Below are positions 1 through 64,000 of a stretch of 64,000 nucleotides of DNA, in pieces. How positions within the stretch are numbered: position 1 is the stretch's first letter; each line of letters starts with the position of its first letter. The DNA comes from Methylomonas sp. ZR1 (lineage in GTDB: Bacteria; Pseudomonadota; Gammaproteobacteria; Methylococcales; Methylomonadaceae), in assembly GCF_013141865.1 (NCBI RefSeq), contig NZ_RCST01000001.1, positions 1,178,001-1,242,000 of the forward strand, given 5' to 3'. The position numbers and the translations under genes are program-made. The notes beneath the pieces were generated by a model, which ran no database searches, had not been told where the DNA came from, and saw nothing but the letters and a program-made list of their open reading frames with translations.

Positions 1-483
1 CGTGGCATGCGTCAGCATGCGTTGCTGACGGCCTTCCATATCGGCGAAGAAAAACGGATGCGCCTTGCTGCCCTGGTGAGTAACGGCACGGCGGATGATG
101 TAGCCGCCACCGGCCATTTGTGGACCAACCGGCGAGGCATTGCCACCGGTGGGTATTTTTAAGCCTTTGCGGCCCGCCTTGGGTGTAATTACCCACGGTT
201 GATGCCCCACATGTACACCGGTGCCGTGCTCGACGTAACCGGCATAGTCCTTGTTTGCGTAGACGACGGCCGAGCCGTCGGTATTGGGCGCCCAATTAAT
301 GGCTTGCTCCAAACCGCCGCCAGGGCTGCGCGGGGCAAAGCCGTTGCCGGCCTTGATCCAGTCGTGAATATCCACCACATAGCTTTCCGCCATCGCATCC
401 GCCACCCGCTGCGCGTTACGCGGATCGCGCAACGCATCAAGCACGGAGGGGATGTTGCCGGTGTCCAGACTGATGGACAGCAC
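1..483 (-). CDS. Phage neck/tail-completion protein (HK97 gp10-like), C-terminus beyond window
   Basis: An open frame of 161 codons runs off the left edge. The best start is a GTG immediately after the stop of the upstream gene, preceded by GAGGG at good spacing; there is no suitable ATG. The translation contains 'GYVEHGTGVH' and 'KAHPFFFADMEG', the pattern of HK97 gp10-like neck proteins (a glycine-containing loop, then HP-F near the C-terminus). Gp10-like proteins join the head connector to the tail in tailed phages. It follows the coat and an accessory head gene, as expected for a head-tail joining gene. The frame is identified by protein-like content and operon position; the family assignment is by motif impression. 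Confidence 0.7.
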   Translation of the reverse strand, partial: MLSISLDTGNIPSVLDALRDPRNAQRVADAMAESYVVDIHDWIKAGNGFAPRSPGGGLEQAINWAPNTDGSAVVYANKDYAGYVEHGTGVHVGHQPWVITPKAGRKGLKIPTGGNASPVGPQMAGGGYIIRRAVTHQGSKAHPFFFADMEGRQQRMLTHAT

Positions 484-1125
484 TTACGCGCCCTCAGCCT
501 GATCAGCAGCCAACACCCAACCCGCAGCCAACCAGTTGACCAGTTCATTCGGATGGACATCGGCGGTTGTTGGGCCATCGTCAAACGCTGGTTCTGCACG
601 CACCATCGCTATGCGATCAAGGGAGTCTGCCGGCAGAATATTTTCAGGTGGTTCCGGCAGGTTTCCTGCCGAGATTTGCTCCGCCAGCCAGGCTGCTTCC
701 TTTTCTGTGAGTTCGCCAGCGCCGTTTTTGTCGAATGCGAAACCACCATCAGGCGACAAAACAGCGATATTCGGCCAGTAGACAAACAATACTGAATGTT
801 CTGGCTCATCATTGTTGCCATCATCTTCCAACGATGCCGAGGACGGCCCGTCTATTACTTCCTTGTCCGCCTCGGCTGTTTCCTCCGCATCGCCTGCTGA
901 CAATGATTCAGCTTCGGCCTGGGCATTTGTAACAATTGCAGGTTGTTTGACTTCCGTGTCGGCGGTGCCTCCGCCCACATCACCGGCACCTACCGATGGA
1001 GCAGATTCACTGCCCAAGATAATATCGCCCTCCAAGGCGGGAGCCTTCGGCGCATCCAGCACCGTCGGATCCCTTTCGGGGTTTTTTTCTGTGATAGCGG
1101 CTTTAGCCGCTTTAGAGGTCGCCAT
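484..1125 (-). CDS. Phage head-associated hypothetical protein
   Basis: 213 aa, starting 3 bases downstream of the coat gene stop. The first ~110 residues are low complexity and rich in A, E, D and G (probably disordered and acidic). The C-terminal half looks folded, with 'ELTEKEAAWLAEQI' and 'HPNELVNWLAAGWV'. The segment 'ENILPADSLDRIAMVR' is unlike any catalytic motif I know. The position between coat and neck genes suggests a head-completion or decoration role, but I do not recognise a family. The opposite strand carries long open frames that are shadows of this GC-biased gene. Confidence 0.75.
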   Translation of the reverse strand: MATSKAAKAAITEKNPERDPTVLDAPKAPALEGDIILGSESAPSVGAGDVGGGTADTEVKQPAIVTNAQAEAESLSAGDAEETAEADKEVIDGPSSASLEDDGNNDEPEHSVLFVYWPNIAVLSPDGGFAFDKNGAGELTEKEAAWLAEQISAGNLPEPPENILPADSLDRIAMVRAEPAFDDGPTTADVHPNELVNWLAAGWVLAADQAEGA

Positions 1126-1128
1126 GGC

Positions 1129-2265
1129 TTAACCCAACAACGTGGCAGTATGCGCGGGGTTGAAATTGGCCGCGCCCCAGCAAATCGCTACCTCGTACTG
1201 CACTTGCTTGTATTGTGCATACACCGAGATTTCAAAAGTTAAGCCGCTCATAGGATCGGTCAGCGAGAAGCGGTCCGATGCGGAATCGCCGCCTTCAGGC
1301 AAGGCCGGTGTCCGGGTTGCCAACACAATCGCCGAGCGGCTAAACGCCAGATTAGCCGCATAACTGTTGCCGACGGTGATAGCGGTGTTGTCCGCCACTA
1401 CCGAGCGCAAGCCGGGCTCATTCAGCGCCAGGGAGCCGCCGCTTAATGCGGTGCCGACGATGTGTTTATCGTTGTTGCCGTTAAAGGTGATCACGTCGCC
1501 GGCCAAGATGGTGCCGGTGCCGGTATCGGCGGCAATGGTAGTCGCGCCGCTGGCATAGCCCGCGCCGTTGTTCACCAGGTAACTGGCACCGGTGCCTTTG
1601 GTGTGATTTTTAACCTGCGCGGATTCGCGAATCTGCATGCCATGCACATCCAGCAACACGCCTTGACGCTGCATCGTATCCGAGCCGGCTTGCTGCGCTT
1701 GGGTTTGTTTGCCACGGAATACCGCGCCCGCTGTGGTATTAATCACAAGCTGTAGATCGGATGTCGGCGCGCCGTTATCAATCAGGATTTGCCGCACGAA
1801 CGATGCGTCGGAATAATCGCCGGCCGTCGCAAACGGCGTGGTGCCTGCCGCGCCATAAGCGCGCGACGAGGTTTTATACAAAGCGGCAATGTCCGCCTCG
1901 ATCTCGTTGCACAAAGTACGCATGGCTTGCGCAAAACGTTGTGCCCGCACGGTCAATACGCCGGGACCGGTATTCAAGCCCAGCGACTCTTCGCCGGTAA
2001 AGCGAACAGGCACACGCCGAGCCTTGGAAATGGTGATGGTTTTGTTGCCGATGTTAGCGTCACCATCATCCGGCGGCGTAACGCCTGGGGTAATGTCGGA
2101 TGCAGACGCAGCCGGCGCAACAGGCGCGCGAACAGTTTGGCCCACGGCAGCGCGGGCCACGTCGGCGTCCAACGTCACGGCGGGGATAAAACCGACCTGT
2201 TCGCGCGAGACCACGGCCAGCGCGGCGTACATGTCGGGGATTAAATTGGTTAAGGTATTAGGCAT
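1129..2265 (-). CDS. Major capsid protein, P22 coat-like (HK97 fold)
   Basis: 378 aa. The start has AGGA 10 bases upstream of the ATG. The N-terminus 'MPNTLTNLIPDMYAAL' and the following 'VSREQVGFIPAV...D..VARAAVGQTVR' pattern match P22-family coat proteins ('NTL..IPDIY.AL..VSRE.VG.I'). The middle carries a Gly/Thr-rich insertion (about residues 220-300) like the P22 insertion domain, and the end 'QVQYEVAICWGA' fits the P-domain. It forms the icosahedral shell; the scaffold gene lies just upstream. Classical Mu uses a different coat gene (T), so the head module was exchanged relative to Mu. Confidence 0.88.
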   Translation of the reverse strand: MPNTLTNLIPDMYAALAVVSREQVGFIPAVTLDADVARAAVGQTVRAPVAPAASASDITPGVTPPDDGDANIGNKTITISKARRVPVRFTGEESLGLNTGPGVLTVRAQRFAQAMRTLCNEIEADIAALYKTSSRAYGAAGTTPFATAGDYSDASFVRQILIDNGAPTSDLQLVINTTAGAVFRGKQTQAQQAGSDTMQRQGVLLDVHGMQIRESAQVKNHTKGTGASYLVNNGAGYASGATTIAADTGTGTILAGDVITFNGNNDKHIVGTALSGGSLALNEPGLRSVVADNTAITVGNSYAANLAFSRSAIVLATRTPALPEGGDSASDRFSLTDPMSGLTFEISVYAQYKQVQYEVAICWGAANFNPAHTATLLG

Positions 2266-2309
2266 GATAGGTTCCTAAAAATCTGAAAAGGGACGCTTAA
2301 ACGACTCGC

Positions 2310-2933
2310 TTAAACGACTTTGCCGCCGTCGGCGATGAATTTGGAACGGGCGGCATGGTCTAGCGCCTCAAACTCCGCGCGGGTATGAGTTTTAGCGCCG
2401 CCCTGCGCATTTTGCGGCGCACCGGAACCGGTGCCGCCTTGGGCTTTTGCCAAAAACGGCTTGGCCTCAAGTAATGCCTTGACCGCATCCGCAACCGGCT
2501 TGCCGTCGATGGTGACATTACCGGCGTCGTCCACTTTGGCTTTGCCGGCCAGCAGGTCTTTGACGGTGGCCGGGTCAACTGCTTCCGCAGACGCCGCCAA
2601 CAGCGCATTGCTGATGGCCGCGCCTTCGAATTTAGTTTTGTAGGTGTTGGCTTCGGCGGCTTTGGCATCGGCCAATTCTTGCAACTTGCCCTGGGCTTGC
2701 AATTGGGCCTCGGTCAAAGACTTGATGCTTTTATGACCGGTGGCTTTTTCCAGCTCCTCAGCATGCTCGGAGTCTCGCTTGGCTAATGCCGCGTTGATTT
2801 GGGCCTGCACATCCACAACCGGCGCGGGAGCACCCGCGCCGGACTGGCTCGCAGAGGTTGGGGTGTTGGTGGGCGCGCCGCCGCCGGATTGGCCGGCATC
2901 GTCGCTGCGTAATACATGACGGACTTTAAACAT
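2310..2933 (-). CDS. Phage head scaffolding protein
   Basis: 207 aa. The N-terminal 40 residues are Gly/Ala/Ser/Pro-rich and followed by a charged, helical, coiled-coil-prone stretch ('AKRDSEHAEELEKATG' and 'LQAQGKLQELADAKAAE', about residues 50-95). The C-terminus is Gly/Gln-rich then 'HTRAEFEALDHAARSKFIADGGKVV', a typical C-terminal helix of phage scaffolds ('R.EFE.L....R..F...GG'). Scaffold proteins fill the procapsid and leave before DNA packaging. It lies directly upstream of the coat gene, the normal position. No protease motif is visible in it or beside it, so it may exit intact, as in P22. Confidence 0.78.
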   Translation of the reverse strand: MFKVRHVLRSDDAGQSGGGAPTNTPTSASQSGAGAPAPVVDVQAQINAALAKRDSEHAEELEKATGHKSIKSLTEAQLQAQGKLQELADAKAAEANTYKTKFEGAAISNALLAASAEAVDPATVKDLLAGKAKVDDAGNVTIDGKPVADAVKALLEAKPFLAKAQGGTGSGAPQNAQGGAKTHTRAEFEALDHAARSKFIADGGKVV

Positions 2934-3172
2934 GTTCGTGATCCTGTGTCGGATAGTGAAAATTGAATTCGACGACAGGATACGAAGCGCAGCTTTGCAT
3001 CAGTATGCGAAGCGCTTCGGAAGGGATGGATTTAGGAAGGTTTGCCGATTGGCGGAGAATTTATACCACGACTTTAATCGTGCGTGCCGTTTCTGGCGAA
3101 TTTAACGGGGGTTTAACGGGGGGTAGTGCCTTTTTCAGATACGACGAATGCGGCTCCGTCAATTTTTGGCGC

Positions 3173-4324
3173 TTAAATCGCTTTATTTTCGATTTCAGCT
3201 TGCGAGAGCAATCCCAAGCCATCGGGCCGGATCAATTTATCGACGGACAGGCCTTTTTCAATCGCCTTAGCCGCCCAATCCGGCAACACGTCCTGTTGTT
3301 TTTCTGGGGACAGGTTACGCAACCAGTCTGCATAATTCTTGTCGCCACGCTCCATTACCGGCGATACGCGCGGAATCAGTAGGCACATACAGTGCGGGTG
3401 GGCTTTAGTTTTGGGCACAGTGTCTTTGGTAAACACGCCTTTGCCCAGGCCCATGTCGATGCTGGCGTAATAGTCGCAAATGTCGGTTACCGGATGGCTG
3501 GCCGATAGCCGCCATTGGTAGCCGATGATATGAGGCTGATCAATGGAGCTTTCGATCACGGCGCGATGACCGGCGTTTGCCATCTCGGTGCGGGCGATGC
3601 GCTTCAGGTTGTATAGCTGCTTGTCGTATGTCCACCACTTCACGGCTTTATCCAGCAACTCTTCGCGGCCTTTTTCCACGGCCTTTTGCATTTCGGATAA
3701 CACCCGCTCGGCGGCGGATCGGCTGCCGGTGGCTTTTAGGCCGTCGATAATTTCGCGGGCATTTTCAACTGCTGCATTCCAGTCGGCGCGGGCGGCCGGA
3801 TCGTGGATCAACTCCAGCGCGGCGCTGTGTAATTCGGCTACCCAATCGTCGATGTGCTCGGAGACGATCTTAAAGCGCTGGTCGCCGGCAGATCGCTCGA
3901 TGGTGCGCTGCATGTCCATGGCAATGCTATCGACCGCTTTGCCGGCGCGGATGCCGTCTTGCAGCACTTGGGCTACACCGTCGCGGGTGGCATTGTCCCA
4001 CTTCCACAGGCGATCACTTAGGGTTAAGCCATCCGGCCATTGCTGCTTAAACGACTGCTCGGCCAGCTTCAGTACAGCTTCCGATTGCATGGGTTGCTGT
4101 GTCGCCGTGGCGGCTGCCTTACTGATTCCTAAGCCAATAGCGGCCTTCATCGCGTCTATGTACTTGCTCATCACATCCTCCGTTTCCGGCGTTAAAACAT
4201 AGCCGGTTTTGCGGAGTTGTTTAACCAGTGCCTCAATAAATTTGAGGGTGTCGCCTTGAATTTCGCCTTCTAGCTTGAGAACTTCGCGGGCTAATTGGCG
4301 GTAGAGTGCGGGGTAATCGGTCAT
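3173..4324 (-). CDS. Minor head / head morphogenesis protein (SPP1 gp7 - Mu F type)
   Basis: 383 aa. The N-terminal 230 residues are helical and charged. The conserved domain lies at about residues 235-320: 'LKRIARTEMANAGHRA' followed by 'SHPVTDICDYYA' and 'KAHPHCMCLLIPR'. This is the signature of the Phage_Mu_F / SPP1 gp7 family, with paired His/Cys residues. The family is packaged in small numbers near the portal and aids head assembly. Its start overlaps the portal stop by 4 bases (ATGA), so translation is coupled. A 239-base gap without a gene separates it from the scaffold gene. Confidence 0.87.
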   Translation of the reverse strand: MTDYPALYRQLAREVLKLEGEIQGDTLKFIEALVKQLRKTGYVLTPETEDVMSKYIDAMKAAIGLGISKAAATATQQPMQSEAVLKLAEQSFKQQWPDGLTLSDRLWKWDNATRDGVAQVLQDGIRAGKAVDSIAMDMQRTIERSAGDQRFKIVSEHIDDWVAELHSAALELIHDPAARADWNAAVENAREIIDGLKATGSRSAAERVLSEMQKAVEKGREELLDKAVKWWTYDKQLYNLKRIARTEMANAGHRAVIESSIDQPHIIGYQWRLSASHPVTDICDYYASIDMGLGKGVFTKDTVPKTKAHPHCMCLLIPRVSPVMERGDKNYADWLRNLSPEKQQDVLPDWAAKAIEKGLSVDKLIRPDGLGLLSQAEIENKAI

Positions 4325-5634
4325 TGGCCGGCTTGCTGGGCAATCCGGTCGCCATAGGTGTCGCCCTGTGCGTCAATGTCCTTATCAATCGCCGTCATGG
4401 TGCTGGGCGCGGTGTCGTTTGCCAGGATTTGTTTTGCCAGGCGTTTTTTGATGGCTTTATCAAACTCCGGCCCCATACCCAACGTTACCGAATCCATAGC
4501 GATGTTGATGGCCGTTTGCAGATCGGACAGGTTAAAGTCTTTGGGATAGGCGATATTGCCGGTGAATTGCTTGTCTTGCCAGGCATAGACCAGGCCGGCG
4601 ATTTCCACTTCCGCCGCTTCGCAGTTTTCCGCCATGTCGCCCAAGGTGCTGTTGCATTCTTGGAAGTGAAACGACAGCGCGACGCCGCTTTGCTGCACGC
4701 CGCCGACAAACTCCAGGTTAGCCACGCGGTAAATGTCGGTCACTGTATTGGCGATTTGCTCCATGTACAGCTGCACTGGATCGGGCGGTGGCGCTAAAAA
4801 CTTGGGCTCGCCGCCCCCGGCCGGGTTGTAGGTCAGCGCGTTTTCGGTGCTGATGGTCATGTCTTTCAAGCGTTGGCGCTCGTTATCGTCCGCGACCGGC
4901 AGGGCCAGAATGGCAAAGGTTTGCGCGCGAAACAGCTCGCGCATCTCCGAGCGGGCGTTATACAAATCCCAATTTAGGCCGGCCAGATCGTAGAAGAAGC
5001 TTTGCGCGGCGCTGTCGGTAGGGTTGAGCGGTTTGGCAATATGCAAGCGCACCACCGGCACGCGGCCAATGCTGTATTCGCCTTGCTCGATCACGTCGCT
5101 GCCGTCTTGCTCTTTGCTCAAGCGCCAACCGGTGGTGGTGTAGGTGCGATAGCGGGTTTCCTTGCCATCCAGTTCGCTAAACGTCACCGAAGTCCAGGTG
5201 CCGGCGGCGTCCTTAGTTTCCGCAACCAGCTGGCTTTTTAAGCGCAAGGCCATATACGGCATGGCTTGATCGGCGCGGGTTTGGCCCTGGGTTTTGGGCT
5301 TGTCGACAATTACGTACACGGTGCCCAGGATCATAGCCAAACGCTGGTAACTGCTCAGCAATGTATCCAGCTTGCCGCCCGCGCCGTCGGCATTGGTGGC
5401 AAATTTGGAATACAACTCGTCGCTTTCGCGGGTGGGGGTTTGTTTCCACAAAAAGCCCATCATCACATTGACGATCTTGCGGCTAAAGTTGGGGTACACC
5501 GCCAACTCTTTGCGGCGAGCCAGCTTTTCTGTGGTTTCGCGTGGGTGCGGGATGAGATACGCGCCGTTGGCAAAACCGCCCTGGCCGCTGTAGGCATCAA
5601 GCAGGAATTGATCGGATGTGCGGTCTATAGCCAT
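4321..5634 (-). CDS. Phage portal protein (DUF4055-like)
   Basis: 437 aa. 'PHPRETTEKLARRKELAVYPNF' at about residues 29-50, shown here as pattern P..RET...L..R...AVY.NF, is typical of DUF4055 portal-like proteins. The middle holds 'YNARSEMRELFRAQTFAIL', and the end is helical with 'GQSGVALSFHFQE'-like packing around residue 325. It would form the dodecameric DNA entry ring. It lies between large terminase and minor head gene, overlapping both (10 and 4 bases). Mu itself has a DUF935 portal (gp29), which this does not resemble, so the portal belongs to a swapped module. Confidence 0.85.
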   Translation of the reverse strand: MAIDRTSDQFLLDAYSGQGGFANGAYLIPHPRETTEKLARRKELAVYPNFSRKIVNVMMGFLWKQTPTRESDELYSKFATNADGAGGKLDTLLSSYQRLAMILGTVYVIVDKPKTQGQTRADQAMPYMALRLKSQLVAETKDAAGTWTSVTFSELDGKETRYRTYTTTGWRLSKEQDGSDVIEQGEYSIGRVPVVRLHIAKPLNPTDSAAQSFFYDLAGLNWDLYNARSEMRELFRAQTFAILALPVADDNERQRLKDMTISTENALTYNPAGGGEPKFLAPPPDPVQLYMEQIANTVTDIYRVANLEFVGGVQQSGVALSFHFQECNSTLGDMAENCEAAEVEIAGLVYAWQDKQFTGNIAYPKDFNLSDLQTAINIAMDSVTLGMGPEFDKAIKKRLAKQILANDTAPSTMTAIDKDIDAQGDTYGDRIAQQAGQ

Positions 5635-7001
5635 TTCAACCTCATCGGAGTGTAAGCAGATCCCGCTGCGCCGTTGCTAGCGGCGCTTACGCCCAGGGCG
5701 AGTGCCCAAAAGCGGTCGGCGTGGCCGTTTTCGGAACGCTCAGCGGTAAAGCGGATATTCCCGGCCAGCGTGGTGACTTTGGTCACGGCGCGCAAATCGG
5801 CACGGATAGCGGGTTTGTAAGGAATGCGCAGCTTTTGATCTTCCATCGCACCGCGCACGGGATAAGCCAATTCTTCTTTGACGCGATTGGTAAACGTGAC
5901 GGCCTCGACACGGTATTGACCAAACTGCTTTTGCGCGTCGTCCGCCCAGCCAATCCCCAAGCCCGTCGCGTCAATGCATGTGCGCTCCATCAAGGCCATG
6001 ATCGGCCACAGCACTTTTTCTTGATCAGGCTTGCTCATGTTCTGCAACTCAATCACGGCGCGGGTGTAGAGCACATCGCCCAGCAGCTCCAGCACCCACA
6101 GCACGGTTAAGTCTTTCTTGCGGCCAATATCCAGCCCAGCGAACAGTTGCGCGCCACGGCGTTTAGCTTCAGCCAAATCCACTTCCCATTCGTCTTTCTC
6201 GCTGTACTCACAGCGGGCAATCAGGTCGTATTCCAGGAAGGCAGAATCGTCGTCGGCTGGCTCGCACATGTACTCTTGCAGGAACGATTCTTCATCGGCG
6301 CAACCGGCCTTGATAAAGTCGAAATAGGCCGCTTCGTCCATTTCGTGGACTTCGTGCTCTTTCGGCAGGGCCTTTTGCAGTTTCCACAAAAAGCCGGCAT
6401 CCAGCGCATCTTGCAGCGTGACGCGGTGCAGGCTGATGTTCTTTGGGTTGTTATGCTCGCGGACTTCGCGAATCAACTGGTTAAAAAAGTTGTGACTGCC
6501 CCGGTGGGTGCTGATGATCTCCATCGAGCCGCCCCAGGTAATACCGGGATACGCGATGCTCCACAGCTTGCGTGGATCGGGATGCAAGGCAAATTCGTCC
6601 AGGATACGCCCGCCGCGCTTACCGGCCTGAGCATCCGGGTTGGATGACATACTGTGTATGCGCTTGCCGCTGGCAAACTCCAACACGTAGGCTGTTAACT
6701 TGGTTTTTTCGTCAATCACGCGCTCGCCCAAGTCTTCGGCGGCAATGGCGAGAATATTGGCGAATAGTTTGCAGTCTTCAATAAACAAACGGGCTTGCAG
6801 ATCGTCGCGGCTGGATACCCATTGATCCCACTTTTGCCCGACCATCGCGGTACGCTCGGCGGCTTTGTAGGCCGTAGACCAGCTGATACCAATCTGCCGG
6901 GATTTCTCCATCAGCTTTAGCCGCGCGTCGTCCTTGATCCAGCGTTCCTGGAACGGCAGGAAGATGGCGTCGGGGTTGGCGGGGATAATCTTGGCGGACA
7001 T
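5625..7001 (-). CDS. Terminase large subunit (Mu gp28-like)
   Basis: 458 aa. Motor ATPase: an atypical Walker A in 'EKSRQIGIS' (residues ~32-40) and Walker B in 'GRILDEFA' (~131-138), followed by the coupling 'STHRGSHNFF'. RNase H-like nuclease: 'FAGLDIGRKKDLTVLW' (~288-303), 'CIDATGLGIG' (~342) and 'GHADRFWALALG' (~430), which supply the acidic metal ligands. It cuts and pumps phage DNA into the head; Mu-type phages package headful DNA with host DNA at the ends. Its start overlaps the stop of the small terminase by one base. Confidence 0.92.
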   Translation of the reverse strand: MSAKIIPANPDAIFLPFQERWIKDDARLKLMEKSRQIGISWSTAYKAAERTAMVGQKWDQWVSSRDDLQARLFIEDCKLFANILAIAAEDLGERVIDEKTKLTAYVLEFASGKRIHSMSSNPDAQAGKRGGRILDEFALHPDPRKLWSIAYPGITWGGSMEIISTHRGSHNFFNQLIREVREHNNPKNISLHRVTLQDALDAGFLWKLQKALPKEHEVHEMDEAAYFDFIKAGCADEESFLQEYMCEPADDDSAFLEYDLIARCEYSEKDEWEVDLAEAKRRGAQLFAGLDIGRKKDLTVLWVLELLGDVLYTRAVIELQNMSKPDQEKVLWPIMALMERTCIDATGLGIGWADDAQKQFGQYRVEAVTFTNRVKEELAYPVRGAMEDQKLRIPYKPAIRADLRAVTKVTTLAGNIRFTAERSENGHADRFWALALGVSAASNGAAGSAYTPMRLKWL

Positions 7002-7555
7002 TACGCCGCCATGCCTAACGCTTCGCGAATCCGTGCCACCCCGGCTTCCGATACGCCTTCGGCTTTGGCGGCGGCGCTGGCAGCTTGGGCCGCTTCTTCG
7101 CGGGCCTTACGTTGGGCCTCGGCCTCAAATTCTTTTTTCCATTTAGCTGAACCAATGGCACTTCGACCGATATCGGCGATAGCTCGACCCAACTTAGGCA
7201 CAATGGCGGCTTTGTCGGCGGCGTCCCAGCCTTGCATCTCCTCAAGCACATCCATAATCTGATCGATAGCCACCATTTCAGAAGCTTCCAGCAGAGCGGC
7301 TTTGCCTTCATTGCTCATACCTCCCATGGCTTTGGCGATTTCCACACGTTCCCGAGCGCGGTTGATGGATTTCTGCATAGCCGCCTGCAATTCAGAGCCA
7401 TGGCGATGCACAGCTGAGCGGCTAATTTGATAGCCTTGCTCGGATAACCAAGCGGATAAACCGGCATAATCGCTAAAGCCGCTGTCTATAAGCTTGCCGT
7501 TCAGCAGGTTTAACAGATCATCGGGTAAGGTGGTGATGGCACTACGGGGAGGCAT
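7001..7555 (-). CDS. Terminase small subunit (DUF3486, Mu gp27-like)
   Basis: 184 aa. 'RSAITTLPDDLLNLLNGKL' then a helix-turn-helix-like region 'LSAWLSEQGYQISRSAVHRHG' (about residues 33-53) is the DUF3486 signature found beside gp28-type terminases. The C-terminal 60 residues are an Ala/Glu/Arg-rich helix. It recognises phage DNA and loads the large subunit. The Mu order gp26-gp27-gp28 is kept and genes overlap by one base at both ends. Confidence 0.9.
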   Translation of the reverse strand: MPPRSAITTLPDDLLNLLNGKLIDSGFSDYAGLSAWLSEQGYQISRSAVHRHGSELQAAMQKSINRARERVEIAKAMGGMSNEGKAALLEASEMVAIDQIMDVLEEMQGWDAADKAAIVPKLGRAIADIGRSAIGSAKWKKEFEAEAQRKAREEAAQAASAAAKAEGVSEAGVARIREALGMAA

Positions 7556-7848
7556 TACTTAGGCTCCGGCCGCGCCACACCCGGCACCGTGCTTAAGCCT
7601 TGCCGCACATCGCCGCCCTTGGCCGTCAGCGTGGCAAACCAGACGCCGCCGGGTTGATTGGCTAGCACCAAGCCTTGTTCGTGCAACCATTGCAGATCGG
7701 CGCGCAGGCTATCGGTGCCAACGGCCTGGGCTTGGCGGGCTAGTTCGTTTTTTATATCGACTTCATGCGCGGTATAGGTGGCGACATTGTTCAATATCTC
7801 TAAAATCGTTAACCGTCGGTGTGCGGTCATGTGTTGGCTATAGTCCAT
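7555..7848 (-). CDS. Mu gp26-like small winged-helix protein (VpaChn25_0724 type)
   Basis: 97 aa from the ATG at 7848 ('MDYSQHMTAHRRLTILEIL'); an upstream in-frame extension is less protein-like. The winged-helix pattern is clear: 'RRLTILEILN', 'ELARQAQAVGTDSLRADLQWL', 'EQGLVLA', 'GVWFATLTAKGGDVRQG' and the family tail 'VPGVARPEP'. This family sits upstream of DUF3486 terminases in Mu-like phages. Its function is not known; a DNA-binding or packaging accessory role is plausible. The stop overlaps the start of the small terminase. Confidence 0.82.
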   Translation of the reverse strand: MDYSQHMTAHRRLTILEILNNVATYTAHEVDIKNELARQAQAVGTDSLRADLQWLHEQGLVLANQPGGVWFATLTAKGGDVRQGLSTVPGVARPEPK

Positions 7849-7850
7849 TG

Positions 7851-8123
7851 TTACCTCACTAGGTTGGTATGTTTCTCGATGCCGTGATGCCGCCATTCCA
7901 CGCGGCGCACACCAAAGGCGCGAAGCTTGTGTTGCAGCTCTCGCCGGTCTTGATGGCTGATAGATGCTTCCAGGCCTTCCAGACGGGCGACGCCTAAATC
8001 GTTGATCAGCACGACGATGTGATACAGATAGGCATCAGTCATTTCGTGCAGCGGCTTATCCACGTTCACCGAGTTAACAAAGCCACGGGCGTGCAGCATT
8101 AGCGGGGCGACATGTACGCTCAT
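7851..8123 (-). CDS. Phage hypothetical protein between DUF2730 and gp26-like gene
   Basis: 90 aa. The start overlaps the end of the DUF2730 gene by 4 bases (ATGA). Contains 'LYHIVVLINDLGVARLEGL' and a basic C-terminus 'RRVEWRHHGIEKHTNL'. No signal peptide or membrane segment. I do not recognise the family. The tight coupling on both sides supports it being a real gene of the late/packaging operon. Confidence 0.7.
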   Translation of the reverse strand: MSVHVAPLMLHARGFVNSVNVDKPLHEMTDAYLYHIVVLINDLGVARLEGLEASISHQDRRELQHKLRAFGVRRVEWRHHGIEKHTNLVR

Positions 8124-8479
8124 GATTTATGATCCCGCCAAAATGTATCCATGCGTGATGTCAGCTTTTCCACGCTGACCAGCGTGGCTTGCACCGCAGA
8201 TATAGCTGCTGTTAATCCCGCTACGGAGTCCGATACCTTGCGGATTTCCCGGTATACATCCGCCAGGTTGTCGTGTGTTGGCTGCTTTTCCACGACCGCT
8301 TCCATACGTACTATTCGTCCGGCGTGAGCGTCCAAACGCTGGTCTATCCGCTCTTCAAGCTGGGATATGCGTAGATGGGTTTTATCGTTTTTACGGTCCA
8401 GATACAGCCAAATGCCAAACGCACCCACCATAATTTTGTAAACAACATCCAGCCACTCGGCAAATTGTCCAATGCCCAT
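8120..8479 (-). CDS. DUF2730 family protein (Mu gp25-like)
   Basis: 119 aa starting at the ATG at 8479, which has AAGGAG five bases upstream. One N-terminal membrane segment ('VVYKIMVGAFGIWLYL', about residues 12-27), then a long coiled coil ('ISQLEERIDQRLDAHAGRIVRMEAVVE' is read as heptads). This matches DUF2730 proteins found next to holin/terminase genes of Mu-like phages. Role unknown; being a membrane-anchored coiled coil, it may help lysis timing. The SD overlaps the stop of the preceding holin-like gene, so translation is coupled. Confidence 0.85.
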   Translation of the reverse strand: MGIGQFAEWLDVVYKIMVGAFGIWLYLDRKNDKTHLRISQLEERIDQRLDAHAGRIVRMEAVVEKQPTHDNLADVYREIRKVSDSVAGLTAAISAVQATLVSVEKLTSRMDTFWRDHKS

Positions 8480-8481
8480 AA

Positions 8482-8685
8482 TCACTCCTTAAACGTTACC
8501 GGCACGCGCGTGATGATGCGCAAATAGATATTGGCCACCGACACCGCGCACATGTAAAACAGATAACCGCCGTCCGGCAGGTAATCGCGCACCAAATGCA
8601 GGTTGCTCTCCAGCAACGGCAATACGGCGGCCGCCACGTTGAACCAAAAGGTTTTACTGCCCAGAATGTGTTTGGCGTTATCCAT
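8482..8685 (-). CDS. Holin-like small membrane protein
   Basis: 67 aa with two hydrophobic segments: 'TFWFNVAAAVLPLL' (about residues 12-25) and 'GYLFYMCAVSVANIYLRII' (about 40-58). The pattern 'SKTFWFN..A.VLPLL' and 'NIYLR..T..P' is common in putative phage holins. Holins form membrane lesions that release the endolysin. It lies downstream of the endolysin gene (9545-10099) in the same operon. A terminator-like hairpin separates it from the previous gene. Confidence 0.72.
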   Translation of the reverse strand: MDNAKHILGSKTFWFNVAAAVLPLLESNLHLVRDYLPDGGYLFYMCAVSVANIYLRIITRVPVTFKE

Positions 8686-8699
8686 CGGTTTTTCCTGTC

Positions 8700-8731
8700 A
8701 AAAAAGAGCCGAGGCAAAGCCCCGGCTTTGA
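8700..8731 (-). terminator. Rho-independent terminator
   Basis: On the minus strand AGCCGGGGC, loop TTT, GCCTCGGCT (one G-T pair), then a run of T. It sits just after the stop of the 8746-9294 gene, within the late operon, so it may be partial or attenuating. Confidence 0.7.
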
Positions 8732-8745
8732 GTGTCCGCCATTTT

Positions 8746-9294
8746 TTAAGAGGTGGCGGCTGCGCTGCTGTCGGTAGCGTTTTCGTTAGCGGCGTCGGCG
8801 CTGGGCTCGTCGCTGCGTAAAATGTCGGTGATGGTTAGGTCAAAGTGATCGGCCTCGGTATCACCGTCATACACTTCAAACTCGAATGACTGGGTAATGC
8901 TCCTAATGCCGTCGCCCAAGTCCGCGTCACCGCTGACGGTTAAGGTAGCCAAGCCTTTGCCGACCACCTTGACCAAAAACTGACCGTCGCCCACTGGCGT
9001 GACCAGCAACACGTTCGGATCGGAAGAGACGATGCTAATAGCGCCGTCGATGGCTGCGGATGCGCCGGCATAGGTTAAGGCCAGTGCAGTGACGATAAAT
9101 TGGGTAACTAGCGAACTAATGCGTTTCATTTCGTGAGGTTCCATAGTGATGATGTAATCCGCAAAGACCGTGCGTAGGGCAATACGGGTGGGTTTTTCTC
9201 CGGAATATTTGTACTCAAGGAACAATATCCAGAAAAACAGGATAAAAACGGCAGTAACCAAACTGCCGAAAACGTGAATCAAAAATTCAAACAA
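8746..9294 (-). CDS. Membrane-anchored phage protein with Big-like C-terminal domain
   Basis: 182 aa. The N-terminus has a long hydrophobic segment ('HVFGSLVTAVFILFFWILFL', about residues 7-26). A second hydrophobic stretch (about 60-80) begins at an internal ATG at 9131 and looks like a signal peptide ending 'AGASA'. After it comes a Big2-like beta domain ('VLLVTPVGDGQFLVKVVGKG', 'ATLTVSGDADLG') and an acidic Ser/Ala tail. Either one two-pass protein is made, or a second shorter secreted product starts at 9131. It lies in the lysis block; role unknown. A spanin role is possible but no clear lipobox or coiled coil is seen. Confidence 0.65.
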   Translation of the reverse strand: MFEFLIHVFGSLVTAVFILFFWILFLEYKYSGEKPTRIALRTVFADYIITMEPHEMKRISSLVTQFIVTALALTYAGASAAIDGAISIVSSDPNVLLVTPVGDGQFLVKVVGKGLATLTVSGDADLGDGIRSITQSFEFEVYDGDTEADHFDLTITDILRSDEPSADAANENATDSSAAATS

Positions 9295-9548
9295 GGCTCT
9301 GTACTCCGCACAAAGCGCAGATAGTCGCGGTGCGAGATACCGCTGTTCATTAAATCCAGATGGCTGCTGTTTTTACGCAAAACCGCATCCGAGTAACGGG
9401 CCAATGCCCGGTCTAACTGATCGGAATAAAAGCGCACATCCTTTCTTGCAACTTCAAGACGATGCCGGGCGCGGGCAAATTCTTGACCCGACAAAGCGGC
9501 ATCTATCTCAGCGACAGCCACTATTTGCATTAACGGGTTTTGTTTCAT
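9279..9548 (-). CDS. Phage hypothetical protein in lysis block
   Basis: 89 aa, with start overlapping the endolysin stop (ATGA) and the stop overlapping the next gene. Mostly helical and basic: 'ARARHRLEVARKDVRFYSDQLDRALARY' reads as amphipathic helix. There is a weak hydrophobic N-terminus ('LMQIVAVAEIDAAL') but no proper signal. I do not recognise the family. Overlaps at both ends support it being expressed with the lysis genes. Confidence 0.65.
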   Translation of the reverse strand: MKQNPLMQIVAVAEIDAALSGQEFARARHRLEVARKDVRFYSDQLDRALARYSDAVLRKNSSHLDLMNSGISHRDYLRFVRSTEPCLNF

Positions 9549-10099
9549 ACAGGCTTCTCAAATAAGGCGCGCTCGGCGGCGCGGCGTTTTACTAAACCGG
9601 GCAATGGGGCTTTTTTGCCGTCAATAGTCCCCATCACCCAACGGTCGAACTCGGCAGCAGCGCCGGCAAAGTCTCGGGCATGCAGCTTGTGGCGTAGCGC
9701 AGATTGCGCGTAGCGGCCTTGGCCGATGTTGAAAATCAGCGAGACCAGCGCATCGAATTGGTTTTGATTAATCAGGACAGGCGTAACAGAGCGCAGAAAC
9801 AGCGCGGTTTGCTCGACATCGCGATACAGCAGTTCTTTGACCTTGTCCTTGCTAGTGGTCAACACCACTTGCGCCTCTTGCGTGAGGATGCGGCGGCTTT
9901 GGCATTCGTCCACGATGCGGGCCAGCGTGCCGGCGTCGACACGGAACAACCCGAAATCCCACTTTGGCAAAATCACATGACCGCAGCCGATGGTTAGGCG
10001 ATTGGCCGGGCACAGATACGCCTGTTGGCGCATGCCTTCGAACTGGGTAATCAGTTCGATTGCGGCCTCGGTGGCGTCATGGGGGTTGTCGGTGTTCAT
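9545..10099 (-). CDS. Phage endolysin, lysozyme (GH24)
   Basis: 184 aa. 'IELITQFEGMRQQAYLCP' carries the catalytic Glu (in 'FEG', about residue 21), and 'RLTIGCGH' (about residues 34-41) is the TIG-GH catalytic loop of T4-type lysozymes. 'NQFDALVSLIFNIG' and the C-terminal 'GLVKRRAAERALF' are family signatures. It cuts the muramic acid-glucosamine bond of peptidoglycan. There is no signal-arrest-release N-terminus, so release depends on the holin. First gene of the lysis block; divergent from the gene at 10230. Confidence 0.93.
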   Translation of the reverse strand: MNTDNPHDATEAAIELITQFEGMRQQAYLCPANRLTIGCGHVILPKWDFGLFRVDAGTLARIVDECQSRRILTQEAQVVLTTSKDKVKELLYRDVEQTALFLRSVTPVLINQNQFDALVSLIFNIGQGRYAQSALRHKLHARDFAGAAAEFDRWVMGTIDGKKAPLPGLVKRRAAERALFEKPV

Positions 10100-10229
10100 G
10101 GCATCTCGCTCGAAAGTGATGGCGAGAGTTTAAGGAACAGGGGGAAAGCGACGTATGTGAACTGCTTCGGATGGCAGCGATGTGGGGGGCGGGGACAATG
10201 CGCAGCACCATCCCTTTTTTGAGCCTACC

Positions 10230-10796
10230 ATGAAAACACTTTTAAAAACCAGCGGCAGAATTTTGCAATGGTTGCTGTATCTGATTGTTCACCTGGCCAT
10301 CGTCATCGCCCGCTATCCGCTGGCACCGATTGCCGTGGTGTTTTTTACCAGCAATGACCGGCGAGACCTGCTGTTTCCGTTTACCTGGCTAGGCACCATC
10401 GATAACGACCTGGCCGGCGACAGCGGCTGGCAAACCGAACATATCATGCCCGGCAGTGACCCACTGAGTACCTGGAACCGCATCAAATGGTTATGGCGCA
10501 ACGGTGGCAACCGATTGAATTACCAACTGCTGGGCTGCCCCGATAGCGTGTTATTCCGGCTTAAATATGACTGGTTGCAAGACAGGGACTGGTTGTGGCT
10601 GCGCCCAGACGGCTATTGGATGCTTCGGGCTTATATCCCTTTCAGAGATGTAGTGATATTTGAAAACGGCCAATTTTGCTGGCGGCTCACTAAACGCTAT
10701 CTGAACCTATTTTGGGGCTGGTCGTTATTCGGGCCGATTGACGGAGGTTGTAAATTTACGTTTACCACCCGCATTAAAAGCGCCAAGCCCGCATAA
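10230..10796 (+). CDS. DUF7338-like phage protein, plus strand
   Basis: 188 aa from the ATG at 10230. The N-terminus has a hydrophobic stretch ('ILQWLLYLIVHLAIVIARYPLAPIAVVFF'; two possible segments, residues 9-38). This is followed by 'WLGTIDNDLAGDSGWQTEH', a Trp-rich body 'WNRIKWLWRNGGNRLNYQLLG' and 'RPDGYWMLRAYIPF', typical of small phage membrane proteins that NCBI labels DUF7338. It is the only plus-strand gene inside the minus-strand late region and therefore has its own transcription, like a moron. Role unknown. Confidence 0.72.
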   Translation: MKTLLKTSGRILQWLLYLIVHLAIVIARYPLAPIAVVFFTSNDRRDLLFPFTWLGTIDNDLAGDSGWQTEHIMPGSDPLSTWNRIKWLWRNGGNRLNYQLLGCPDSVLFRLKYDWLQDRDWLWLRPDGYWMLRAYIPFRDVVIFENGQFCWRLTKRYLNLFWGWSLFGPIDGGCKFTFTTRIKSAKPA

Positions 10797-10799
10797 ATC

Positions 10800-10994
10800 C
10801 TATTGCTGGTTTTCCAGCGCCTGCCTAATCGCGCACTCGATAAACCGGTTTTTCCCTCGACCAAATTCATCCAGCGCCTTGAGCAAATCCGGGGGTAGGC
10901 GGATGGTCAGGGACTGTTTGGCGGTCGGTTTTGTGGTGCCGACCTTCCGGCCGGCGCCTTCGCGGTTGCCGCCTCTTTTTTCCGTGCCGTCCAT
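10800..10994 (-). CDS. Small ribbon-helix-helix (CopG-like) DNA-binding protein
   Basis: 64 aa. The start is the ATG at 10994, overlapping the stop of the upstream gene (ATGA). An N-terminal basic leader 'REGAGRKVGTTKP' is followed by 'QSLTIRLPPDLLKALDEFG' and 'KNRFIECAIRQAL', a strand-helix-helix pattern of the RHH fold. It likely binds DNA as a dimer; target unknown. Its 3' end faces the plus-strand DUF7338-like gene, 3 bases apart (convergent). Confidence 0.75.
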   Translation of the reverse strand: MDGTEKRGGNREGAGRKVGTTKPTAKQSLTIRLPPDLLKALDEFGRGKNRFIECAIRQALENQQ

Positions 10995-11179
10995 CAATCG
11001 ACGCCCGGCACGCCGAGATAGCGCTCTAGCTGTTGATACAAATCAAAATCGGCGTTAGTCAGCATCGACGGCCCGCGCGGCCGCTTATAGTCGCTGAAAT
11101 CGGCAAAGTCCGAAAACAGCTGGGTGAGTTGCTCGGCTAGAGCGGTGATGCGCTCGCGGTATTCTTGTTCCGTTGACAT
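10994..11179 (-). CDS. Small phage hypothetical protein
   Basis: 61 aa from the ATG at 11179 ('MSTEQEYRERITALAEQL'). An upstream extension is not protein-like. A helical N-terminus is followed by 'KRPRGPSMLTNADFDLYQQLERYLG'. Coupled by ATGA to the RHH gene downstream, so the two may act together. No family recognised. Confidence 0.6.
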   Translation of the reverse strand: MSTEQEYRERITALAEQLTQLFSDFADFSDYKRPRGPSMLTNADFDLYQQLERYLGVPGVD

Positions 11180-11262
11180 ATTTTTGAACTCGGCTATAGT
11201 TGGCCTCGGGATCGCCGAGGCCTTATTGAAGCATGCTCTATGCAATAGCGACTAAGTAACGA

Positions 11263-11577
11263 TTAGTCGTTTTCCTCGGCGATCTCGATATCCAATATGT
11301 CTGCCACGCCATCCACATCGCCCGAGAAAGTCAGAACCAATTCTCCGCCGGTATAAATCAGCACCCAATACTGATTTTTTTGGTCGGAAAATACGCCGAT
11401 ATTGTCTCCAGATCCTTCGATTGCGTGCCACCATCTAGCATCTGTCGATTCATCGTCAAGCGCTATGCCATTGGCTAGCATGTGTTCGTCGTCAAGATAT
11501 TCGGACGGAATAGTAATGGCCGTTGTTTCTGCGTCTGCAATTAGTTTGTTTATTTGTTCAATTGTACATGCGCTCAT
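11263..11577 (-). CDS. Small acidic phage hypothetical protein
   Basis: 104 aa from the ATG at 11577, which has AGGAG six bases upstream. Strongly acidic, with 'TIEQINKLIADAETT' at the start and a beta-rich end 'YWVLIYTGGELVLTFSGD'. No membrane segment or known motif. It is set apart from neighbours by about 80 and 170 bases, so it may be a separately expressed accessory gene. Confidence 0.65.
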   Translation of the reverse strand: MSACTIEQINKLIADAETTAITIPSEYLDDEHMLANGIALDDESTDARWWHAIEGSGDNIGVFSDQKNQYWVLIYTGGELVLTFSGDVDGVADILDIEIAEEND

Positions 11578-11700
11578 TTCGTTCTCCTGATTAACACGGG
11601 TGCCGCCTGGTCGGTTATGGATGCTTTCCACGGTTTTAATGATACGCTATTTTTGATTAATTGCAATACAAATAATCAAAATAATGTGATTTAATCCACA

Positions 11701-11724
11701 AAAAAGGCCGGTTAAACCGGCCTT
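11701..11724 (-). terminator. Rho-independent terminator
   Basis: On the minus strand the perfect stem GGCCGGTT-TA-AACCGGCC is followed by six T. It lies about 25 bases after the stop of the small gene at 11750-11941 and ends that antirepressor transcript. Confidence 0.88.
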
Positions 11725-11749
11725 GAAAGTGTTTAAGTTTTACGAAAAG

Positions 11750-11941
11750 TTAACGCGGCCAAGTCTGGTTTAACTGGTTACGGGCGGCGATTAACTCTTC
11801 GGCCAGATAGGCCAGCAGCATGGCTTGCTTCTCGCGGTTGACCACGTGCAGGTCTTTTTCCGGTATCAGCAGGTCACCGACCGCCTCAATGCAACAGGCG
11901 ATGCGGTCGATACGATCCAACGCATTTAGGGCGGGGTTCAT
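11750..11941 (-). CDS. Small phage hypothetical protein downstream of antirepressor
   Basis: 63 aa, all-helical ('ALNALDRIDRIACCIEAVGDLL' region and 'EKQAMLLAYLAEELIAARNQL'). The start overlaps the stop of the BRO gene by 4 bases. Similar short helical proteins of the pattern 'RI..ACCIEA..DLL' are common in prophages. Function unknown; co-expression suggests a partner or modulator of the antirepressor. Confidence 0.68.
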   Translation of the reverse strand: MNPALNALDRIDRIACCIEAVGDLLIPEKDLHVVNREKQAMLLAYLAEELIAARNQLNQTWPR

Positions 11942-12570
11942 GCTAACCCCTCATTGGCGGCCAAGTCGCCATCTTTGTGCGCATGAAAAATGACTTGGCG
12001 CACGTTGACCCGCGTAATACCCAGCTCTTCCGATATTTCGGCACGAGTAAAACCTTGTTTTATCCGCTCGCAAATCAACTCGTATTGTTTCTTTTTAGCG
12101 GTTTTCTCGTATTGCTTGAGCTCATCTACCGTCAAAATGACCTGAGCCTTGCTCAATTTGCGGGAAGCATCACGCAGCATGGTTTCGCAGGCTTGTAACT
12201 GCGCCAACGTCAACGGTTGGTCTAAATTGGGGATAACCTGATAGCTGCCGGTTTTGCGGATCGCCGGCAAGACATCATGCGTTACCCAGCGCTTGAAGGC
12301 TTTTGCGGCGGGCTTTTTGCTCGTGAGGATGGCGCTGTATAGGCCGGATTCGTTGATGCAGATAATCCCTCTGCCGCCGGTATCTGGCCCCAAACCGCCG
12401 ATTTGGCGGTTTGACTTTTCGTCCTCATCCAACCGGCCGGTCATCTTATGAGCGTCACTGTATTCGAGGATTTCCGCGACGTGTTTGGCGATAAACCAAG
12501 GCTCGCCGATGGCATCGACAATAACTTGCAGTTGATGGGTATGGAATTGGAAAGCTTGAAGTGAATTCAT
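11938..12570 (-). CDS. BRO-N domain phage antirepressor
   Basis: 210 aa from the ATG at 12570 ('MNSLQAFQFHTHQLQVI'). The BRO-N domain (residues ~5-110) has 'EPWFIAKHVAEILEYSDAH', 'DEDEK', 'INESGLYSAILTSKKPAAKAFKRWV' and 'VLPAIRKTGSY', all classical. The C-terminal ~60 residues hold a second HTH: 'FTRAEISEELGITRVNVRQVI'. Such proteins counteract the phage repressor or otherwise regulate host and phage transcription. The 150 bases upstream are open in the same frame and resemble an Ash-like leader (separate entry). It is bounded by terminators on both sides, so it is an independent unit. Confidence 0.9.
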   Translation of the reverse strand: MNSLQAFQFHTHQLQVIVDAIGEPWFIAKHVAEILEYSDAHKMTGRLDEDEKSNRQIGGLGPDTGGRGIICINESGLYSAILTSKKPAAKAFKRWVTHDVLPAIRKTGSYQVIPNLDQPLTLAQLQACETMLRDASRKLSKAQVILTVDELKQYEKTAKKKQYELICERIKQGFTRAEISEELGITRVNVRQVIFHAHKDGDLAANEGLA

Positions 12571-12720
12571 GATGGTTTCCCGTGAAAGTTGAAAACCGAC
12601 ACCATGACGCCAATCAGGGTGCCGGACTGAACAGGTTGGCGTACCGGTCACAGGGTCCGGCCCGTCTTGCGACGGCCTGCCCAGCCCGACATGACTGTAG
12701 AGCTTGAGCAAAAGACACAA
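12571..12720 (-). other. Ash-like in-frame leader upstream of the BRO gene
   Basis: The frame of the BRO gene stays open for 50 codons upstream and reads 'HVGLGRPSQDGPDPVTGTPT' and 'RHPDWRHGVGFQLSRET'. This resembles the Ash-type peptides often seen before phage antirepressor genes. The AGGAG-like signal before 12570 is weak, so either start is possible. The DNA is GC-rich and could also fold as a regulatory leader. Confidence 0.4.
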
Positions 12721-12740
12721 AAAAACCGCTCAACGCGGTT
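12718..12740 (-). terminator. Rho-independent terminator
   Basis: On the minus strand AACCGC, loop GTTGA, GCGGTT, then seven T. A second hairpin GCACTGG/CCAGTGC lies at 12775-12794. Together they end the lipoprotein transcript before the antirepressor unit. Confidence 0.82.
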
Positions 12741-12858
12741 AATTGAGCCTGCGAATCCGAGACGCCAATCCCGAGCACTGGATTTTGCCAGTGCCCGATT
12801 AGGTTAGCCCCTCGGTTTGAGAGTTGTCAAGAAATGCTTTACTACTGAATTTAACGAT

Positions 12859-13209
12859 TTATTGTTTTGGCGGAAGGATGTTCTTTTCGCCGTTGCAATG
12901 GTAATACTCCGCCAACATGCTGCCTTCCACATTACGCGAATAGTTGCCGGTAAACGGATTGGTGGTCGCCCGTTCGTCTTTGGAGACTTGGCCGATGACT
13001 ACGGTATTAGCGCCAAACGTGGTAGCCCGCTGCTTGTACCAGTCGTAACATTCCAGCCCCGCTCTCGCGCATGTTTCCTGCATTTTGTAAGTGCAATTGT
13101 CCGGGGTTTTTTCTTCCAACCGCACATATTGCCAGTTTGGGTATCGATAGTTGGTACTGCACCCACCGGCCAATAAACAGATTGTTGCCAATATCACTTT
13201 GCTTTTCAT
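12859..13209 (-). CDS. DUF4156-like lipoprotein
   Basis: 116 aa from the ATG at 13209 (AGGAG five bases upstream). The N-terminus 'MKSKVILATICLLAGGCST' is a lipoprotein signal with lipobox LAGGC, so Cys17 would be lipidated. The mature part has several Cys and the pattern 'GANTVVIGQVS' typical of DUF4156/RcsF-like envelope lipoproteins. It is a likely lysogenic-conversion or envelope gene carried by the phage, flanked by terminators on both sides. Function in the phage is unknown. Confidence 0.75.
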   Translation of the reverse strand: MKSKVILATICLLAGGCSTNYRYPNWQYVRLEEKTPDNCTYKMQETCARAGLECYDWYKQRATTFGANTVVIGQVSKDERATTNPFTGNYSRNVEGSMLAEYYHCNGEKNILPPKQ

Positions 13210-13261
13210 ACGTGCTCCTTTGTTAAAAATGGCCGAATTATCGGCGGAAAAGGTTAAAGAC

Positions 13262-13286
13262 AAAAGCCCCAGGCTTGCCCTGGGGC
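13262..13286 (-). terminator. Rho-independent terminator after HU gene
   Basis: On the minus strand GCCCCAGG, loop GCAAG, CCTGGGGC, followed by TTTTG. It lies about 15 bases after the HU stop codon. Confidence 0.88.
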
Positions 13287-13301
13287 GCTTGGCTTTAAGC
13301 T

Positions 13302-13577
13302 TTAAGCAGCCACCGCATCCTTCAAAGCCTTGGCGGCTTTCAGCTTGATGCGTTTGCCTGCGGGGATGTCGATCTCTGCGCCGGTTTGCGGGTTGCGGCC
13401 TTTGCGGGCTGCGGTTTCCACGACGCTGATGGTGCCAATTTCATGCAGGGTGATACTGCCGTGGATATGCAACTCTGCGGCAATCACATCGGCCAGGCCG
13501 CGAAGGGCCATATCGGCATCGGTTTTATGGATACCGGTGTTGTCGCTGATGGTTCTGACTAGATCACGGTGGTTCAT
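13302..13577 (-). CDS. HU-family DNA-binding protein, phage-encoded
   Basis: 91 aa, normal HU length. 'MNHRDLVRTISDNTGI' starts the helical dimer part; 'GSITLHEIGTISVVETAARKGRNPQTGAEIDIPA' spans the beta core and the DNA-wrapping arm, with the conserved 'GRNPQTG' and proline of the arm tip. The end 'RIKLKAAKALKDAV' is the C-terminal helix. HU bends DNA and is a cofactor of MuA transpososome assembly, so a phage copy next to mor is fitting. It has its own terminator. Confidence 0.92.
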   Translation of the reverse strand: MNHRDLVRTISDNTGIHKTDADMALRGLADVIAAELHIHGSITLHEIGTISVVETAARKGRNPQTGAEIDIPAGKRIKLKAAKALKDAVAA

Positions 13578-13607
13578 AGTGGATTACTCCGGTTTGTTAA
13601 AAAATGG

Positions 13608-14021
13608 TTAATCGTCGAATAGGTCGAAATTAAGCGCGGCCGGTACGGCTTGGCCGACGATGGTGATGATTTGCCGCTCGGTCAGGCCGTATTTACGGCA
13701 CAAGGCAAAGTTACCCATGCCGTTGCTGCGGTCATGACGGATGCGCTCATTACGCATGGCCAGCATGGCCGCGTGGGCTTTGGGGATTTGATACACCGTG
13801 GCCCCGCCAAACATCTCGCAAAACTTCGCGGCCAATTCCATGCCCAGCAACTCGGCAAGGCGGTGGTCGGGCGTAACGTTTACCGGCACGGTTAAATGCC
13901 CGCCGCCGTAGGCCCGCCAGATCAGCCACATAGTTTCCTCGCCACAATACTCGGCGATTTGCAGCAGGCTATCGGGTAGCAGGTGTTTGGGCAGCAGGTG
14001 TTTGGGCAGCGGGGTGTTCAT
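13608..14021 (-). CDS. Mor-family middle transcription activator
   Basis: 137 aa. 'LLQIAEYCGEETMWLIWRAYGGGHLTVPV' (pattern L..IA...GEE....L...YGG..L.VP) and the C-terminal HTH 'NFALCRKYGLTERQIITIVGQ' match Mor/C activators of Mu-like phages. Mor binds as a dimer and turns on the middle promoter. The N-terminus contains a duplicated 'PKHLLPKHLLP' made by a 15-base tandem repeat near 13,980-14,008, outside the conserved domain. It sits at the end of the early block and before late genes, as in Mu. Confidence 0.9.
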   Translation of the reverse strand: MNTPLPKHLLPKHLLPDSLLQIAEYCGEETMWLIWRAYGGGHLTVPVNVTPDHRLAELLGMELAAKFCEMFGGATVYQIPKAHAAMLAMRNERIRHDRSNGMGNFALCRKYGLTERQIITIVGQAVPAALNFDLFDD

Positions 14022-14023
14022 GG

Positions 14024-14527
14024 CTATTGGGCCTCCTGGATTTGTTGTTGCAGGGTGTCTATTTTGATTTGCAGGTCGGTCAGCGCTTCCAGGCTGTTTT
14101 CGCTGGGGGCTTGCTGATGTTTGGCTTCCAGCTTGGCAAAGTCGTCTTTCAACTCCCGCAGCTGAAATGTCGCGCCGAGTAAAAACTTGATCTTGGCGCG
14201 GTTGGCGGCGGCTTTGGCTTCCGGGTATTCCGGCGCCGGTAGTTGGTCGTCCGGATAGATGCGCGACGGCAACAACAAGCGCAATTCAGACGGGCTAGGC
14301 CAGCGGCGTGACTGGCTGGCCAACTGGGTAAACGCCGTCCGCAGCCGTGGCCGGTCTAGCGTTTCTTCCCAGGTAATCGGCCAGTTTTTCGCGACGTGAT
14401 ACCAAACCCCGGCCGTGTGCTTGACCGTCTCCGCGCTGGGTCCGCCTTCCAAGTGCAGCACCACCAGCCCCATCAAGCCCTTGCTGATCGCCTGGCGTAA
14501 CCATTCGATGTCGTTAGCTGTTTCCAT
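14024..14527 (-). CDS. Early-region Mu-like hypothetical protein
   Basis: 167 aa. The N-terminal half has 'DIEWLRQAISKGLMGLVVLHLEGGPSAETV' (pattern) and 'LDRPRLRTAFTQLASQSRRWPSPSELRLLLP', typical of a conserved protein found between gemA and mor in Mu-like phages. The C-terminus is a coiled coil ('LQIKIDTLQQQIQEAQ'). It overlaps the upstream zinc-motif gene by 14 bases. Function unknown. Confidence 0.78.
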   Translation of the reverse strand: METANDIEWLRQAISKGLMGLVVLHLEGGPSAETVKHTAGVWYHVAKNWPITWEETLDRPRLRTAFTQLASQSRRWPSPSELRLLLPSRIYPDDQLPAPEYPEAKAAANRAKIKFLLGATFQLRELKDDFAKLEAKHQQAPSENSLEALTDLQIKIDTLQQQIQEAQ

Positions 14528-14987
14528 TGCCGAAATCCTCCAACGCTTGCAAGGCTTGCGCGGTTTTGCTGGTTTTTTTGTTGGCGCCGTAAACCGTCAA
14601 GCCGTCGACGTGGTCCTTATTGGCCTGGCCGGCACCGATGTCGGCTTTAAAGCCATGACAATCACCCAGCACCTTGCGCAGATAGTTGTGGTTGCTCAAC
14701 GGATCGCCGCCCTTGGCGCGGATTTGCTCTACAGTGATACGCATGGCCTCGGCCAGCGCCGGCAGCGATTCCGACAACGCCAAGACTTCTTTCGCCATTC
14801 GCAAGGCTCTATCGCTTGCCAGGTCGCGGGTATGAGAGCGGAACAAGCCCAAGTAACCCACCAGCGCAAAGCCGGTTTCACCATCGAGTTTGGCGAGGAT
14901 GCCCAACAGCTCGCGGCCGGCTTCGTCCTGGGCCATGGCGTCCAGGCTAATGCGGGTGTGGCAGACGGGGCATCTATTCAGTTGCAT
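14514..14987 (-). CDS. Early-region protein with N-terminal CxxC zinc motif
   Basis: 157 aa from the ATG at 14987 (GGACGG upstream); an ATG at 15014 would overlap the GemA gene more. The N-terminus 'MQLNRCPVCHTRISLDAM' carries a CPVCH knuckle. The rest is helical: 'EAGRELLGILAKLDGETGFALVGYLGLFR' (pattern) and 'LLALSESLP'. Found in the same spot beside gemA in Mu-like phages. May bind DNA or metal; function not known. Confidence 0.72.
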   Translation of the reverse strand: MQLNRCPVCHTRISLDAMAQDEAGRELLGILAKLDGETGFALVGYLGLFRSHTRDLASDRALRMAKEVLALSESLPALAEAMRITVEQIRAKGGDPLSNHNYLRKVLGDCHGFKADIGAGQANKDHVDGLTVYGANKKTSKTAQALQALEDFGNGNS

Positions 14988-15444
14988 CGGTTTTCCGTCC
15001 TTCCCGCTTGGCATTCTTCACCAGCGCCGCAATAATCCCGCTCAGCTCATCGTGGTCGCAGAACTCCAGGGCGTCTTTTTTGTACATGCGCTTTGCCATG
15101 GCGTGGGCGTATTCCCACGGCCGTTTGGCTTCGGCCAACAGCGCCTCGATCTTGCTCAGCTTGGCGTTGCGGTCGGAACCGCTCGGTAGGTTATTGGGCT
15201 TGCGGCCGTGCTTTTTCTTACTGACAAACACCACGCCGGCTTTCTCAAGGTGCCGTAGCACCTTGTTCAAGCCTTCGTTAGTCAAATCCTTGCTGGATTT
15301 AACGCCGCCGATGGTCAGCAGCATGGCGCGGTAGGTTTCATCGTCCATGCCAAGCTGCTTTTTGCCCAGGTGGATTTTTCCCAGCGCGGCATAGCGCTGG
15401 GCTTTATGTTTTGGGTTGGTATGGGTGTGCGGTTGATTGCTCAT
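14974..15444 (-). CDS. GemA/Gp16-family regulatory protein (DUF1018)
   Basis: 156 aa. 'YAALGKIHLGKKQLGMDDETYRAMLLTIGG' (pattern K.H...KQLG.D...YR..L....G) with 'SSKDLTNEGLNKVLRHLEKAG' is the DUF1018 signature of Mu gp16/GemA. Mu GemA modifies host gene expression and DNA relaxation. The N-terminus is basic and His-rich. It overlaps the small upstream gene by 4 bases (ATGA). Confidence 0.88.
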   Translation of the reverse strand: MSNQPHTHTNPKHKAQRYAALGKIHLGKKQLGMDDETYRAMLLTIGGVKSSKDLTNEGLNKVLRHLEKAGVVFVSKKKHGRKPNNLPSGSDRNAKLSKIEALLAEAKRPWEYAHAMAKRMYKKDALEFCDHDELSGIIAALVKNAKREGRKTDATE

Positions 15445-15620
15445 GCCTCACCGCCTTGCAATTCCAGCTCTAACTGATCGGCTTCAGCATCCGCTAGACG
15501 CGCTTTTTGCTGTTCACTGAAATAGACCTCATAACGTGGCGATTGCTTGGCCTGCTCGAAATGATGTTGGGCAATGCTGCGCAATTCGGCAATACGTTTC
15601 GTAGTAGCGTATTTGCTCAT
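15441..15620 (-). CDS. Short early-region hypothetical protein
   Basis: 59 aa, read directly from the sequence: starts 'MSKYATTKRIAELRSIAQHH', ends 'DQLELELQGGEA'. The start is 2 bases after the stop of DUF3164 with a GGGGTTG upstream, and its TGA overlaps the GemA start (ATGA). Mostly a helical, charged protein. No family recognised, but coupling on both sides makes it a convincing small gene. Confidence 0.7.
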   Translation of the reverse strand: MSKYATTKRIAELRSIAQHHFEQAKQSPRYEVYFSEQQKARLADAEADQLELELQGGEA

Positions 15621-15622
15621 GA

Positions 15623-16246
15623 CTACAACCCCGCAATATCCATAGTGATTTGCCGATACTGGTTGGTATCGCCAATCCGCTCATACATGCGCAAATATTC
15701 GCTAGTAGAAGTCACTTGAATGGAATCCTTCAGGGCGTCCATAGCCTCTTTCCACTTGGGATGCTCGATCTTGACGCGCATCAAGCCGAAGATGCGGCCT
15801 GTGTTGATCTTGCCTTGGCGGTCGGCCTGGAAAGCGTGTTCGACCAGCACCTTGATTTCGGTATTGCTATTGGCCGTCCATTCGTGAATACACTCGTCGA
15901 TCAGAGTTTTAGCGACTTGCAGACGCTCATCAAATGCCAAAGCATCGCTAACGGCCAGCAGCACTTTATATTTGCCGTCGTAACTGACCAGGGACAGATT
16001 GCCTTTCTTGCCGCCCCATTTCACGCCATATTGCTCGGCAGACAGCTCACAAAACGCGGCGATATCGGCCAGCACTTGGTGCTTCCATGTACGCATCTGT
16101 TCTTGCAGCAATAAGCCGCCCTTGACGATAGTTTTAACGGTGTCATCCCGCAGCAGGTCGATTTTCTTGATGCCGTCTTCCGGCACTAAGCGGCCAAAGC
16201 TATCGGCCCGGTAGCCCGGTGGTAATAGTGTTGTTGGCGTATTCAT
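15623..16246 (-). CDS. DUF3164 family protein
   Basis: 207 aa from the ATG at 16246 (AGGAG eight bases upstream, overlapping the RdgC-like stop as ATGA). 'LPPGYRADSFGRLVPEDGIKKIDLLRD' (pattern P.GY..D..G.LVPE..IK..D..RD) is the DUF3164 signature; later 'LADIAAFCELSAEQYG' and 'VLLAVSDALAFDERLQVAKTLIDECI' also fit. The family is found in the early region of Mu-like phages, near gam. Biochemical role unknown. Confidence 0.88.
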   Translation of the reverse strand: MNTPTTLLPPGYRADSFGRLVPEDGIKKIDLLRDDTVKTIVKGGLLLQEQMRTWKHQVLADIAAFCELSAEQYGVKWGGKKGNLSLVSYDGKYKVLLAVSDALAFDERLQVAKTLIDECIHEWTANSNTEIKVLVEHAFQADRQGKINTGRIFGLMRVKIEHPKWKEAMDALKDSIQVTSTSEYLRMYERIGDTNQYRQITMDIAGL

Positions 16247-17151
16247 GCGGCTTTCTCCTGATCGGCAGCGGGTTCTTTGTATTCGAATAAGGTCAACAGC
16301 TGCTGGCAGGCGTTGGCTAGCCATAGCAGTTCGGTCGAGGCTTGGTGTTGAAATTGGTCGATACCGTCGTCGGCGTCGTATTCGTCATCTTGCGGATGAA
16401 AGAAAATGCCTTTTTTGACAAACTTTTCGTTTAAGCGGAAATGCACGTCTTTGTTGCCGATTTCTAATTCAGTGACTTTGTAGCCTTGCTCTAAGGCTTC
16501 GATTAAGCCCAGCTTGGATTCCTGGATTTCCAGGGCTTTAACCGAAAGGGCGGTGCCATTCTCGCCTTTCAATTTACAGACGCCGCCGATTTCAAAGCCG
16601 GCCAAACCATCGCCGCCATCCAACAGGCTTTTTAGCTTGGCTGTCAGGCCGTTGCTGATACCGCTGATATAGATGGTGGTTGCCTTGATGCTGCCCACGG
16701 CGTGAACCAGGCGGTTACTTAATACATCCGCCAGGGCTTTACTGGCGGTGGCAACCACCAACAGCCGGTCTTTCGGACGATAAAACGCGGCTACGTGGCG
16801 GCTTTGGCTCAGCGCCTTTTTGACCAGGTCGTTGTACACATCGTCTCTAACCCGCAATACTTCTTTGAATGGCAGCTTTTCACCGCGTTCAGTCTCTATT
16901 TCGTTTACGCGTTTATTGACCTCGGTACCAATTACCGATGTAGGCAGAATCTTTTCATCGAAACGCAACCGAAAGCAGTAGCCATCCGGAAACGGAAACA
17001 CGTAGCGGTCGTCTTTAACCGGCACAAAGCCGGCTATGGAAAACTCCGCCTCGCCCAGTTCGCGGAAGGGATGCTCGGCCAGGTGTTTTTCCAGCGTGGC
17101 CGCTGCCGGCAGGTCGCATTTGTAGGTAATGGCGTTTTTAATCAGGCTCAT
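16243..17151 (-). CDS. RdgC-like recombination-associated DNA-binding protein
   Basis: 302 aa, about the length of RdgC. It follows the RdgC layout: 'LEKHLAEHPFRELGEAEFSIAGFVP' (pattern L.K.L....F...G......G.VP), 'FRLRFDEKILPTSVIGTEVNKRVNEIE' with 'EKILP.SVI', 'GEKLPFKEV' and 'RDRLLVVATASKALADVLSNRL' type central region. RdgC is a ring-forming dsDNA-binding protein that limits RecA. It sits where Mu-like phages usually carry the Gam end-protection protein, of which there is no sign here. The last 30 residues are acidic. The assignment rests on motifs; identity to true RdgC is modest. Confidence 0.78.
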   Translation of the reverse strand: MSLIKNAITYKCDLPAAATLEKHLAEHPFRELGEAEFSIAGFVPVKDDRYVFPFPDGYCFRLRFDEKILPTSVIGTEVNKRVNEIETERGEKLPFKEVLRVRDDVYNDLVKKALSQSRHVAAFYRPKDRLLVVATASKALADVLSNRLVHAVGSIKATTIYISGISNGLTAKLKSLLDGGDGLAGFEIGGVCKLKGENGTALSVKALEIQESKLGLIEALEQGYKVTELEIGNKDVHFRLNEKFVKKGIFFHPQDDEYDADDGIDQFQHQASTELLWLANACQQLLTLFEYKEPAADQEKAA

Positions 17152-17612
17152 ACTGTCCTCTCAATAATTTTGGTTTGGGGTTCGTTGTAGCCGCGTTGGT
17201 CTTGCATCCAATCCGGCACGATGGTGATAATCAAGCGCTTGCCGGGTTTGTAGCATTGGCGGGCGGCTATCTTTTTCAAGGCAATGCGGTTGCGCTGCGT
17301 TGGCCCGACATAGGCGCCGGTTATAAACAGACGGCAGGCGGCATTGAAACGCTGGTCCGTTTCGTTTGATTGGCCGGCCCGCGCTTGGGAGCCGGCGATG
17401 CTGACTTCCTTTTTAACGTCTCGATTTTTGCACCACGCTAAAATCTGTTTACGCGAATAGCGCCGGAAATTACCGGCCTGACCGGGTACGGATTGCGTTT
17501 TGGGGAAGCCGGGCAAGTACGGAATCGCTTTGCTGAGCATGTGTTTATTCACGTCCATCAGCTCGGCTACCTCGGCTTGGGATAGATGCTCGGGGAGTTT
17601 TGCTTTAGTCAT
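17148..17612 (-). CDS. Early-region protein with N-terminal HTH
   Basis: 154 aa. 'HLSQAEVAELMDVNKHMLSKAIPYLPGFP' (pattern) is a helix-turn-helix of excisionase/MerR-like type; 'NFRRYSRKQILAWCKNR' continues it as in site-specific DNA-binding proteins. The C-terminal half has a basic stretch and 'KRLIITIVPDWMQ'. Overlaps its neighbours by 4-8 bases. Possibly a small regulator of the early operon; no family name assigned. Confidence 0.68.
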   Translation of the reverse strand: MTKAKLPEHLSQAEVAELMDVNKHMLSKAIPYLPGFPKTQSVPGQAGNFRRYSRKQILAWCKNRDVKKEVSIAGSQARAGQSNETDQRFNAACRLFITGAYVGPTQRNRIALKKIAARQCYKPGKRLIITIVPDWMQDQRGYNEPQTKIIERTV

Positions 17613-17856
17613 GCCACATCGCTCCGGCCAGCATCACCATGCCGAAAAACATCAGCACGAATATCACGACCATACCCAGACGATAGCGGCATACCTGTTT
17701 CGCCAGGGCGTCTATCACCGCGCAGGCGGGTTGATGGCGGGCGGCTTCGCCTTTTGCCTCGAAGCCCGTCGCTAACAGAGCACAGCTGAAAAACCCTACT
17801 GCGTAACCGAAGCACGCCACTAACACCGCAATAATGATTGTGAGCATGTCCATCAC
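17605..17856 (-). CDS. Small two-pass membrane protein
   Basis: 83 aa with two clear hydrophobic segments: 'MLTIIIAVLVACFGYAVGFFSCALL' (residues 4-28) and 'GMVVIFVLMFFGMVMLAGAM' (about 61-80). A short, charged loop lies between them. Coupled to neighbours by overlaps. Early-region membrane proteins of Mu-like phages are often host-directed (Kil or exclusion type); this one is not recognised. Confidence 0.62.
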   Translation of the reverse strand: MMDMLTIIIAVLVACFGYAVGFFSCALLATGFEAKGEAARHQPACAVIDALAKQVCRYRLGMVVIFVLMFFGMVMLAGAMWHD

Positions 17857-18071
17857 AGGCCTCCGGTTTTCATAATGCCGACTATCGCCAGGATGATGAT
17901 GACCACCACGGTTTCGACGTGGTCCATCAGCGTGTAGCCTTGCGCGGCTCGTTTAGCCAATTGGCTAATTGCTGCGTCGCGAGTGGCGCGCTGCGCTTGT
18001 TTGCGGTCATGTTCAGTCAGGATGGCGATGTAATCGTCAACCGTGGCGCGTTTGCGTTTGATTGTTGGCAT
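17853..18071 (-). CDS. Small protein with C-terminal membrane segment
   Basis: 72 aa. A basic helical N-terminal half ('RKRATVDDYIAILTEHDRKQAQRATRD') is followed by a single hydrophobic segment 'ETVVVIIILAIVGIM' (about 53-67). It overlaps the next membrane-protein gene, so the two may work together. No known family. Confidence 0.6.
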   Translation of the reverse strand: MPTIKRKRATVDDYIAILTEHDRKQAQRATRDAAISQLAKRAAQGYTLMDHVETVVVIIILAIVGIMKTGGL

Positions 18072-18079
18072 GCTTCACC

Positions 18080-18307
18080 TCAATTGATGGTTGGTTTAGT
18101 GGTTACGGATTGCACAAAGGCGGCGGCTTGCGGCATGTCTATATCGCGGGTGCCGTGCCAAACGTCGATGGCTTTTTGCAGAAAATCACCCAGCTCGGTG
18201 GCTGGGGTTTGGGTCAACGGCTGACCGATTTGGGCCGGATGCGCCAGGGTTTTAATGCTTAGGCTGCCGTCGGGTTGATCGTCTATGCTGATAATGACGT
18301 GAGTCAT
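18080..18307 (-). CDS. Early-region hypothetical protein
   Basis: 75 aa. 'MTHVIISIDDQPDGSLSIKTLAHPAQIGQPLT' (beta-rich start) then a helical end 'ELGDFLQKAIDVWHGT'. The start overlaps the upstream regulator stop (ATGA). No recognised domain. Confidence 0.6.
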   Translation of the reverse strand: MTHVIISIDDQPDGSLSIKTLAHPAQIGQPLTQTPATELGDFLQKAIDVWHGTRDIDMPQAAAFVQSVTTKPTIN

Positions 18308-18621
18308 GGTTTAGCTCCTTTGTGGATACAGTTTTGGCAGGCGCGCCAGTGTTGCAGGCCCAGCGGGTTACTGGGGCGGCGCTTGGTGGCATAGTCGCGG
18401 CATTGCTCGTGGGTTAAGGTTTGTGCCAGGTGCGGGCATTCCACGCCGCCATAGGCCGTTTCAAACTTCTCCAGAATCTTCTTTGGATTCGCGGGATATT
18501 TGTCGTTAACCACCAAACTCAAGGTGCAGCGTTTAACGCCGATCTTGTCGGCGACCTGGGTGATATTGCTGTCCGCCACCGCTTGTTTCAGGCGTTGCAA
18601 GGCTTCAGTCTGCTCAACCAT
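18304..18621 (-). CDS. HTH protein with C-terminal Cys cluster
   Basis: 105 aa. 'EALQRLKQAVADSNITQVADKIGVKRCTLSLVVNDKYPAN' (pattern L...V.....T..A..IGV.R..LS.V.N) is a lambda-type HTH. The C-terminal half has Cys/His residues in 'VECPHLAQTLTHEQCRDYATKR' and 'RACQNCIHKG', probably a metal site. Similar proteins occur in the early block of many Mu-like prophages; one would expect DNA binding, target unknown. Confidence 0.72.
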   Translation of the reverse strand: MVEQTEALQRLKQAVADSNITQVADKIGVKRCTLSLVVNDKYPANPKKILEKFETAYGGVECPHLAQTLTHEQCRDYATKRRPSNPLGLQHWRACQNCIHKGAKP

Positions 18622-18805
18622 GACTACCTCCGTTGCAAGCGAAGTCGGTTGCTCTATTGATTTCTTCAGCTAAAGCTCTTGCTACGTAGGCACTGGCTAA
18701 TAGCACTACCGTGTCACCTGGTAGCCTAACCATCATCGCAATACCGCCGTCTTCTGCCGGTACTACACGCACTGCCGCATTGTCTGGGATTCGATATTTA
18801 CGCAT
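18614..18805 (-). CDS. Small early-region hypothetical protein
   Basis: 63 aa, beta-rich: 'MRKYRIPDNAAVRVVPAEDGG', 'MMVRLPGDTVVLLASAYVARALAEEIN'. Overlaps both neighbours by 8 bases. No known motif. Confidence 0.58.
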   Translation of the reverse strand: MRKYRIPDNAAVRVVPAEDGGIAMMVRLPGDTVVLLASAYVARALAEEINRATDFACNGGSHG

Positions 18806-19400
18806 CGCCGTCTCCTTTGGTTTCCGACCAGACCACTTTGCCCAGGTTAGGGTCGTAGACCTGCTTGATGCGCTGAATCATGGGCGGGCGCGGGCCGGTG
18901 TTTTTGCTGGGGATTAGCTGGTATTTACAAGCGCCTTTAAACGGCTTGGAGTCGTTTCGAGTCACATAGCCGGCTTTGTATAAATTCGCCAAGTAGTCTT
19001 TCGCGAAGGCCGGAGTAACCGGGTGTGTGGCCGTGCTAGCCAGTGCGGCCAGCTCCCTATAGTTAACGGGGTGATTAACTGCACGTAATGAGCGCCACAC
19101 GTTTTCCTGTTCACGACCCAGTGTCACCTCGCTGCCGTCCCTGCGAACGCGCGGGGCTTCGACGCCGTTGTCTTTTATCAGCTTGTATAGGCCAAAGTCG
19201 TCCAGCTCCAGATACTGACCGGCCAACAATGATTTGACATAGGTTCTGGTGGTATCTCGGTGAATCGTGCCTGGCAGAGCGCCGACCAAGGCCGGTAAGG
19301 TGATGCCGTTGCGACTGTGGCGAAGTTGCTCCCAAATCAACTGGCGTGGCGACTTGCCGCCGGCGTATTCCAGGTGAGCGGGTTTACGGTTATTCGTCAT
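18798..19400 (-). CDS. Double winged-helix early phage protein
   Basis: 200 aa. Two similar winged-helix halves are visible: 'SPRQLIWEQLRHSRNGITLPALVGALPG.....TTRTYVKSLLAGQYLE' (about 17-70) and 'REQENVWRSLRAVNHPVNYRELAAL......AKDYLANLYKAGYV' (about 95-150). Such proteins are usual in Mu-like early regions. It probably binds DNA; role unknown. Confidence 0.7.
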   Translation of the reverse strand: MTNNRKPAHLEYAGGKSPRQLIWEQLRHSRNGITLPALVGALPGTIHRDTTRTYVKSLLAGQYLELDDFGLYKLIKDNGVEAPRVRRDGSEVTLGREQENVWRSLRAVNHPVNYRELAALASTATHPVTPAFAKDYLANLYKAGYVTRNDSKPFKGACKYQLIPSKNTGPRPPMIQRIKQVYDPNLGKVVWSETKGDGDA

Positions 19401-19650
19401 CCTTACCCCCGTTCAAGCCAAACCATTCACTGTATTGCATGCCGTCAAAGCTGGCATATTGCTCACCAACGCTGTTTTCAGCGACATTCAGCCAGCCGCG
19501 TTCTTCCAGTGACCTTGCTGTGACATGTGAATGATCGGCATAAAAGCCTTTTATTGCCTTGACCATTACACCGTCGCCCATGGCTTCGTAATCAGCCGCA
19601 CAGGCATTCAATAGCGCTGATTGCTTCTTGGTGAATTTATTAGTGGACAT
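19390..19650 (-). CDS. Small early-region hypothetical protein
   Basis: 86 aa from the ATG at 19650, which has AAGGAG six bases upstream. 'FTKKQSALLNACAADYEAMG' is helical; the end is acidic. No recognised family. Overlaps neighbours by about 10 bases. Confidence 0.62.
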   Translation of the reverse strand: MSTNKFTKKQSALLNACAADYEAMGDGVMVKAIKGFYADHSHVTARSLEERGWLNVAENSVGEQYASFDGMQYSEWFGLNGGKDDE

Positions 19651-19915
19651 TCGCAACTCCTTGCTTGCTGCGCTCCAATTCGGCAATGGCACGAGTCATG
19701 CCAGAAGATACCTTTTTCAGCGTTTCCAGGTTCATGCCCAACACGATAGGCTCGGCACCACAATCGCAGCTCAGGTTGAGAAAGCACGCGCCATCATTCA
19801 TGTTCAAAGCCACCGACGATTGACCGTATAAGTGGTCGAACTTGCCTTTTTTGACCCATACGCCAAACGGTATTTCGGTTAATTGGCTGGGTTTTTTGTC
19901 AGTAGATTTTTTCAT
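19640..19915 (-). CDS. Small early-region hypothetical protein after MuB
   Basis: 91 aa from the ATG at 19915, whose A is the last base of the MuB stop; GGAGG lies upstream. 'EIPFGVWVKKGKFDHLYGQSS', 'NLSCDCGAEPIVLGMNLETLKK' with a CDC motif. Real start chosen because the longer frame begins inside MuB. Role unknown. Confidence 0.65.
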   Translation of the reverse strand: MKKSTDKKPSQLTEIPFGVWVKKGKFDHLYGQSSVALNMNDGACFLNLSCDCGAEPIVLGMNLETLKKVSSGMTRAIAELERSKQGVANVH

Positions 19916-20655
19916 CACACCACCCTCCGCTTCGGCGCTTCGCCGCTGTAAAACGTGACGTTGTGGGCTTTGCACCAACCAAGATCGATGCCTTTTGCGC
20001 CGTGCTCGGCGGCTGCTTCGCGAATTTGATCCAGGTTGACGCAGACCCGTCTTACCGAACCATGACTATCCGCCACCAGCTTGCGCAACAGCTCGTCGGC
20101 GCAATCGATGCCGGGTGCGTAGACGCTGGACAAGCGCCGTGCGTCTTCCAGATCGACAGGCAGCGCGGGCACAAAAGCCAGGATGCGGCCATGGAAGCGT
20201 TCCCACTTTTTCAGCTTTTGCGGTAGGTTTTCCTCGCCGATGATCAGAATCGGCGCTTGGCTGCCTTCGTAGATGTCGCGGACCAGTTCGACGGCTTTTT
20301 TATCCACCACGTGGTCCATTTCATCGATCACCAAAGGCCGTTGGCTGGCGCTGAGCTGGTCGCAGACTTGGTCTAACATTTCGCCTGTAGTTTGCGCGGG
20401 CTTGATGCCCATTTCACCCAGAATTTTTTGCAGGATAACTTTCTTGCTCCAGATGCTTTTGACCTGGATGTAATAGCCGCGCATCTGGTTGCACAAGTAA
20501 TTGCTGCTCAGCGATTTTCCCCAGCCGCTGGGGCCGTAGAAACAGACCATGCCCGGCAAGTTGGCATTGCGCTCTATAGCGCGCTCCAACGCGGTCTGGC
20601 ACTGCATCATGTTGCCGATATGCGCGATACCGGGGCTGTTGATTTCTGCTATCAT
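19915..20655 (-). CDS. MuB-type AAA+ transposition target ATPase
   Basis: 246 aa. Walker A 'GPSGWGKS' (about residues 41-48), Walker B 'PLVIDEMDHV' (about 107-116), and a sensor region 'PILIIGEENLP'. C-terminal helices resemble the MuB DNA-binding part. MuB (312 aa in Mu) has an N-terminal HTH domain of about 65 residues that is missing here, so this is a short MuB. It delivers target DNA to MuA and protects phage DNA from self-insertion. The start has GGAG upstream. The 63-base gap after MuA contains the inverted repeat CCGCCAT/ATGGCGG (20669-20684). Confidence 0.92.
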   Translation of the reverse strand: MIAEINSPGIAHIGNMMQCQTALERAIERNANLPGMVCFYGPSGWGKSLSSNYLCNQMRGYYIQVKSIWSKKVILQKILGEMGIKPAQTTGEMLDQVCDQLSASQRPLVIDEMDHVVDKKAVELVRDIYEGSQAPILIIGEENLPQKLKKWERFHGRILAFVPALPVDLEDARRLSSVYAPGIDCADELLRKLVADSHGSVRRVCVNLDQIREAAAEHGAKGIDLGWCKAHNVTFYSGEAPKRRVV

Positions 20656-20668
20656 TTTGTCTCCGTGA

Positions 20669-20684
20669 CCGCCATGGATGGCGG
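20669..20684. repeat. Perfect inverted repeat between MuA and MuB
   Basis: CCGCCAT-GG-ATGGCGG, 14 bases upstream of the MuB start. May form a weak hairpin that sets the MuA/MuB ratio, or may be a protein site. No T-run follows, so it is not a terminator. Confidence 0.5.
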
Positions 20685-20718
20685 AAATGTCGCTGTTGTA
20701 TGGAACATTCAGCGACGG

Positions 20719-23151
20719 TTAACCGGTCGCGGAATCGCGGCCGGCGTTGTAATACGCTTCCCAGGACTTATATTTGGCGGTCGTTGGGTAGCTGCTCATA
20801 AACATCTGCAATTCATCCGGGATTGCCGTCCCGTTTGCAGATTTTTGGGTCCACTCGCGCCAGAACAAATGGCGCTCGCGGGGGTCTTCCGGGATGGTGA
20901 CAGCCATCCTGGTCGATACTTTCTCTTCGATCTTCTTCGCAGTGATTTCCAGCCCAGGCACTTGATTGGCGGGGATGGCTTCAAGTAGTCCATAGTCGGC
21001 GTCCAATAAGCCGTTAAGCTCGATGTCCGCCACATCAAAACGCTCTTGGCCCAATTTCTTTTTGGCCTTGGCGCGTTGAATCTTCAAATTCTGTCTTGGT
21101 GTGATTGGGAAAGCGGCTACCCGGTTGCCGTTCCACTCAGCCACGCAGATCGCCACACCATCCAAATCCGTTACCCACACCTGATCGGCGTTGTATAAGT
21201 CGTAATACATCCTGACCTTGGTATTGGCAGGCAAAGCCGCCAATGCCGCGTGGAAATAGATGTTGTTCAAGTGGCGAATTTCGCCGCGAGCCGGCGTCCG
21301 TTCTTTAAATGGACGATACAGCGTGGCTTTTTCGTCATCCGTCAAATGGCAATGCCAGCTATCGTCGAAGTTGGCGTAATACACCTCGGCCGGCGTTTTG
21401 CCGCCCAAAGCGCTATGTTTGTGCTGGGTGTTGTACCACTCAAATCGCGCCTCGCAGGCTGCGATAAATTCTTCCCAAAACGGCACGTTATCTGGCATCT
21501 CGCCATTCTTGTTTTTAGCGGAATTAATGGCGACGGTGTTCTTCCGCAGGGTCTCGGCATCCATACCGGTGCCTTGGAAGGTCGGAAACTGTTTGGCGGC
21601 CCAAATCGTGGTAACGTCCCACATGCCTTCAATAATGCCGCGTCCTTGCGGATTGCCTGGGATGCCGGTTTCGTGTTGCACGCCCAACCTTGCTAACATG
21701 CCGCCAGCAGGGCAGTCGATGGTTTTGGCGGTTTGGCCGGAACCGTTATCGCTGTAATAGATCAGTGGTTTGCCATGCTTGACCATCGCATTGCCCAAGG
21801 CTTCTGAAACCGCGATTTGGTTTTCCGACAAACTAAATGCCCATCCCACGATAAACCGGCTGGCAGCATCAATTATTACTGTCACTTCAGGCGTAAACGC
21901 CAGACGGTCTGGCGCATCCGGATGCCGCACCTTGGCTTTAAAGCTGTGACCGTCGCCTACCCAAATCTCGTTGGAATCGCCTGACCAATCCCGTCGCGTA
22001 AAAGCCTGCATGGCTTTGTACTCAGCACCTGTCGAGCGCCCCCATTCCAATACCAGTTTCGGCACGGTTTTCAGCAACCGCCGCACGGCAAATTCACTGG
22101 GGATGGATTCGGATAAACCGCGCTCTTCAAAGTCGGCCGCAAATAGCCTATACGCTTCGCTAATCCCCGGTTTCTGCGGCTTCCGGTAAAAGCCAAAATA
22201 CCAATTTAACCAAACCACATCGCGCCAATCGGTTTTCACGCGAGTTTTCATTGGCGTGCAACTGCCGGCATCGTCCCGCAACTTTGCCCAACGCTGTAAA
22301 GTTCTAGCCGCTAACTTCCCAACCCGTTCGGCATTCGCTTTATCGTTGCAATGCAATACAGCATTGTGCAGATCAATATCCAGAGTGCCAGCGGCAAAAC
22401 CCTCGTTAATGAACGCTACCGCCTTTTCTAATTTTCCAGGGTATTTGCTGACAAAATTGAGAATGTATTGGCGCGCACCATCCCGAATGCGCTGCTTTTC
22501 GTCGGTTTTTACAGGTTGTCTATGTCCTGTTGGTAATCCTGCATATACCCCAGGAATAAGACCACCGTCAGATGTCCGCGCGCTGTTAACTGCCACCAAA
22601 CCTTGTCCTGAAACTTGATTTTCCTGACCAGGCCCAATGTTTCCAGCTTGCGCACTTGCAACAGGTCCGTTAACAAGTCTTCCGTCATGATCTCCGGCAC
22701 CTGATGAAACGCTAGCGAGTACGTTTCCGCCCATTCTTGCGTGTTCTGGTAATGCCACATCGGCATAATTGCATGTAGCTTTCCCTTGGCTTGAGCCAGG
22801 AACGACAACTGGTAGATAGTCAGCTGTTTTTCCATTGCCAGAATTTCGTCCATCTGCTGTTCGGTCATGTCCTCCATCGTTAACTTGTCTGGAAATTTTA
22901 GCACTTGCGGCTTGTCTTGCTTGCTCATTGCTAACTCCTGGGGTATAGCGTTTAATAAAAACAGCTTCTTGAATGTGTTGCGGCAACCGTTTGATCAAAA
23001 ACCATTTTTTCTTATTTTTACCACGGCTTTTTCCTTCTTTACTTTCCCATTTGCCATCGTTGGCCATACGCTCAACGGTGCTTTTGCTTTTGCAAATCGC
23101 TGCTGCGATTTCCTCGGCATCGGCATACAGGTTTTTGTCGATCTCGCTCAT
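20719..23151 (-). CDS. MuA-type DDE transposase with ~140-residue insertion
   Basis: 810 aa; Mu's own MuA is 663. Residues 1-70 match the enhancer-binding Mu DNA-binding domain ('YADAEEIAAAICKSKSTVERMA'). Residues 75-214 are a Gly/Ser/Ala/Asn-rich linker with no folded look. From ~215 on the end-binding domains and catalytic core follow: D400 in 'WVGDGH', D468 in 'YSDNGSG', E508 in 'GIIEGMW', with HTH-like and barrel regions afterwards. The first catalytic Asp is shifted 131 residues from its position in MuA, which equals the insertion. The insertion covers a complete out-of-frame gene with its own ribosome-binding site (22509-22928). The start overlaps the upstream stop (ATGA). Confidence 0.93.
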   Translation of the reverse strand: MSEIDKNLYADAEEIAAAICKSKSTVERMANDGKWESKEGKSRGKNKKKWFLIKRLPQHIQEAVFIKRYTPGVSNEQARQAASAKISRQVNDGGHDRTADGRNSGNGKTADYLPVVVPGSSQGKATCNYADVALPEHARMGGNVLASVSSGAGDHDGRLVNGPVASAQAGNIGPGQENQVSGQGLVAVNSARTSDGGLIPGVYAGLPTGHRQPVKTDEKQRIRDGARQYILNFVSKYPGKLEKAVAFINEGFAAGTLDIDLHNAVLHCNDKANAERVGKLAARTLQRWAKLRDDAGSCTPMKTRVKTDWRDVVWLNWYFGFYRKPQKPGISEAYRLFAADFEERGLSESIPSEFAVRRLLKTVPKLVLEWGRSTGAEYKAMQAFTRRDWSGDSNEIWVGDGHSFKAKVRHPDAPDRLAFTPEVTVIIDAASRFIVGWAFSLSENQIAVSEALGNAMVKHGKPLIYYSDNGSGQTAKTIDCPAGGMLARLGVQHETGIPGNPQGRGIIEGMWDVTTIWAAKQFPTFQGTGMDAETLRKNTVAINSAKNKNGEMPDNVPFWEEFIAACEARFEWYNTQHKHSALGGKTPAEVYYANFDDSWHCHLTDDEKATLYRPFKERTPARGEIRHLNNIYFHAALAALPANTKVRMYYDLYNADQVWVTDLDGVAICVAEWNGNRVAAFPITPRQNLKIQRAKAKKKLGQERFDVADIELNGLLDADYGLLEAIPANQVPGLEITAKKIEEKVSTRMAVTIPEDPRERHLFWREWTQKSANGTAIPDELQMFMSSYPTTAKYKSWEAYYNAGRDSATG
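22509..22928 (-). CDS. Nested gene inside the transposase gene, putative winged-helix protein
   Basis: 139 aa in a frame different from the transposase, wholly inside it. The ATG at 22928 has AGGAG six bases upstream. The product looks far more like a folded protein than the transposase frame at the same place: 'MTEQQMDEILAMEKQLTIYQLSFLAQ', 'MPMWHYQNTQEWAET', then a MarR-like part 'LLTDLLQVRKLETLGLVRKI' and 'KVWWQLTARGHLTVVLFL'. The transposase there is a low-complexity linker. I infer that a small gene entered the linker region and the transposase frame was kept open through it. It is probably co-expressed with transposase; possible regulator. Family not recognised. Confidence 0.72.
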   Translation of the reverse strand: MSKQDKPQVLKFPDKLTMEDMTEQQMDEILAMEKQLTIYQLSFLAQAKGKLHAIMPMWHYQNTQEWAETYSLAFHQVPEIMTEDLLTDLLQVRKLETLGLVRKIKFQDKVWWQLTARGHLTVVLFLGYMQDYQQDIDNL

Positions 23152-23594
23152 TCCCGTTCACCCAACAGCTTTTTCAATACCTGTTCCTGCTTGCGCAATT
23201 GGTCTTTCATGCTTTCCAGCTTGCCCAGTTGCGCTTCCAAGGCCTCTTTACCAACGCTGAGTTTTGCCCCACGCAAATCCGCCAGAAAAGCCAACACTTC
23301 ATGCGTTTCCAGAGCCATTTCCAATGCGGGCAGATACTCGGCCGGAAAGCGCCAGCCTTCGCGGCTTTCCGCTGTCCAGCTGTCCAATTGATGCTTGGTG
23401 ATTTCATGCCCTACCAGCTCGCTCATCCGCGCCGCTATTTGGTGTCTGGACTTGGGGCAAGCCTTGATTTGCTCGCTAATCAGGTGCCTAAATTCCATGC
23501 CAATGTCTAACGATCCAGGTTTGTTGCCACGCTCAACCGGCACGGTAAAAAAGCCGTCAAACAGATCGACAGTCAATGCATCACGCGCTTTCAT
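23148..23594 (-). CDS. Early protein between Ner and transposase
   Basis: 148 aa. N-terminal part 'MKARDALTVDLFDGFFTVPVE', middle 'HLISEQIKACPKSRHQIAARMSELVGHEITKHQLDSWTAESREGWRFPAEYLPALEMALETHEVL' (HTH-like, with the pattern R..IA..MS.L.G..I....L..W), and a C-terminal coiled coil 'ESMKDQLRKQEQVLKKLL'. Proteins of this type lie upstream of transposase genes in many transposable phages. DNA binding is probable. Stop and transposase start overlap (ATGA). Confidence 0.75.
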   Translation of the reverse strand: MKARDALTVDLFDGFFTVPVERGNKPGSLDIGMEFRHLISEQIKACPKSRHQIAARMSELVGHEITKHQLDSWTAESREGWRFPAEYLPALEMALETHEVLAFLADLRGAKLSVGKEALEAQLGKLESMKDQLRKQEQVLKKLLGERE

Positions 23595-23937
23595 GGCTAT
23601 TCATTTTTGCCAGTTTGGCATTGACGCTATTACGGCGGCGTGTAGACTGTAAGGCGTGGAAACCCACCAGTTTGCGAGTGCCATCTTTCTCATAACGACT
23701 GGGCCAAATCTCCTTGGGGTGTCTATCAAGGACTTCGGCAATGCGTTTTTCACCGGCGGGTGAGCTGTTTCGTAGCGCTTTGGATAGAGATGATCCATCG
23801 CTCAGCTGGTAATGTTCAGCTAACGAGGTGATCGTATAGCCGGCCATATTCAGTGCCGCGAGAATCTGTGCAGGGTGCCAATCGGTATCGGGTGCAACCG
23901 ATACCGGATTGGCTTTTTTTGGGGCTGCTGTTTGCAT
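23581..23937 (-). CDS. Ner/Nlp-type early regulator
   Basis: 118 aa from the ATG at 23937. The longer start at 23964 is rejected because the promoter -10 box lies at 23974-23979 and would leave no leader, whereas 23937 has AAAGGA nine bases upstream. 'DWHPAQILAALNMAGYTITSLAEHYQLSDGSSLSKALR' (pattern DWHPA.I..AL...G.....LA....LS...L..AL) and 'HPKEIWPSRY' are diagnostic of Ner/Nlp. In Mu, Ner represses both the early and repressor promoters soon after infection. It is the first gene of the early operon. Confidence 0.92.
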   Translation of the reverse strand: MQTAAPKKANPVSVAPDTDWHPAQILAALNMAGYTITSLAEHYQLSDGSSLSKALRNSSPAGEKRIAEVLDRHPKEIWPSRYEKDGTRKLVGFHALQSTRRRNSVNAKLAKMNSHESA

Positions 23938-23973
23938 AACTTGTTGTCCTTTGGTGTGTTTCAAGGTGTGCTA

Positions 23974-24002
23974 ATTAGACGCCATATTTAACGTGTTGTC
24001 AA
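23974..24002 (-). promoter_or_regulatory. Early promoter (Pe-like), sigma70 type
   Basis: On the minus strand TTGACA (23997-24002), 17-base spacer, TCTAAT (23974-23979). This is close to consensus and reads into ner and the transposition operon. An inverted repeat TTAACGT...ACGTTA overlaps its -35 side and could be the Ner site. The first repressor-type operator copy begins 23 bases upstream. Confidence 0.82.
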
Positions 24003-24024
24003 ATGCGTAAACGTTATTTTTTAC

Positions 24025-24157
24025 ATGCGGCAATTAGTTTTGCGCGCCATATCTGGTGATTTTATGAAAAACCAATTAAATCAAAAACATAGAATTGCCG
24101 CATGTGCGGCAATAGAAACTAGCTCCATGCGGCAATTCACGGGATCAATTGCCGCAT
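24025..24157. promoter_or_regulatory. Repressor operator array (five copies of ATGCGGCAATT)
   Basis: Copies: 24025-24035 (+), 24093-24103 (-), 24105-24113 (+, 9 of 11 bases), 24127-24137 (+), 24147-24157 (-). The second and third form the palindrome ATTGCCGCAT-GTGCGGCAAT; the fourth and fifth form another inverted pair. They lie between the divergent ner and repressor genes and are the likely binding sites of the repressor. The last copy contains the repressor's own ATG. Confidence 0.85.
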
Positions 24158-24863
24158 GACCATCGGGAGCAGATTAAAGCAATGGAGGGCGTCAAATAAA
24201 ATGAGTCAAGAGGATGCGGCCTTACTATTTGGCGTCTCTTATGGTGTGTATCAAAAGTATGAATCCGATAGGACGATCCCTGGCGGTGATGCGGTTAAGG
24301 GATTTATTGAGGCAGGCATCAATGCCAACTGGCTAATGACAGGCGAAGGCCCAATGCTGCTGGAAGATGCCAAGCAGCTGCCGCCTGAATTGCAAGCCGG
24401 CATTGACTTTGCGCTTTCTTTTGCGGGCGATGAAGAGGCCAAGCGCCGCCTCCAAGCCCGTCAAGAGGAGCAAAGCGCCAAATCAAGGCAGATCGAGGCC
24501 GATCTACAGGCCATCGAGATAGAGGAGGGCTTGCAACTGCCACAGCTGACGCGCATGAACTTTTGGTCATTGATGGCAATGGATCAGGCGTATACGCCGG
24601 TTATTCGCCTGGCGGTCAAGGAGCTGGCGGAGTTTATCCGGCAAATTGAGGCCAAATCGGCCCCGATCCCCACATCACCAGTGAATTACAAGCTGTTGCA
24701 GGATTTGATAGAGTCGCTGGAAACCGCGCTGGATGAACGCAATCTGGAATTGACGCCAGCCCGCAAGGCGGCCGTGATTCAGTTGATGTACGAGTATTGC
24801 AAGCTGGAAGATGATGTGAGTGCTCCGGCCACGGTGGAGAGATTCCTTAAATTAGTGGCGTAA
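24156..24863 (+). CDS. Phage CI-like repressor (HTH_XRE)
   Basis: 235 aa. 'IGSRLKQWRASNKMSQEDAALLFGVSYGVYQKYESDR' (residues 3-39, given as pattern R.K..R...K.SQED.A...GVS.....YE..R) is a complete XRE helix-turn-helix, so the start must be at 24156. This ATG is inside the last operator copy and has no Shine-Dalgarno sequence, so a leaderless or very short leader mRNA is likely. A downstream ATG (24201) with GGAGG would cut the HTH. The remaining part is helical with no S24 peptidase motif, so RecA-driven self-cleavage is not expected. Plus strand, divergent from ner. Confidence 0.88.
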   Translation: MTIGSRLKQWRASNKMSQEDAALLFGVSYGVYQKYESDRTIPGGDAVKGFIEAGINANWLMTGEGPMLLEDAKQLPPELQAGIDFALSFAGDEEAKRRLQARQEEQSAKSRQIEADLQAIEIEEGLQLPQLTRMNFWSLMAMDQAYTPVIRLAVKELAEFIRQIEAKSAPIPTSPVNYKLLQDLIESLETALDERNLELTPARKAAVIQLMYEYCKLEDDVSAPATVERFLKLVA

Positions 24864-24941
24864 ATTGGCGCAAAGTCCAATAGCGGCGCGGCTTTCAAGC
24901 GTCTAAAGTGCGCCGCAACCACCAATACACGGAGATTCATC

Positions 24942-25436
24942 ATGGCTGATCATCAGGACGTTAAGCAAAAGGACATTAAGGACAGAATAAAAGACCAATT
25001 GGAGCACTCGACTTTAAAGCCCACGCCGAAAGAGCCATCCGGCGGTATTAACATTACCATAAACGGCGACAACGTTGATTTAGGCTATGGTGTAGGCAAC
25101 ACCATCAACATCAACTACACCATCACCCACTACTCAGCCCCGAGTCTAGTTTTGGGGCCGTTCATATATATAGGTATAATCGTCAGCGTATCGCCTTTGT
25201 CGATATGGCGTGCAATAAAGCAAAAAGCCGGAAAAACTTTCCGCCAATTATCTCGCAAAATATCAACCAACCTCCCTAAAATGCGCCAAATAACGCGCAA
25301 CCGCAAAACTAACCCAAAATCCCCTCAACCCCAGTCGTCCCGCCACTTCCGGCCAAATCCCGACAAATCCCACCTTCCGCCATATATCCCGCTTAATCAC
25401 ATACTCAGCAGCACACTAAACTGCTCTGCCGGTTAA
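24942..25436 (+). CDS. Small protein at the phage end; C-terminus runs across end repeats
   Basis: 164 aa; the ATG has GGAG 8 bases upstream. N-terminal charged helix ('DHQDVKQKDIKDRIKDQLE'), a beta-rich middle 'INITINGDNVDLGYGVGNTININY', a hydrophobic segment 'LVLGPFIYIGIIVSVSPLSI', then a basic region. From about residue 100 the DNA consists of the transposase-binding repeats, so this part is coded by terminal phage DNA and its sequence ('KTNPKSPQPQSSRHFRP') is low complexity. The last ~12 codons would be host DNA if the end is near 25,401. Function unknown. Confidence 0.55.
   Translation: MADHQDVKQKDIKDRIKDQLEHSTLKPTPKEPSGGINITINGDNVDLGYGVGNTININYTITHYSAPSLVLGPFIYIGIIVSVSPLSIWRAIKQKAGKTFRQLSRKISTNLPKMRQITRNRKTNPKSPQPQSSRHFRPNPDKSHLPPYIPLNHILSSTLNCSAG
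25238..25398. repeat. Transposase end-binding repeats (phage terminus)
   Basis: Four imperfect direct repeats at about 25238-25260, 25279-25302, 25346-25369 and 25373-25398 share the consensus CCGCCAWATATCCCGC with flanking T-rich and A-rich sides. Array position at the repressor end of the prophage is that of Mu L1-L3 (attL) sites. The last copy lies a few bases from CA dinucleotides at 25398-25401, as needed for a TG...CA end. Confidence 0.72.
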
Positions 25437-25877
25437 TCCTACTTCACAATTAGCAACCGTATTGTCGGTTGGTCACGCTCTTCAAAAAGCTGTGTTAACT
25501 GCAGAGTAATTCACTAGCATGTAGTCCTGGTGCCGGACTGAATTTGGCTCCGAGGCCTTGGGTAAGCGCACATCGACGGGTGCGATAAACGCGCGACAAG
25601 ACTTGCCTTAAAGTGCTCGCCGAGTTTGGAAATAAATTTCCCCTGCTACATCATACGTATGAGAATACCAAAATCATTTTTTTAACACTCAGTTTGCCTT
25701 GCTGATAGCACGCGACCTTTGTATTAGCCAGTTTTGTCGCCATTTCCAAGCAAAAGCCGTTCCAGACATCTTGAGCGATGGATAAATCGTCAAGTTTGCT
25801 TGAACAAATAGGCAAATTTGCCGAGTACCTGCTCAGACAGGGCGCTGCAATGCCGATAAAACCCGCCGGACAAATGC
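25437..25877. other. Intergenic, host side of the phage end
   Basis: About 440 bases without a convincing gene on either strand. It holds neither a clear tRNA nor a strong promoter. Probably disrupted host intergenic DNA next to the prophage. Confidence 0.5.
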
Positions 25878-26690
25878 TTAGTTATCCTGGTTTAATGCCA
25901 AACGCTCGGCGAGGCAGCGCAATTGCTCACTGTTGAGCGCTATATCAAACTGCTCGTCCAGCAAGTCATTTAATTGCGCCTGGCTGTCAATTGAATGGCT
26001 AATTTTCTCATCCGCGCGGCATCTTGAAAAATGGGTATTGAACAATTGTACCCAGCCTTCGGCGGTATTCCGGCAAATCAACAAATTTTGCGACAGCAGC
26101 GATTGGTCCCAGGTTGTGCATACCAAGTTGGCCGCGTCCAGGTCGCAGCGTTGCACTTTTGAGCGGTCGAAACTATACAACGCAAACCACTCGCCGTTTT
26201 GCCAGCGCTCCAATACGGTTTCTCCCGTTTCCGCTTCTTCGCGCAACCGAAACTGGTTATGATCCTGGCTTTGCGTCTGCTCGGTATTCAGGCGTAGCGG
26301 CCGATAGTGGCTAGGGCCGCCGAAGCCGGCATCGACCAGCCAGGAATCGCCTTCAGCCTCCACGATAAACGCCAAATGCAGTCGCGGTCCGCCCTCGTTA
26401 CGGCCCATTCGCACTCTGGCCATAATCGGCTGATACGCAAATCCCAACTCGTCCAGCGCCTGTCCAAACAACCCGTTCAATTCGAAACAATAGCCGCCGC
26501 GTCGATTGGCGACGATCTTTTCCATCAACGCCGCCGTTTCCAACTCGGGCAGCAAGCCTAATAGCGGATTGATGTTTTCGAACGGAATAGCGCCGAGTTG
26601 CGCCTGTTGCAATTGGCTGAGCCCGGCGAGGCTAGTCTCCGGTTTGGCTATGCCGATGCGGTTTAGGTAAGCGTTAAAATCAAAACTCAT
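25878..26690 (-). CDS. Arylamine N-acetyltransferase
   Basis: 270 aa from the ATG at 26690 ('MSFDFNAYLNRIG'); upstream codons are not family-like. Catalytic triad visible: Cys in 'RRGGYCFELNGLF', His in 'GPRLHLAFIVE' and Asp in 'WLVDAGFGG'. Also 'IPFENINPLLG' near the N-terminus. It moves acetyl from acetyl-CoA to arylamines and hydrazines by a ping-pong mechanism. Cytoplasmic. Its neighbour downstream of the start is a YfcE-like phosphodiesterase on the same strand; no functional link is evident. Confidence 0.95.
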   Translation of the reverse strand: MSFDFNAYLNRIGIAKPETSLAGLSQLQQAQLGAIPFENINPLLGLLPELETAALMEKIVANRRGGYCFELNGLFGQALDELGFAYQPIMARVRMGRNEGGPRLHLAFIVEAEGDSWLVDAGFGGPSHYRPLRLNTEQTQSQDHNQFRLREEAETGETVLERWQNGEWFALYSFDRSKVQRCDLDAANLVCTTWDQSLLSQNLLICRNTAEGWVQLFNTHFSRCRADEKISHSIDSQAQLNDLLDEQFDIALNSEQLRCLAERLALNQDN

Positions 26691-26789
26691 GGGGTAATCT
26701 GGTACAGTGAAAAAGAGGTTAAATGGAAACGAATCGTGCGCCAGCATGATCCTGCAGGTGACAACGATAACAAATTCTTGCAATCGGTT

Positions 26790-27278
26790 TCAAACTGCCA
26801 GCTCGACGATTCGCGCCTCGATTGCCGTATCCCTGATGACAAGTTCGGCAACGGCTATCGGCAATTTAAATCGGCGTGGACCAGCGCTGCCGGGGTTGAG
26901 ATACAGCACGCCATCAAGTTCTTGAATCGATGGTTTATGCGAATGGCCGGAGATGACGACACGAATCCCGGCCGCGACTGGATCGATGCGCAGCTCGGCC
27001 AGATCGTGAATCACGTAAAGGCACGCTTGCTCAATCGTCACAATGGCGCTAACCGGCAGTTCCTCAACCCAAGCGTCTTTATCGTTGTTACCACGTACCG
27101 CCGTAACCGGTGCCAACTCGTTCAGCCGCTGCAACACCTCCTGTTTGCCGATGTCGCCGGCGTGGATAATCCGCTCGCAGCCCTGCAACGCCGCTAGCGC
27201 CTCGGGGCGGAGTAAGCCGTGGGTGTCGGAGATGATACCGATGCGCTGAATAATTGGGGATTCGGTTTGAGTAGGCAT
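26790..27278 (-). CDS. YfcE/MJ0936-family metallophosphoesterase
   Basis: 162 aa. Metal-binding motifs in order: 'SDTHG' (about residues 17-21), 'HAGDIG' (39-44), 'RGNND' (62-66), 'HDL' and 'GHSHKP' (about 110-115), then 'NPGSAGPRR'. These are the marks of YfcE-like phosphodiesterases with two metals. Substrate in the cell unknown; model substrates are phosphodiesters. Cytoplasmic. Confidence 0.93.
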   Translation of the reverse strand: MPTQTESPIIQRIGIISDTHGLLRPEALAALQGCERIIHAGDIGKQEVLQRLNELAPVTAVRGNNDKDAWVEELPVSAIVTIEQACLYVIHDLAELRIDPVAAGIRVVISGHSHKPSIQELDGVLYLNPGSAGPRRFKLPIAVAELVIRDTAIEARIVELAV

Positions 27279-27515
27279 TTTGGACTTAGTTTACGCCGGG
27301 CGTGGATGTAGTGGAATTAAACTTAAAAGCCGATTTCGATAAGCTTTGCCACCTAAGCTTAATGTGACAACTGCGGTTGCGAAGACTGTTAACGATTTCC
27401 GTGATTCTGGCTGAATTGAAAAATAATTTTTCGAGCCGTTGTCGATTTGGACGCTTCTCAAACGATTATGTGACGACAGCCTTCTTGTCTTTATAAACCA
27501 ACTCGGGAGAAAACC

Positions 27516-27908
27516 ATGAAATACATTTGCTTCGGCTACCTGGACGTCGAAAACTGGACTAGCAAGCCGGAAACCGAACAACTAGCCATGATCGATGCGT
27601 GCTTTGCCTACGATGCCGTCCTGAAGAAAAACGGCAACTGGGTAAGCGGGGAAGGGCTGCAAGGCCCCAACACCGCCGTGACCCTGCGTCACCGAGACGG
27701 CGAAGTATTCCGCACCGACGGCCCTTACGCCGAAACCAAAGAACTGTTGGGCGGACTATTGATTTTGGAAGCGACGGATACTAATCACGCCATCCAGTTA
27801 ATATCCAACCATCCCGGAACGAAGATGGGGCCGTGGGAAATCCGCCCGGCCGAGGATTTATCGGCGATGATTGCTGCAAGCGAGAAGCGGCGGCAGGCGG
27901 CGGGATGA
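27516..27908 (+). CDS. YCII/DGPF-domain protein
   Basis: 130 aa; GGGAG lies 7-8 bases before the ATG. 'MKYICFGYLD', 'DGPYAETKELLGGLLILEA' (DGPF motif about residues 68-86) and 'GPWEIRPAEDLS' are standard features of YciI-like (DGPF) proteins, which often partner ECF sigma factors, though none is adjacent. Ferredoxin-like fold. Its function is not settled. The opposite-strand frame here is a shadow. Confidence 0.88.
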   Translation: MKYICFGYLDVENWTSKPETEQLAMIDACFAYDAVLKKNGNWVSGEGLQGPNTAVTLRHRDGEVFRTDGPYAETKELLGGLLILEATDTNHAIQLISNHPGTKMGPWEIRPAEDLSAMIAASEKRRQAAG

Positions 27909-27967
27909 ATAAAACATGCAAAAAAAACGACGGCTACCGTTTTATACGACTTAACCAAGTCATAGCT

Positions 27968-28168
27968 TTAAGATTCAGGGTCGGAAAGCACGGGTTTTAA
28001 TTCCTCCGGCGCGTCATCGCCAATGGCTATAGGGCGATGACCGTCCCATTGCACCACGTATTGACCCAGTCGGCGCTTGCGCTCCAGGGTTTTGCTGACG
28101 GCGGATTGCAGGCTATCCAACATCGCTTGAGTGTTGGGACTGAGGGTGGGTTTTACTTGTTCGCTCAT
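27968..28168 (-). CDS. Small conserved-looking hypothetical protein
   Basis: 66 aa from the ATG at 28168. 'SPNTQAMLDSLQSAVSKTLERKRRLGQYVVQWDGHRPIAIG' (read as helix then beta hairpin 'GQYVVQWDG..P'). The C-terminus is acidic and Pro-rich. Short proteins of this kind (helix + VVQW/G..P) are frequent in Gammaproteobacteria beside housekeeping genes. No function known. Confidence 0.62.
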   Translation of the reverse strand: MSEQVKPTLSPNTQAMLDSLQSAVSKTLERKRRLGQYVVQWDGHRPIAIGDDAPEELKPVLSDPES

Positions 28169-28288
28169 GACTGGGTCTGCTTTTGTAACAATGCAAAAAA
28201 TTCTACTCACGGAGAAGAAACGTTTCAGAACGAATTTCAGAGTTAGTATCGTGGCAAGTGCCGAATTTATTGTATTTCTATGTCTTTA

Positions 28289-31114
28289 TTAGTTTAACGA
28301 CTCGACTTCTTCCGAATCGTTAAACTCAATATTTCTGTATTTCAATATTTTTTTATCAAACAATTCTATGCCATTTATATCTTCTGAAGGTAAAAATAGT
28401 TGTTTTAATTTTTTTAAGGATTTCAACGGACTTATATCGTTGACTTTTGTCCCGGATATATCCAAATCCACTAAATTTATAAACCCTGCTAACGGTGTTA
28501 CATCGGTTATATTTGACGAGGAAATGTATAAACAATTTATGTTTTCCAGAGTTGGCCAGTTGTTTAGTACATCTTGATAAAGCAAATGAGTCGTAAGGAT
28601 TTTTAAATTTTCTAACTTGGCAAGCGAGGTCCAGTCAGGAGTTTTAACATTAACCAATATTAACTGTTTTAGCTTTTGGCAATTGCCAAGAGCGGCAAAG
28701 CTGTCTATTGACATAGAAAGCAAAAATAATTGTTCCAAATGCTTTAACTTGGCTAGAGGTGAAGCGTCGTCTATTGATTGTTCGAGGATATAAAGTTTTT
28801 TTATTTTGGTGAGTTTGGTTAAACTTGCAAGATCAATATTTGGGCAGTTCGATAAACTCAGGCTAGTTAATGGCTTCAACGCCTTCAATGGGGATAAGTC
28901 TTTAATGCTCAGTTTTTCTAGAGTTAAGCGATTTAAAGCTTCAAAACGATCTAAGACAGTGAGGTCTGAAATGTCGATGTTTTTTAACTTCAGGTTTTTT
29001 AATGTTGAGACATTGATATGCAGCCAATCACCACTCAAGTTCGAGTTGTACAAATCTAATGACTCTATTAGTAAATTTTCTACTGGTTTTAAATCACCAA
29101 TCGCTTCGCCACTTAACGATAATTCGCTGATTTTTGCCTGATGTACTAGGTGGGAAAATACGTTTCTCGAATCGAAACGGTCCGACCAAAGTAATTCGCA
29201 TAGATACTGATAATCATCGCTTTCAACGAAACGGTATTGATTCTGAGTGAGATAGAATGCCCATAAATTAATCAACATCTTTTGGCGCACTTGAAATCCC
29301 AGACGTACGGCACTATCCATCACAATTTTGGCGCAGAGTAGTTGGGCAATTAAATTCGGCTGCCGGGTCAATGAACTTAATAAACCAGTAGGGAATTTTT
29401 CATGATTGGTATTTGGGAATAACAATTCCAAATATTTATCGGTTAAGCGGCTATGCTCAATTTGTTCGAAAAATAAAGCCCAGCATTCATGCCAGCGCGG
29501 TAGCTGAGTGGTTTCCCGACGGTATACCAGACAATCGCTATCAACTTGTGCCTCCTGCTTCAAGGCGTAGGCGGCAAAATATTCCAGAAAACTTAAGTGA
29601 GTAAATCCGTATTGTTCGACACCTTGTTGATTGAAACCGCGCGGGATGAACAAGCCGCTCCGCTCGGCAAGATAGCGGAGGACGAAATCGATTTCTTCGG
29701 GTATTTGCGATGCTGGCATGCCTCGGCTTTGTAACTCCTCCTTAAGTAGAGTTTCAATGTCCGGTTTTTCGATCAACAAGGCCTGATCGTCTTCACCTCG
29801 CTTATCCTGTAGTTGTAGCGCCAGTTTACCCAGCCATTCCGACAAATCCAGATAGTCGTAATTGAATTCCCGGCCCAAAAATTTAAGTCCTCTGGCTCTA
29901 TCCAAACCGGTTAAATAGGTTTCGGCTATGCGTTGGTAAAGCTCAGCACGGCCATCCGGCAAACGACCACGGCGGGAATGAATGAAGCAAATCATGTTCA
30001 GCAACACCGGTATCCGAGCCAAGCGCCCCAAACCGTCATTAGCTTCTATCCGCTTTTGTAGATCATTTATCCTCTGGGGTAAGGCGTGGTCAGCGCTGAG
30101 ATATTGCCGATACCAGTTTTCGATGAACAGGCGAGTTTGCGGTAAATCGAAAGGGGCCAAATAAAAAACCGGTAATTCGAAAAAATGCGTATTTCGAACA
30201 TGAATTGTTTTGGCGAAATATTGTAGTTTTTTCTCCGGGATTGTTTTTTTAGTTAATTCGAATGCTTTTAGAAGCATATCTGCCTCTGTCGCATCTAGTT
30301 GAATTTGTGTGTTTTGTATTTCAATAGCACTATCAATATACGCAGGGACATAACGCTTGACTTTCTGACCAAACCATTCCAATTGGTCGAAGCCCAACAA
30401 GCGGGATGTCATCATAAACACACACCGGGGGAAGCGGTTTATGCCGTCCAAAACCGCCTTACCTAAATACGTTCTGGATTTTTCTTCCGTGACTTCGTCC
30501 AAGCCATCAATTAATAAGAAAGCCTGTCCGCTTTCGAAAAGCTGGCTGATCAATGCCACTTGCTCTTGCAAAGGGGCGGCGAGGTGGTCGAGGTGCTTGT
30601 TCAGAAACACTTGCCAAAGCGTGTCCCAATCGCGAACTTGGCTAAGCGGTAAGTCGCGCAATACCAGCAAAAAAGGCACCCGCTCGCCAAGCTGCATTTT
30701 AGTGAGGTTTTCGCCGCTGTAGCTAAACGCCAGCATCAACCAACTTAGTAGAGTGGACTTACCCGCACCGGGGTCGCCAAGCAGAAACATCCTAGGGTTT
30801 TGTTTGAGAACCTCTACTGCGTCCAGCCAATGTTGGTTTTGGCCTTGCACTTCCATGTTAATCAGTTGTTCCGGATCATAGTGGCGCTCGCCCAGATGTG
30901 GCGGCACAAACAGGTTACGCAAGTAGGCAGGTGCGGTTTTTGTGTCTGGACGGTCTTCATCATCCAGTGCCAAACCGAAGTTATTGGCGACCATGAAATG
31001 CCGCTGCAAGTTTTGAAAATAGCTCAGTAAGGCATGGTTATTTTTTATATCGATAAATGCGCCGGTATCCGGTTCTTGAATGGGGGTTAGGGTTTGGGAT
31101 GTTGAAAGTAGCAT
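28289..31114 (-). CDS. NACHT NTPase with C-terminal leucine-rich repeats (NLR-like)
   Basis: 941 aa. Walker A 'GDPGAGKS' at residues 113-120; Walker B 'LLIDGLDEV' at 200-208, with the acidic D-G-D-E of NACHT domains; then winged-helix/helical regions (about 350-560, 'YGFTHLSFLEYFAAYAL'). The last ~280 residues form LRRs of about 22-24 residues: 'LEALNRLTLEKLSIKDLSPLKAL' (as pattern L..L.L....I.D.SPL..L). There is no evident effector domain at the N-terminus. Related bacterial NACHT proteins act in phage defence. Transcribed with the KAP gene upstream (2-base gap). The AT-rich body suggests acquisition. Confidence 0.9.
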   Translation of the reverse strand: MLLSTSQTLTPIQEPDTGAFIDIKNNHALLSYFQNLQRHFMVANNFGLALDDEDRPDTKTAPAYLRNLFVPPHLGERHYDPEQLINMEVQGQNQHWLDAVEVLKQNPRMFLLGDPGAGKSTLLSWLMLAFSYSGENLTKMQLGERVPFLLVLRDLPLSQVRDWDTLWQVFLNKHLDHLAAPLQEQVALISQLFESGQAFLLIDGLDEVTEEKSRTYLGKAVLDGINRFPRCVFMMTSRLLGFDQLEWFGQKVKRYVPAYIDSAIEIQNTQIQLDATEADMLLKAFELTKKTIPEKKLQYFAKTIHVRNTHFFELPVFYLAPFDLPQTRLFIENWYRQYLSADHALPQRINDLQKRIEANDGLGRLARIPVLLNMICFIHSRRGRLPDGRAELYQRIAETYLTGLDRARGLKFLGREFNYDYLDLSEWLGKLALQLQDKRGEDDQALLIEKPDIETLLKEELQSRGMPASQIPEEIDFVLRYLAERSGLFIPRGFNQQGVEQYGFTHLSFLEYFAAYALKQEAQVDSDCLVYRRETTQLPRWHECWALFFEQIEHSRLTDKYLELLFPNTNHEKFPTGLLSSLTRQPNLIAQLLCAKIVMDSAVRLGFQVRQKMLINLWAFYLTQNQYRFVESDDYQYLCELLWSDRFDSRNVFSHLVHQAKISELSLSGEAIGDLKPVENLLIESLDLYNSNLSGDWLHINVSTLKNLKLKNIDISDLTVLDRFEALNRLTLEKLSIKDLSPLKALKPLTSLSLSNCPNIDLASLTKLTKIKKLYILEQSIDDASPLAKLKHLEQLFLLSMSIDSFAALGNCQKLKQLILVNVKTPDWTSLAKLENLKILTTHLLYQDVLNNWPTLENINCLYISSSNITDVTPLAGFINLVDLDISGTKVNDISPLKSLKKLKQLFLPSEDINGIELFDKKILKYRNIEFNDSEEVESLN

Positions 31115-31116
31115 GA

Positions 31117-32484
31117 CTATAGATTGAGAAAGGGCTTGATTTCGGCTTCGATAACAGTGCCCAAATCGATCAGTAGTCGATGCAGACGAAACACATGGCT
31201 ATCGCTGGGATTGACCGGCAAATCCGCTGTACCGTTAAAAGATGGAACGAGGCTACGCATTGGTTCGTAAATAGGATCGGGTGTAGCTCCCAATGCTGGC
31301 GTTGGGTAATTGGCGTATCCAATCAGGGTACTGATATATGTCGGGTTTTTTGCCAGTTGCTCATTTAAGCTTCGATGAAAGGTGTAAATAATCGCAGTGA
31401 CTGTTAAAAGCCCGTATTCGACTTTTAAGCCTTTTGATATTAACGCACTCGGTGTCGTAGTCGGCGCTATGACCGGCATTTTAGGTAGCTTTCTGAGCAC
31501 GGTTGCCAAACGGTTTGCCAAGGCTTTGATCTTGCGAGGATTAGCGGGCAGGCAATCGTAATTGTCCAGGATTCTTTTCAGTTCGTCGCGATGCGTTCTT
31601 TGTTGTTGGGGAGTACCGGATAAATCCAGGTTTTTAAGCAGATCATATAGATATGCCGACTTTTGCAGCTTATCGGGTATGGGCAGATGATAAATATCCT
31701 GGCAAATTTTTTCCAAGTATTCTCTTGCATGATGATCGCCATCGTTGGAGCCGTCTTTTAAATTTAAGGCTTTGCGTAGTGAGTTTTCTATCTGGCGTTG
31801 ATCCATACCGAATATGACGACGCAGTTCCGTAGGTTTAAATAGACCTTGATGCCTTCCAGCAGCTTCAATGCTGTGTCAGGCATACAGCGGTCGAGGTCG
31901 TCGATGAAAATCACTAGCTTGCGATCAGGATTATTCTTATCTTTACCCAACGCTTGATCGATAGCTTCTTCCAATAATTGACTTAGATGTTGGCTAGCAA
32001 GTTTGTTGTGGTAATTGTCTTTTTCCCATTGCGCTGCTATCTCGGGGATTTTGCTTAGGGCTGGACTCATCACGCCACCGCTGGCTGCCTTCAACGTTTC
32101 ATCGAATGCGCCCAAAATTCCAGTCAGGGTTATCGTGCTCAACTTTTCGGCATTGTTTCGGAATTTATTCCAAGCTCCGAGTTTTGTGCGAATTTCATGT
32201 AATAACGCAACAATTGGTAGCGCTTCGTTCTGGTGTCGCCAAGCTTCGAACCACACCGGCGTAATATCCTGTTTTGGCTTTTTTATATCGCTAGGTAAGA
32301 CGCCAGTCAGCTCTTTATGTAATTGAAGTAAGGCGCTGGTTTTACCACTGCCCCAGTAACCGTTTATCGCAATGCCCTTTGGCGCATCGCAGGTTTTGAT
32401 AACGTCCGCGATTTGCCGAATAAATTCGCCTTGACCAAACGCATCGATATGAATAGGGGCATCGTTATGGCTAAGTTTTGACAT
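31117..32484 (-). CDS. KAP-family P-loop NTPase
   Basis: 455 aa. Walker A 'GYWGSGKT' at 42-49; 'VWFEAWRHQNEALPIVALL' after it is the typical W-F-A-W motif of KAP; Walker B 'LVIFIDDLDRC' at 190-200, with the following 'KLLEGIKVYLNLRNCVVIFGMD' and 'REYLEKI.Q..YHLP'. No convincing transmembrane pair is seen in the usual place, so it may be soluble. It ends 2 bases before the NACHT-LRR start: one operon. KAP proteins are implicated in defence (as in other phage-resistance islands). Upstream 260 bases carry its promoter region. Confidence 0.9.
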   Translation of the reverse strand: MSKLSHNDAPIHIDAFGQGEFIRQIADVIKTCDAPKGIAINGYWGSGKTSALLQLHKELTGVLPSDIKKPKQDITPVWFEAWRHQNEALPIVALLHEIRTKLGAWNKFRNNAEKLSTITLTGILGAFDETLKAASGGVMSPALSKIPEIAAQWEKDNYHNKLASQHLSQLLEEAIDQALGKDKNNPDRKLVIFIDDLDRCMPDTALKLLEGIKVYLNLRNCVVIFGMDQRQIENSLRKALNLKDGSNDGDHHAREYLEKICQDIYHLPIPDKLQKSAYLYDLLKNLDLSGTPQQQRTHRDELKRILDNYDCLPANPRKIKALANRLATVLRKLPKMPVIAPTTTPSALISKGLKVEYGLLTVTAIIYTFHRSLNEQLAKNPTYISTLIGYANYPTPALGATPDPIYEPMRSLVPSFNGTADLPVNPSDSHVFRLHRLLIDLGTVIEAEIKPFLNL

Positions 32485-32519
32485 CTCGCAAAATTCTCTG
32501 AGTTTGGCAGCAGGAGTAT

Positions 32520-32749
32520 AGCACCGGCTCTTTTATCTGAGATTTGTGTTTGTGTTGGGATAACCTTCCGACCAGAGTGTCATATTCCGTTATTAGTTGT
32601 GTCCTGGTCATTGAAAGGAGACAAGAGAGTTTTATTCATTCCAACACGCTGCGTTGGAATGCTTGGTTTGCCCGTGATACGGCTATCATCTTCTACCGCA
32701 ACGCAGTGCTTTTCCTGTTACCACGCAGAGAGTGCTCACAGGAGTGTGT
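32520..32749. other. Intergenic between KAP and HepT genes
   Basis: Contains short open frames only. It has an inverted-looking 'ACACGCTGCGTTGGAATG' region and no terminator I can define. Confidence 0.4.
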
Positions 32750-33178
32750 TCACTCATTTCGGCTCACATCCAACTCCCGCTGCCAAACCACCATCCATTC
32801 CTCCAAAACCGCATACTGCTTTTTGGTGACGATGGCTTGCACGATGCCGTCGTTGAGGTCCAGGTAGTCGTGCACCAGCACGTTGCGGAAGCCTAGGATT
32901 TTCATCAATTCGGCATGCTGATCGGCCGGTAAATCGCCGTGGCTTTTTAATTCGTCCAACGCTTCCCGTGATTGGCTGACTGTCAGTTGGTATTTTTGCT
33001 GGACGAAATAACGCGCCATGCCGATGAAGGCTTCGATATAAACTTGTAGTGCGCGCTGTATCGCCAGTAGGTCGCGTTCGGTCCAGGTATGCGTATTTTC
33101 TTGGCCGTATTCGTTTAGGATGCGCAGCATTTTGTGGCGATGGCGCATTAGCGCCTGTTCATAGGCAATATCTCTCAT
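32750..33178 (-). CDS. HEPN toxin of HepT/MntA type
   Basis: 142 aa from the ATG at 33178 (AAGGA just upstream). All-helical, with the Rx4-6H signature 'RNVLVHDYLDL' near residue ~108, the catalytic motif of HepT RNases. 'ALQVYIEAFIGMARYF' precedes it. In this TA type the MNT partner inactivates HepT by adding AMP to the Tyr next to the motif; 'HDY' offers this Tyr. Overlaps the MntA gene by 20 bases and shares its mRNA. Confidence 0.88.
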   Translation of the reverse strand: MRDIAYEQALMRHRHKMLRILNEYGQENTHTWTERDLLAIQRALQVYIEAFIGMARYFVQQKYQLTVSQSREALDELKSHGDLPADQHAELMKILGFRNVLVHDYLDLNDGIVQAIVTKKQYAVLEEWMVVWQRELDVSRNE

Positions 33179-33539
33179 AATCCTTTTCCCATTTCGACCA
33201 GATGCTTTGCTCGACACGTCTGACGTGCGCTACATTGCGGTCGTACCATTTGACAGCCGATTGCAAGATGCCGACTTGCAGCAAGACCGGCGCGGTTTCC
33301 AGATCGACGATACTGATTTGATTGTAGCGTCTTAACTCGCGTTCGACTTCGGCTTCCAGCATTTGCGGACGCACCGCGCGTTCCAGCGGATCGGTCTCGA
33401 AATCGCTGAAAATCACCGCGATGTCCCAGTCGCTGTCGGGTCGCGCGGTATTCTTGGCGCGGGAGCCGTATAGATAAATTGCATCGACTGCGGCATGCGC
33501 CAAAATTGCTTGAGTTATTTCCGCTTGCAGATCGTTCAT
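33159..33539 (-). CDS. MNT nucleotidyltransferase antitoxin (MntA type)
   Basis: 126 aa. 'AIYLYGSRAKNTARPDSDWDIAVIF' (as GSx10DxD: G-S-R...D-S-D-W-D) at about residues 20-44 is the minimal nucleotidyltransferase motif. It is the antitoxin of the pair, AMPylating HepT. ATG at 33539. Just upstream, and overlapping the start, lies a decayed uvrA tail (33558-33722). Confidence 0.9.
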   Translation of the reverse strand: MNDLQAEITQAILAHAAVDAIYLYGSRAKNTARPDSDWDIAVIFSDFETDPLERAVRPQMLEAEVERELRRYNQISIVDLETAPVLLQVGILQSAVKWYDRNVAHVRRVEQSIWSKWEKDYERYCL

Positions 33540-33557
33540 GTTGTCAGCGGAGATTCA

Positions 33558-33722
33558 CGAAAAAAATGCTGCCAATAGCGCCCGGTATGCGAAGCCTTAT
33601 GCTTTGACGTGTGTTTTGCCATCAACATGACGCCGCTGCTGCTTTCCGGGCCCAATAGACTATCTCGTCGGCAGTCCTAATCGTATCCAGATTATGTTCG
33701 ATGATGATCACGGTGTTATTCG
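33558..33722 (-). pseudogene. Fragment of uvrA 3' end (decayed, frameshifted)
   Basis: Translated on the minus strand the segment reads '[20 protein letters not shown]', then after a frameshift 'AKHTSKHKASHTGRYWQHFF', the same order as the intact UvrA C-terminus ('[20 protein letters not shown]' and '[16 protein letters not shown]'). It is about 0.8 kb downstream of the intact gene's 3' end, in the same direction, with a Uma2 gene and a vapC remnant between. It is thus a paralogous or duplicated tail. Confidence 0.88.
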
Positions 33723-33736
33723 TCGACTAAAAGGAA

Positions 33737-33859
33737 TTAATTTACCCAATTTTCAACCCATAGGTCTGGAACTCTGAGAAATTCGCGTTCGTTGTTGGTC
33801 ACCAATATCCAGTCTAATGATCGGGCATGGGCAGCCAGCCATAAATCGCGGCGTGCTGG
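33737..33859 (-). pseudogene. Fragment of a VapC-type PIN toxin, C-terminal end
   Basis: On the minus strand the frame reads 'RRDLWLAAHARSLDWILVTNNEREF' (pattern DLW.AA.A......VTNN..EF) and ends '...VENWVN'. This is the C-terminal third of a PIN-domain ribonuclease, with the 'D.W.AA' and 'VT.N..EF' motifs. An in-frame stop lies before it and no start is possible, so it is a remnant. Confidence 0.8.
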
Positions 33860-33866
33860 TTAGTTA

Positions 33867-34460
33867 TCAATAATCGTCAGGCAGCCGCGCCACCAACTCG
33901 TCCCAACTAATCACAATATCCGGCAGAATGCCGAATTGGGTTTCACCTTCCAATCGATAAAGCTCCGGCTTACCGTATTCGCCGTTTTGCAGGCGATAGA
34001 TGGTCAGCATACGGTCGATGGGGTGGACCAGCCAATATTCGCGGACGCCGGCGCGTTGGTACAGGTCGCGCTTTTTGATCTGGTCGTGGCTGGCGGTAGA
34101 CGGCGTCAATACTTCCACTACCCAATCCGGCGCGCCGCGTACACCGCGTTTGTCCAGTTTGGTGGGGTCGCAAACGACTAATACATCGGGTTGAACGACG
34201 CTGGCTATCAGTTCATCGGCTTCGTCACGCTTTGGCAGGCGCACGTCCACCGGCCCGATGAAGATTCGGCAGGGTTTGCCTTGTAAGGCGTTGGCGGCTT
34301 GACAATAAATTTCGCCGGCAACGTCTTGATGGGCCAAATCGGGTGTCGGCGGCATTAGATAGGCATCGCCGTCGATCAATTCGTAGCGTAAGTCGTCCGG
34401 CCACTGCAAATAATCCCCGTAAGTGTGTCGTTGCCGGTCTTTTAAAGCTAAGCCCATCAT
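33867..34460 (-). CDS. Uma2-family PD-(D/E)XK nuclease-like protein
   Basis: 197 aa (start ATG at 34460 or 34457). 'YELIDGDAYLMPPTPDLAHQDVAGEI', 'VQPDVLVVCD' and 'APDWVVEVLTPSTASHDQIKKRDLYQRAGVREYWLVHP' (as PD..VEVL.PS......K...Y..AGV.EYW.V.P) carry the PD-ExK core (D..E.K). Uma2 proteins are common in many bacteria, especially cyanobacteria, as mobile-type nucleases of unclear role. It stands between intact uvrA and its decayed copy. Confidence 0.88.
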   Translation of the reverse strand: MMGLALKDRQRHTYGDYLQWPDDLRYELIDGDAYLMPPTPDLAHQDVAGEIYCQAANALQGKPCRIFIGPVDVRLPKRDEADELIASVVQPDVLVVCDPTKLDKRGVRGAPDWVVEVLTPSTASHDQIKKRDLYQRAGVREYWLVHPIDRMLTIYRLQNGEYGKPELYRLEGETQFGILPDIVISWDELVARLPDDY

Positions 34461-34526
34461 CCTTCTCCCGCTATTTGTCCGTCAGTCAAGCATCCTAATG
34501 AGTCCGCCGTTTGTCGGCAAGTGGCG

Positions 34527-37343
34527 CTACTCGAAAAATCGCTTCAGGTAAGTCCCAGTATGCGAGCTCTTATGCTTGGCAATCTGTTTGGGTGTACCTT
34601 CCGCCACCAACATGCCGCCGCCGCTGCCGCCTTCCGGGCCCATATCCACGATCCAGTCGGCGGTTTTGATCACGTCCAGATTATGCTCGATGATGATCAC
34701 GGTGTTGCCGTGGTCGCGCAGGGTGTGCAACACGGTCAGCAATTGCTTGATGTCGTGGAAGTGCAAGCCGGTAGTCGGTTCGTCCAGGATGTACAGCGTG
34801 GTGCCGGTGTCGCGTTTGGATAGTTCTTTCGCCAGTTTCACCCGTTGTGCCTCGCCGCCGGATAGGGTCACGGCGTTTTGGCCGAGGGTAATGTAGCTTA
34901 AGCCTACGTCGATCAGGGTTTGCAGCTTGCGGGCCAGGCTGGGTATCGCCGAGAAAAACGCCGCCGCGTCTTCCACGGTCATTTCTAGCACTTCGTGGAT
35001 GGTTTTGCCTTTATAGCGTATTTCAAGAGTTTCCCGGTTGTAGCGCTTGCCGTGGCAGATGTCGCAGGGCACGAAGATGTCGGGCAGAAAATGCATTTCC
35101 ACTTTGATCACGCCGTCGCCGGCGCAGGCTTCGCAGCGGCCGCCCTTGACGTTGAAACTGAAGCGGCCAGGCGTATAACCGCGCGAACGGGCTTCCGGTG
35201 TTGCGGAGAACAGTTCGCGCACCGGGGTGAAAATCCCAGTGTAAGTGGCTGGGTTGGAGCGCGGGGTGCGGCCGATCGGGCTTTGATCAATGTCTACCAC
35301 CTTATCGAAGTGTTCCAGGCCGTCAATGGCTTCGCACGGCGCGGGGATGCAGCTGGCGCCGTTAATCAGCCGGGCGGCATGGCTATATAAAGTGTCGTTG
35401 ATCAAGGTCGATTTACCCGAACCCGAGACGCCCGTCACGCAGGTCATCAGACCCACCGGAAAGCTGACATCAACGTTTTGTAAATTGTTGCCGCTGGCTT
35501 TGCGAATGGTGACTTGTTTGCTTGGGTCGCGCGGCGTGGTTTTTTTGGGGATGTCGATGCTCAAGCCGCCGGACAAATATTGGCCGGTCAAGGAGTTGGG
35601 ATCGGCCAGAATATGCGCTGGCGTGCCTTGCGAGACGATTTGGCCGCCATGCACGCCGGCACCGGGGCCAATGTCGACCACATGATCGGCGGCGCGGATC
35701 GCGTCTTCGTCATGCTCGACCACAATCACGGTGTTGCCCAAGTCGCGCAATCGAAACAGCGTGTTCAGTAGGCGTTCGTTGTCGCGCTGATGCAAACCGA
35801 TCGACGGCTCGTCAAGTACGTACATCACGCCGACTAGGCCGGCGCCGATCTGGCTGGCCAAACGAATGCGCTGGGCTTCGCCGCCGGACAGCGTGTCGGC
35901 GCTACGGTCCAGCGTCAAATAATCCAGTCCCACATTCACCAAAAACTCCAGCCTTTCCTGAATCTCCTTATTGATCTTGGCGGCGATTTCGCCGCGGTGG
36001 CCGGGAATATTCAGTTGCTGAAAAAAACTCAGCGTTTGTTTAATCGGCAAACGGGTGACGTGATGTAAGGGTTGCTCCTCGACAAACACATTGCGGGCGC
36101 CCAGATTCAAACGTGCGCCTTCGCACACAGAACAGGTTTGTTGAGCCAAATATTTGGACAATTCGTCGCGGACCATTTGCGAATCGCTCTCGTGGTAACG
36201 GCGCTGCATATTGGGAATGATGCCTTCGAAGGCGTGGCGGCTGGTTTTGGGTTTGCCGTTGCCCATTTGAAAAGTAAAGCTAATTTTTTCCTCGCCGCTG
36301 CCGTACAGAATTGCGCCCTGTACATCTTTAGGTATATGCGAGAACGGCGCTTCCGGATCGAAATGGTAATGCTCGGCCAAGGCGCAAATAATTTGATAAT
36401 AGTATGCGTTTCGCCTATCCCAGCCGCGCACCGCACCGCCGGCCAGACTGATCTCCGGATTGTGCACCACCAATTGCGGATCGAAGTGCTGGCGCACGCC
36501 CAGACCGTCGCAACTGGGGCAGGCGCCTTTCGGGTTGTTGAACGAGAAAATACGCGGTTCCAGTTCGCTGAGGCTGTAGCCGCAATGCGGGCAGGCGTAG
36601 CGTTCGGAAAACAGCAGTTGTTGATCGTTCTCCATTGAGGCGGCAATCGCCAGGCCTTCAGATAATCGTAATGCGGTTTCGAAGGATTCGGCCAAGCGCA
36701 GCTGAATGTCGTCGCGGATTTTGAAGCGATCGACGATCACTTCGATGGTGTGTTTTTTCTTTAAATCCAGGGCAGGGGGCTCGTCCAGCTCATAGACTGC
36801 GCCGTCGATGCGGGCGCGTAAAAAGCCTTGGGCTTTCAAATCTTCCAGTAGCAACACATGCTCGCCTTTGCGATCATTGATCACCGGCGCCAACAGCATC
36901 CAGCGCTCGCCCTCCGGTTGTGCCAACACCTGGTCAACCATTTGACTGACGGTCTGCGCTTCCAACGACACACCGTGTTCCGGGCAGCGCGGAATGCCGA
37001 CCCGCGCGTACAACAGCCGCAAGTAATCGTAAATCTCGGTAATGGTGCCGACCGTGGAACGCGGATTGTGCGAGGTGGATTTTTGTTCGATGGAAATCGC
37101 CGGCGACAGGCCTTCGATATGGTCGACGTCCGGCTTTTCCATCATCGACAAAAACTGCCGGGCGTAAGCCGACAAGGATTCGACGTAACGGCGCTGACCT
37201 TCCGCGTAAATGGTGTCGAAGGCCAGCGATGATTTGCCGGAACCGGACAGGCCGGTGATGACGATCAACTTGTCGCGCGGCAAGTTCAGATCGATGTTTT
37301 TTAAATTATGAGTGCGGGCGCCGCGTATGCTGATGGTGTCCAC
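34527..37343 (-). CDS. uvrA: Excinuclease ABC subunit UvrA
   Basis: 938 aa (E. coli 940). Walker A 1 '[14 protein letters not shown]' (about residues 32-45); zinc finger 'CPHCGY...CPSC' in the first half; second Walker A '[14 protein letters not shown]'; second zinc module '[30 protein letters not shown]' (with CxxC pairs); ABC signatures 'LSGGEAQR' twice; ends '[13 protein letters not shown]'. It loads UvrB on damaged DNA in nucleotide excision repair. Cytoplasmic, dimer. Divergent from the yajR-like gene. No clear SOS box found upstream. Confidence 0.98.
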
Positions 37344-37505
37344 TGCTGTGCATTCCTGGGGATTTTTAACAACCGATTACTATACGGCTAAGGCAGCCAT
37401 TGGGCAAAGAGGATTGGCTAAATCGGTATTGCCGTGCTGGAGCGCGACGCCTATAAACTGGTACTATAGCCACCTTTAACGACGCAAGGCAAAGGGGAGT
37501 TTGGT

Positions 37506-38891
37506 TTGACACAGGTTCAGGATATTACCAGTCCGATGACGGCCATGGAGAAGCGGGCTACCGTATCGCTGGCCAGTATCTATGCACTCAGAATGCTGGG
37601 TTTGTTCATGTTGCTGCCGGTGTTGTCGCTGTTTACCGAACAAATGCCCGGGTCGACGCCCAAGCTGGTAGGTTTGACGATGGGTATCTATGGCCTGACG
37701 CAGGCCATCCTGCAAATACCGTTCGGTTTGTTGTCGGACCGGTTCAGCCGTAAGACCGTGATTGTGATCGGACTGATTCTATTCGTGGCCGGCAGCGTCT
37801 GGGCGGCGCTGGCAACCGATATTTACGGCGTGCTGATCGGCCGCGCGCTGCAAGGTTGCGGGGCGATTTCCGCAGCGGTTATGGCCTTGCTGGCCGATTT
37901 GACTCAGGAAGTGCATCGTACCAAAGCCATGGCGACCATTGGAGCCAGCATCGGCGTGTCGTTCGGGGTGGCTATCACCCTGGGACCTATCATTGCCCAT
38001 CATTTCGGCATTGCCGGCATCTTCTGGATGATTGCAGTATTGGCGGCGCTGGCCATTTTGGTGATTCTGTTCGTCGTGCCTAACCCGGAAAAAATCACCA
38101 CCCACCGCGATGCCGAGTACATTCCCTCGGAGCTGGGTTCGGTCATCAAGAATGCCGATCTGCTGCGCTTGAACTACGGTATTTTTGCGCTGCATTTGAT
38201 CCTGATGGCCAGTTTCGTGGTGGTGCCGCTACTGATGCGCGATGCCGGCCTGCAAGGCGGCAGCCATTGGCTGGTATATCTGCCGGTGTTGGTGACGTCG
38301 ATGGCGATGATTATCCCCTTCGTGATCATCGCTGAGAAGAAGCGGCAGATGAAGAAAGTGTTTATCGGCGCGATTGCCACCTTGGTGATTGCCAACATTG
38401 GCTTTGTGTTGCTGCACGGTGAGTTGATCGGTTTGATCGCCTGCTTGTGGATATTCTTCTGCGGTTTCAATCTGTTGGAAGCCACCTTGCCGTCGTTGAT
38501 TTCCAAAACCGCGCCCGGTGATTTAAAAGGCACGGCGATGGGCATCTATTCCAGCGCCCAATTCCTCGGCGCGTTTTTAGGCGGTGGCGCCGGTGGCTGG
38601 TTGTACGGCGAATTCGGCGCCGCGGCGGTGTTTATGTTTTCGGCCGGCATCGCCGCCAGCTGGATAGTCATCGCGCTGTTCATGTCGCCGCCGCGCTACT
38701 GGGCCAACCTGCTGCTGTCTTTGCAGGCGATCAAACCCGAACGCGGAGCTGAATTTTCCAAAGCTTTGTTGGCGATTAACGGCATTGAAGAGGTACGGCT
38801 GCATTTTGAAGAAAATGCCGCGTATCTGAAAGTCGATAACCAGCAATTGGACAAAAATCAATTAGGTCTTTTTTTGAAGCAGTGGCAGTAA
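37506..38891 (+). CDS. MFS transporter, YajR-like with C-terminal YAM-type domain
   Basis: 461 aa. The best start is TTG at 37506, with GGGGAG seven bases upstream; an ATG at 37536 is the alternative. 12 membrane helices are visible; 'GLLSDRFSRKTVIVIG' is the MFS loop 2-3 motif and 'IGRALQGCGAIS' (motif B region) follows. Residues ~385-461 form a cytosolic ferredoxin-like domain ('GIEEVRLHFEENAAYLKVDN'), as in YajR's YAM domain. Substrate unknown, probably proton-driven efflux. Lies just before ssb. Confidence 0.9.
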   Translation: MTQVQDITSPMTAMEKRATVSLASIYALRMLGLFMLLPVLSLFTEQMPGSTPKLVGLTMGIYGLTQAILQIPFGLLSDRFSRKTVIVIGLILFVAGSVWAALATDIYGVLIGRALQGCGAISAAVMALLADLTQEVHRTKAMATIGASIGVSFGVAITLGPIIAHHFGIAGIFWMIAVLAALAILVILFVVPNPEKITTHRDAEYIPSELGSVIKNADLLRLNYGIFALHLILMASFVVVPLLMRDAGLQGGSHWLVYLPVLVTSMAMIIPFVIIAEKKRQMKKVFIGAIATLVIANIGFVLLHGELIGLIACLWIFFCGFNLLEATLPSLISKTAPGDLKGTAMGIYSSAQFLGAFLGGGAGGWLYGEFGAAAVFMFSAGIAASWIVIALFMSPPRYWANLLLSLQAIKPERGAEFSKALLAINGIEEVRLHFEENAAYLKVDNQQLDKNQLGLFLKQWQ

Positions 38892-38927
38892 GCCGCTGTT
38901 ACTCGCAATTTTTACACGGAGAACACC

Positions 38928-39389
38928 ATGCTGAATAAAGTTATGCTGATCGGCCGCCTCGGCGCCGATCCGGAAGTGCGTTATATGCCGAGCGGCGATG
39001 CTATTACCACGATACGGTTGGCCACCGATAGACGCTGGAAAGATAGGCAAACCGGCGAACGCAAGCAAGAAACCGAATGGCACCGGGTGGTGTTTTTCAG
39101 TGGTTTGGCGAAAATCGCCGGCGAATATCTGAAAAAAGGTAGCCAATGTTATGTCGAAGGCCGTATTCGTACGCAAAAATGGCAAGGTCAGGACGGTCAA
39201 GATAGGTACACTACCGAAATCGTTGCCGACAACATGCATATGCTGGACAGCAAAAGCGGCGGCACTGCCAGCTACTCTGACAACAATACTCCGCCGGCCA
39301 GTAGCTATGACAATCGCTCTTCCGGGCCTTCAGGCCCACAAGCTGCGCCTGCTTCCTATGACGATTTCGACGATGATATTCCGTTCTGA
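38928..39389 (+). CDS. ssb: Single-stranded DNA-binding protein
   Basis: 153 aa. OB fold: '[23 protein letters not shown]' (as NKV.L.GRLG.DPE.RY), '[26 protein letters not shown]' and '[14 protein letters not shown]'. A Gly/Ser/Pro-rich linker follows and the acidic tail 'DDFDDDIPF', the docking tip for repair and replication partners, ends it. GGAG lies upstream of the ATG. A strong terminator follows, then the recombinase element begins. Confidence 0.97.
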
Positions 39390-39457
39390 CCCTTACCTTA
39401 GATTTATTTTGTAATGTTTTTTGATTTTTTAGTATAAAAAACATTGCCTTATAAATG

Positions 39458-39498
39458 AAGCTTACGGAAAAAATAGAAGAAATCCGTAAGCTTTTTTT
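39458..39498 (+). terminator. Rho-independent terminator after ssb
   Basis: Stem AAGCTTACGGA / TCCGTAAGCTT (11 bp, perfect) with a 14-base loop, followed by T7. About 70 bases after the ssb stop. Ends the host unit; the mobile recombinase operon begins about 55 bases later. Confidence 0.9.
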
Positions 39499-39554
39499 GT
39501 GAGATATTTTCGGTTATCATATACCTAGGGTTTTTGTAATGACGTGAGGTGGTG

Positions 39555-40808
39555 ATGTATCGATACAAGACATTCAGGTTTCCCAACGGGGAGCGACATG
39601 GGGTGCTGGTAAGTGGAGAACTTGGGGAGCCTCTTATTTATCAAAATCTATATGTGACGATTCATCATCGAAACAAACATGATTCCATCAACACAATTAG
39701 ATCAGTTATTGGTGTGCTTGGATTCTTTGCGACACTGTGTGATTTATTAGAAATCGATATCGAAGCTAGATTCCGTAAAGGTAAGCTACTAACGAAGCCA
39801 GAAATTGAATCAATTGGCTTGTGGGCAACTAAACCGATTGAAGCACTGTTTGAAAATAAAAATGCAGGGAAAAACAACAACGTCATACCTATTAATCTTA
39901 AAAGACTGGAATTAGCACGTCATACGATCATCATTGATGAGAACCTTGTTGAGCCAAACACAACATACAACCGATTAACAGTAATTTCTAAATATCTTGA
40001 ATGGCTGGCGAATACGTTTGACCTAGCAACTGAAAAAGAAATTGAACGGATGGTGAACAGAATTATTAGTCATCGACCGGTAAAAGTTTCATTTGAAGAT
40101 AATGTAAACTTCAAATCATTGGATGAAAATCAGAAAAAGAAGTTAATGGAGCTAGTTGAATTAGATTCTCCGAACAATCCATGGCAAGGCGAAGACATTC
40201 GTTTTAGAAATAAATTGATAGTGCATGTCTTTTATTATGTAGGTTGTCGGAAGGGCGAGCTATTGTCATTAAAAGCCACAGATTTAGACCCTGGCACCAA
40301 ACAAATTAGCATTAGAAGAGACGCTGATAATCCAAATGATCCGCGCACAAATCCGCCGCTAGTAAAAACTAAAAGTCGAGATATTGATATTATCGATGAG
40401 ATTTATTTAATGCTTGAGGATTATGTTATTAAATATCGTTCAAAAGTGAAAGGTGCCAACAAATGCCCTTATTTATTTCTCAGTCATCAAAGAGGGGCAA
40501 GAAGTGCCATGCCACTCTCTCACTCGGCAATTGATAAGATTTTTTCAGAGCTTACGAACGTTTTAGGTTTTAGTGTTCATGCACATGCACTTCGTCATGC
40601 ATGGAACGATGACTTTAGCAGCATGGTAGAGCCTTATTTACATTCAGGAGAAATGTCAGAGTCAGAAATAGAAGACCTGCGCAGTTATTTAATGGGATGG
40701 AAAGAAGACTCAGGTACAGCGAAAACATATACAAAACGATTTCAGCATAAGAAGGCAATGAAAATTGGGTTGCAATTACAAAGAAGAATAATTGGTGTCG
40801 AAAAATAA
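39555..40808 (+). CDS. Tyrosine recombinase, first of the module
   Basis: 417 aa from the ATG at 39555 (GAGGTG just upstream). Catalytic residues: R232 in 'GCRKGELLSL', K271/K273 in 'VKTKSRDIDI', H344..R347 in 'HAHALRHAW', W382 in 'GWKEDSGTAKTY' and Y392. So the full R-K-HxxR-(H/W)-Y set is present. The N-terminal ~180 residues include a SAM-like core-binding helical domain. It should cut and rejoin DNA. First gene in the row; a gap of 105 bases separates it from the next. Confidence 0.9.
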   Translation: MYRYKTFRFPNGERHGVLVSGELGEPLIYQNLYVTIHHRNKHDSINTIRSVIGVLGFFATLCDLLEIDIEARFRKGKLLTKPEIESIGLWATKPIEALFENKNAGKNNNVIPINLKRLELARHTIIIDENLVEPNTTYNRLTVISKYLEWLANTFDLATEKEIERMVNRIISHRPVKVSFEDNVNFKSLDENQKKKLMELVELDSPNNPWQGEDIRFRNKLIVHVFYYVGCRKGELLSLKATDLDPGTKQISIRRDADNPNDPRTNPPLVKTKSRDIDIIDEIYLMLEDYVIKYRSKVKGANKCPYLFLSHQRGARSAMPLSHSAIDKIFSELTNVLGFSVHAHALRHAWNDDFSSMVEPYLHSGEMSESEIEDLRSYLMGWKEDSGTAKTYTKRFQHKKAMKIGLQLQRRIIGVEK

Positions 40809-40913
40809 TGTGCTTTAAAAATGTAAATTTAGAAGCAGTGATAATATTGGATTTTTATTAACATTAAGCTTTTTCGGTAGCATAATAATTATATTTTACA
40901 GTGAAAATATTTA

Positions 40914-42455
40914 ATGAAGGCAGTTTTTTTTAACCCCGTTAAGGTATCAAAGTCCGTGTCATTTGATGGGTATGAGTTTGATATTTATTCTGATAAATGG
41001 CAATTGAACATAAATAAATATTTGAATGTTTCTTTTATTGTTGAGTTTGATGATTTGATACAAAATGATATAAGAGAAACTCTTGTGTATTTTGCTGAAA
41101 CAAAATCAGCAAGTCATGCGGTTAATGTATGCTTGGCAATAAAGAATTATTACGATAAAACTAGTTTTAGAGTAATTAACGAAAAAGGATTGTTAACTTA
41201 TAAGGCGCTTTATTCTTCTAAGAGCCAAGAACACAGGCTTGGTGTTTTGAGAGTTTTTTTGAAACAACTGTATTTTTTAGAGTTTAATGCAGTTAGTGAT
41301 CAACTATTTGAGTTAATGAATAGCTGGAGCCTATCCGGTAACGACAAAGGAATGGCAGTGCTGTCATTGGACCCTGAAGAGGGGCCATTTAGCGATATTG
41401 AATTTGATGCGATTAGAAATGGGCTTGATAACAAATATGCCGAATCAGTTATAAATGACAGGGAATATTCGTTGGCTCAAATGTTTGCAGCAACTGGACG
41501 ACGACCTATTCAGATTGCTTCATTGAAAGTCGGTGACTTTCGAATGGATTCAGAAACACTTGGGGAGACAGTATGTATGTTAAGCATCCCTAAAGCAAAA
41601 GTGCGAGGTGGGAAATTCCGATCTAGGTTCACAGATTTTGCTCTTTTAGAAAGCACTGGACAAGTCTTGATTAAACACATTGAGAATATAAAGAAAACTG
41701 CAAGTCAGGTGCTTGGCCGTAAACTGTCAGAATCTGAGTGCAATTTGTTGCCGCTCTTTCCAGATGATTGGGTGCAACTCACCAATGTTGCTTCTGACGA
41801 TGTTGAGTCCTGGTTAACTACTGACAGCTTTCACTGCAAAACAAGAGAAATAGTTTCAGAGTTAAAAGATGTAGTTGGCAAGTTAGATATTACATCCGAA
41901 AGAACGGGCAATAAAATTAAAATTACAGGATATAGGTTTAGATATACGTTAGGTACTCGTGCGGCAAGAGAAGGTGCTGGCGTGCTTACAATAGCAAAGT
42001 TATTAGATCAATCAGATACGCAAAATACTACGGTTTATGTGGCAAATATTCCCGAACACGCGGTAAAGATATCTGCATTTATGAATAACTCTCTGATGCG
42101 ATACGCAAGAGCATTTGAAGGAGAAATTGTAGACTCTGAATATGATGTTCTTGCGACTATCCCAGGGGCACAACGGATCAGGTCAAGTGATAACTCATGC
42201 AATGTGGGTTCATGCGGTACAACCGCAATGTGTCACGACTATGCGCCAATCGCTTGTTACTTATGTCCAAAATTCAAGGCTTGGCGAGATGCCCCGCATC
42301 ATGAAGTGCTGAAATGGTTGCTAGATGAGCGAGAACGAGTGATCGAAACGACAAACGATCTACAAATTGCAACTATAAATGACCGCGCTATTCTTGCGGT
42401 TACTCAAGTAATACAGCGTTGTGCGGAAATGAAGGGAGATATTGCTTATGGATAA
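40914..42455 (+). CDS. Divergent tyrosine recombinase with Cys cluster (possible GmtY-like)
   Basis: 513 aa; no strong RBS is visible. R197 in 'ATGRRPIQIASL' and basic 'PKAKVRGGKF' (about 226-234) fit Arg I and Lys. The box II reads 'GYRFRYTLGTRA': Tyr340 stands in place of the usual His, with R343. 'LLDQSDTQNTTVY' replaces the 'LGH' pattern by Gln366 and keeps Y375. The C-terminal 80 residues hold 'CNVGSCG', 'MCHD' and 'CYLCP', a likely zinc-binding tail. Overlaps the next gene by 8 bases. May be a catalytic partner that acts only together with the others. Confidence 0.82.
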   Translation: MKAVFFNPVKVSKSVSFDGYEFDIYSDKWQLNINKYLNVSFIVEFDDLIQNDIRETLVYFAETKSASHAVNVCLAIKNYYDKTSFRVINEKGLLTYKALYSSKSQEHRLGVLRVFLKQLYFLEFNAVSDQLFELMNSWSLSGNDKGMAVLSLDPEEGPFSDIEFDAIRNGLDNKYAESVINDREYSLAQMFAATGRRPIQIASLKVGDFRMDSETLGETVCMLSIPKAKVRGGKFRSRFTDFALLESTGQVLIKHIENIKKTASQVLGRKLSESECNLLPLFPDDWVQLTNVASDDVESWLTTDSFHCKTREIVSELKDVVGKLDITSERTGNKIKITGYRFRYTLGTRAAREGAGVLTIAKLLDQSDTQNTTVYVANIPEHAVKISAFMNNSLMRYARAFEGEIVDSEYDVLATIPGAQRIRSSDNSCNVGSCGTTAMCHDYAPIACYLCPKFKAWRDAPHHEVLKWLLDERERVIETTNDLQIATINDRAILAVTQVIQRCAEMKGDIAYG

Positions 42456-44340
42456 TGTTCTGATATTTACACCAAAGTTTGAGAAAGATGCCAAACAAAA
42501 TCTTAAAGATTTTATTGGGTTTTCTCAAAAACTGCCTGCCTTGAATGATAAGTTGGTATATTCATCGAATTACTGGAAAGGTGCTGTTAATTTTACAAAA
42601 ATAGGTGTTAGTTCAAAAAATAGAGAACCTAGAAATCAGTTAGATGAGTCAATTATTCCATTTGCCAAGGCTTATGTTACATATAGTCAGTCATTGAAAA
42701 AGGCTAAAGCATTCAATGAAATGAAGGCTATTCGTGCTCTTGAACAAGTCATGCTGAAAACAAATGGCACGGTAGACGTTAATTCAATTAATGCGGTGAC
42801 TTTAGACCAAGCAGCACAGGTAATTAGAGAGTCTTATGAAGGACAAGCAATTTATCATGGTGGATTGCATCTGGAAAAGTTACAAGATTTTCTTGTTTCA
42901 AAGAAGATCGTAAAACCATTCACATGGATTAATCCATTAAACCGACATCCAGACGATGTAGACAAAGTTGGCGAAGTCGGTGCAACTCATAGAGAAAAAA
43001 AATTACCAGACGAAAATGCACTACTTGCTTTAGCCGAAATTTTTGCACTAGGTGAGGACAACTTAAGCAAAAGAGATATATTTACTTCGTCAGCCATCGC
43101 AATACTATTAACAGCACCTGCACGAGCAAGCGAACTATTTTACCTGAAAGTTGATTGCCTACATGAGGATGTAGATCGGCAGGGTAATAAAGTTCTTGGT
43201 ATTAAATGGTATTCCGGTAAGGGCTATGGATACGAAGTTGAATGGGTTCCTAGCTCTATGGAAAACACTGTTAGAGAAGCGGTAAGGCGCTTAAAAAATT
43301 TATCTGAACCAGCTAGAAAATTTGCTAAAAGCCTTGAAGATAATAAAGCAAGTTCAACATTCTCTGAGAGGTTATTGAATTTTCCATATGTTCCATATAC
43401 TACAGGTGATGATGTTTCAGTAAAATGGTCTGAGGGACTATTCACATTACATGCATATGAGTTTCGTATAAAGGGGAGCGTAAATACTAGAAAATTATGG
43501 ATGCCACATATCGACACGTTAAATGAGGACCTTGAGCCAACAAAAAAGAAAAAAAAAGACTCAAATGAACCGGTTAATGTTAAAAGCATATTCCAAAGAC
43601 ACGAATATCTATCTTATAAGATAACAAGCCACCAAATACGTCATTTGCTTTCGACAATCGCTAAAGTCAATGGCATGGATACTGCTCTATTAACAAAATG
43701 GGCTGGTAGAGCAAATGAGAAACATAACAGAGTTTATAATCATACGCCACCAGAACACTACAACAAACAATTATCCTTGATTTCAGGAAGTCACATAACC
43801 AGCCATAGCAATCTACCGATTATCGAAATCGTTAAACCTAATACTATCCAAGAAATCAACACTAGCGCATCATTAACGCTTCATCAAACTGAGTTTGGTG
43901 TATGTATTCACGACTACATTATTTCGCCATGTTCAAAGCACCGTCAATGTATTACTTGCCCTGAGCAAGTATGCCTGAAGGGTGATAATGTAAAACTCGA
44001 AAGGTTAAAAACTCATCTCGAAGCAGAGCAATCTTTACTCATATCTGATAGAGCAGCAATGGTTGAGGGAACAATTGGCGCTGATCGACATTATAACAAA
44101 CGTCTTGAATCAATTAAAATTTGTTCAGAGCTTATAGAAAAGCTTACTGACGATACGTTGCCAGATGGTACTTTAATCAAACTTTCTTCTGCTTCAAATA
44201 TGAGTCATTTGGATAAGGCTTTGGATATTAACAATAAAAAACGTCTTCCAAAAATTGAAAAAAACCGTGACACCGGTGTTCAAACTGTTATAAGAGGCCC
44301 ACAAGCACTCAATAAACTAAAAATGTTGAGGAACTCTTAA
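42448..44340 (+). CDS. Large tyrosine recombinase with Cys cluster (TnpB/GmtZ-like)
   Basis: 630 aa from the ATG at 42448 (GGGAG upstream). Catalytic-type residues: R226 in 'TAPARASELFYL', K258 in 'YSGKGYGYE', H395..R398 in 'TSHQIRHLL', W418 in 'TKWAGRANEKHNRVY' and Y430. So the set is complete. After it come 'CIHDYIISPCSKHRQCITCPEQVC' (Cys-rich knuckle, in pieces CIHDY / CSKHRQCITC / CLKG) and a coiled tail. Length and order match Tn554 TnpB. A9/A6 runs near 43,543-43,556 lie in the coding region. Stop overlaps the next start (TAATG). Confidence 0.86.
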   Translation: MDNVLIFTPKFEKDAKQNLKDFIGFSQKLPALNDKLVYSSNYWKGAVNFTKIGVSSKNREPRNQLDESIIPFAKAYVTYSQSLKKAKAFNEMKAIRALEQVMLKTNGTVDVNSINAVTLDQAAQVIRESYEGQAIYHGGLHLEKLQDFLVSKKIVKPFTWINPLNRHPDDVDKVGEVGATHREKKLPDENALLALAEIFALGEDNLSKRDIFTSSAIAILLTAPARASELFYLKVDCLHEDVDRQGNKVLGIKWYSGKGYGYEVEWVPSSMENTVREAVRRLKNLSEPARKFAKSLEDNKASSTFSERLLNFPYVPYTTGDDVSVKWSEGLFTLHAYEFRIKGSVNTRKLWMPHIDTLNEDLEPTKKKKKDSNEPVNVKSIFQRHEYLSYKITSHQIRHLLSTIAKVNGMDTALLTKWAGRANEKHNRVYNHTPPEHYNKQLSLISGSHITSHSNLPIIEIVKPNTIQEINTSASLTLHQTEFGVCIHDYIISPCSKHRQCITCPEQVCLKGDNVKLERLKTHLEAEQSLLISDRAAMVEGTIGADRHYNKRLESIKICSELIEKLTDDTLPDGTLIKLSSASNMSHLDKALDINNKKRLPKIEKNRDTGVQTVIRGPQALNKLKMLRNS

Positions 44341-44756
44341 TGGCAAAGCATTTAACTGATCAAGACATTGCAAAAATAGTATCGTTAATTGACCAGTGGA
44401 ATGATGATGTAAAATTCTCATGGGAAAGCCTTTGTCAATTAGCTTTAAAAAGATATTCTATATCCTCAGCTCGTCAAACCCTTGAAAAATATTCAAGGAT
44501 AAAATCAGCTTTTAAAGATAAGAAAGAAAATCTTCGGGTTAATGGCAAGCGTAAAGAAAAAATACCAGCCTCACTTAGTATTGCAGCAAAAAGAATTGCA
44601 AATCTTGAAGCTGAAAATGAAAGACTAAAAAAAGAGCAAGATAGCTTATTAGCTCAGTTTGTCGTCTGGCAATATAACGCTTATGCACATGGTGTGTCCA
44701 TGGATAAACTTAATCTTCCATTACCAAAAAAGAATAACAGAAGCAACCCAAATTAG
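44340..44756 (+). CDS. Small coiled-coil accessory protein of the recombinase module (TnpC/GmtX-like)
   Basis: 138 aa. 'DQDIAKIVSLIDQWNDDVKFSWESLCQLAL' (helical), a possible HTH 'SWESLCQLALKRYSISSARQTLEKY', a basic stretch, then the coiled coil 'AKRIANLEAENERLKKEQDSLLAQF' (as heptads). This is how TnpC of Tn554 looks (small, coiled coil). Translation is coupled to the previous gene. Probably helps choose or regulate recombination direction. Confidence 0.78.
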   Translation: MAKHLTDQDIAKIVSLIDQWNDDVKFSWESLCQLALKRYSISSARQTLEKYSRIKSAFKDKKENLRVNGKRKEKIPASLSIAAKRIANLEAENERLKKEQDSLLAQFVVWQYNAYAHGVSMDKLNLPLPKKNNRSNPN

Positions 44757-44766
44757 GGCTAATCAA

Positions 44767-45321
44767 TTAATGTTTAACGTATTTGTAAAGCGTTGCGCGA
44801 CTAACGCCGTATCGTTTGGCAATTATAGTAACCTTGATTGTAGGGTCAGCCATTAATGCTTTGATCTCTTTAATTTTGCCGGGATCGAGAATCGGTTTGC
44901 GCCCGCCTTTCCTGCCACGTGCACGAGCTGCAGCAATACCAGCTTTTGTTCGCTCCCGGATGATGGTACGCTCAAACTCACTCAATGCAGCGAATAAATG
45001 AAACGTCAGTTTACCTGCAGCACTTTGCGTTTCGATTCGTTCTGTCAGGCTGACGAAGTTGATGCCTTTACTTTCAAGGTCAGCGACGATGTAGATAAGG
45101 TCTTTCAAGGATCGGCCAAGCCGATCTAAGCGCCATACCACCAATGTGTCCCCTCTACGCAGTGACTTCAAACAATTGCCGAGTTCAGGACGGTCAGCGC
45201 TTTTGCCGCTTATTTTTTCTTCATAAATAACATGGCAGCCATTCGCGAGCAGAGCATCGCGCTGAAGGTCAAGGTGTTGGTCATCAGTCGATACTCGCGC
45301 ATACCCGATCAGTTGATTCAT
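44767..45321 (-). CDS. Serine recombinase, resolvase/invertase (TnpR/Pin type)
   Basis: 184 aa. 'LIGYARVSTDDQHLDLQRDAL' includes catalytic Ser (about residue 10), 'LVVWRLDRLGRSLKDLI' and 'FERTIIRERTKAGIAAARARGRKGGR' (as ER..I.ERT..GI.AAR.RG..GG) and the C-terminal HTH 'TIIAKRYGVSRATLYKYV'. Complete resolvase. It is convergent with the recombinase operon; probably from a transposon. The 300 bases that follow may contain its res sites (GTCTGT...ACAGTAT-like near 45,408-45,440). Confidence 0.93.
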   Translation of the reverse strand: MNQLIGYARVSTDDQHLDLQRDALLANGCHVIYEEKISGKSADRPELGNCLKSLRRGDTLVVWRLDRLGRSLKDLIYIVADLESKGINFVSLTERIETQSAAGKLTFHLFAALSEFERTIIRERTKAGIAAARARGRKGGRKPILDPGKIKEIKALMADPTIKVTIIAKRYGVSRATLYKYVKH

Positions 45322-45620
45322 ATACGTTAATGAGATTTTGTTTCCTATACATATATTTTAACAATTAAGGTATATAAACTTAATACATTGCGATCAATTT
45401 TAATATTGTCTGTAAAACCACCGTTTGTTAGACAGTATTAGGGGGTATTTGAAAAACTCTTGCAAAATTCAACGACCGATATTGTGATAAAGTGAATATG
45501 TCATGAAATAAATATGCAACCCAGAAAACTTGGTTTAGATTTCATCGAGGCTTAATCATAGTAATCAATATGCTATTCATTATTGAAACAAGCTCACCTA
45601 ACTGATTTTATCGTTGCCTA
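45322..45620. other. AT-rich intergenic region, possible resolvase sites
   Basis: No gene seen. A region around 45,408-45,440 has imperfect inverted copies of TGTCTGTAA / TTAGACAG, which might be a res-like site for the resolvase. Not confirmed. Confidence 0.35.
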
Positions 45621-46715
45621 TTATTTATTCGAATAACAAGCCTTTCTAATTTCAACAGCCCATCTTTCAATTTGCTCAACATCCGGTTCATCCCGCAATG
45701 CACTTAACGCAAAACTTTCATCGACTTTTTTCAGTTCCGCTGATGCCTTTGCTATTAAGTCCTCGTAGCTATAACGGCCAGCTTTAATTGCCAACAGCTC
45801 ATCGCGATCCGGCCGGCGTATTTTCGGGCGCCCCGTATCAGCGATTTCTTTTGCCATACGCAAGAGCCTGAAGGTATGCATCATGTTCTTAGCGTCGTAG
45901 CCGCCGCCGTGCTCTAGCGTACCCTGATACCGTTGCTGGTTACGGGACTGCTCCCAATTTCGGTATTCATGGAAATCTTTGCGCCGCCTGGAATATTCGT
46001 CTTTATTGAATACCAGCCATGCACGGGGATGCAGGCCTTTTGGAATCGAAGATAAACAAACATCTTGAGACTGATTTGCATCGCTACCATCTGATCGAAA
46101 TAGTCCATTAAATCGGACTTCTTCGGCTTTGCAATCATCGGCATAAAAAAGAGCGTAGCCATCCTTAACATGTTGCAAGGCCGATAATCCGCAACGCTCG
46201 GCGAGCATATTATTTTCAGAGAGCCATTGCCCAGCGGGGACGGTTTTATCACCCACGACAACATGGCAACAATCGATTGGCTGCGGCAGCTCTTCGGAAA
46301 TTGGATTGAAAATCTTCTTATTCAAACCTTTGGCTCGCTTAACTTGATTAAGCGCATAGCCGGCAAAACTGTCTCGGCATAACCGGGACATGATGTATTC
46401 GGAGTTTATGCAATCCATAAGCGGATGTCTGAAGATCACCGAATTTTCAGGCGCAAATAGGAGCTCTATGCTGGATGGATTATTCTTTGCCAAAAGTTTT
46501 AGATATTTTCCGATCTCATAATACGTGTGATCATTCCGATCACAGTTGACCTGCTCGATGTAATTAAATCCATAAAACATGTCCTGCGGCAATATAAACA
46601 CGCCTCGTGTATCAGTATCGGATTCCGGCGTTTCCAAGCCGTAGGCATAACTACCGCTAATCGTGTTCAGCAGAATTAAATTTTGCTGTTTCAGATCATC
46701 AATACTCAAGTTCAT
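45621..46715 (-). CDS. RlaP-type nucleotidyltransferase (PF10127), copy A
   Basis: 364 aa (ATG 46715 with GAGG upstream; 46724 also possible). 'TISGSYAYGLETPESDTDTRGVFIL' gives the GSx...DxD nucleotidyltransferase motif. 'NPSSIELLFAPE' and 'GYALNQVKRAKG' are typical of the YcgL/RlaP family, predicted to belong to RNA repair and conflict systems. The C-terminal half is longer than in copy B. Follows copy B by 12 bases in one operon. Confidence 0.85.
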   Translation of the reverse strand: MNLSIDDLKQQNLILLNTISGSYAYGLETPESDTDTRGVFILPQDMFYGFNYIEQVNCDRNDHTYYEIGKYLKLLAKNNPSSIELLFAPENSVIFRHPLMDCINSEYIMSRLCRDSFAGYALNQVKRAKGLNKKIFNPISEELPQPIDCCHVVVGDKTVPAGQWLSENNMLAERCGLSALQHVKDGYALFYADDCKAEEVRFNGLFRSDGSDANQSQDVCLSSIPKGLHPRAWLVFNKDEYSRRRKDFHEYRNWEQSRNQQRYQGTLEHGGGYDAKNMMHTFRLLRMAKEIADTGRPKIRRPDRDELLAIKAGRYSYEDLIAKASAELKKVDESFALSALRDEPDVEQIERWAVEIRKACYSNK

Positions 46716-46727
46716 CAGCAACATCCT

Positions 46728-47528
46728 CTACTGGATAATTGACTGGCAAAAAAACGCATCCAATTTATCTTTGTCGCCGCCGCCAGTTGGGAGCAACTTT
46801 GCTGGCTCTTGTAATCGAGAAACTTCGCTTTCTAAAAACTGATCGATCATAGTAATTCGGGGGATCGGCACCTGTTCATCGGTATTTTGCTTGCGCTCTT
46901 GAAGCTCGCTGATACTGCATTTGATATCCAGGCGATCATCTAGCGCGGCTAATAAGGGTTCTAACTCCATTGGCGGAATGGAACGGTACCGCTCGATCCA
47001 GACAGCCGCCAACAACGGTCGTAGCATATAAAAATATTTTTTGATTTTTACGGTCGATTCATTCAAGCCTTGACTCATGGTATTTCGACAGATGCTGAGG
47101 TAATGATGACATGCTGCGATTGGGGAATAGAATGGATCGAAAACTTCGCGTGATTCGCGCAGAAGTTTTTCGTCATGGTAGCAAATCGGCGATTGTAGCC
47201 ATTCCCATATAACTGGGTTGGATTTACCGAGCAATCGCAATGTCTTACGCAAGTCCCAGCCGCCCAAATCCAGAATACCTGCTGAACTGTGCTCCAACGG
47301 CAAATCGATGACATCTCGGTCTTCGTCGAGCTTTAGGTACCAATCGAGCGAATGAACGTAAATAAACCGCACATCGTAGTCGCTATTAGGCGATGGGAAT
47401 CCCCAGGCCCGGCTGCCGGATTCGCATGCGTAGAGAATTTTGATGTTTTGCTCGCTAGCTATTGATGCCAATCTGGATTCGATTAATTGGCGAGTCTCGG
47501 CCGGGACTGGAGTGATTTGTGGGGACAT
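46728..47528 (-). CDS. RlaP-type nucleotidyltransferase (PF10127), copy B
   Basis: 266 aa. 'ACESGSRAWGFPSPNSDYDVRFIYVH' holds the GS...D-Y-D motif; 'WDLRKTLRLLGKSNPVIWEWLQSP' and 'KIKKYFYMLRPLLAAVWIE' are family features. Upstream of the ATG is a nine-G run (47551-47559). The two copies share only motif-level likeness, so they are distant paralogs, not a recent duplication. No RNA ligase gene is nearby. Confidence 0.87.
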   Translation of the reverse strand: MSPQITPVPAETRQLIESRLASIASEQNIKILYACESGSRAWGFPSPNSDYDVRFIYVHSLDWYLKLDEDRDVIDLPLEHSSAGILDLGGWDLRKTLRLLGKSNPVIWEWLQSPICYHDEKLLRESREVFDPFYSPIAACHHYLSICRNTMSQGLNESTVKIKKYFYMLRPLLAAVWIERYRSIPPMELEPLLAALDDRLDIKCSISELQERKQNTDEQVPIPRITMIDQFLESEVSRLQEPAKLLPTGGGDKDKLDAFFCQSIIQ

Positions 47529-47550
47529 TGGGTGCTAAGATGGCTGCTGA

Positions 47551-47559
47551 GGGGGGGGG
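47551..47559. repeat. Nine-G homopolymer upstream of RlaP copy B
   Basis: G9 on the plus strand (C9 on the coding strand) lies 23-31 bases upstream of the ATG. Such tracts can change length by slippage and may alter promoter strength. Only one allele is visible. Confidence 0.6.
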
Positions 47560-47562
47560 AAA

Positions 47563-48086
47563 TTATGGATAACATGGCCTTCATTTCAAAGTCGTTATTT
47601 TCGGCGATCAGCCGCCTTCCACTTTAGCAGGTATTGTGAAATACCGGGATTCGGGTATGGTCACATTGATCGGCCGCTGTTTACGAAAAACTTGGCAAAG
47701 CTTTTGGCAAGCAGGTTTTTGATACTACAGCTCAATACTGAGATTTTGAAAGTTGATTGACGAATCGGAACAAAAATATGGCTGACGACAGAAACTACGA
47801 CTTTCGTGACATACAGTATTTCATCCATATCATGGACGCGCTCGAAGAAGCCGGTGGTAGGCTGGATGGTGGAAATTTGATGAAAACAGTGGATAAGCGT
47901 CGGAGAAGCTGGTTCGAATTTTAGCTTTTAGTTATGGACAACGTGGCCGTCATTTAAAAATCGGGGTTCAGGAGAGCGTCATCTATCATTTCAGAGAGCA
48001 TTTTGAAATATCTTGGTTCAGGCTCTGCCACAAGATTAGCGGCATTTTGTGAAAAACCCGGCATGGTAAGATTTGGAAAGCTTTTC
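47563..48086. repeat. Diverged repeated leader (copies 47563-47710 and 47932-48086)
   Basis: Both copies begin TTATGGAYAACRTGGCC and contain a 'GAAATA..' middle and 'GAAAAAC..GGCA' end, the second ending just before the lipoprotein gene and the first 68 bases before a small open frame. Spacing 369 bases. It suggests gene cassettes that were copied with a shared leader. Confidence 0.6.
47778..47924 (+). CDS. Small hypothetical ORF after repeat copy 1
   Basis: 48 aa: 'MADDRNYDFRDIQYFIHIMD', later 'EEAGGRLDGGNLMKTVDKRR'. Acidic, then basic. Weak GGAA upstream. Placed like the lipoprotein gene relative to the repeat. Could be a real short gene or a remnant. Confidence 0.35.
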   Translation: MADDRNYDFRDIQYFIHIMDALEEAGGRLDGGNLMKTVDKRRRSWFEF

Positions 48087-48089
48087 AAC

Positions 48090-48383
48090 ATGATTAGTTT
48101 ACGGTTATTACTTTTTTCCTTGGTTATTGCCATGGTCGCATGTGATGACGGCTATCTTCGAGGATCGGTAACAATATCTAGTGATGGCAAAACCTATCTG
48201 GTAGTCGTTGATGATAACGGTGGTGGATGCGGACCAATCATCGTTGATGGAAAAATTTGGTCTTACATGATTGGTGAGGCCGGATTAATCACTCCAGGTC
48301 ATCATAAAATTCAGTGCGGCGGGTGGATCGAATTTGATATTCCTGAAGGCGTTGTCTTTCATTTTGATTACTGGGGGCCATAG
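48090..48383 (+). CDS. Small lipoprotein
   Basis: 97 aa from the ATG at 48090, which has GGAAAG 9 bases upstream. 'MISLRLLLFSLVIAMVACDDG' is a lipoprotein signal with lipobox MVAC, so Cys18 is the lipid site. Mature part: 'RGSVTISSDGKTYLVVVDDNGGGCGPIIVDGK' type beta repeats, 'PGHHKIQCGG' and a final 'HFDYWGP'. No family recognised. Located between the RlaP pair and IS21; a cargo gene. Confidence 0.6.
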   Translation: MISLRLLLFSLVIAMVACDDGYLRGSVTISSDGKTYLVVVDDNGGGCGPIIVDGKIWSYMIGEAGLITPGHHKIQCGGWIEFDIPEGVVFHFDYWGP

Positions 48384-48788
48384 CATGCCCAATCTTTGAG
48401 CTAGCCTAGATCGGCTGGCTAATTTTCGATCAATCTAAGTCAGTACGCATCACATCAAAGACTTACTGCATCTTGTCACGACATTGTCACAGCGTTATCC
48501 ACAGATGATGTGGATAACGTAACTGCTTTGTGATTTACTTTTGTTGCATTCATGGGGGTAAGTCAAAATGCCGATGGCTCATTGATTAAGCAAGAAAAGT
48601 TTGGAAAAACTTGGCCGTCACATCTTATAGCTCGTTGCCTTTCCGGCAAACTCTGATGCACCTCTGTTTTTATCCCTTAAAACATGGTTGATGTGGCTTC
48701 AAGGGCACTGCCAAACGGGTTATGGTTTTTTCGCTTCCACTTCCAGCCGTACCATCAGCACATGTACACGACCAACTTTATCCGCAGG
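48384..48788. other. Intergenic before IS21
   Basis: 405 bases without a convincing gene. Contains 'CCACAGATGATGTGGATAACG' type imperfect dyad near 48,495 and otherwise nothing distinct. Confidence 0.4.
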
Positions 48789-48903
48789 TGTTGACGCCGG
48801 TTGAAAATTGACCAAGTAAGAGGCCGAATTCCGGCCGAAAATTGACCAGGGTTATTAACCTGTCCTGTCCAAAAATTAGACAGGAGCTTAGAAGGTGATA
48901 ACC

Positions 48904-50445
48904 ATGATCTTATTTTCAAAAATTCGGCGGATGTATTTCCGTGACAAACTCTCCATCAACGAGATTGCCAAACGGACGAGTCTGTCTCGCAATACCGTTA
49001 AAAAGTGGTTGCGTATGCCCAATGGGACCGACCCGAAATATAAACGCCAGCCCGGCTCAACCAAGCTTTCCCCGTTTGAGGATCAACTCAAACAAGCGCT
49101 GATCGCTGACAGCTATCGCCCCAAGCGGGAGCGACGAACCGCCTTGAAGTTATTGGAAGAGTTACAGAAAGCCGGCTATGACGGCGGCTACACGCAGCTT
49201 ACCGATTACATCCGTGCCTGGCGTCAGGGTGCCGGTAGCCAGGCTGGCAAACACGCCTTTGTCCCATTGAAATTCCGTTGGGGGGAAGCCTTTCAATTCG
49301 ACTGGAGCGAAGAGTCTCTGGTGGTCGGTGGCGTTTATAGGCGTTTGCAGATTGCCCATACCAAGCTGTGTGCCAGCCGTGCCTTTTTGCTTTCCGCTTA
49401 TCCAAGCCAAAGCCATGAGATGCTGTTCGACGCCCATCGCCGCGCATTTCAGGCTTTTGGCGGCGTGCCCTTGCGGGGGATATACGACAACATGAAGACG
49501 GCGGTCGACAAGGTACAGAAAGGCAAAGAACGCATCGTCAATACGCGTTTTGCGGCAATGACGGCGTATTACTTGTTCGATCCTGACTTCTGCAATGTCG
49601 CATCCGGCTGGGAAAAAGGCATCGTTGAGAAGAATGTGCAGGATAGCCGGCGGCGCATTTGGCTGGATGCCAGTCAACAATGTTTTGCCAGCTTTGCCGA
49701 GTTGAATGAGTGGCTGGAAGCCCGTTGCCGAGCCTTGTGGACGGAACTATCTTGGCCGGAACGCCAAGGGTTAACGCTACAAGAGGCGCTGGAACTGGAA
49801 CAACCGGAGTTGATGCCCATGCCTGGCGTGTTCGATGGTTACATTGAGTTTGTGGCTCGTGTATCCAGCACCTGCTTGGTGACGGTGAAACGAAACCGCT
49901 ATTCGGTGCCTTGCCGTTTTGCTAATCGACGGATCAGTGTGCGCTTGTATCCGGAACAGCTTGAACTCTATGCCGACGATGCCTGGATTGCCAGCCATGT
50001 GCGACTGTTGGATCGCGATCAGGTCAGCTACGATTGGCAACACTATCTGCCGTTATTGGCGCGTAAACCCGGCGCGTTACGCAATGGTGCGCCCTTTGTT
50101 GAGATGCCGAAACCGTTGTCTTCTTTGCGGCTCGTGTTAAACAAGCGCCCTGGCGGTGATCGAGCGATGGCTGATCTTTTAGCCTGCGTACCCCGGCAAG
50201 GGCTGGATGCGGTGTTGGCGGCGGTTGAGTCTTTGCTGGCCGCCGGGGTGATCAGTATCGAGCAGGTCAAACATCTCGTGTCTACGCTCGCCGGGGACGG
50301 TCAACCGCCTGCCGAACCGCAGACGGTAATCACGCCTGACGTCTTACAGATCAAGGATGCGCCCATCGCCGATACCGCGCGATATGAGCAATTGCGCGAA
50401 GCGTTCGACTTAGCTCTGGTGGATCAGGAGAACGGCGATGCGTGA
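48904..50445 (+). CDS. istA: IS21 transposase IstA
   Basis: 513 aa from the ATG at 48904 (GAAGG upstream; GTG at 48895 possible). HTH '[21 protein letters not shown]' (about 16-36). RNase H-like core: '[13 protein letters not shown]' (first Asp), '[10 protein letters not shown]' (second Asp) and 'GIVEKNVQD' (Glu), i.e. the DDE triad. The C-terminal beta domain '[15 protein letters not shown]' is typical. It moves the IS as a circle or by copy-paste, together with IstB. Stop overlaps istB start by 8 bases. Confidence 0.95.
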
Positions 50446-51253
50446 TCTGGAAGCGGAATTGAAATCTCTTAAACTCTTCGGCATGGCCTCAGCTTACGCC
50501 GAAGTCGCCAGCCAAGGCGGTGCCAAATTGCAATCCTCGGAATGGTTGCTGTGGCAACTACTGCACGCGGAAATCGAGGATCAACACATTCGCTCGATTC
50601 GGTACCAACTTCAAAGCGCACGATTCCCCGTGCATCGCAACTTGGCCGGTTTTGACTTTGAGCAAGCCAAGGTGGATCGCGTCTTGGTGGAACAACTGGC
50701 GAGCGGCGCCTTTATCGACGCCGCCCATAACGTGGTGCTGGTGGGCGGCACCGGTACCGGCAAGACGCATCTGGCCACCGCGTTCGGCGTCAAAGCCGTT
50801 ACTGACCACAGCAAGCGCGTCCGTTTTTATTCCACCATCGATCTGGTCACACAACTCGAACGGGAAAAGGCCGCTGGCAACCAAGGCAAATTAGCCTATC
50901 GCTTGATGCAGGTCGATTTGGTCATCTTGGATGAACTGGGCTACTTGCCGTTTTCCAAGGATGGTGGCGCGTTGTTGTTTCACTTGTTATCGAAGCTGTA
51001 CGAGCGAACCAGCGTGGTCATCACCACCAACTTGACCTTTGCCGAATGGCCCAGCGTGTTCAGTGATGCCAAAATGACCACCGCCTTATTGGATCGACTG
51101 ACGCACCACTGCTATATCCTTGAAACTGGCAACGAATCCTATCGCTTCCGGCAAAGTTCTGAAGAAGCCAAGGCTCGGATACAAGCGAGAGAGCAAGCTA
51201 AACGCAGTGGAAAAACACCGGAAGATATCGCCTACGAGGAAAATCCGTTTTAA
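50438..51253 (+). CDS. istB: IS21 helper ATPase IstB
   Basis: 271 aa. Walker A '[12 protein letters not shown]' (about residues 103-114), Walker B '[12 protein letters not shown]' (about 165-176), '[19 protein letters not shown]' and '[15 protein letters not shown]' mark an IstB/DnaC-like AAA+ protein. It assembles on target DNA and guides IstA. A C-terminal basic tail '[14 protein letters not shown]' follows. Confidence 0.95.
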
Positions 51254-51400
51254 AAATCCAGCTTGGAAACGGGTAGCAAGACTACCGATTGTTATCCGTT
51301 TCCTTTACACTTATCCACAGCCGGTGACTTCAAAAACCGGCTCCGCCCCCTGGTCAAATTTCAACCGGTACGGTTGGTCAATTTTATACCGGTGTCAACA

Positions 51401-52490
51401 CGATGCCCAACACAATGTGTTTGATAGTTGTCACCCAATACCTTTTTGAGTCCGAATAAACCACCTATCATGCCCCAGAATTTGTAATGGCGCTCATTCC
51501 CGCATCATGCAATTCCAGCTGATTTAGGACATTGTTTGCATCTTGATAATCATGCGCGATTCGGCTGAACACACCATTGTTTTCCGATAACAAGGTGGGA
51601 AAACACTTTAGCCTTGACGATGTCATCGACCTGATGTTCTTCGAGTCGTGATCGAGTGATTCTAGAATCTCGAACAATACAGAATACCCAGCCAAACGAA
51701 GAATTTAAATGGTGCCTTTAAAAGCACGAAGCCCCTGAAGCATTTCGCTTCAGGGGCTCGTAAATATATAATTTTTTTGATTTGACAAAATCAATAAGGT
51801 CTCATTGACCAGGCACCGTAATGTAAAAAGATGGCATCTACTATAAACCCCCTTGTCACACAGACTGTTTAAGCATTAAAAAATTTGCTATACGTTCCAA
51901 GTCCCTTTGCCTTCAATATAGATCAAATATTTGGAAATACCATGAGGTAGCGCACAAAATTGTGTCAAATTTTAAAATGCGATTGATGGAAAAAGCCATT
52001 GAGCGATGTCTGTAAGCTTTTTGAAGATATTGTTGGTTAGCGAAACGCCACGTCTGCGGATTTCGATGTAATCATCGTGGGGTAAAGTTGGTCATGAGTT
52101 TTGGGGCTTGATTTCGATAAAATGAATTTGGAAAAATTGGCTATATTGCCCATTTATCCTGGTACGTGAATTTTAACGAAAAAACGCTTTAACCATTTTA
52201 GCTTTCGCGTATAAAACCTGGCTGTAATTCCATGCAGACTTTAAGTTATGATGCGAATGAATAAATTTTAAGGGCATCCGGTCGTTTTGCTGAGTTAACA
52301 GCATATGCCCAAACAACTTTAGCAGTAAGTTCTTTGCAACCGCCATATGTTCGGACGTACTGGTTCATCGATTCCGGTAGGATTAATTCAATATTGAGTT
52401 ACAGATTATGGAAGTGATGAATTGCTGTAATCGACCCCAAGCTACCGTTACCCGCTTAAATTGAATGTCTCAAAATATGCCAGGATCATT
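51401..52490. other. AT-rich intergenic region without a convincing gene
   Basis: About 1.1 kb. Holds a strong 12-bp hairpin AGCCCCTGAAGC/GCTTCAGGGGCT at 51730-51758 with a T-run 15 bases later. A 75-codon minus-strand frame at 51468-51695 lacks motifs and context, so is not called. Nothing else recognised. Confidence 0.5.
51730..51758 (+). terminator. Strong hairpin, terminator-like
   Basis: Perfect 12-bp stem with loop ATTTC; T-rich tract ATATATAATTTTTTT follows about 8-15 bases after. Possibly ends a decayed host gene. Confidence 0.45.
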
Positions 52491-52493
52491 CAC

Positions 52494-52684
52494 TTATTCT
52501 GACTTGGAACAGTCAGAATAAGTTTTGGAGAGTGATGTAAGACGATACCATTTGGTGTCGCTGGCTTTTGATTTAGCCATCAGGTTTGGCGGCGGACCGA
52601 TAGGCTCGAAATTTTTAAGCAAAAGCACGTCAACCTGGTCGGGCCGCCGCACGTTTGTGTTGTACAAAAGCCGTGCGGCCCGCT
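52494..52684 (-). pseudogene. Fragment of a second TolB-like gene, 3' end
   Basis: On the minus strand the frame reads '...DVLLLKNFEPIGPPPNLMAK' and then 'SKASDTKWYRL', matching the end of the TolB-like protein at 53890-54951 ('DVPLLKNFDPIGPPPNLMAK'). The DNA is about three-quarters identical over ~125 bases. The start is missing. It ends at a TAA within a 12-bp hairpin (CTTATTCTGACT/AGTCAGAATAAG, 52493-52522). Confidence 0.88.
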
Positions 52685-52730
52685 CTGCAGCGCCTGGTTG
52701 TTACACACGGGATGATCGCACCGGCCGTAA

Positions 52731-53804
52731 TTAAAGCCTGGCTTCCAGCACCAGATTCGTCGGCGTCGTAGCAGCACGGCGGACTTGGCTGAAACCGGCG
52801 GCATTGAGCACTTCCGTCAGCCGCTTTTGTCCGGCTTGCGCCCCTAATCCCAGGCCGACCTCTTGGGATTTGGACGCCGGTACGCAAACCATGGTCGAGA
52901 ACGAATAATAGATTTGCCCCAGTGGATGCAGATTCTCTTCAAGACTGTCGCCGGCAAAGGGTTCGACCAGCATCAAAGTACCGCCTTCGGTCAGGGTATT
53001 GGCGATATGCGTCGCCGCACCAACCGGATCGCCCATGTCATGCAAAGCATCGAAGATGGTCACCAGATCGTAATGCTTGCCGGGATATTCCTTGGCGGTA
53101 ACTACCTCAAAAATGGTATTGCTGGCAACGCCAGCAGCGCGCGCCCGTTCGCGGGCGTGTTCAATCGATGGCGCGTGGAAGTCGAACCCGTGGAAAGTGG
53201 AGTTGGGAAAGGCCTGGGCCATCAGGATGGTTGACGAACCGTGCCCGCAACCCACATCGGCAACCCGGGCACCGGCGTCCAGTTTGGCGCGTACGCCGTC
53301 CAGCGCCGGCAGCCAGTGGTCGATCAGATTCATCGCGTACATGGGCCTGAAGAAGCGCTCGGTGCCGCAGAATAGGCAAGGGCTGTGTTCGCGCCACGGC
53401 AGACCGGCACCGGAACGGAATACCTCAGTCAACTTGGGTTCGTCGATATATACCGACATCACCGCCTGGAAAAACCCCTGCATGCAGGCCGGATGACCTT
53501 CGGCGGCGAAAATCACTGCCTGTTCCGGCGACAGCGCAAAGGTGCCGGACGCAGCATCGTAGTTCACGTAACCCGCTGCGGCGTTGGCGGACAGCCATTC
53601 CCGCAGGTAGCGTTCATCCATGCCGGTGTTGTCGGCCAGTTGCTGGCTGGTCGCCGGGCTGATCTCCAGCAGTGCGCTGTACAGGTCCAGTTTGTCGCCG
53701 ATATAGGCCATCAGCAGCCCCAACGAACCGGCGACGTCGTTGATGACTTTGCCTTGCAGCTGCTCCAGTTTAGCGGGGTCGATTTCGTTTAAATGCAAGC
53801 TCAT
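52731..53804 (-). CDS. SAM-dependent methyltransferase with winged-helix N-terminal domain
   Basis: 357 aa. N-terminal ~130 residues are a winged helix ('LGLLMAYIGDKLDLYSALLEISPATSQQLADNTGMDERYLREWL', as pattern with 'T..QLA..TG..ERYL.EWL'). SAM motif I 'VADVGCGHGSST' at about 185-196; post-motif 'FHGFDFHAPSIEHAR', then 'DALHDMGDP' and 'GGTLMLVEPFA'. Resembles Rv2258c-type methyltransferases. Likely methylates a small molecule. Downstream partner of the TolB-like gene; separated by 86 bases. Confidence 0.9.
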   Translation of the reverse strand: MSLHLNEIDPAKLEQLQGKVINDVAGSLGLLMAYIGDKLDLYSALLEISPATSQQLADNTGMDERYLREWLSANAAAGYVNYDAASGTFALSPEQAVIFAAEGHPACMQGFFQAVMSVYIDEPKLTEVFRSGAGLPWREHSPCLFCGTERFFRPMYAMNLIDHWLPALDGVRAKLDAGARVADVGCGHGSSTILMAQAFPNSTFHGFDFHAPSIEHARERARAAGVASNTIFEVVTAKEYPGKHYDLVTIFDALHDMGDPVGAATHIANTLTEGGTLMLVEPFAGDSLEENLHPLGQIYYSFSTMVCVPASKSQEVGLGLGAQAGQKRLTEVLNAAGFSQVRRAATTPTNLVLEARL

Positions 53805-53889
53805 GTAGTGTTTCCGTGGGTGTGGGTCAGGCAGCTCGGCTGTGTTGCGGCCGAGCCGTGTCTGGCAGGTGGTGGCAGAACGCCTGCGT

Positions 53890-54951
53890 CTATTTGTTAA
53901 CGGCTTTGGCCTTGATTTTGGCCATCAAGTTAGGCGGCGGGCCGATGGGATCGAAATTTTTCAGCAGCGGCACGTCATCTTTATTCAGCCACAGTACATC
54001 CATGTTATACGAGCCTTGTGGCCCCCAACCGCCGAAGAACTGTTTGCCGTCCGGTGTAAACGACCAGCACATGTCCTCGCCGGCAGTATTGACGGTGTCG
54101 CCGAGATTCAGCGGTTCCTGCCATTCGCCCTTGGGATTCTGATGCGAAATCCATTCGTCGTGGCCGCCGCGTGAGCCCATATCGGTACGCATGCTGGTTA
54201 TCACCAGACTTTTGCCGTCTTTCGACAAGCCGGTCCAATGCAAATGATCGCGGAAGGGCGAGTTGATACGTGACCCCAAACTTTGCGGTTTCTGCCAGGC
54301 GCCGTTTTTCTTTTCAACTTTCCAGATGTCACTATCCTGGGTCACGCCCGGCTGTTGGTAGCTGAAATAAATCAGACTGTCCGAGGCGATGATCGGGCAA
54401 TGTTCCTCACCAGTCGGTGTGTTGAGAGCCGGCAATTCCGTCACCTCGTTCCAGCTTTTCGCGGTTTGCCAGACGCCATCGATTTTTTGTACCACGTATA
54501 AATCTCCAGTCGACAGGTTGCCGGCTTGATAACGGGTAAAATAAATCGCGTTGCCATCGTCGGACAGGCTGGGCTCCAATTCCCAGGCTTCGGTGTTGAT
54601 GGCCGGGCCGACTTTAGGATCGATGCCTGGCCCCAGGGCTATCGGCGTTTGCCATTGGCCATTAACGCTGTGCGCCATCCAGATGTCGAAGCTGTAGGGG
54701 TTGCCGGGTGATGCGATGCTCCCCGGCCGCGTCGAGACGAACAACACGGTTTTGCCGTCGGCACTGTAGGTCAATTCAAATTCGGCGGCGTCGGAATTGA
54801 TCGGCGCACCCAAGCTTTTCGCCAGCGACGGCGCCTGGGCATTGGCGCCGTTTGGCATATCCATGCCGGGCATCGTGTAACACGCGTTCGATGCCAACAG
54901 CAGAGCCAATCCGACCATAACAGGATTGAGGTGCAAGGATTTTGTTTTCAT
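53890..54951 (-). CDS. Exported TolB-like (PD40) beta-propeller protein
   Basis: 353 aa from the ATG at 54951. Signal peptide 'MKTKSLHLNPVMVGLALLLASNA' (cleavage near 23). Repeated WD/PD40-type motifs: 'ELTYSADGKTVLFVSTRPG', 'EPSLSDDGNAIYFTRYQ', 'GLSKDGKSLVITSMR', 'SFTPDGKQFFGG' - each 'S.DGK..F.S.R' - mark a propeller with TolB-like blades. Located in the periplasm. C-terminus 'NFDPIGPPPNLMAK'. Function not known; may bind peptides or sugars. Confidence 0.85.
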   Translation of the reverse strand: MKTKSLHLNPVMVGLALLLASNACYTMPGMDMPNGANAQAPSLAKSLGAPINSDAAEFELTYSADGKTVLFVSTRPGSIASPGNPYSFDIWMAHSVNGQWQTPIALGPGIDPKVGPAINTEAWELEPSLSDDGNAIYFTRYQAGNLSTGDLYVVQKIDGVWQTAKSWNEVTELPALNTPTGEEHCPIIASDSLIYFSYQQPGVTQDSDIWKVEKKNGAWQKPQSLGSRINSPFRDHLHWTGLSKDGKSLVITSMRTDMGSRGGHDEWISHQNPKGEWQEPLNLGDTVNTAGEDMCWSFTPDGKQFFGGWGPQGSYNMDVLWLNKDDVPLLKNFDPIGPPPNLMAKIKAKAVNK

Positions 54952-55009
54952 AGCAGGTATCTCATGGGTTTTTGTGGTTCTATCAAGAAATGACTGTTGT
55001 TTGCTGCGC

Positions 55010-55810
55010 TCAAGCGTTGGGCTTTTCCGTCTCGAATAAAATGGCTTGCATCGGATAGCGGGTTGGGCCTTCGCCAAACTCTTTTTTGAAAGCTTCGGCC
55101 AGTTGCTTAACGATGTCTTCGGGATCGACGCCGCCTCGGTCCCTGATTTCAAAAATCACCGGCGTATAGACTAAGGCCCGCGCAAAAGCCGTCACATCGA
55201 AAATATCATAAGCATGGCGCTGGACGGAGATAACAATGGGATCAAAGCCAATTTGAATCAACTGTTCCTTGAGCGGATCGATTTGATGGCAGGACACCGG
55301 ATCGAACAAAAACTGCGGTGGGTCTGACGGAAAGTATTGTTTGAGGACTTGGTAGCTCAACCTTGCAAAGGGATTGTAGCGTTCAGAATCCCAAACCCGG
55401 AACAAATAGCGGCCACCGGGTTTCAAGGTGCGGTAAACCTCGCGAAAGCCTTTGTCGCGATCGAAGAACATGATGCCGAATTGGCACGCCACGGCATCGA
55501 AGCTTGCATCGGCAAACGGCAAGGCGGTGGCGTCGGCGTTTTGAAAGATGATCTGCTCGCCAAGCTGAAACTTTTGCCTAGCCACATTCATCATCGAATC
55601 GCTAATGTCGATAGCGGTCAAACGCGCTTCTTTCTTTAACCCGTTGCGCAAATGGCGCGTGACGATGCCGGTGCCGGCGGCAATTTCCAGTACGTCCATT
55701 GGCGCTTGCTCAGCCACGCGTCTAGCGGTATCGGCGCCGTAATGCTCGAACAGCACCGGCCCCAGATCGCGGTCATATGGTATGACAACCTCATCAACGT
55801 AACCAGACAT
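55010..55810 (-). CDS. SAM-dependent methyltransferase (UbiE-like)
   Basis: 266 aa from ATG at 55810. 'VLEIAAGTGIVTRHL' (motif I, residues ~40-54), 'LTAIDISDSMMNVAR' (motif post-I), 'NADATALPFADASFDAVACQFGIMFF' (in parts ADATALPF/DASFDAV) and 'YRTLKPGGRYLFRVWD'. Typical class I methyltransferase. Together with the TolB-like protein and the second methyltransferase forms a probable operon, divergent from the LysR gene at 55993. Confidence 0.9.
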   Translation of the reverse strand: MSGYVDEVVIPYDRDLGPVLFEHYGADTARRVAEQAPMDVLEIAAGTGIVTRHLRNGLKKEARLTAIDISDSMMNVARQKFQLGEQIIFQNADATALPFADASFDAVACQFGIMFFDRDKGFREVYRTLKPGGRYLFRVWDSERYNPFARLSYQVLKQYFPSDPPQFLFDPVSCHQIDPLKEQLIQIGFDPIVISVQRHAYDIFDVTAFARALVYTPVIFEIRDRGGVDPEDIVKQLAEAFKKEFGEGPTRYPMQAILFETEKPNA

Positions 55811-55992
55811 AGTCAATTACCCAAGTTAAACAAATATTTTTGCAACCCAAAGCCTCACAAGCACTTGAATGTCATATGAGTAATCAAGGCCTCTTTAGCA
55901 GAGCTTTGAAACAGTAAAAATAATTGTATGACAATACACTAATAATTAAAATGCATAGCCAATGTCGAAATCAGCATAAGGCTTTTGCAAAT

Positions 55993-56883
55993 ATGCATAA
56001 CTTGAATTGGGATGATCTTCGCTACTTCATCGAAGTGGTTCGCTCAGGTAACGTGACCGAAGCAGGCTTAAGGCTTGGCGTTAATCAATCAACCGTAAGT
56101 CGTCGGATTGCGCAACTGGAACAGCAATTAGGGAAAGCCTTGTTCGGCCGTACCGCAAAAGGCTGGGTAATCACGCCGGTCGGGGAAAAAGTTGTCATGC
56201 TTGCCGAAGACATGGCGAATCGGGCCACGGCCATTCATCGAGAAATCGAAAGCGATTCCGAAAATGTTTCTGGACTCATCAAAGTGGCTGTTTCCGATGT
56301 TTGTTCCAGGCGATTTGTGATGCCGGTCATGCGTGATTTCAAACGCGATTATCCTGAGGTCGATTTTGAATTGATTGCAGCTGAAGGCGTCTTAAATCTT
56401 GCAAGCAGGGAAGCTGACATTGATATTCATGCCATGACTGAACCACCACAAAATGTAGTCGGCAAGCGTATCTGTAAGCTTGCTTATTCGGTCTATTGTC
56501 ATCCGTCTTTATTGAAAGACCTTTCGCCAGAAACACCGCCTTGTATCACCTGGACAGGTGACGGGATTACTTTGCCTTATTGGATTAAGAAAAATTTTCC
56601 CAAACTCAAGCGGGCGTACCGGACGAATTCCAGCTTAATCATTTATGAGATGTGTCTTGAAGGCTTGGGCTTGGCTTTGTTGCCTTGTTCCGTGGGCGAT
56701 GAAGTGGACGATTTGGTGCGATTTCCGGTGAAATATATTGAATCCAGCGACGATGTTTGGGTTCTCAGCCACGTTGATTTACGTACCACCGCAAGAGTGC
56801 GCATTTTTCGCGACCGCATGGTCGATTTTTTGACCAGCGAAATCGATTTGATGGAAGGACGTAAACCAAATATCAAGTCATAG
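55993..56883 (+). CDS. LysR-family transcriptional regulator
   Basis: 296 aa from ATG at 55993 ('MHNLNWDDLRYFIEVVRSG'; ATGs at 55951 and 55924 are less likely). HTH 'TEAGLRLGVNQSTVSRRIAQLEQQLGKALFGR' (as A...L...QS.VSR.I..LE..LG..LF.R); effector domain 'LIKVAVSDVCSRRFVMPVM' and 'GLGLALLPC'. It probably controls the divergent methyltransferase/TolB-like operon; the space between (55811-55992) should hold its sites (T-N11-A type not pinned). Confidence 0.9.
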   Translation: MHNLNWDDLRYFIEVVRSGNVTEAGLRLGVNQSTVSRRIAQLEQQLGKALFGRTAKGWVITPVGEKVVMLAEDMANRATAIHREIESDSENVSGLIKVAVSDVCSRRFVMPVMRDFKRDYPEVDFELIAAEGVLNLASREADIDIHAMTEPPQNVVGKRICKLAYSVYCHPSLLKDLSPETPPCITWTGDGITLPYWIKKNFPKLKRAYRTNSSLIIYEMCLEGLGLALLPCSVGDEVDDLVRFPVKYIESSDDVWVLSHVDLRTTARVRIFRDRMVDFLTSEIDLMEGRKPNIKS

Positions 56884-57000
56884 GATTGAAATTCCGCTTT
56901 GAGTGGAGTTTCAGCCATTCAGTAAAAGCTTTTATTGTCCGGTTTTGGCCGAAAAGGTGAATTCGACAGATTCGAGCACGCAATATTGCCCAGTTTCAGC

Positions 57001-58257
57001 TCAGACCGTGATAGTCAGCAACTCATCCCATTTTGTTGTGTATGAAGGCGACTTAAACTCCTGCCGCATCCGCCAAAGATCACTGACTAATTCACTACCA
57101 AAGCGCACGCTGCTTTTACCATGCCGACGATTGATCTTGTCCAATGCAGACATCAATTGATCCGAACGCTCTGCATCTGTAACACCAAATAAAGATAGCT
57201 GCCCAACACCGAGGGGTAACAAATCCGGCAATAATACACCCGCTTTCTGATAACTGAAGTTGCGCCGGAAAATGCTTCTCAACCCAGTTTGCGCGGCGTT
57301 GATCAGTTTTGATGAGTCGCAGGTTGGGTAATCGAATTCAATGGTCGCGCTATTGCCGAATTGAGGTTTGCTTGTATCGAACGGGCTCGTCTGTATAAAG
57401 AGAGTCAACGCATTGGTGGTTAATTGCTGCGCCCGCAGTTTTTCGCCGGCGCGAGTGGCAAAGTAAGTAACAGCGGCCTGTAAATCGTCGTAATCTGTCA
57501 ACTTAGTGCCGAAGCTACGCGAAGTCATGATTTGTTTTTTCGGCGAAGGCATCTCTTCAAGAGGAATGCAGGAAATACCGGAAAGCTCAGAAACGATTCG
57601 TTCAACGACCACGCCAAAAATTTGCCGAATTTGCTTGAGGGGGGAACAGCGAAGTTCCAAAGCATTATGAATGCCCATATCTTGCAACCGTACTTTTAAC
57701 CTTCTCGAAATTCCCCAGATATCATCAAGGGCTGTAGCTCGAAGCATCTCGTCTGCATCAACATTCCGCCAATCTAAAACGCCACCTGTCGATTTATCCT
57801 TCTTTGCTATTCGGTTCGCTAACTTTGCCAATGTCTTCGTCGGCGCAATACCGATGGAAATGGGAATGCCGGTGTACTGCTTAACTATCTTCCCGATATG
57901 CATGCAATACTCAGTCAAGTTACCGGGAATACCGGCTAAATCTAAAAAACACTCATCAATCGAATACACCTCGGCTCGTGGTGCAAAACCTGCCAATATG
58001 CTCATCACGCGCTGCGACATGTCTCCATAGAGAGCATAGTTACTCGAAAAGACAGCAACATCTTCCTGGCGCAAATACTGCTTAATCTTGAAGTACGGCG
58101 CTCCCATTGCCACGCCTAATGCTTTTGCTTCATTCGATCTGGCAATCACGCAGCCATCGTTATTCGACAGCACAACGACTGGCTTGCCATTCAAGTGCGG
58201 CTGAAAAACTCGCTCACATGATGCGTAAAAATTGTTACAGTCGGCAATCGCGAACAT
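57001..58257 (-). CDS. umuC: DNA polymerase V catalytic subunit UmuC
   Basis: 418 aa. Y-family palm: D6 in 'IADCNNFYASCERVF', D101-E102 in 'SIDECFLDL'; 'SNNDGCVIARSNEAK' and 'GISRRLKVRLQDMGI' (HhH) are typical. C-terminal little finger and beta-clamp-like region 'QLSLFGV' about residue 350 ('GQLSLF', clamp-binding motif). Error-prone lesion bypass with UmuD'2. ATG follows the umuD stop by 3 bases. Confidence 0.96.
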   Translation of the reverse strand: MFAIADCNNFYASCERVFQPHLNGKPVVVLSNNDGCVIARSNEAKALGVAMGAPYFKIKQYLRQEDVAVFSSNYALYGDMSQRVMSILAGFAPRAEVYSIDECFLDLAGIPGNLTEYCMHIGKIVKQYTGIPISIGIAPTKTLAKLANRIAKKDKSTGGVLDWRNVDADEMLRATALDDIWGISRRLKVRLQDMGIHNALELRCSPLKQIRQIFGVVVERIVSELSGISCIPLEEMPSPKKQIMTSRSFGTKLTDYDDLQAAVTYFATRAGEKLRAQQLTTNALTLFIQTSPFDTSKPQFGNSATIEFDYPTCDSSKLINAAQTGLRSIFRRNFSYQKAGVLLPDLLPLGVGQLSLFGVTDAERSDQLMSALDKINRRHGKSSVRFGSELVSDLWRMRQEFKSPSYTTKWDELLTITV

Positions 58258-58260
58258 GGT

Positions 58261-58758
58261 CTACAGCGAATGAATTACATGGGCAACCACACCCCATATG
58301 TGTAAGTCCATTTCTTCGGTGATTAGCAACGGCTTGTAGTCGGCATTTTCAGGCTTTAACCAGACTTGCTGATTTTCTAGCACAAGCCGTTTTACCGTTA
58401 GCTCGCCATTAACGACAGCAATTACAATCGAGTCTGATTTGGCTTCCAACGATCGATCAACGATCAGCATATCGCCATTATGGATACCAGCATCTTTCAT
58501 TGAGTGACCTTGCACGCGTACAAAGAAAGTCGCTGCTGGATGATCAATGTATTGCTGGTTTAAATCGATAGAGGCTTCCAAATGGTCGTCTGCCGGAGAA
58601 GGGAAGCCAGCGGGAACCTTTGATGTAAACAGCGGCAATTCGAGCAAAGCTGCAAATTGGCTTGGCTCTAAAATTGGTAGCTCCAAGTTGTCAGTCTTTA
58701 GTTGCCAATTGAAAATGCCTGAGAGCTGCTGTGGCAAATTTGAAGTTGAAATGATCAT
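58261..58758 (-). CDS. umuD: UmuD, S24 autopeptidase
   Basis: 165 aa. Cleavage site A50-G51 in 'VPAGFPSP'; Ser86 in 'GHSMKDAG' and Lys123 in 'LTVKRLVLE' form the Ser-Lys dyad. Longer at the N-terminus (~20) than E. coli UmuD (139). RecA filaments provoke cleavage to UmuD'. The stop of umuD and the start of umuC are almost joined. Preceded by a GTTC-N7-GTTC motif (58812-58826). Confidence 0.95.
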   Translation of the reverse strand: MIISTSNLPQQLSGIFNWQLKTDNLELPILEPSQFAALLELPLFTSKVPAGFPSPADDHLEASIDLNQQYIDHPAATFFVRVQGHSMKDAGIHNGDMLIVDRSLEAKSDSIVIAVVNGELTVKRLVLENQQVWLKPENADYKPLLITEEMDLHIWGVVAHVIHSL

Positions 58759-58811
58759 CGTCGTACCTGGTTAGGGGTATGGGCTAATGATGTTACACCA
58801 AAAATAGGCCC

Positions 58812-58826
58812 GTTCTTAACTTGTTC
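58812..58826 (-). promoter_or_regulatory. Possible LexA-type operator GTTC-N7-GTTC
   Basis: GTTC-TTAACTT-GTTC on the plus strand (GAAC-N7-GAAC on the coding strand), 54 bases before the umuD ATG. The spacing equals the alphaproteobacterial LexA box rather than the gamma CTGT-N8-ACAG, of which none was seen here. Confidence 0.5.
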
Positions 58827-59016
58827 TTGGTTGGTTTTTTGATTCAGTTGTAAAACGTTGCTTCAGCTGGCAGCAACCGGTATTTTAAATAGCTGAAGTC
58901 GTCGTGACACGAACGAGAATTACACTTGCACGATTAAAGCAGTACCGAAGATTTAACGCTAACGAGAAAGAACTTGGGTTGACCACCGACACTAGTTTCA
59001 GTCGCAAGCTGTTTAA

Positions 59017-59985
59017 CTATGCGGCAATTTTGAAATCAACTACATCCCATTTGATTGTGAATTGATTTTCAATGGTTTTCATATAATCTTCAATCGTTTG
59101 CCAATCAATTTGACCGTCTTCTACTGGCAATTTGATGGTGGTTTTTTTCAAGTTTTCCAAAGACCACTTGCGGCCATAGGAATACTTGGTTTTACCTTCT
59201 GTTCTCAACAATGCGCTTAGATACACCGCTACGTTTTTAGTGATTGGTTTTTTGGGTTTTAAAACCACAACATCGGAAGTCGCAATGAATGGTTGGTCTT
59301 GATAAAAACAAGCGCCGACACTGCCATTAACAGCCAGTGTTATGCAGGGTGATTTAACGGTTGGCTCATAGTTGGTATAAGCAGTCACGCCGTTGTTTTG
59401 TTCACTTGAACTGACAACAAGCGTGTTGCCTTCTTCCAGTGTCATTTCGTTAATGGGCTCAGACTTGCCGCGCTCGATGTCGAAAACGTCAGTAAGCGCA
59501 ACATCCACCCACTTCGATAGATCAATACTCATGTCTGCTGGTTGATACTGCACTTGGCCTTTTTTGGTGTCATAGACCCATGCAGGGATTTCGTGCTTAT
59601 CGGGTAACTCAATTAATTTAATAGTTCTATCTGGATTTCTTCCATACGAATATTTTGACTTATTCGACCTAATACAAGCCGCATAATATAAAATCTCATT
59701 AATTGTCATTGGGGATTTTGGCGTTAAAACCGCCATATTGTCGCTTGTGTAATACGGCTTGCTTTGATAGAACGCTTCTAAAATTGAGCCTCTTAAAGAA
59801 ACGGATAGTGTATTGGCTGGATTTATATTTACATTTTCTTGAAATTCAATAAAAGCCGTTACACCATTATTCTTTTCAGTTCTGGCAACATAAGGATATA
59901 TTCCAGTTCTTTTTGTTTCATCTACATCTGATAGATTTAAAACAAAACCAGATTTAATGTGAAACAATTCGCTCAACTTAGCCAT
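59017..59985 (-). CDS. Restriction-modification specificity (S) subunit
   Basis: 322 aa with two half-repeats. Each has an S-type entry: 'LSELFHIKSGFVLNL' (about 4-18) and 'LTDVFDIERGKSEPI' (about 173-187), and similar blocks 'TLSVSLRGSILEAFYQSKPYYTSDNMAVLTPK' and 'TLAVNGSVGACFYQDQPFIATSDVVVLKPK' (the pattern GS...FYQ..P...TSD..VL.PK). Two target-recognition domains with 'SKYSYGR' repeated. It picks the DNA site for the R-M subunit. The start overlaps the R-M stop by 8 bases. Confidence 0.9.
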   Translation of the reverse strand: MAKLSELFHIKSGFVLNLSDVDETKRTGIYPYVARTEKNNGVTAFIEFQENVNINPANTLSVSLRGSILEAFYQSKPYYTSDNMAVLTPKSPMTINEILYYAACIRSNKSKYSYGRNPDRTIKLIELPDKHEIPAWVYDTKKGQVQYQPADMSIDLSKWVDVALTDVFDIERGKSEPINEMTLEEGNTLVVSSSEQNNGVTAYTNYEPTVKSPCITLAVNGSVGACFYQDQPFIATSDVVVLKPKKPITKNVAVYLSALLRTEGKTKYSYGRKWSLENLKKTTIKLPVEDGQIDWQTIEDYMKTIENQFTIKWDVVDFKIAA

Positions 59986-61870
59986 AACGCACCCCCTGTT
60001 TGTTCAACAGCTCATACGCCATTAGCTTTAAAATTTGCTGCTCGAACACATCTTGCGTGATGCTGGCATAGTCGATGGTCATGTAAGCTTCACAACACCA
60101 TTCCATGCGCTCATTGACGTATTCTTTGGCAGTAAAGCCATTCTGAACGATACCCAGACGGTAAGCATCTAGCCATCTTTGCAGAATGCCAGCATATTTA
60201 CCGTATTTATCACACCGGCCTTGGGTTTTGGTTTTCACAAATCCGTCATCCTTCCAGAAGCCAAAAAATGTCGGTCTAGTAGGTTTTACCACTTCGACAG
60301 GCTTGTTATTAATGGTATCTATGACAAGCTGTCCATGTGGTCTGTGCGCCGTAAATACCATAATGCATGTCACTGTGCCGACTGGATAAAACAGTTCGTC
60401 CGGCATAGAAAACACTGCATCCAGCGTATGGCTTTTAAGAATATTTTGTCGCTGTTCAATGCGAATGCTCGACATTTCAATGGCACATGAAATAGGCACA
60501 ATCGCTACCAGCTTACCGTTGGGTTGCAACATATCCAAGGACTGCTTGATGAACGCCAGTTCACTTTCTTTTGTGTCCTTTTGAGAATATGGTGGATTTA
60601 TTAAAGCTACGGTTGGTTTGAGAGCTTTTACTTGTTTCTGAATGTTTACATCAAAACAGGAGCCATGAAACATATTGGATTTACCATCATGGCGCAAAAT
60701 CATGTTCGAGCAGGCTAAAGTAAACATGTGAGGATTTTGTTCGATTCCTATTAGTTGGCTTTTTTTAATTCTTTCGATAATGGCAGAGTTTCCATTAGCT
60801 TTATCAATCATATTCTTCATAGCCGAAATTAGAAATGCTCCAGTGCCGGTGCATGTATCCAAAACAACAGAATCAACATTGATTTCAGCAAGATCACAGA
60901 AAAGCTCGGTTATGTGTCTGGGCGTTAAGACAATGCCGAGACCTTGCTTATCACCGCCGGTATATTTTAAAAATTCGTTGTAAAAATTACCTATAACATC
61001 ATAGGAAGTTTCTGAAAATCTAAATTCGTCGAACAAAAAGCATACTTTTTCCAATATGTACTTCAAATGTTCTATAACATTAGGGTTGTTTCTGATGAAG
61101 GAGAAATTCGCCATCATCATGTCGGCTTTATCTTTAGCTACCTGAAGAGTATGAACTAATGTGTTTTCTATAGTATTTAATGTATAACTAGACAAAGCCT
61201 CTTTGTTGGTTTTTGACTTATATGAAATTACGAATGATTCTTCTTGTAGTGCCAGCAAACAAGCTGAAATCAATAATGGTTTTTCTTGTTCTGAGAGCTT
61301 CATCATATCTCTCAACTCATTATGCAAAATCGGGAGCTCTTTCTGTATGTTAGCAATAATTATTGCTTCGTTTGGCTGATAATCATTTTGATGAATTAGC
61401 TTAATGTAGTCCTTTGCAGATAATAGAGCTTGATTCTTTAATCGAGCTATTTTTCCTTTTTTTGTTACGAATGTAGATATTTTTAAAGTATCTTTGCAAG
61501 AGCCAGAAACAGCGACGCCAATAGCATTGTATTCCTTCATTACAGACGCCATGTAGTGAACAACCCCATCCACGGCGTAATCTTTTGCTATTAAATTATT
61601 AACATCCACCTCATCAAAGACATCTTTGTATGAGTTTTTGCTTTCGTGGTACTTCGCATCTTTTTTTATTTCAATTATCAACAAATCAGAGGATATGCCG
61701 TTAAGTTTTACAGTAAACTCTGGTTTTCCTCTTCCAGCTTTGCCGCCAGATTTACTTTTCAATAGTCTCTGAATGTTTTTATCATTAGACCCTTGATAGT
61801 TTATTTCTTTATAGCCAAGGTCTTTTAGAATATCTTCAACGTAGCGCTCAACTTCCCTTTCATTTGTCAT
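59978..61870 (-). CDS. BcgI-like fused restriction endonuclease / N6-adenine methyltransferase
   Basis: 630 aa from ATG 61870. N-terminal PD-(D/E)XK nuclease: 'KPEFTVKLNG' and 'DLLIIEIKKD' (about residues 49-71). Methylase: motif I 'LDTCTGTGAFLISAM' (about 337-351), motif IV 'NPPY' (about 425-428), with 'GIEQNPHMFTLACSNMILR' and 'GIVLTPRHITELF' typical of type I-like HsdM folds. With the separate S subunit this is a type IIB/IIG-like system that could cut and methylate. AT-rich, probably horizontally acquired. Confidence 0.9.
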   Translation of the reverse strand: MTNEREVERYVEDILKDLGYKEINYQGSNDKNIQRLLKSKSGGKAGRGKPEFTVKLNGISSDLLIIEIKKDAKYHESKNSYKDVFDEVDVNNLIAKDYAVDGVVHYMASVMKEYNAIGVAVSGSCKDTLKISTFVTKKGKIARLKNQALLSAKDYIKLIHQNDYQPNEAIIIANIQKELPILHNELRDMMKLSEQEKPLLISACLLALQEESFVISYKSKTNKEALSSYTLNTIENTLVHTLQVAKDKADMMMANFSFIRNNPNVIEHLKYILEKVCFLFDEFRFSETSYDVIGNFYNEFLKYTGGDKQGLGIVLTPRHITELFCDLAEINVDSVVLDTCTGTGAFLISAMKNMIDKANGNSAIIERIKKSQLIGIEQNPHMFTLACSNMILRHDGKSNMFHGSCFDVNIQKQVKALKPTVALINPPYSQKDTKESELAFIKQSLDMLQPNGKLVAIVPISCAIEMSSIRIEQRQNILKSHTLDAVFSMPDELFYPVGTVTCIMVFTAHRPHGQLVIDTINNKPVEVVKPTRPTFFGFWKDDGFVKTKTQGRCDKYGKYAGILQRWLDAYRLGIVQNGFTAKEYVNERMEWCCEAYMTIDYASITQDVFEQQILKLMAYELLNKQGVRYG

Positions 61871-61980
61871 TGCCATATTATTATTTTTCAGTAAATAATA
61901 ATATTTTATATTGACATTGCTTCTATGTTAATAATTGTGGCTATATTTAAAATATATCTAACAAGCTTTGTTGGGTGTAT

Positions 61981-63264
61981 TTATATCGAATCCAATTCAA
62001 TTTGCGTTGCTGATGCCTTCACGATTTTAAGGTTATCTTTCGACCAGCTATGCTTTTCTTGGAATTTATTCACGACATAATCATCTTTCCCGTGAGAAAA
62101 AATATTCTGTAGGTTGCCGAGAACACTTTCGGCAAAAGGATCGACAACGATAATTTGCTTGTCTTTATTGCAACGTATCAGATCATTGAAATGCTCGTCC
62201 GCATAATTGAACGAGTATCCGACGACAACGATTCGTTTTGCATCCTGGAAGGCTTGTTTGGATCGGTACCATACTTCAATAAAAGCATTTGATAGCACTG
62301 GCTTCATTTTCAATGGCGGAACTATTGATGGTACAACGCAATTCGGCCTTTTGTTTTTGCCAAATGTGGTGTTGGCTTGAACGGTTTCTGAAAAGAATTT
62401 TGGTATATCAAGGTTTGCATAACCATCTACAGTTACGAGCTGGCGATCCCGCATTCTGATGAAGCTGTCTAGGCCACCATGAAAATAGTGTGCTTTATCG
62501 CCTTTTATCCGTCTAGCAAAAGACGTGTAATTAAGGGTAACTAAGTCCCATTCATTTGGAACACTTGAGTAAAACGGCATGTTGTCATGAGCCACGCCTT
62601 GTTCGCAGTGTTTCAAGTAGGCCCACAATGTCCATGATAAGTACATGTAAGTCTTCATTTGGGATTCATTATTGGTATAAAAACCAATAAAACTATCCAT
62701 CAACAGCCGCTCAAAATCCATCAAGTTACCGCGAACGTGTTTTAGAATCCGGTGGTTGGGTTCTTCTAAGCTGCGCTCGAAAATTGCCCGCATGACATTG
62801 TTAAAAACGTCGGTAAACGTTAGTTTTGGCAATTGAATGATGTTATCGTCTTCGACTGATATAGTCCCTTCGAATACTTCATTGATTAGAGCTTCTGTTT
62901 CGTTATCAAGCTTTACATCGTCTTGCAGTTTCTGGATTTTGATGAGCAAGGCAATAATCAATCTACCGAGTTTTGCATCTTTATCATCAAGGTGTTCATC
63001 TTTTAACTCCTGTCCAATTCGATCAACAATATCGGCAACTTGTCCACGAAACTCATTCGAAAGTTTTTCAACTGCTTCTTTTACAAATTTATCGTAACTA
63101 AATCGGAGATTCGGGATTATTTGTCGAAGAGTGGCTTCAATTTTCTGTCCATCATCAGTTGATTTGAGAAATGCGCGAATTTTGGGCACTAATTCGGCAG
63201 CAAGAGGCATATCAATCCCTTCGCTTTTATCGACACCAGCACCGCATACCAACACTGTTTTCAT
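61981..63264 (-). CDS. SIR2-like domain protein
   Basis: 427 aa. N-terminal Rossmann start 'VLVCGAGVDKSEGIDMPL' (residues 4-21), 'LVTLNYTSFARRI' (T243-LNYT), the candidate catalytic His262 in 'HYFHGGLDSF', and near the end 'KRIVVVGYSFNYADEHFNDLI' (about 344-364, the SIR2-like VGYS...D motif). The middle ~200 residues are helical insert. SIR2-like proteins often deplete NAD+ in phage defence. It sits between the R-M genes and a LOTUS-domain gene on the same strand. No effector partner of known type is visible. Confidence 0.82.
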   Translation of the reverse strand: MKTVLVCGAGVDKSEGIDMPLAAELVPKIRAFLKSTDDGQKIEATLRQIIPNLRFSYDKFVKEAVEKLSNEFRGQVADIVDRIGQELKDEHLDDKDAKLGRLIIALLIKIQKLQDDVKLDNETEALINEVFEGTISVEDDNIIQLPKLTFTDVFNNVMRAIFERSLEEPNHRILKHVRGNLMDFERLLMDSFIGFYTNNESQMKTYMYLSWTLWAYLKHCEQGVAHDNMPFYSSVPNEWDLVTLNYTSFARRIKGDKAHYFHGGLDSFIRMRDRQLVTVDGYANLDIPKFFSETVQANTTFGKNKRPNCVVPSIVPPLKMKPVLSNAFIEVWYRSKQAFQDAKRIVVVGYSFNYADEHFNDLIRCNKDKQIIVVDPFAESVLGNLQNIFSHGKDDYVVNKFQEKHSWSKDNLKIVKASATQIELDSI

Positions 63265-63362
63265 TCCACCTTCCTCGGTAAAGCCAAAATCTGTTTAAAA
63301 ATTGCATTTCTATAATTCGTTAATGCACCATCGCATACTGCATCTGCTGTTGAACGTAACCG

Positions 63363-64000
63363 CTATTTTTCACCAATTATCTTTTTGATATTGTCTTTAC
63401 TAATCGTGGACATGGTGAGCTTTTTAAGTTCTTTGGCTTTTAATTCAAAGTCGTTGACTTTCTTAAGTTCTATCAATGTCGAAATAATCAGCTTATCTAA
63501 TTTCAACAAAAAATCCTTTAAAGCGATTTTTTTTACTCGAATAGCATCTGTCCCATCTTTCTGCTTTTCGGTATACACCAAATCCATCCTTACAAACAAA
63601 GTAAATGCCTTATTGATATCGGTTTTCGAAAGATGGTTATCAATTTTATGGCATTCAACAAAAACAGTTTCGCGAAGAGTGGACAAATCGGAACATGCTT
63701 GTTTATTTGTGCAAGCCTGTTTATAGATTTTCTTGATGGTATCTGCGCTGATCAGGCGCATATTGTGTTTGCTCAGTAGGCTTTTATATAAATCGGCTGA
63801 AGCGGGTTTGGGTGCAGTTGTTTTTGTTTTGCTGGGCATCAATGACGCATAGTTAACGGTTCCAACTTTATTCAAGTGGACGCCTTTGGTCGCTTTAAGG
63901 AAGTCTGTAAAAGTTTTAAACCCGTAGTCACTTTCCTTAAAATCCGCCACTTTCTGTTTCAAAGTATTTTTTAGCTGTGAAGTGTTGACTGCATCCGGTG
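63363..64000 (-). CDS. C-terminal part of an OST-HTH/LOTUS-domain protein (5' end beyond window)
   Basis: Open to base 64000, 211 codons seen; the N-terminus is outside. 'DFKESDYGFKTFTDFLKATKG' and 'TVNYASLMPSK' form a LOTUS/OST-HTH motif (the usual pattern F....YGF..F..FL......). The rest is helical and Lys-rich ('KKVNDFELKAKELKKLTMSTISKDNIKKI'). LOTUS is usually fused to a NYN RNase, so the missing part may be a NYN domain. TTG at 63962 is internal, not the start. Same strand as the SIR2-like gene, 98 bases apart. Confidence 0.72.
   Translation of the reverse strand, partial: PDAVNTSQLKNTLKQKVADFKESDYGFKTFTDFLKATKGVHLNKVGTVNYASLMPSKTKTTAPKPASADLYKSLLSKHNMRLISADTIKKIYKQACTNKQACSDLSTLRETVFVECHKIDNHLSKTDINKAFTLFVRMDLVYTEKQKDGTDAIRVKKIALKDFLLKLDKLIISTLIELKKVNDFELKAKELKKLTMSTISKDNIKKIIGEK

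Follow-up and report, generated by a model that had tools for sequence, protein, structure and literature searches.

Evidence for a gene nested in the interdomain linker of Mu-type transposases

Introduction

Can the DNA that encodes the linker of a transposase also carry, in a second frame, a complete gene for another protein? Whole genes overprinted within others are known from phages, where B lies in A and E in D of phiX174 and Rz1 lies in Rz of lambda, and we know of no such nested gene in Mu. The question is raised by a window of 64,000 nucleotides (the whole stretch of DNA analysed here) from the 5.18 Mb genome of Methylomonas sp. ZR1. A preliminary description of this window had noted a 139-codon frame, preceded by AGGAG, in another frame and wholly inside the gene of a MuA-like transposase. 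It had judged the product to look folded and winged-helix-like, and had proposed that a small gene entered the linker of the transposase without breaking the long frame.

The transposase locus

The host gene of this frame (20719..23151, minus strand) encodes a Mu-type DDE transposase A, for which the ORF list and our alignment uphold the previously given length of 810 aa and the position of the first catalytic Asp (D400). Its Pfam matches lie above the curated cut-offs (Mu-transpos_C 38.1 bits, rve 34.8 bits), it belongs to phrog_310 (E 2.4e-121), and its profile matches that of phage Mu MuA in the solved transpososome (4fcy_A, 1.4e-8), with which it has the DDE transposase and the N-terminal DNA-binding domains in common. 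As next to other MuA-type enzymes, the following early gene encodes a MuB-like AAA ATPase (19915..20655, minus strand; phrog_296 E 1e-58, AAA_22). The order on the minus strand is a gene for a Ner-like repressor (23581..23964; phrog_769 'transcriptional repressor'), an early transcriptional regulator with a 4-base overlap with the transposase start (23148..23594; phrog_2345), transposase A and the ATPase. An identical transposase (100% identity) is found on a 35 kb IMG/VR viral contig. At a further locus, L005 (window 19915-20976, L005:5083-6094), the last 85 transposase residues are identical to those of the window at 78 positions and the MuB-like proteins at 245 of 247, stop included, and the best tblastn segment between the two transposases is just 41% identical; the C-terminal domain and B thus seem to be inherited as a module.

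In the structure model of the window's transposase, an I-alpha-like N-terminal domain (residues 1-71, 22939..23151, minus strand) is folded, and from residue 217 on (20719..22503, minus strand) the model, Pfam and the alignment place the end-binding (I-beta/gamma-like), catalytic and C-terminal domains. The Gly/Ser/Asn-rich stretch between them (residues 75-215, 22507..22929, minus strand), which shares its DNA with the nested frame, had been read as a linker, and the model bears this out: residues 72-216 are unfolded, all below pLDDT 50. In comparison with MuA, which we take to have 663 aa and its first catalytic Asp at D269, the window's enzyme is about 145 residues longer, and this extra stretch is apparently the other reading of a gene.

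A second open frame in the linker

The ORF coordinates place the nested frame (22928->22509, minus strand, 139 aa, ATG start) exactly as first described, wholly within transposase codons 75 to 215 and in phase +1. Six bases 5' of its ATG stands the Shine-Dalgarno sequence AGGAG (22935..22939, minus strand), which also codes for transposase residues; its dG is -6.9, and none of the 32 other out-of-frame ATGs in the window's transposase gene has one as strong. The length of the ORF by itself is weak evidence, and the window alone is only modestly beyond chance: the longest +1 stop-free run is 161 codons, a length reached in 39 of 2000 synonymous shuffles. This mildly unusual run could belong to a chance ORF, in that a compositionally odd linker happens to be stop-free in one other frame, and still longer ORFs in alternative frames occur in other parts of the gene in several relatives (e.g. 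298 codons in L061). What decides for a nested gene is the comparison with relatives, not the window alone.

Homologues in two transposase subfamilies

A search of the protein database with the 139-aa product, as the preliminary description had suggested, returned two close relatives of equal length (90% and 71% identical). On the viral contig L003, the same place inside a 789-aa transposase is taken by a homologous frame of 143 aa, again with a Shine-Dalgarno sequence of its own. A transposase profile scan gave further loci (the best 80 of 112 viral loci, together with 13 genome loci); among the closest of them, the window included, the nested ORF is present in 11 complete loci of the first subfamily (window, L003, L017, L019, L020, L021, L022, L023, L029, L096 and L097; 10 distinct ones, since L019 and L020 are nearly identical), in each case in phase 1 and starting at transposase codon 71-80. 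L097 comes from a Methylobacter genome that is placed in the family of the window's host. Five transposases of the same clade as the first subfamily (L024-L028, 652-668 aa) are without the nested ORF. P0002, P0003, P0004, P0010 and P0012-P0017, proteins without DNA here, stand outside these counts of nesting.

The family profile was built from most of the loci that it matched, and these matches are therefore given by construction; an independent one is that to L016, a copy truncated where its contig ends (E 1.1e-14). Among all ORFs of 108 loci and the window, the match that follows has E 1.1. Because of this circularity, hold-out profiles were used from which each group was left out in turn. 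They recover every group, with E-values from 4e-38 (L019) down to 0.0013 for the weakest, L097, whose kin P0016 and P0017 reach only 0.05 and 0.18.

A profile search of 5.8 billion proteins listed nine with E-values of 10 or less; eight have E below 1e-3, and some were part of the query itself. A tblastn search with four nested proteins found no match in 50,697 phage records; the window's transposase matches 154 of these records, and the 20 matches listed all begin at residue 214 or later. Nested proteins were matched in one of 369 genomes of the class and one of 398 of the phylum, in both cases the window's own, and in six of 237 of the host family, own genome included. Beyond the window's own copy, further scans of viral contigs with nested proteins returned just L003, L023 and L029. 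Distant long-frame transposases (e.g. L034, L046, L050, L051, L058, L061, L069, L077) gave no match to the nested family. Some distant Mu-type transposases (L061, L075, L053, L058, L050) have alternative-frame ORFs of 175 to 298 codons in phase 2, which are probably compositional.

The nested-profile search of the 237 host-family genomes led to a second subfamily of transposases, with cores 20-24% identical to that of the window. Nested copies occur here in L125 (in the place of L115), L128 (of L112), L129 (of L116) and, more weakly, L139 (E 0.002). L126 has a 158-codon +1 ORF from transposase codon 92, at the same linker site and with a strong Shine-Dalgarno sequence; with no match to the family profile (E 91), it is not counted as a family member and may be another gene parked there. 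A nested +1 ORF is thus present in 16 of 16 long-linker loci read from two subfamilies, at the same place and in the same frame, with family homology in 15 and L126 profile-negative. Related transposases with the linker and no open nested frame, which had been named as the finding that would speak against a nested gene, did not appear among these 16. The second frame is open, lies wholly within the first and is homologous in diverged relatives, and such homology at many loci in one frame argues against a chance ORF.

Presence of the nested gene is patchy in the second subfamily, too. L127, L130 and L131 (670-700 aa) are without it; a 90-codon +1 ORF in L127 (TTG at codon 7) was considered and has no family match. 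L127 and L128 are 97% identical (327/336) over window residues 375-680, and only L128 has the nested gene. A quick tree of 34 hand-chosen rows (14 with the nested gene, 19 without, and L126, which is a row and stands outside the homologue and trait counts) requires at least five changes of this trait, of which well supported branches enforce four; two are needed on an earlier tree of 43 rows, most of them from the first subfamily.

One homologue stands alone. The gene L114:1480-1857 (125 aa) has its own ATG and a Shine-Dalgarno sequence GGAGG, and lies between a Ner-like gene (a resemblance seen by eye) and a transposase; its contig also carries the nested copy L116. It is matched with 34.5 bits by a profile from which it had been left out (E 1.1e-8 in the hold-out run). 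The frame equivalent to that of the transposase contains 10 stops, and five nested copies checked alongside contain none. The existence of such a standalone gene likewise speaks against a chance ORF. Its C-terminal stretch resembles the end of the Ner-like protein of the same contig (RMAKAQAKA), as if by recombination.

Selection on both frames

The preliminary description had also proposed a comparison of silent and changing substitutions in both frames. Within the nested span (139 codons), window and L003 differ at 52, 24 and 21 first, second and third positions of the transposase codons, and downstream of it (496 codons) the pattern is reversed, with 166, 135 and 298; the nested span departs from uniform with p = 1e-4 and from downstream with p = 9e-8. 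Against uniform, three of the five pairs tested are below 0.02 (1e-4, 0.011, 0.017) and two are not (0.08, 0.28), and all five are strongly unlike downstream. The third codon position of the nested frame varies more than the other two in 42 of the 50 pairs listed, with seven pairs in which it does not and one tie (five pairs under 25% identity lie outside this count). Changes silent only in the nested frame exceed those silent only in the transposase frame in all six of the near pairs chosen (e.g. 0.46 vs 0.14; Fisher p = 2e-6 for the silent-change classes of window and L003). Purifying selection on the nested frame is clear in near pairs and fades in distant ones. Since the cassette has a history of its own, the substitution rate of the nested span relative to flanking DNA gives no usable clock. 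An RNA element was considered as the cause of the conservation and rejected: positions 20000-24500 have no Rfam match, and the three-base substitution pattern speaks for protein.

The transposase frame is kept open as well. When the nested protein is held fixed and its codons are shuffled, about 2-9 stops per locus would be expected in the transposase frame, and none is observed in 16 of 16 loci; taken individually, L019, L020, L021, L029 and L097 are not extreme (1-10% of shuffles open). With the transposase protein fixed, the +1 frame stays open in 2 of 20000 shuffles for the window and in about 20% for L019 and L020.

As substitutions follow the nested frame, and given the homologues and the conserved start signals described below, we attach almost no credence to a chance ORF. 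From the sequence comparisons we are instead highly confident that the disordered linker which joins the enhancer-binding I-alpha domain of a Mu-type transposase to its end-binding I-beta domain contains a real coding gene in the +1 frame, and that both frames are under selection.

Probable translation of the nested gene

Shine-Dalgarno sequences precede the nested start in 11 of 11 loci of the first subfamily (-5.6 to -9.2 kcal/mol). They are stronger than that of the listed transposase start in nine of the 11 loci and unmatched by other out-of-frame ATGs in seven, with the reservation that in five of the loci the nested start was picked among several candidates with the Shine-Dalgarno sequence in view. 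Independent initiation at the nested ATG is therefore likely. Shine-Dalgarno-like stretches within a reading frame can also stimulate frameshifting, and ribosomes might pass by a programmed shift from the I-alpha domain into the nested frame, which would yield an I-alpha/winged-helix fusion and no separate protein. Such a shift would find 22 open codons of the nested frame 5' of its ATG in the window, and between 9 and 45 in L003, L021, L022, L023 and L029; in L017, L019, L020, L096 and L097, however, the open stretch is merely 3-5 codons long, and the standalone homologue has its own GGAGG and ATG. We consider frameshifting highly unlikely.

The locus might also be divided into three genes, one each for I-alpha as a separate peptide, for the nested protein and for a transposase shortened by a start further downstream. 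P0005, the form in which the window's transposase stands in the database (625 aa), does start within the nested gene, and under certain conditions MuA can work without I-alpha (PMC3362531). Against this division, the transposase frame remains open through the nested gene in all 16 loci despite the stops expected there, which makes it extremely improbable; the annotation of P0005 rather appears to clip the N-terminal domain and the linker of a full-length enzyme.

Cassette exchange and the age of the two frames

Nested genes and transposases do not share one history. Between window and L003, the nested proteins are 71% identical, the downstream transposase 55% and the N-terminal parts 45%, and DNA identity rises near the nested start and falls near its end. 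For L003 and L096, the downstream transposase is 68% identical and the nested protein 33%. The downstream transposase of L097 is nearest to L019 (72%) and L023 (70%), its nested protein to L017 (42%). These discordances indicate that nested cassettes are exchanged between transposase backbones.

Codon usage favours the nested frame over the transposase frame in 10 of 11 loci. Together with the standalone homologue, in which the other frame is closed, this suggests that the transposase linker, and not the nested gene, is probably the overprint, i.e. the newer reading. The initial proposal that a small gene entered the linker without breaking the long frame is supported, with two refinements. 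The gene occupies the linker between I-alpha and the end-binding domains, and relatives without it are shorter (652-668 aa). It is, however, an exchanged cassette and not a single event in one phage, and the linker is most likely the newer reading.

Fold and possible function of the nested protein

The nested protein is winged-helix-like in the structure models, as had been suggested, with predicted helices, a two-stranded wing and a long C-terminal helix. Such a fold would resemble that of the MarR, HxlR, ArsR and TubR winged-helix proteins. There is no match to a sequence family: over 19 members, the best Pfam match has E 0.032 and the best PHROG match E 0.0065, both weak, and no MarR, ArsR or HxlR model is among the Pfam matches (E up to 0.1). 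The window's nested protein is acidic (pI 5.3).

On the early transcript, ribosomes would make full-length transposase through the whole gene, and the predicted winged-helix protein would be made by separate initiation at its own Shine-Dalgarno sequence and ATG. The linker may be a site where added residues do little harm, so that a folded gene could serve, in its other frame, as a floppy spacer. In phage Mu, insertions into the linker between I-alpha and I-beta (aa 65-89) are very well tolerated and in many cases raise activity (PMC3362531), which suggests that a long floppy spacer would be tolerable there. The I-alpha domain of Mu binds the transposition enhancer (PMC3362531). The nested protein, which would be made in step with the transposase, could act as an early regulator at the operator/enhancer region or on the transpososome, a guess that we advance tentatively.

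Its main functional rival, which we regard as rather unlikely, is that the nested protein is real and unrelated to transposition, an accessory gene, e.g. for superinfection exclusion or counter-defence, for which the linker is a landing site. The exchange of cassettes, their patchy presence between near-identical transposases and the acidity of the window's protein would fit an accessory gene, as would the early-region overlapping genes of the Mu-like Pseudomonas phage Fc02, which act in superinfection exclusion (PMC9936078). Yet wherever DNA was read, the gene is tied to transposase A, either nested or, once, standing alone a few hundred bases upstream.

Relation to known overlapping genes

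The phiX174 pairs B/A and E/D and the lambda pair Rz1/Rz likewise consist of a whole gene inside another in a different frame, with different proteins and a different host gene. Unlike those cases, the host frame is here predicted to be disordered, the cassette is exchanged between hosts and a standalone homologue exists. Closer in setting are olg1/olg2 of Fc02, which likewise occupy alternative frames in the early/immunity region of this Mu-like phage; they lie beside the repressor gene, on the forward strand and not in the transposase (PMC9936078), which sets them apart. The word 'nested' is absent from the main text of PMC3362531, and the open literature searched yielded no description of a nested gene in any transposase of the MuA type. 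Whole-gene overprinting as such is already known. What is new, as far as the literature searched shows, is its occurrence in Mu-type transposases, with a nested gene that is conserved and exchangeable, has a standalone homologue and lies in a host frame predicted to be disordered.

Conclusions

Nested genes are usually described as new proteins written over old ones. Here the folded gene looks older and the spacer of the enzyme newer, and the standalone homologue with its closed other frame provides a natural control. As the arrangement occurs in two subfamilies and moves between backbones, nature has here repeated an experiment on the sharing of DNA by two frames.

Where gene-calling programs avoid long same-strand overlaps, they may list one product and clip the other (in the one case seen here, 625 aa instead of 810), and such families may consequently be under-represented, as is suggested by the nine proteins, some in the query itself, that the large protein search listed.

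We lean slightly towards the view that these genes form a class of exchangeable cassettes within an essential enzyme: with a second frame that yields no more than a harmless disordered linker, such a folded gene could be swapped between transposases in a fixed frame, and always be inherited and expressed with transposition. If this is true, disordered linkers would be parking places for whole genes, and the transposase linker itself would be a de novo product.
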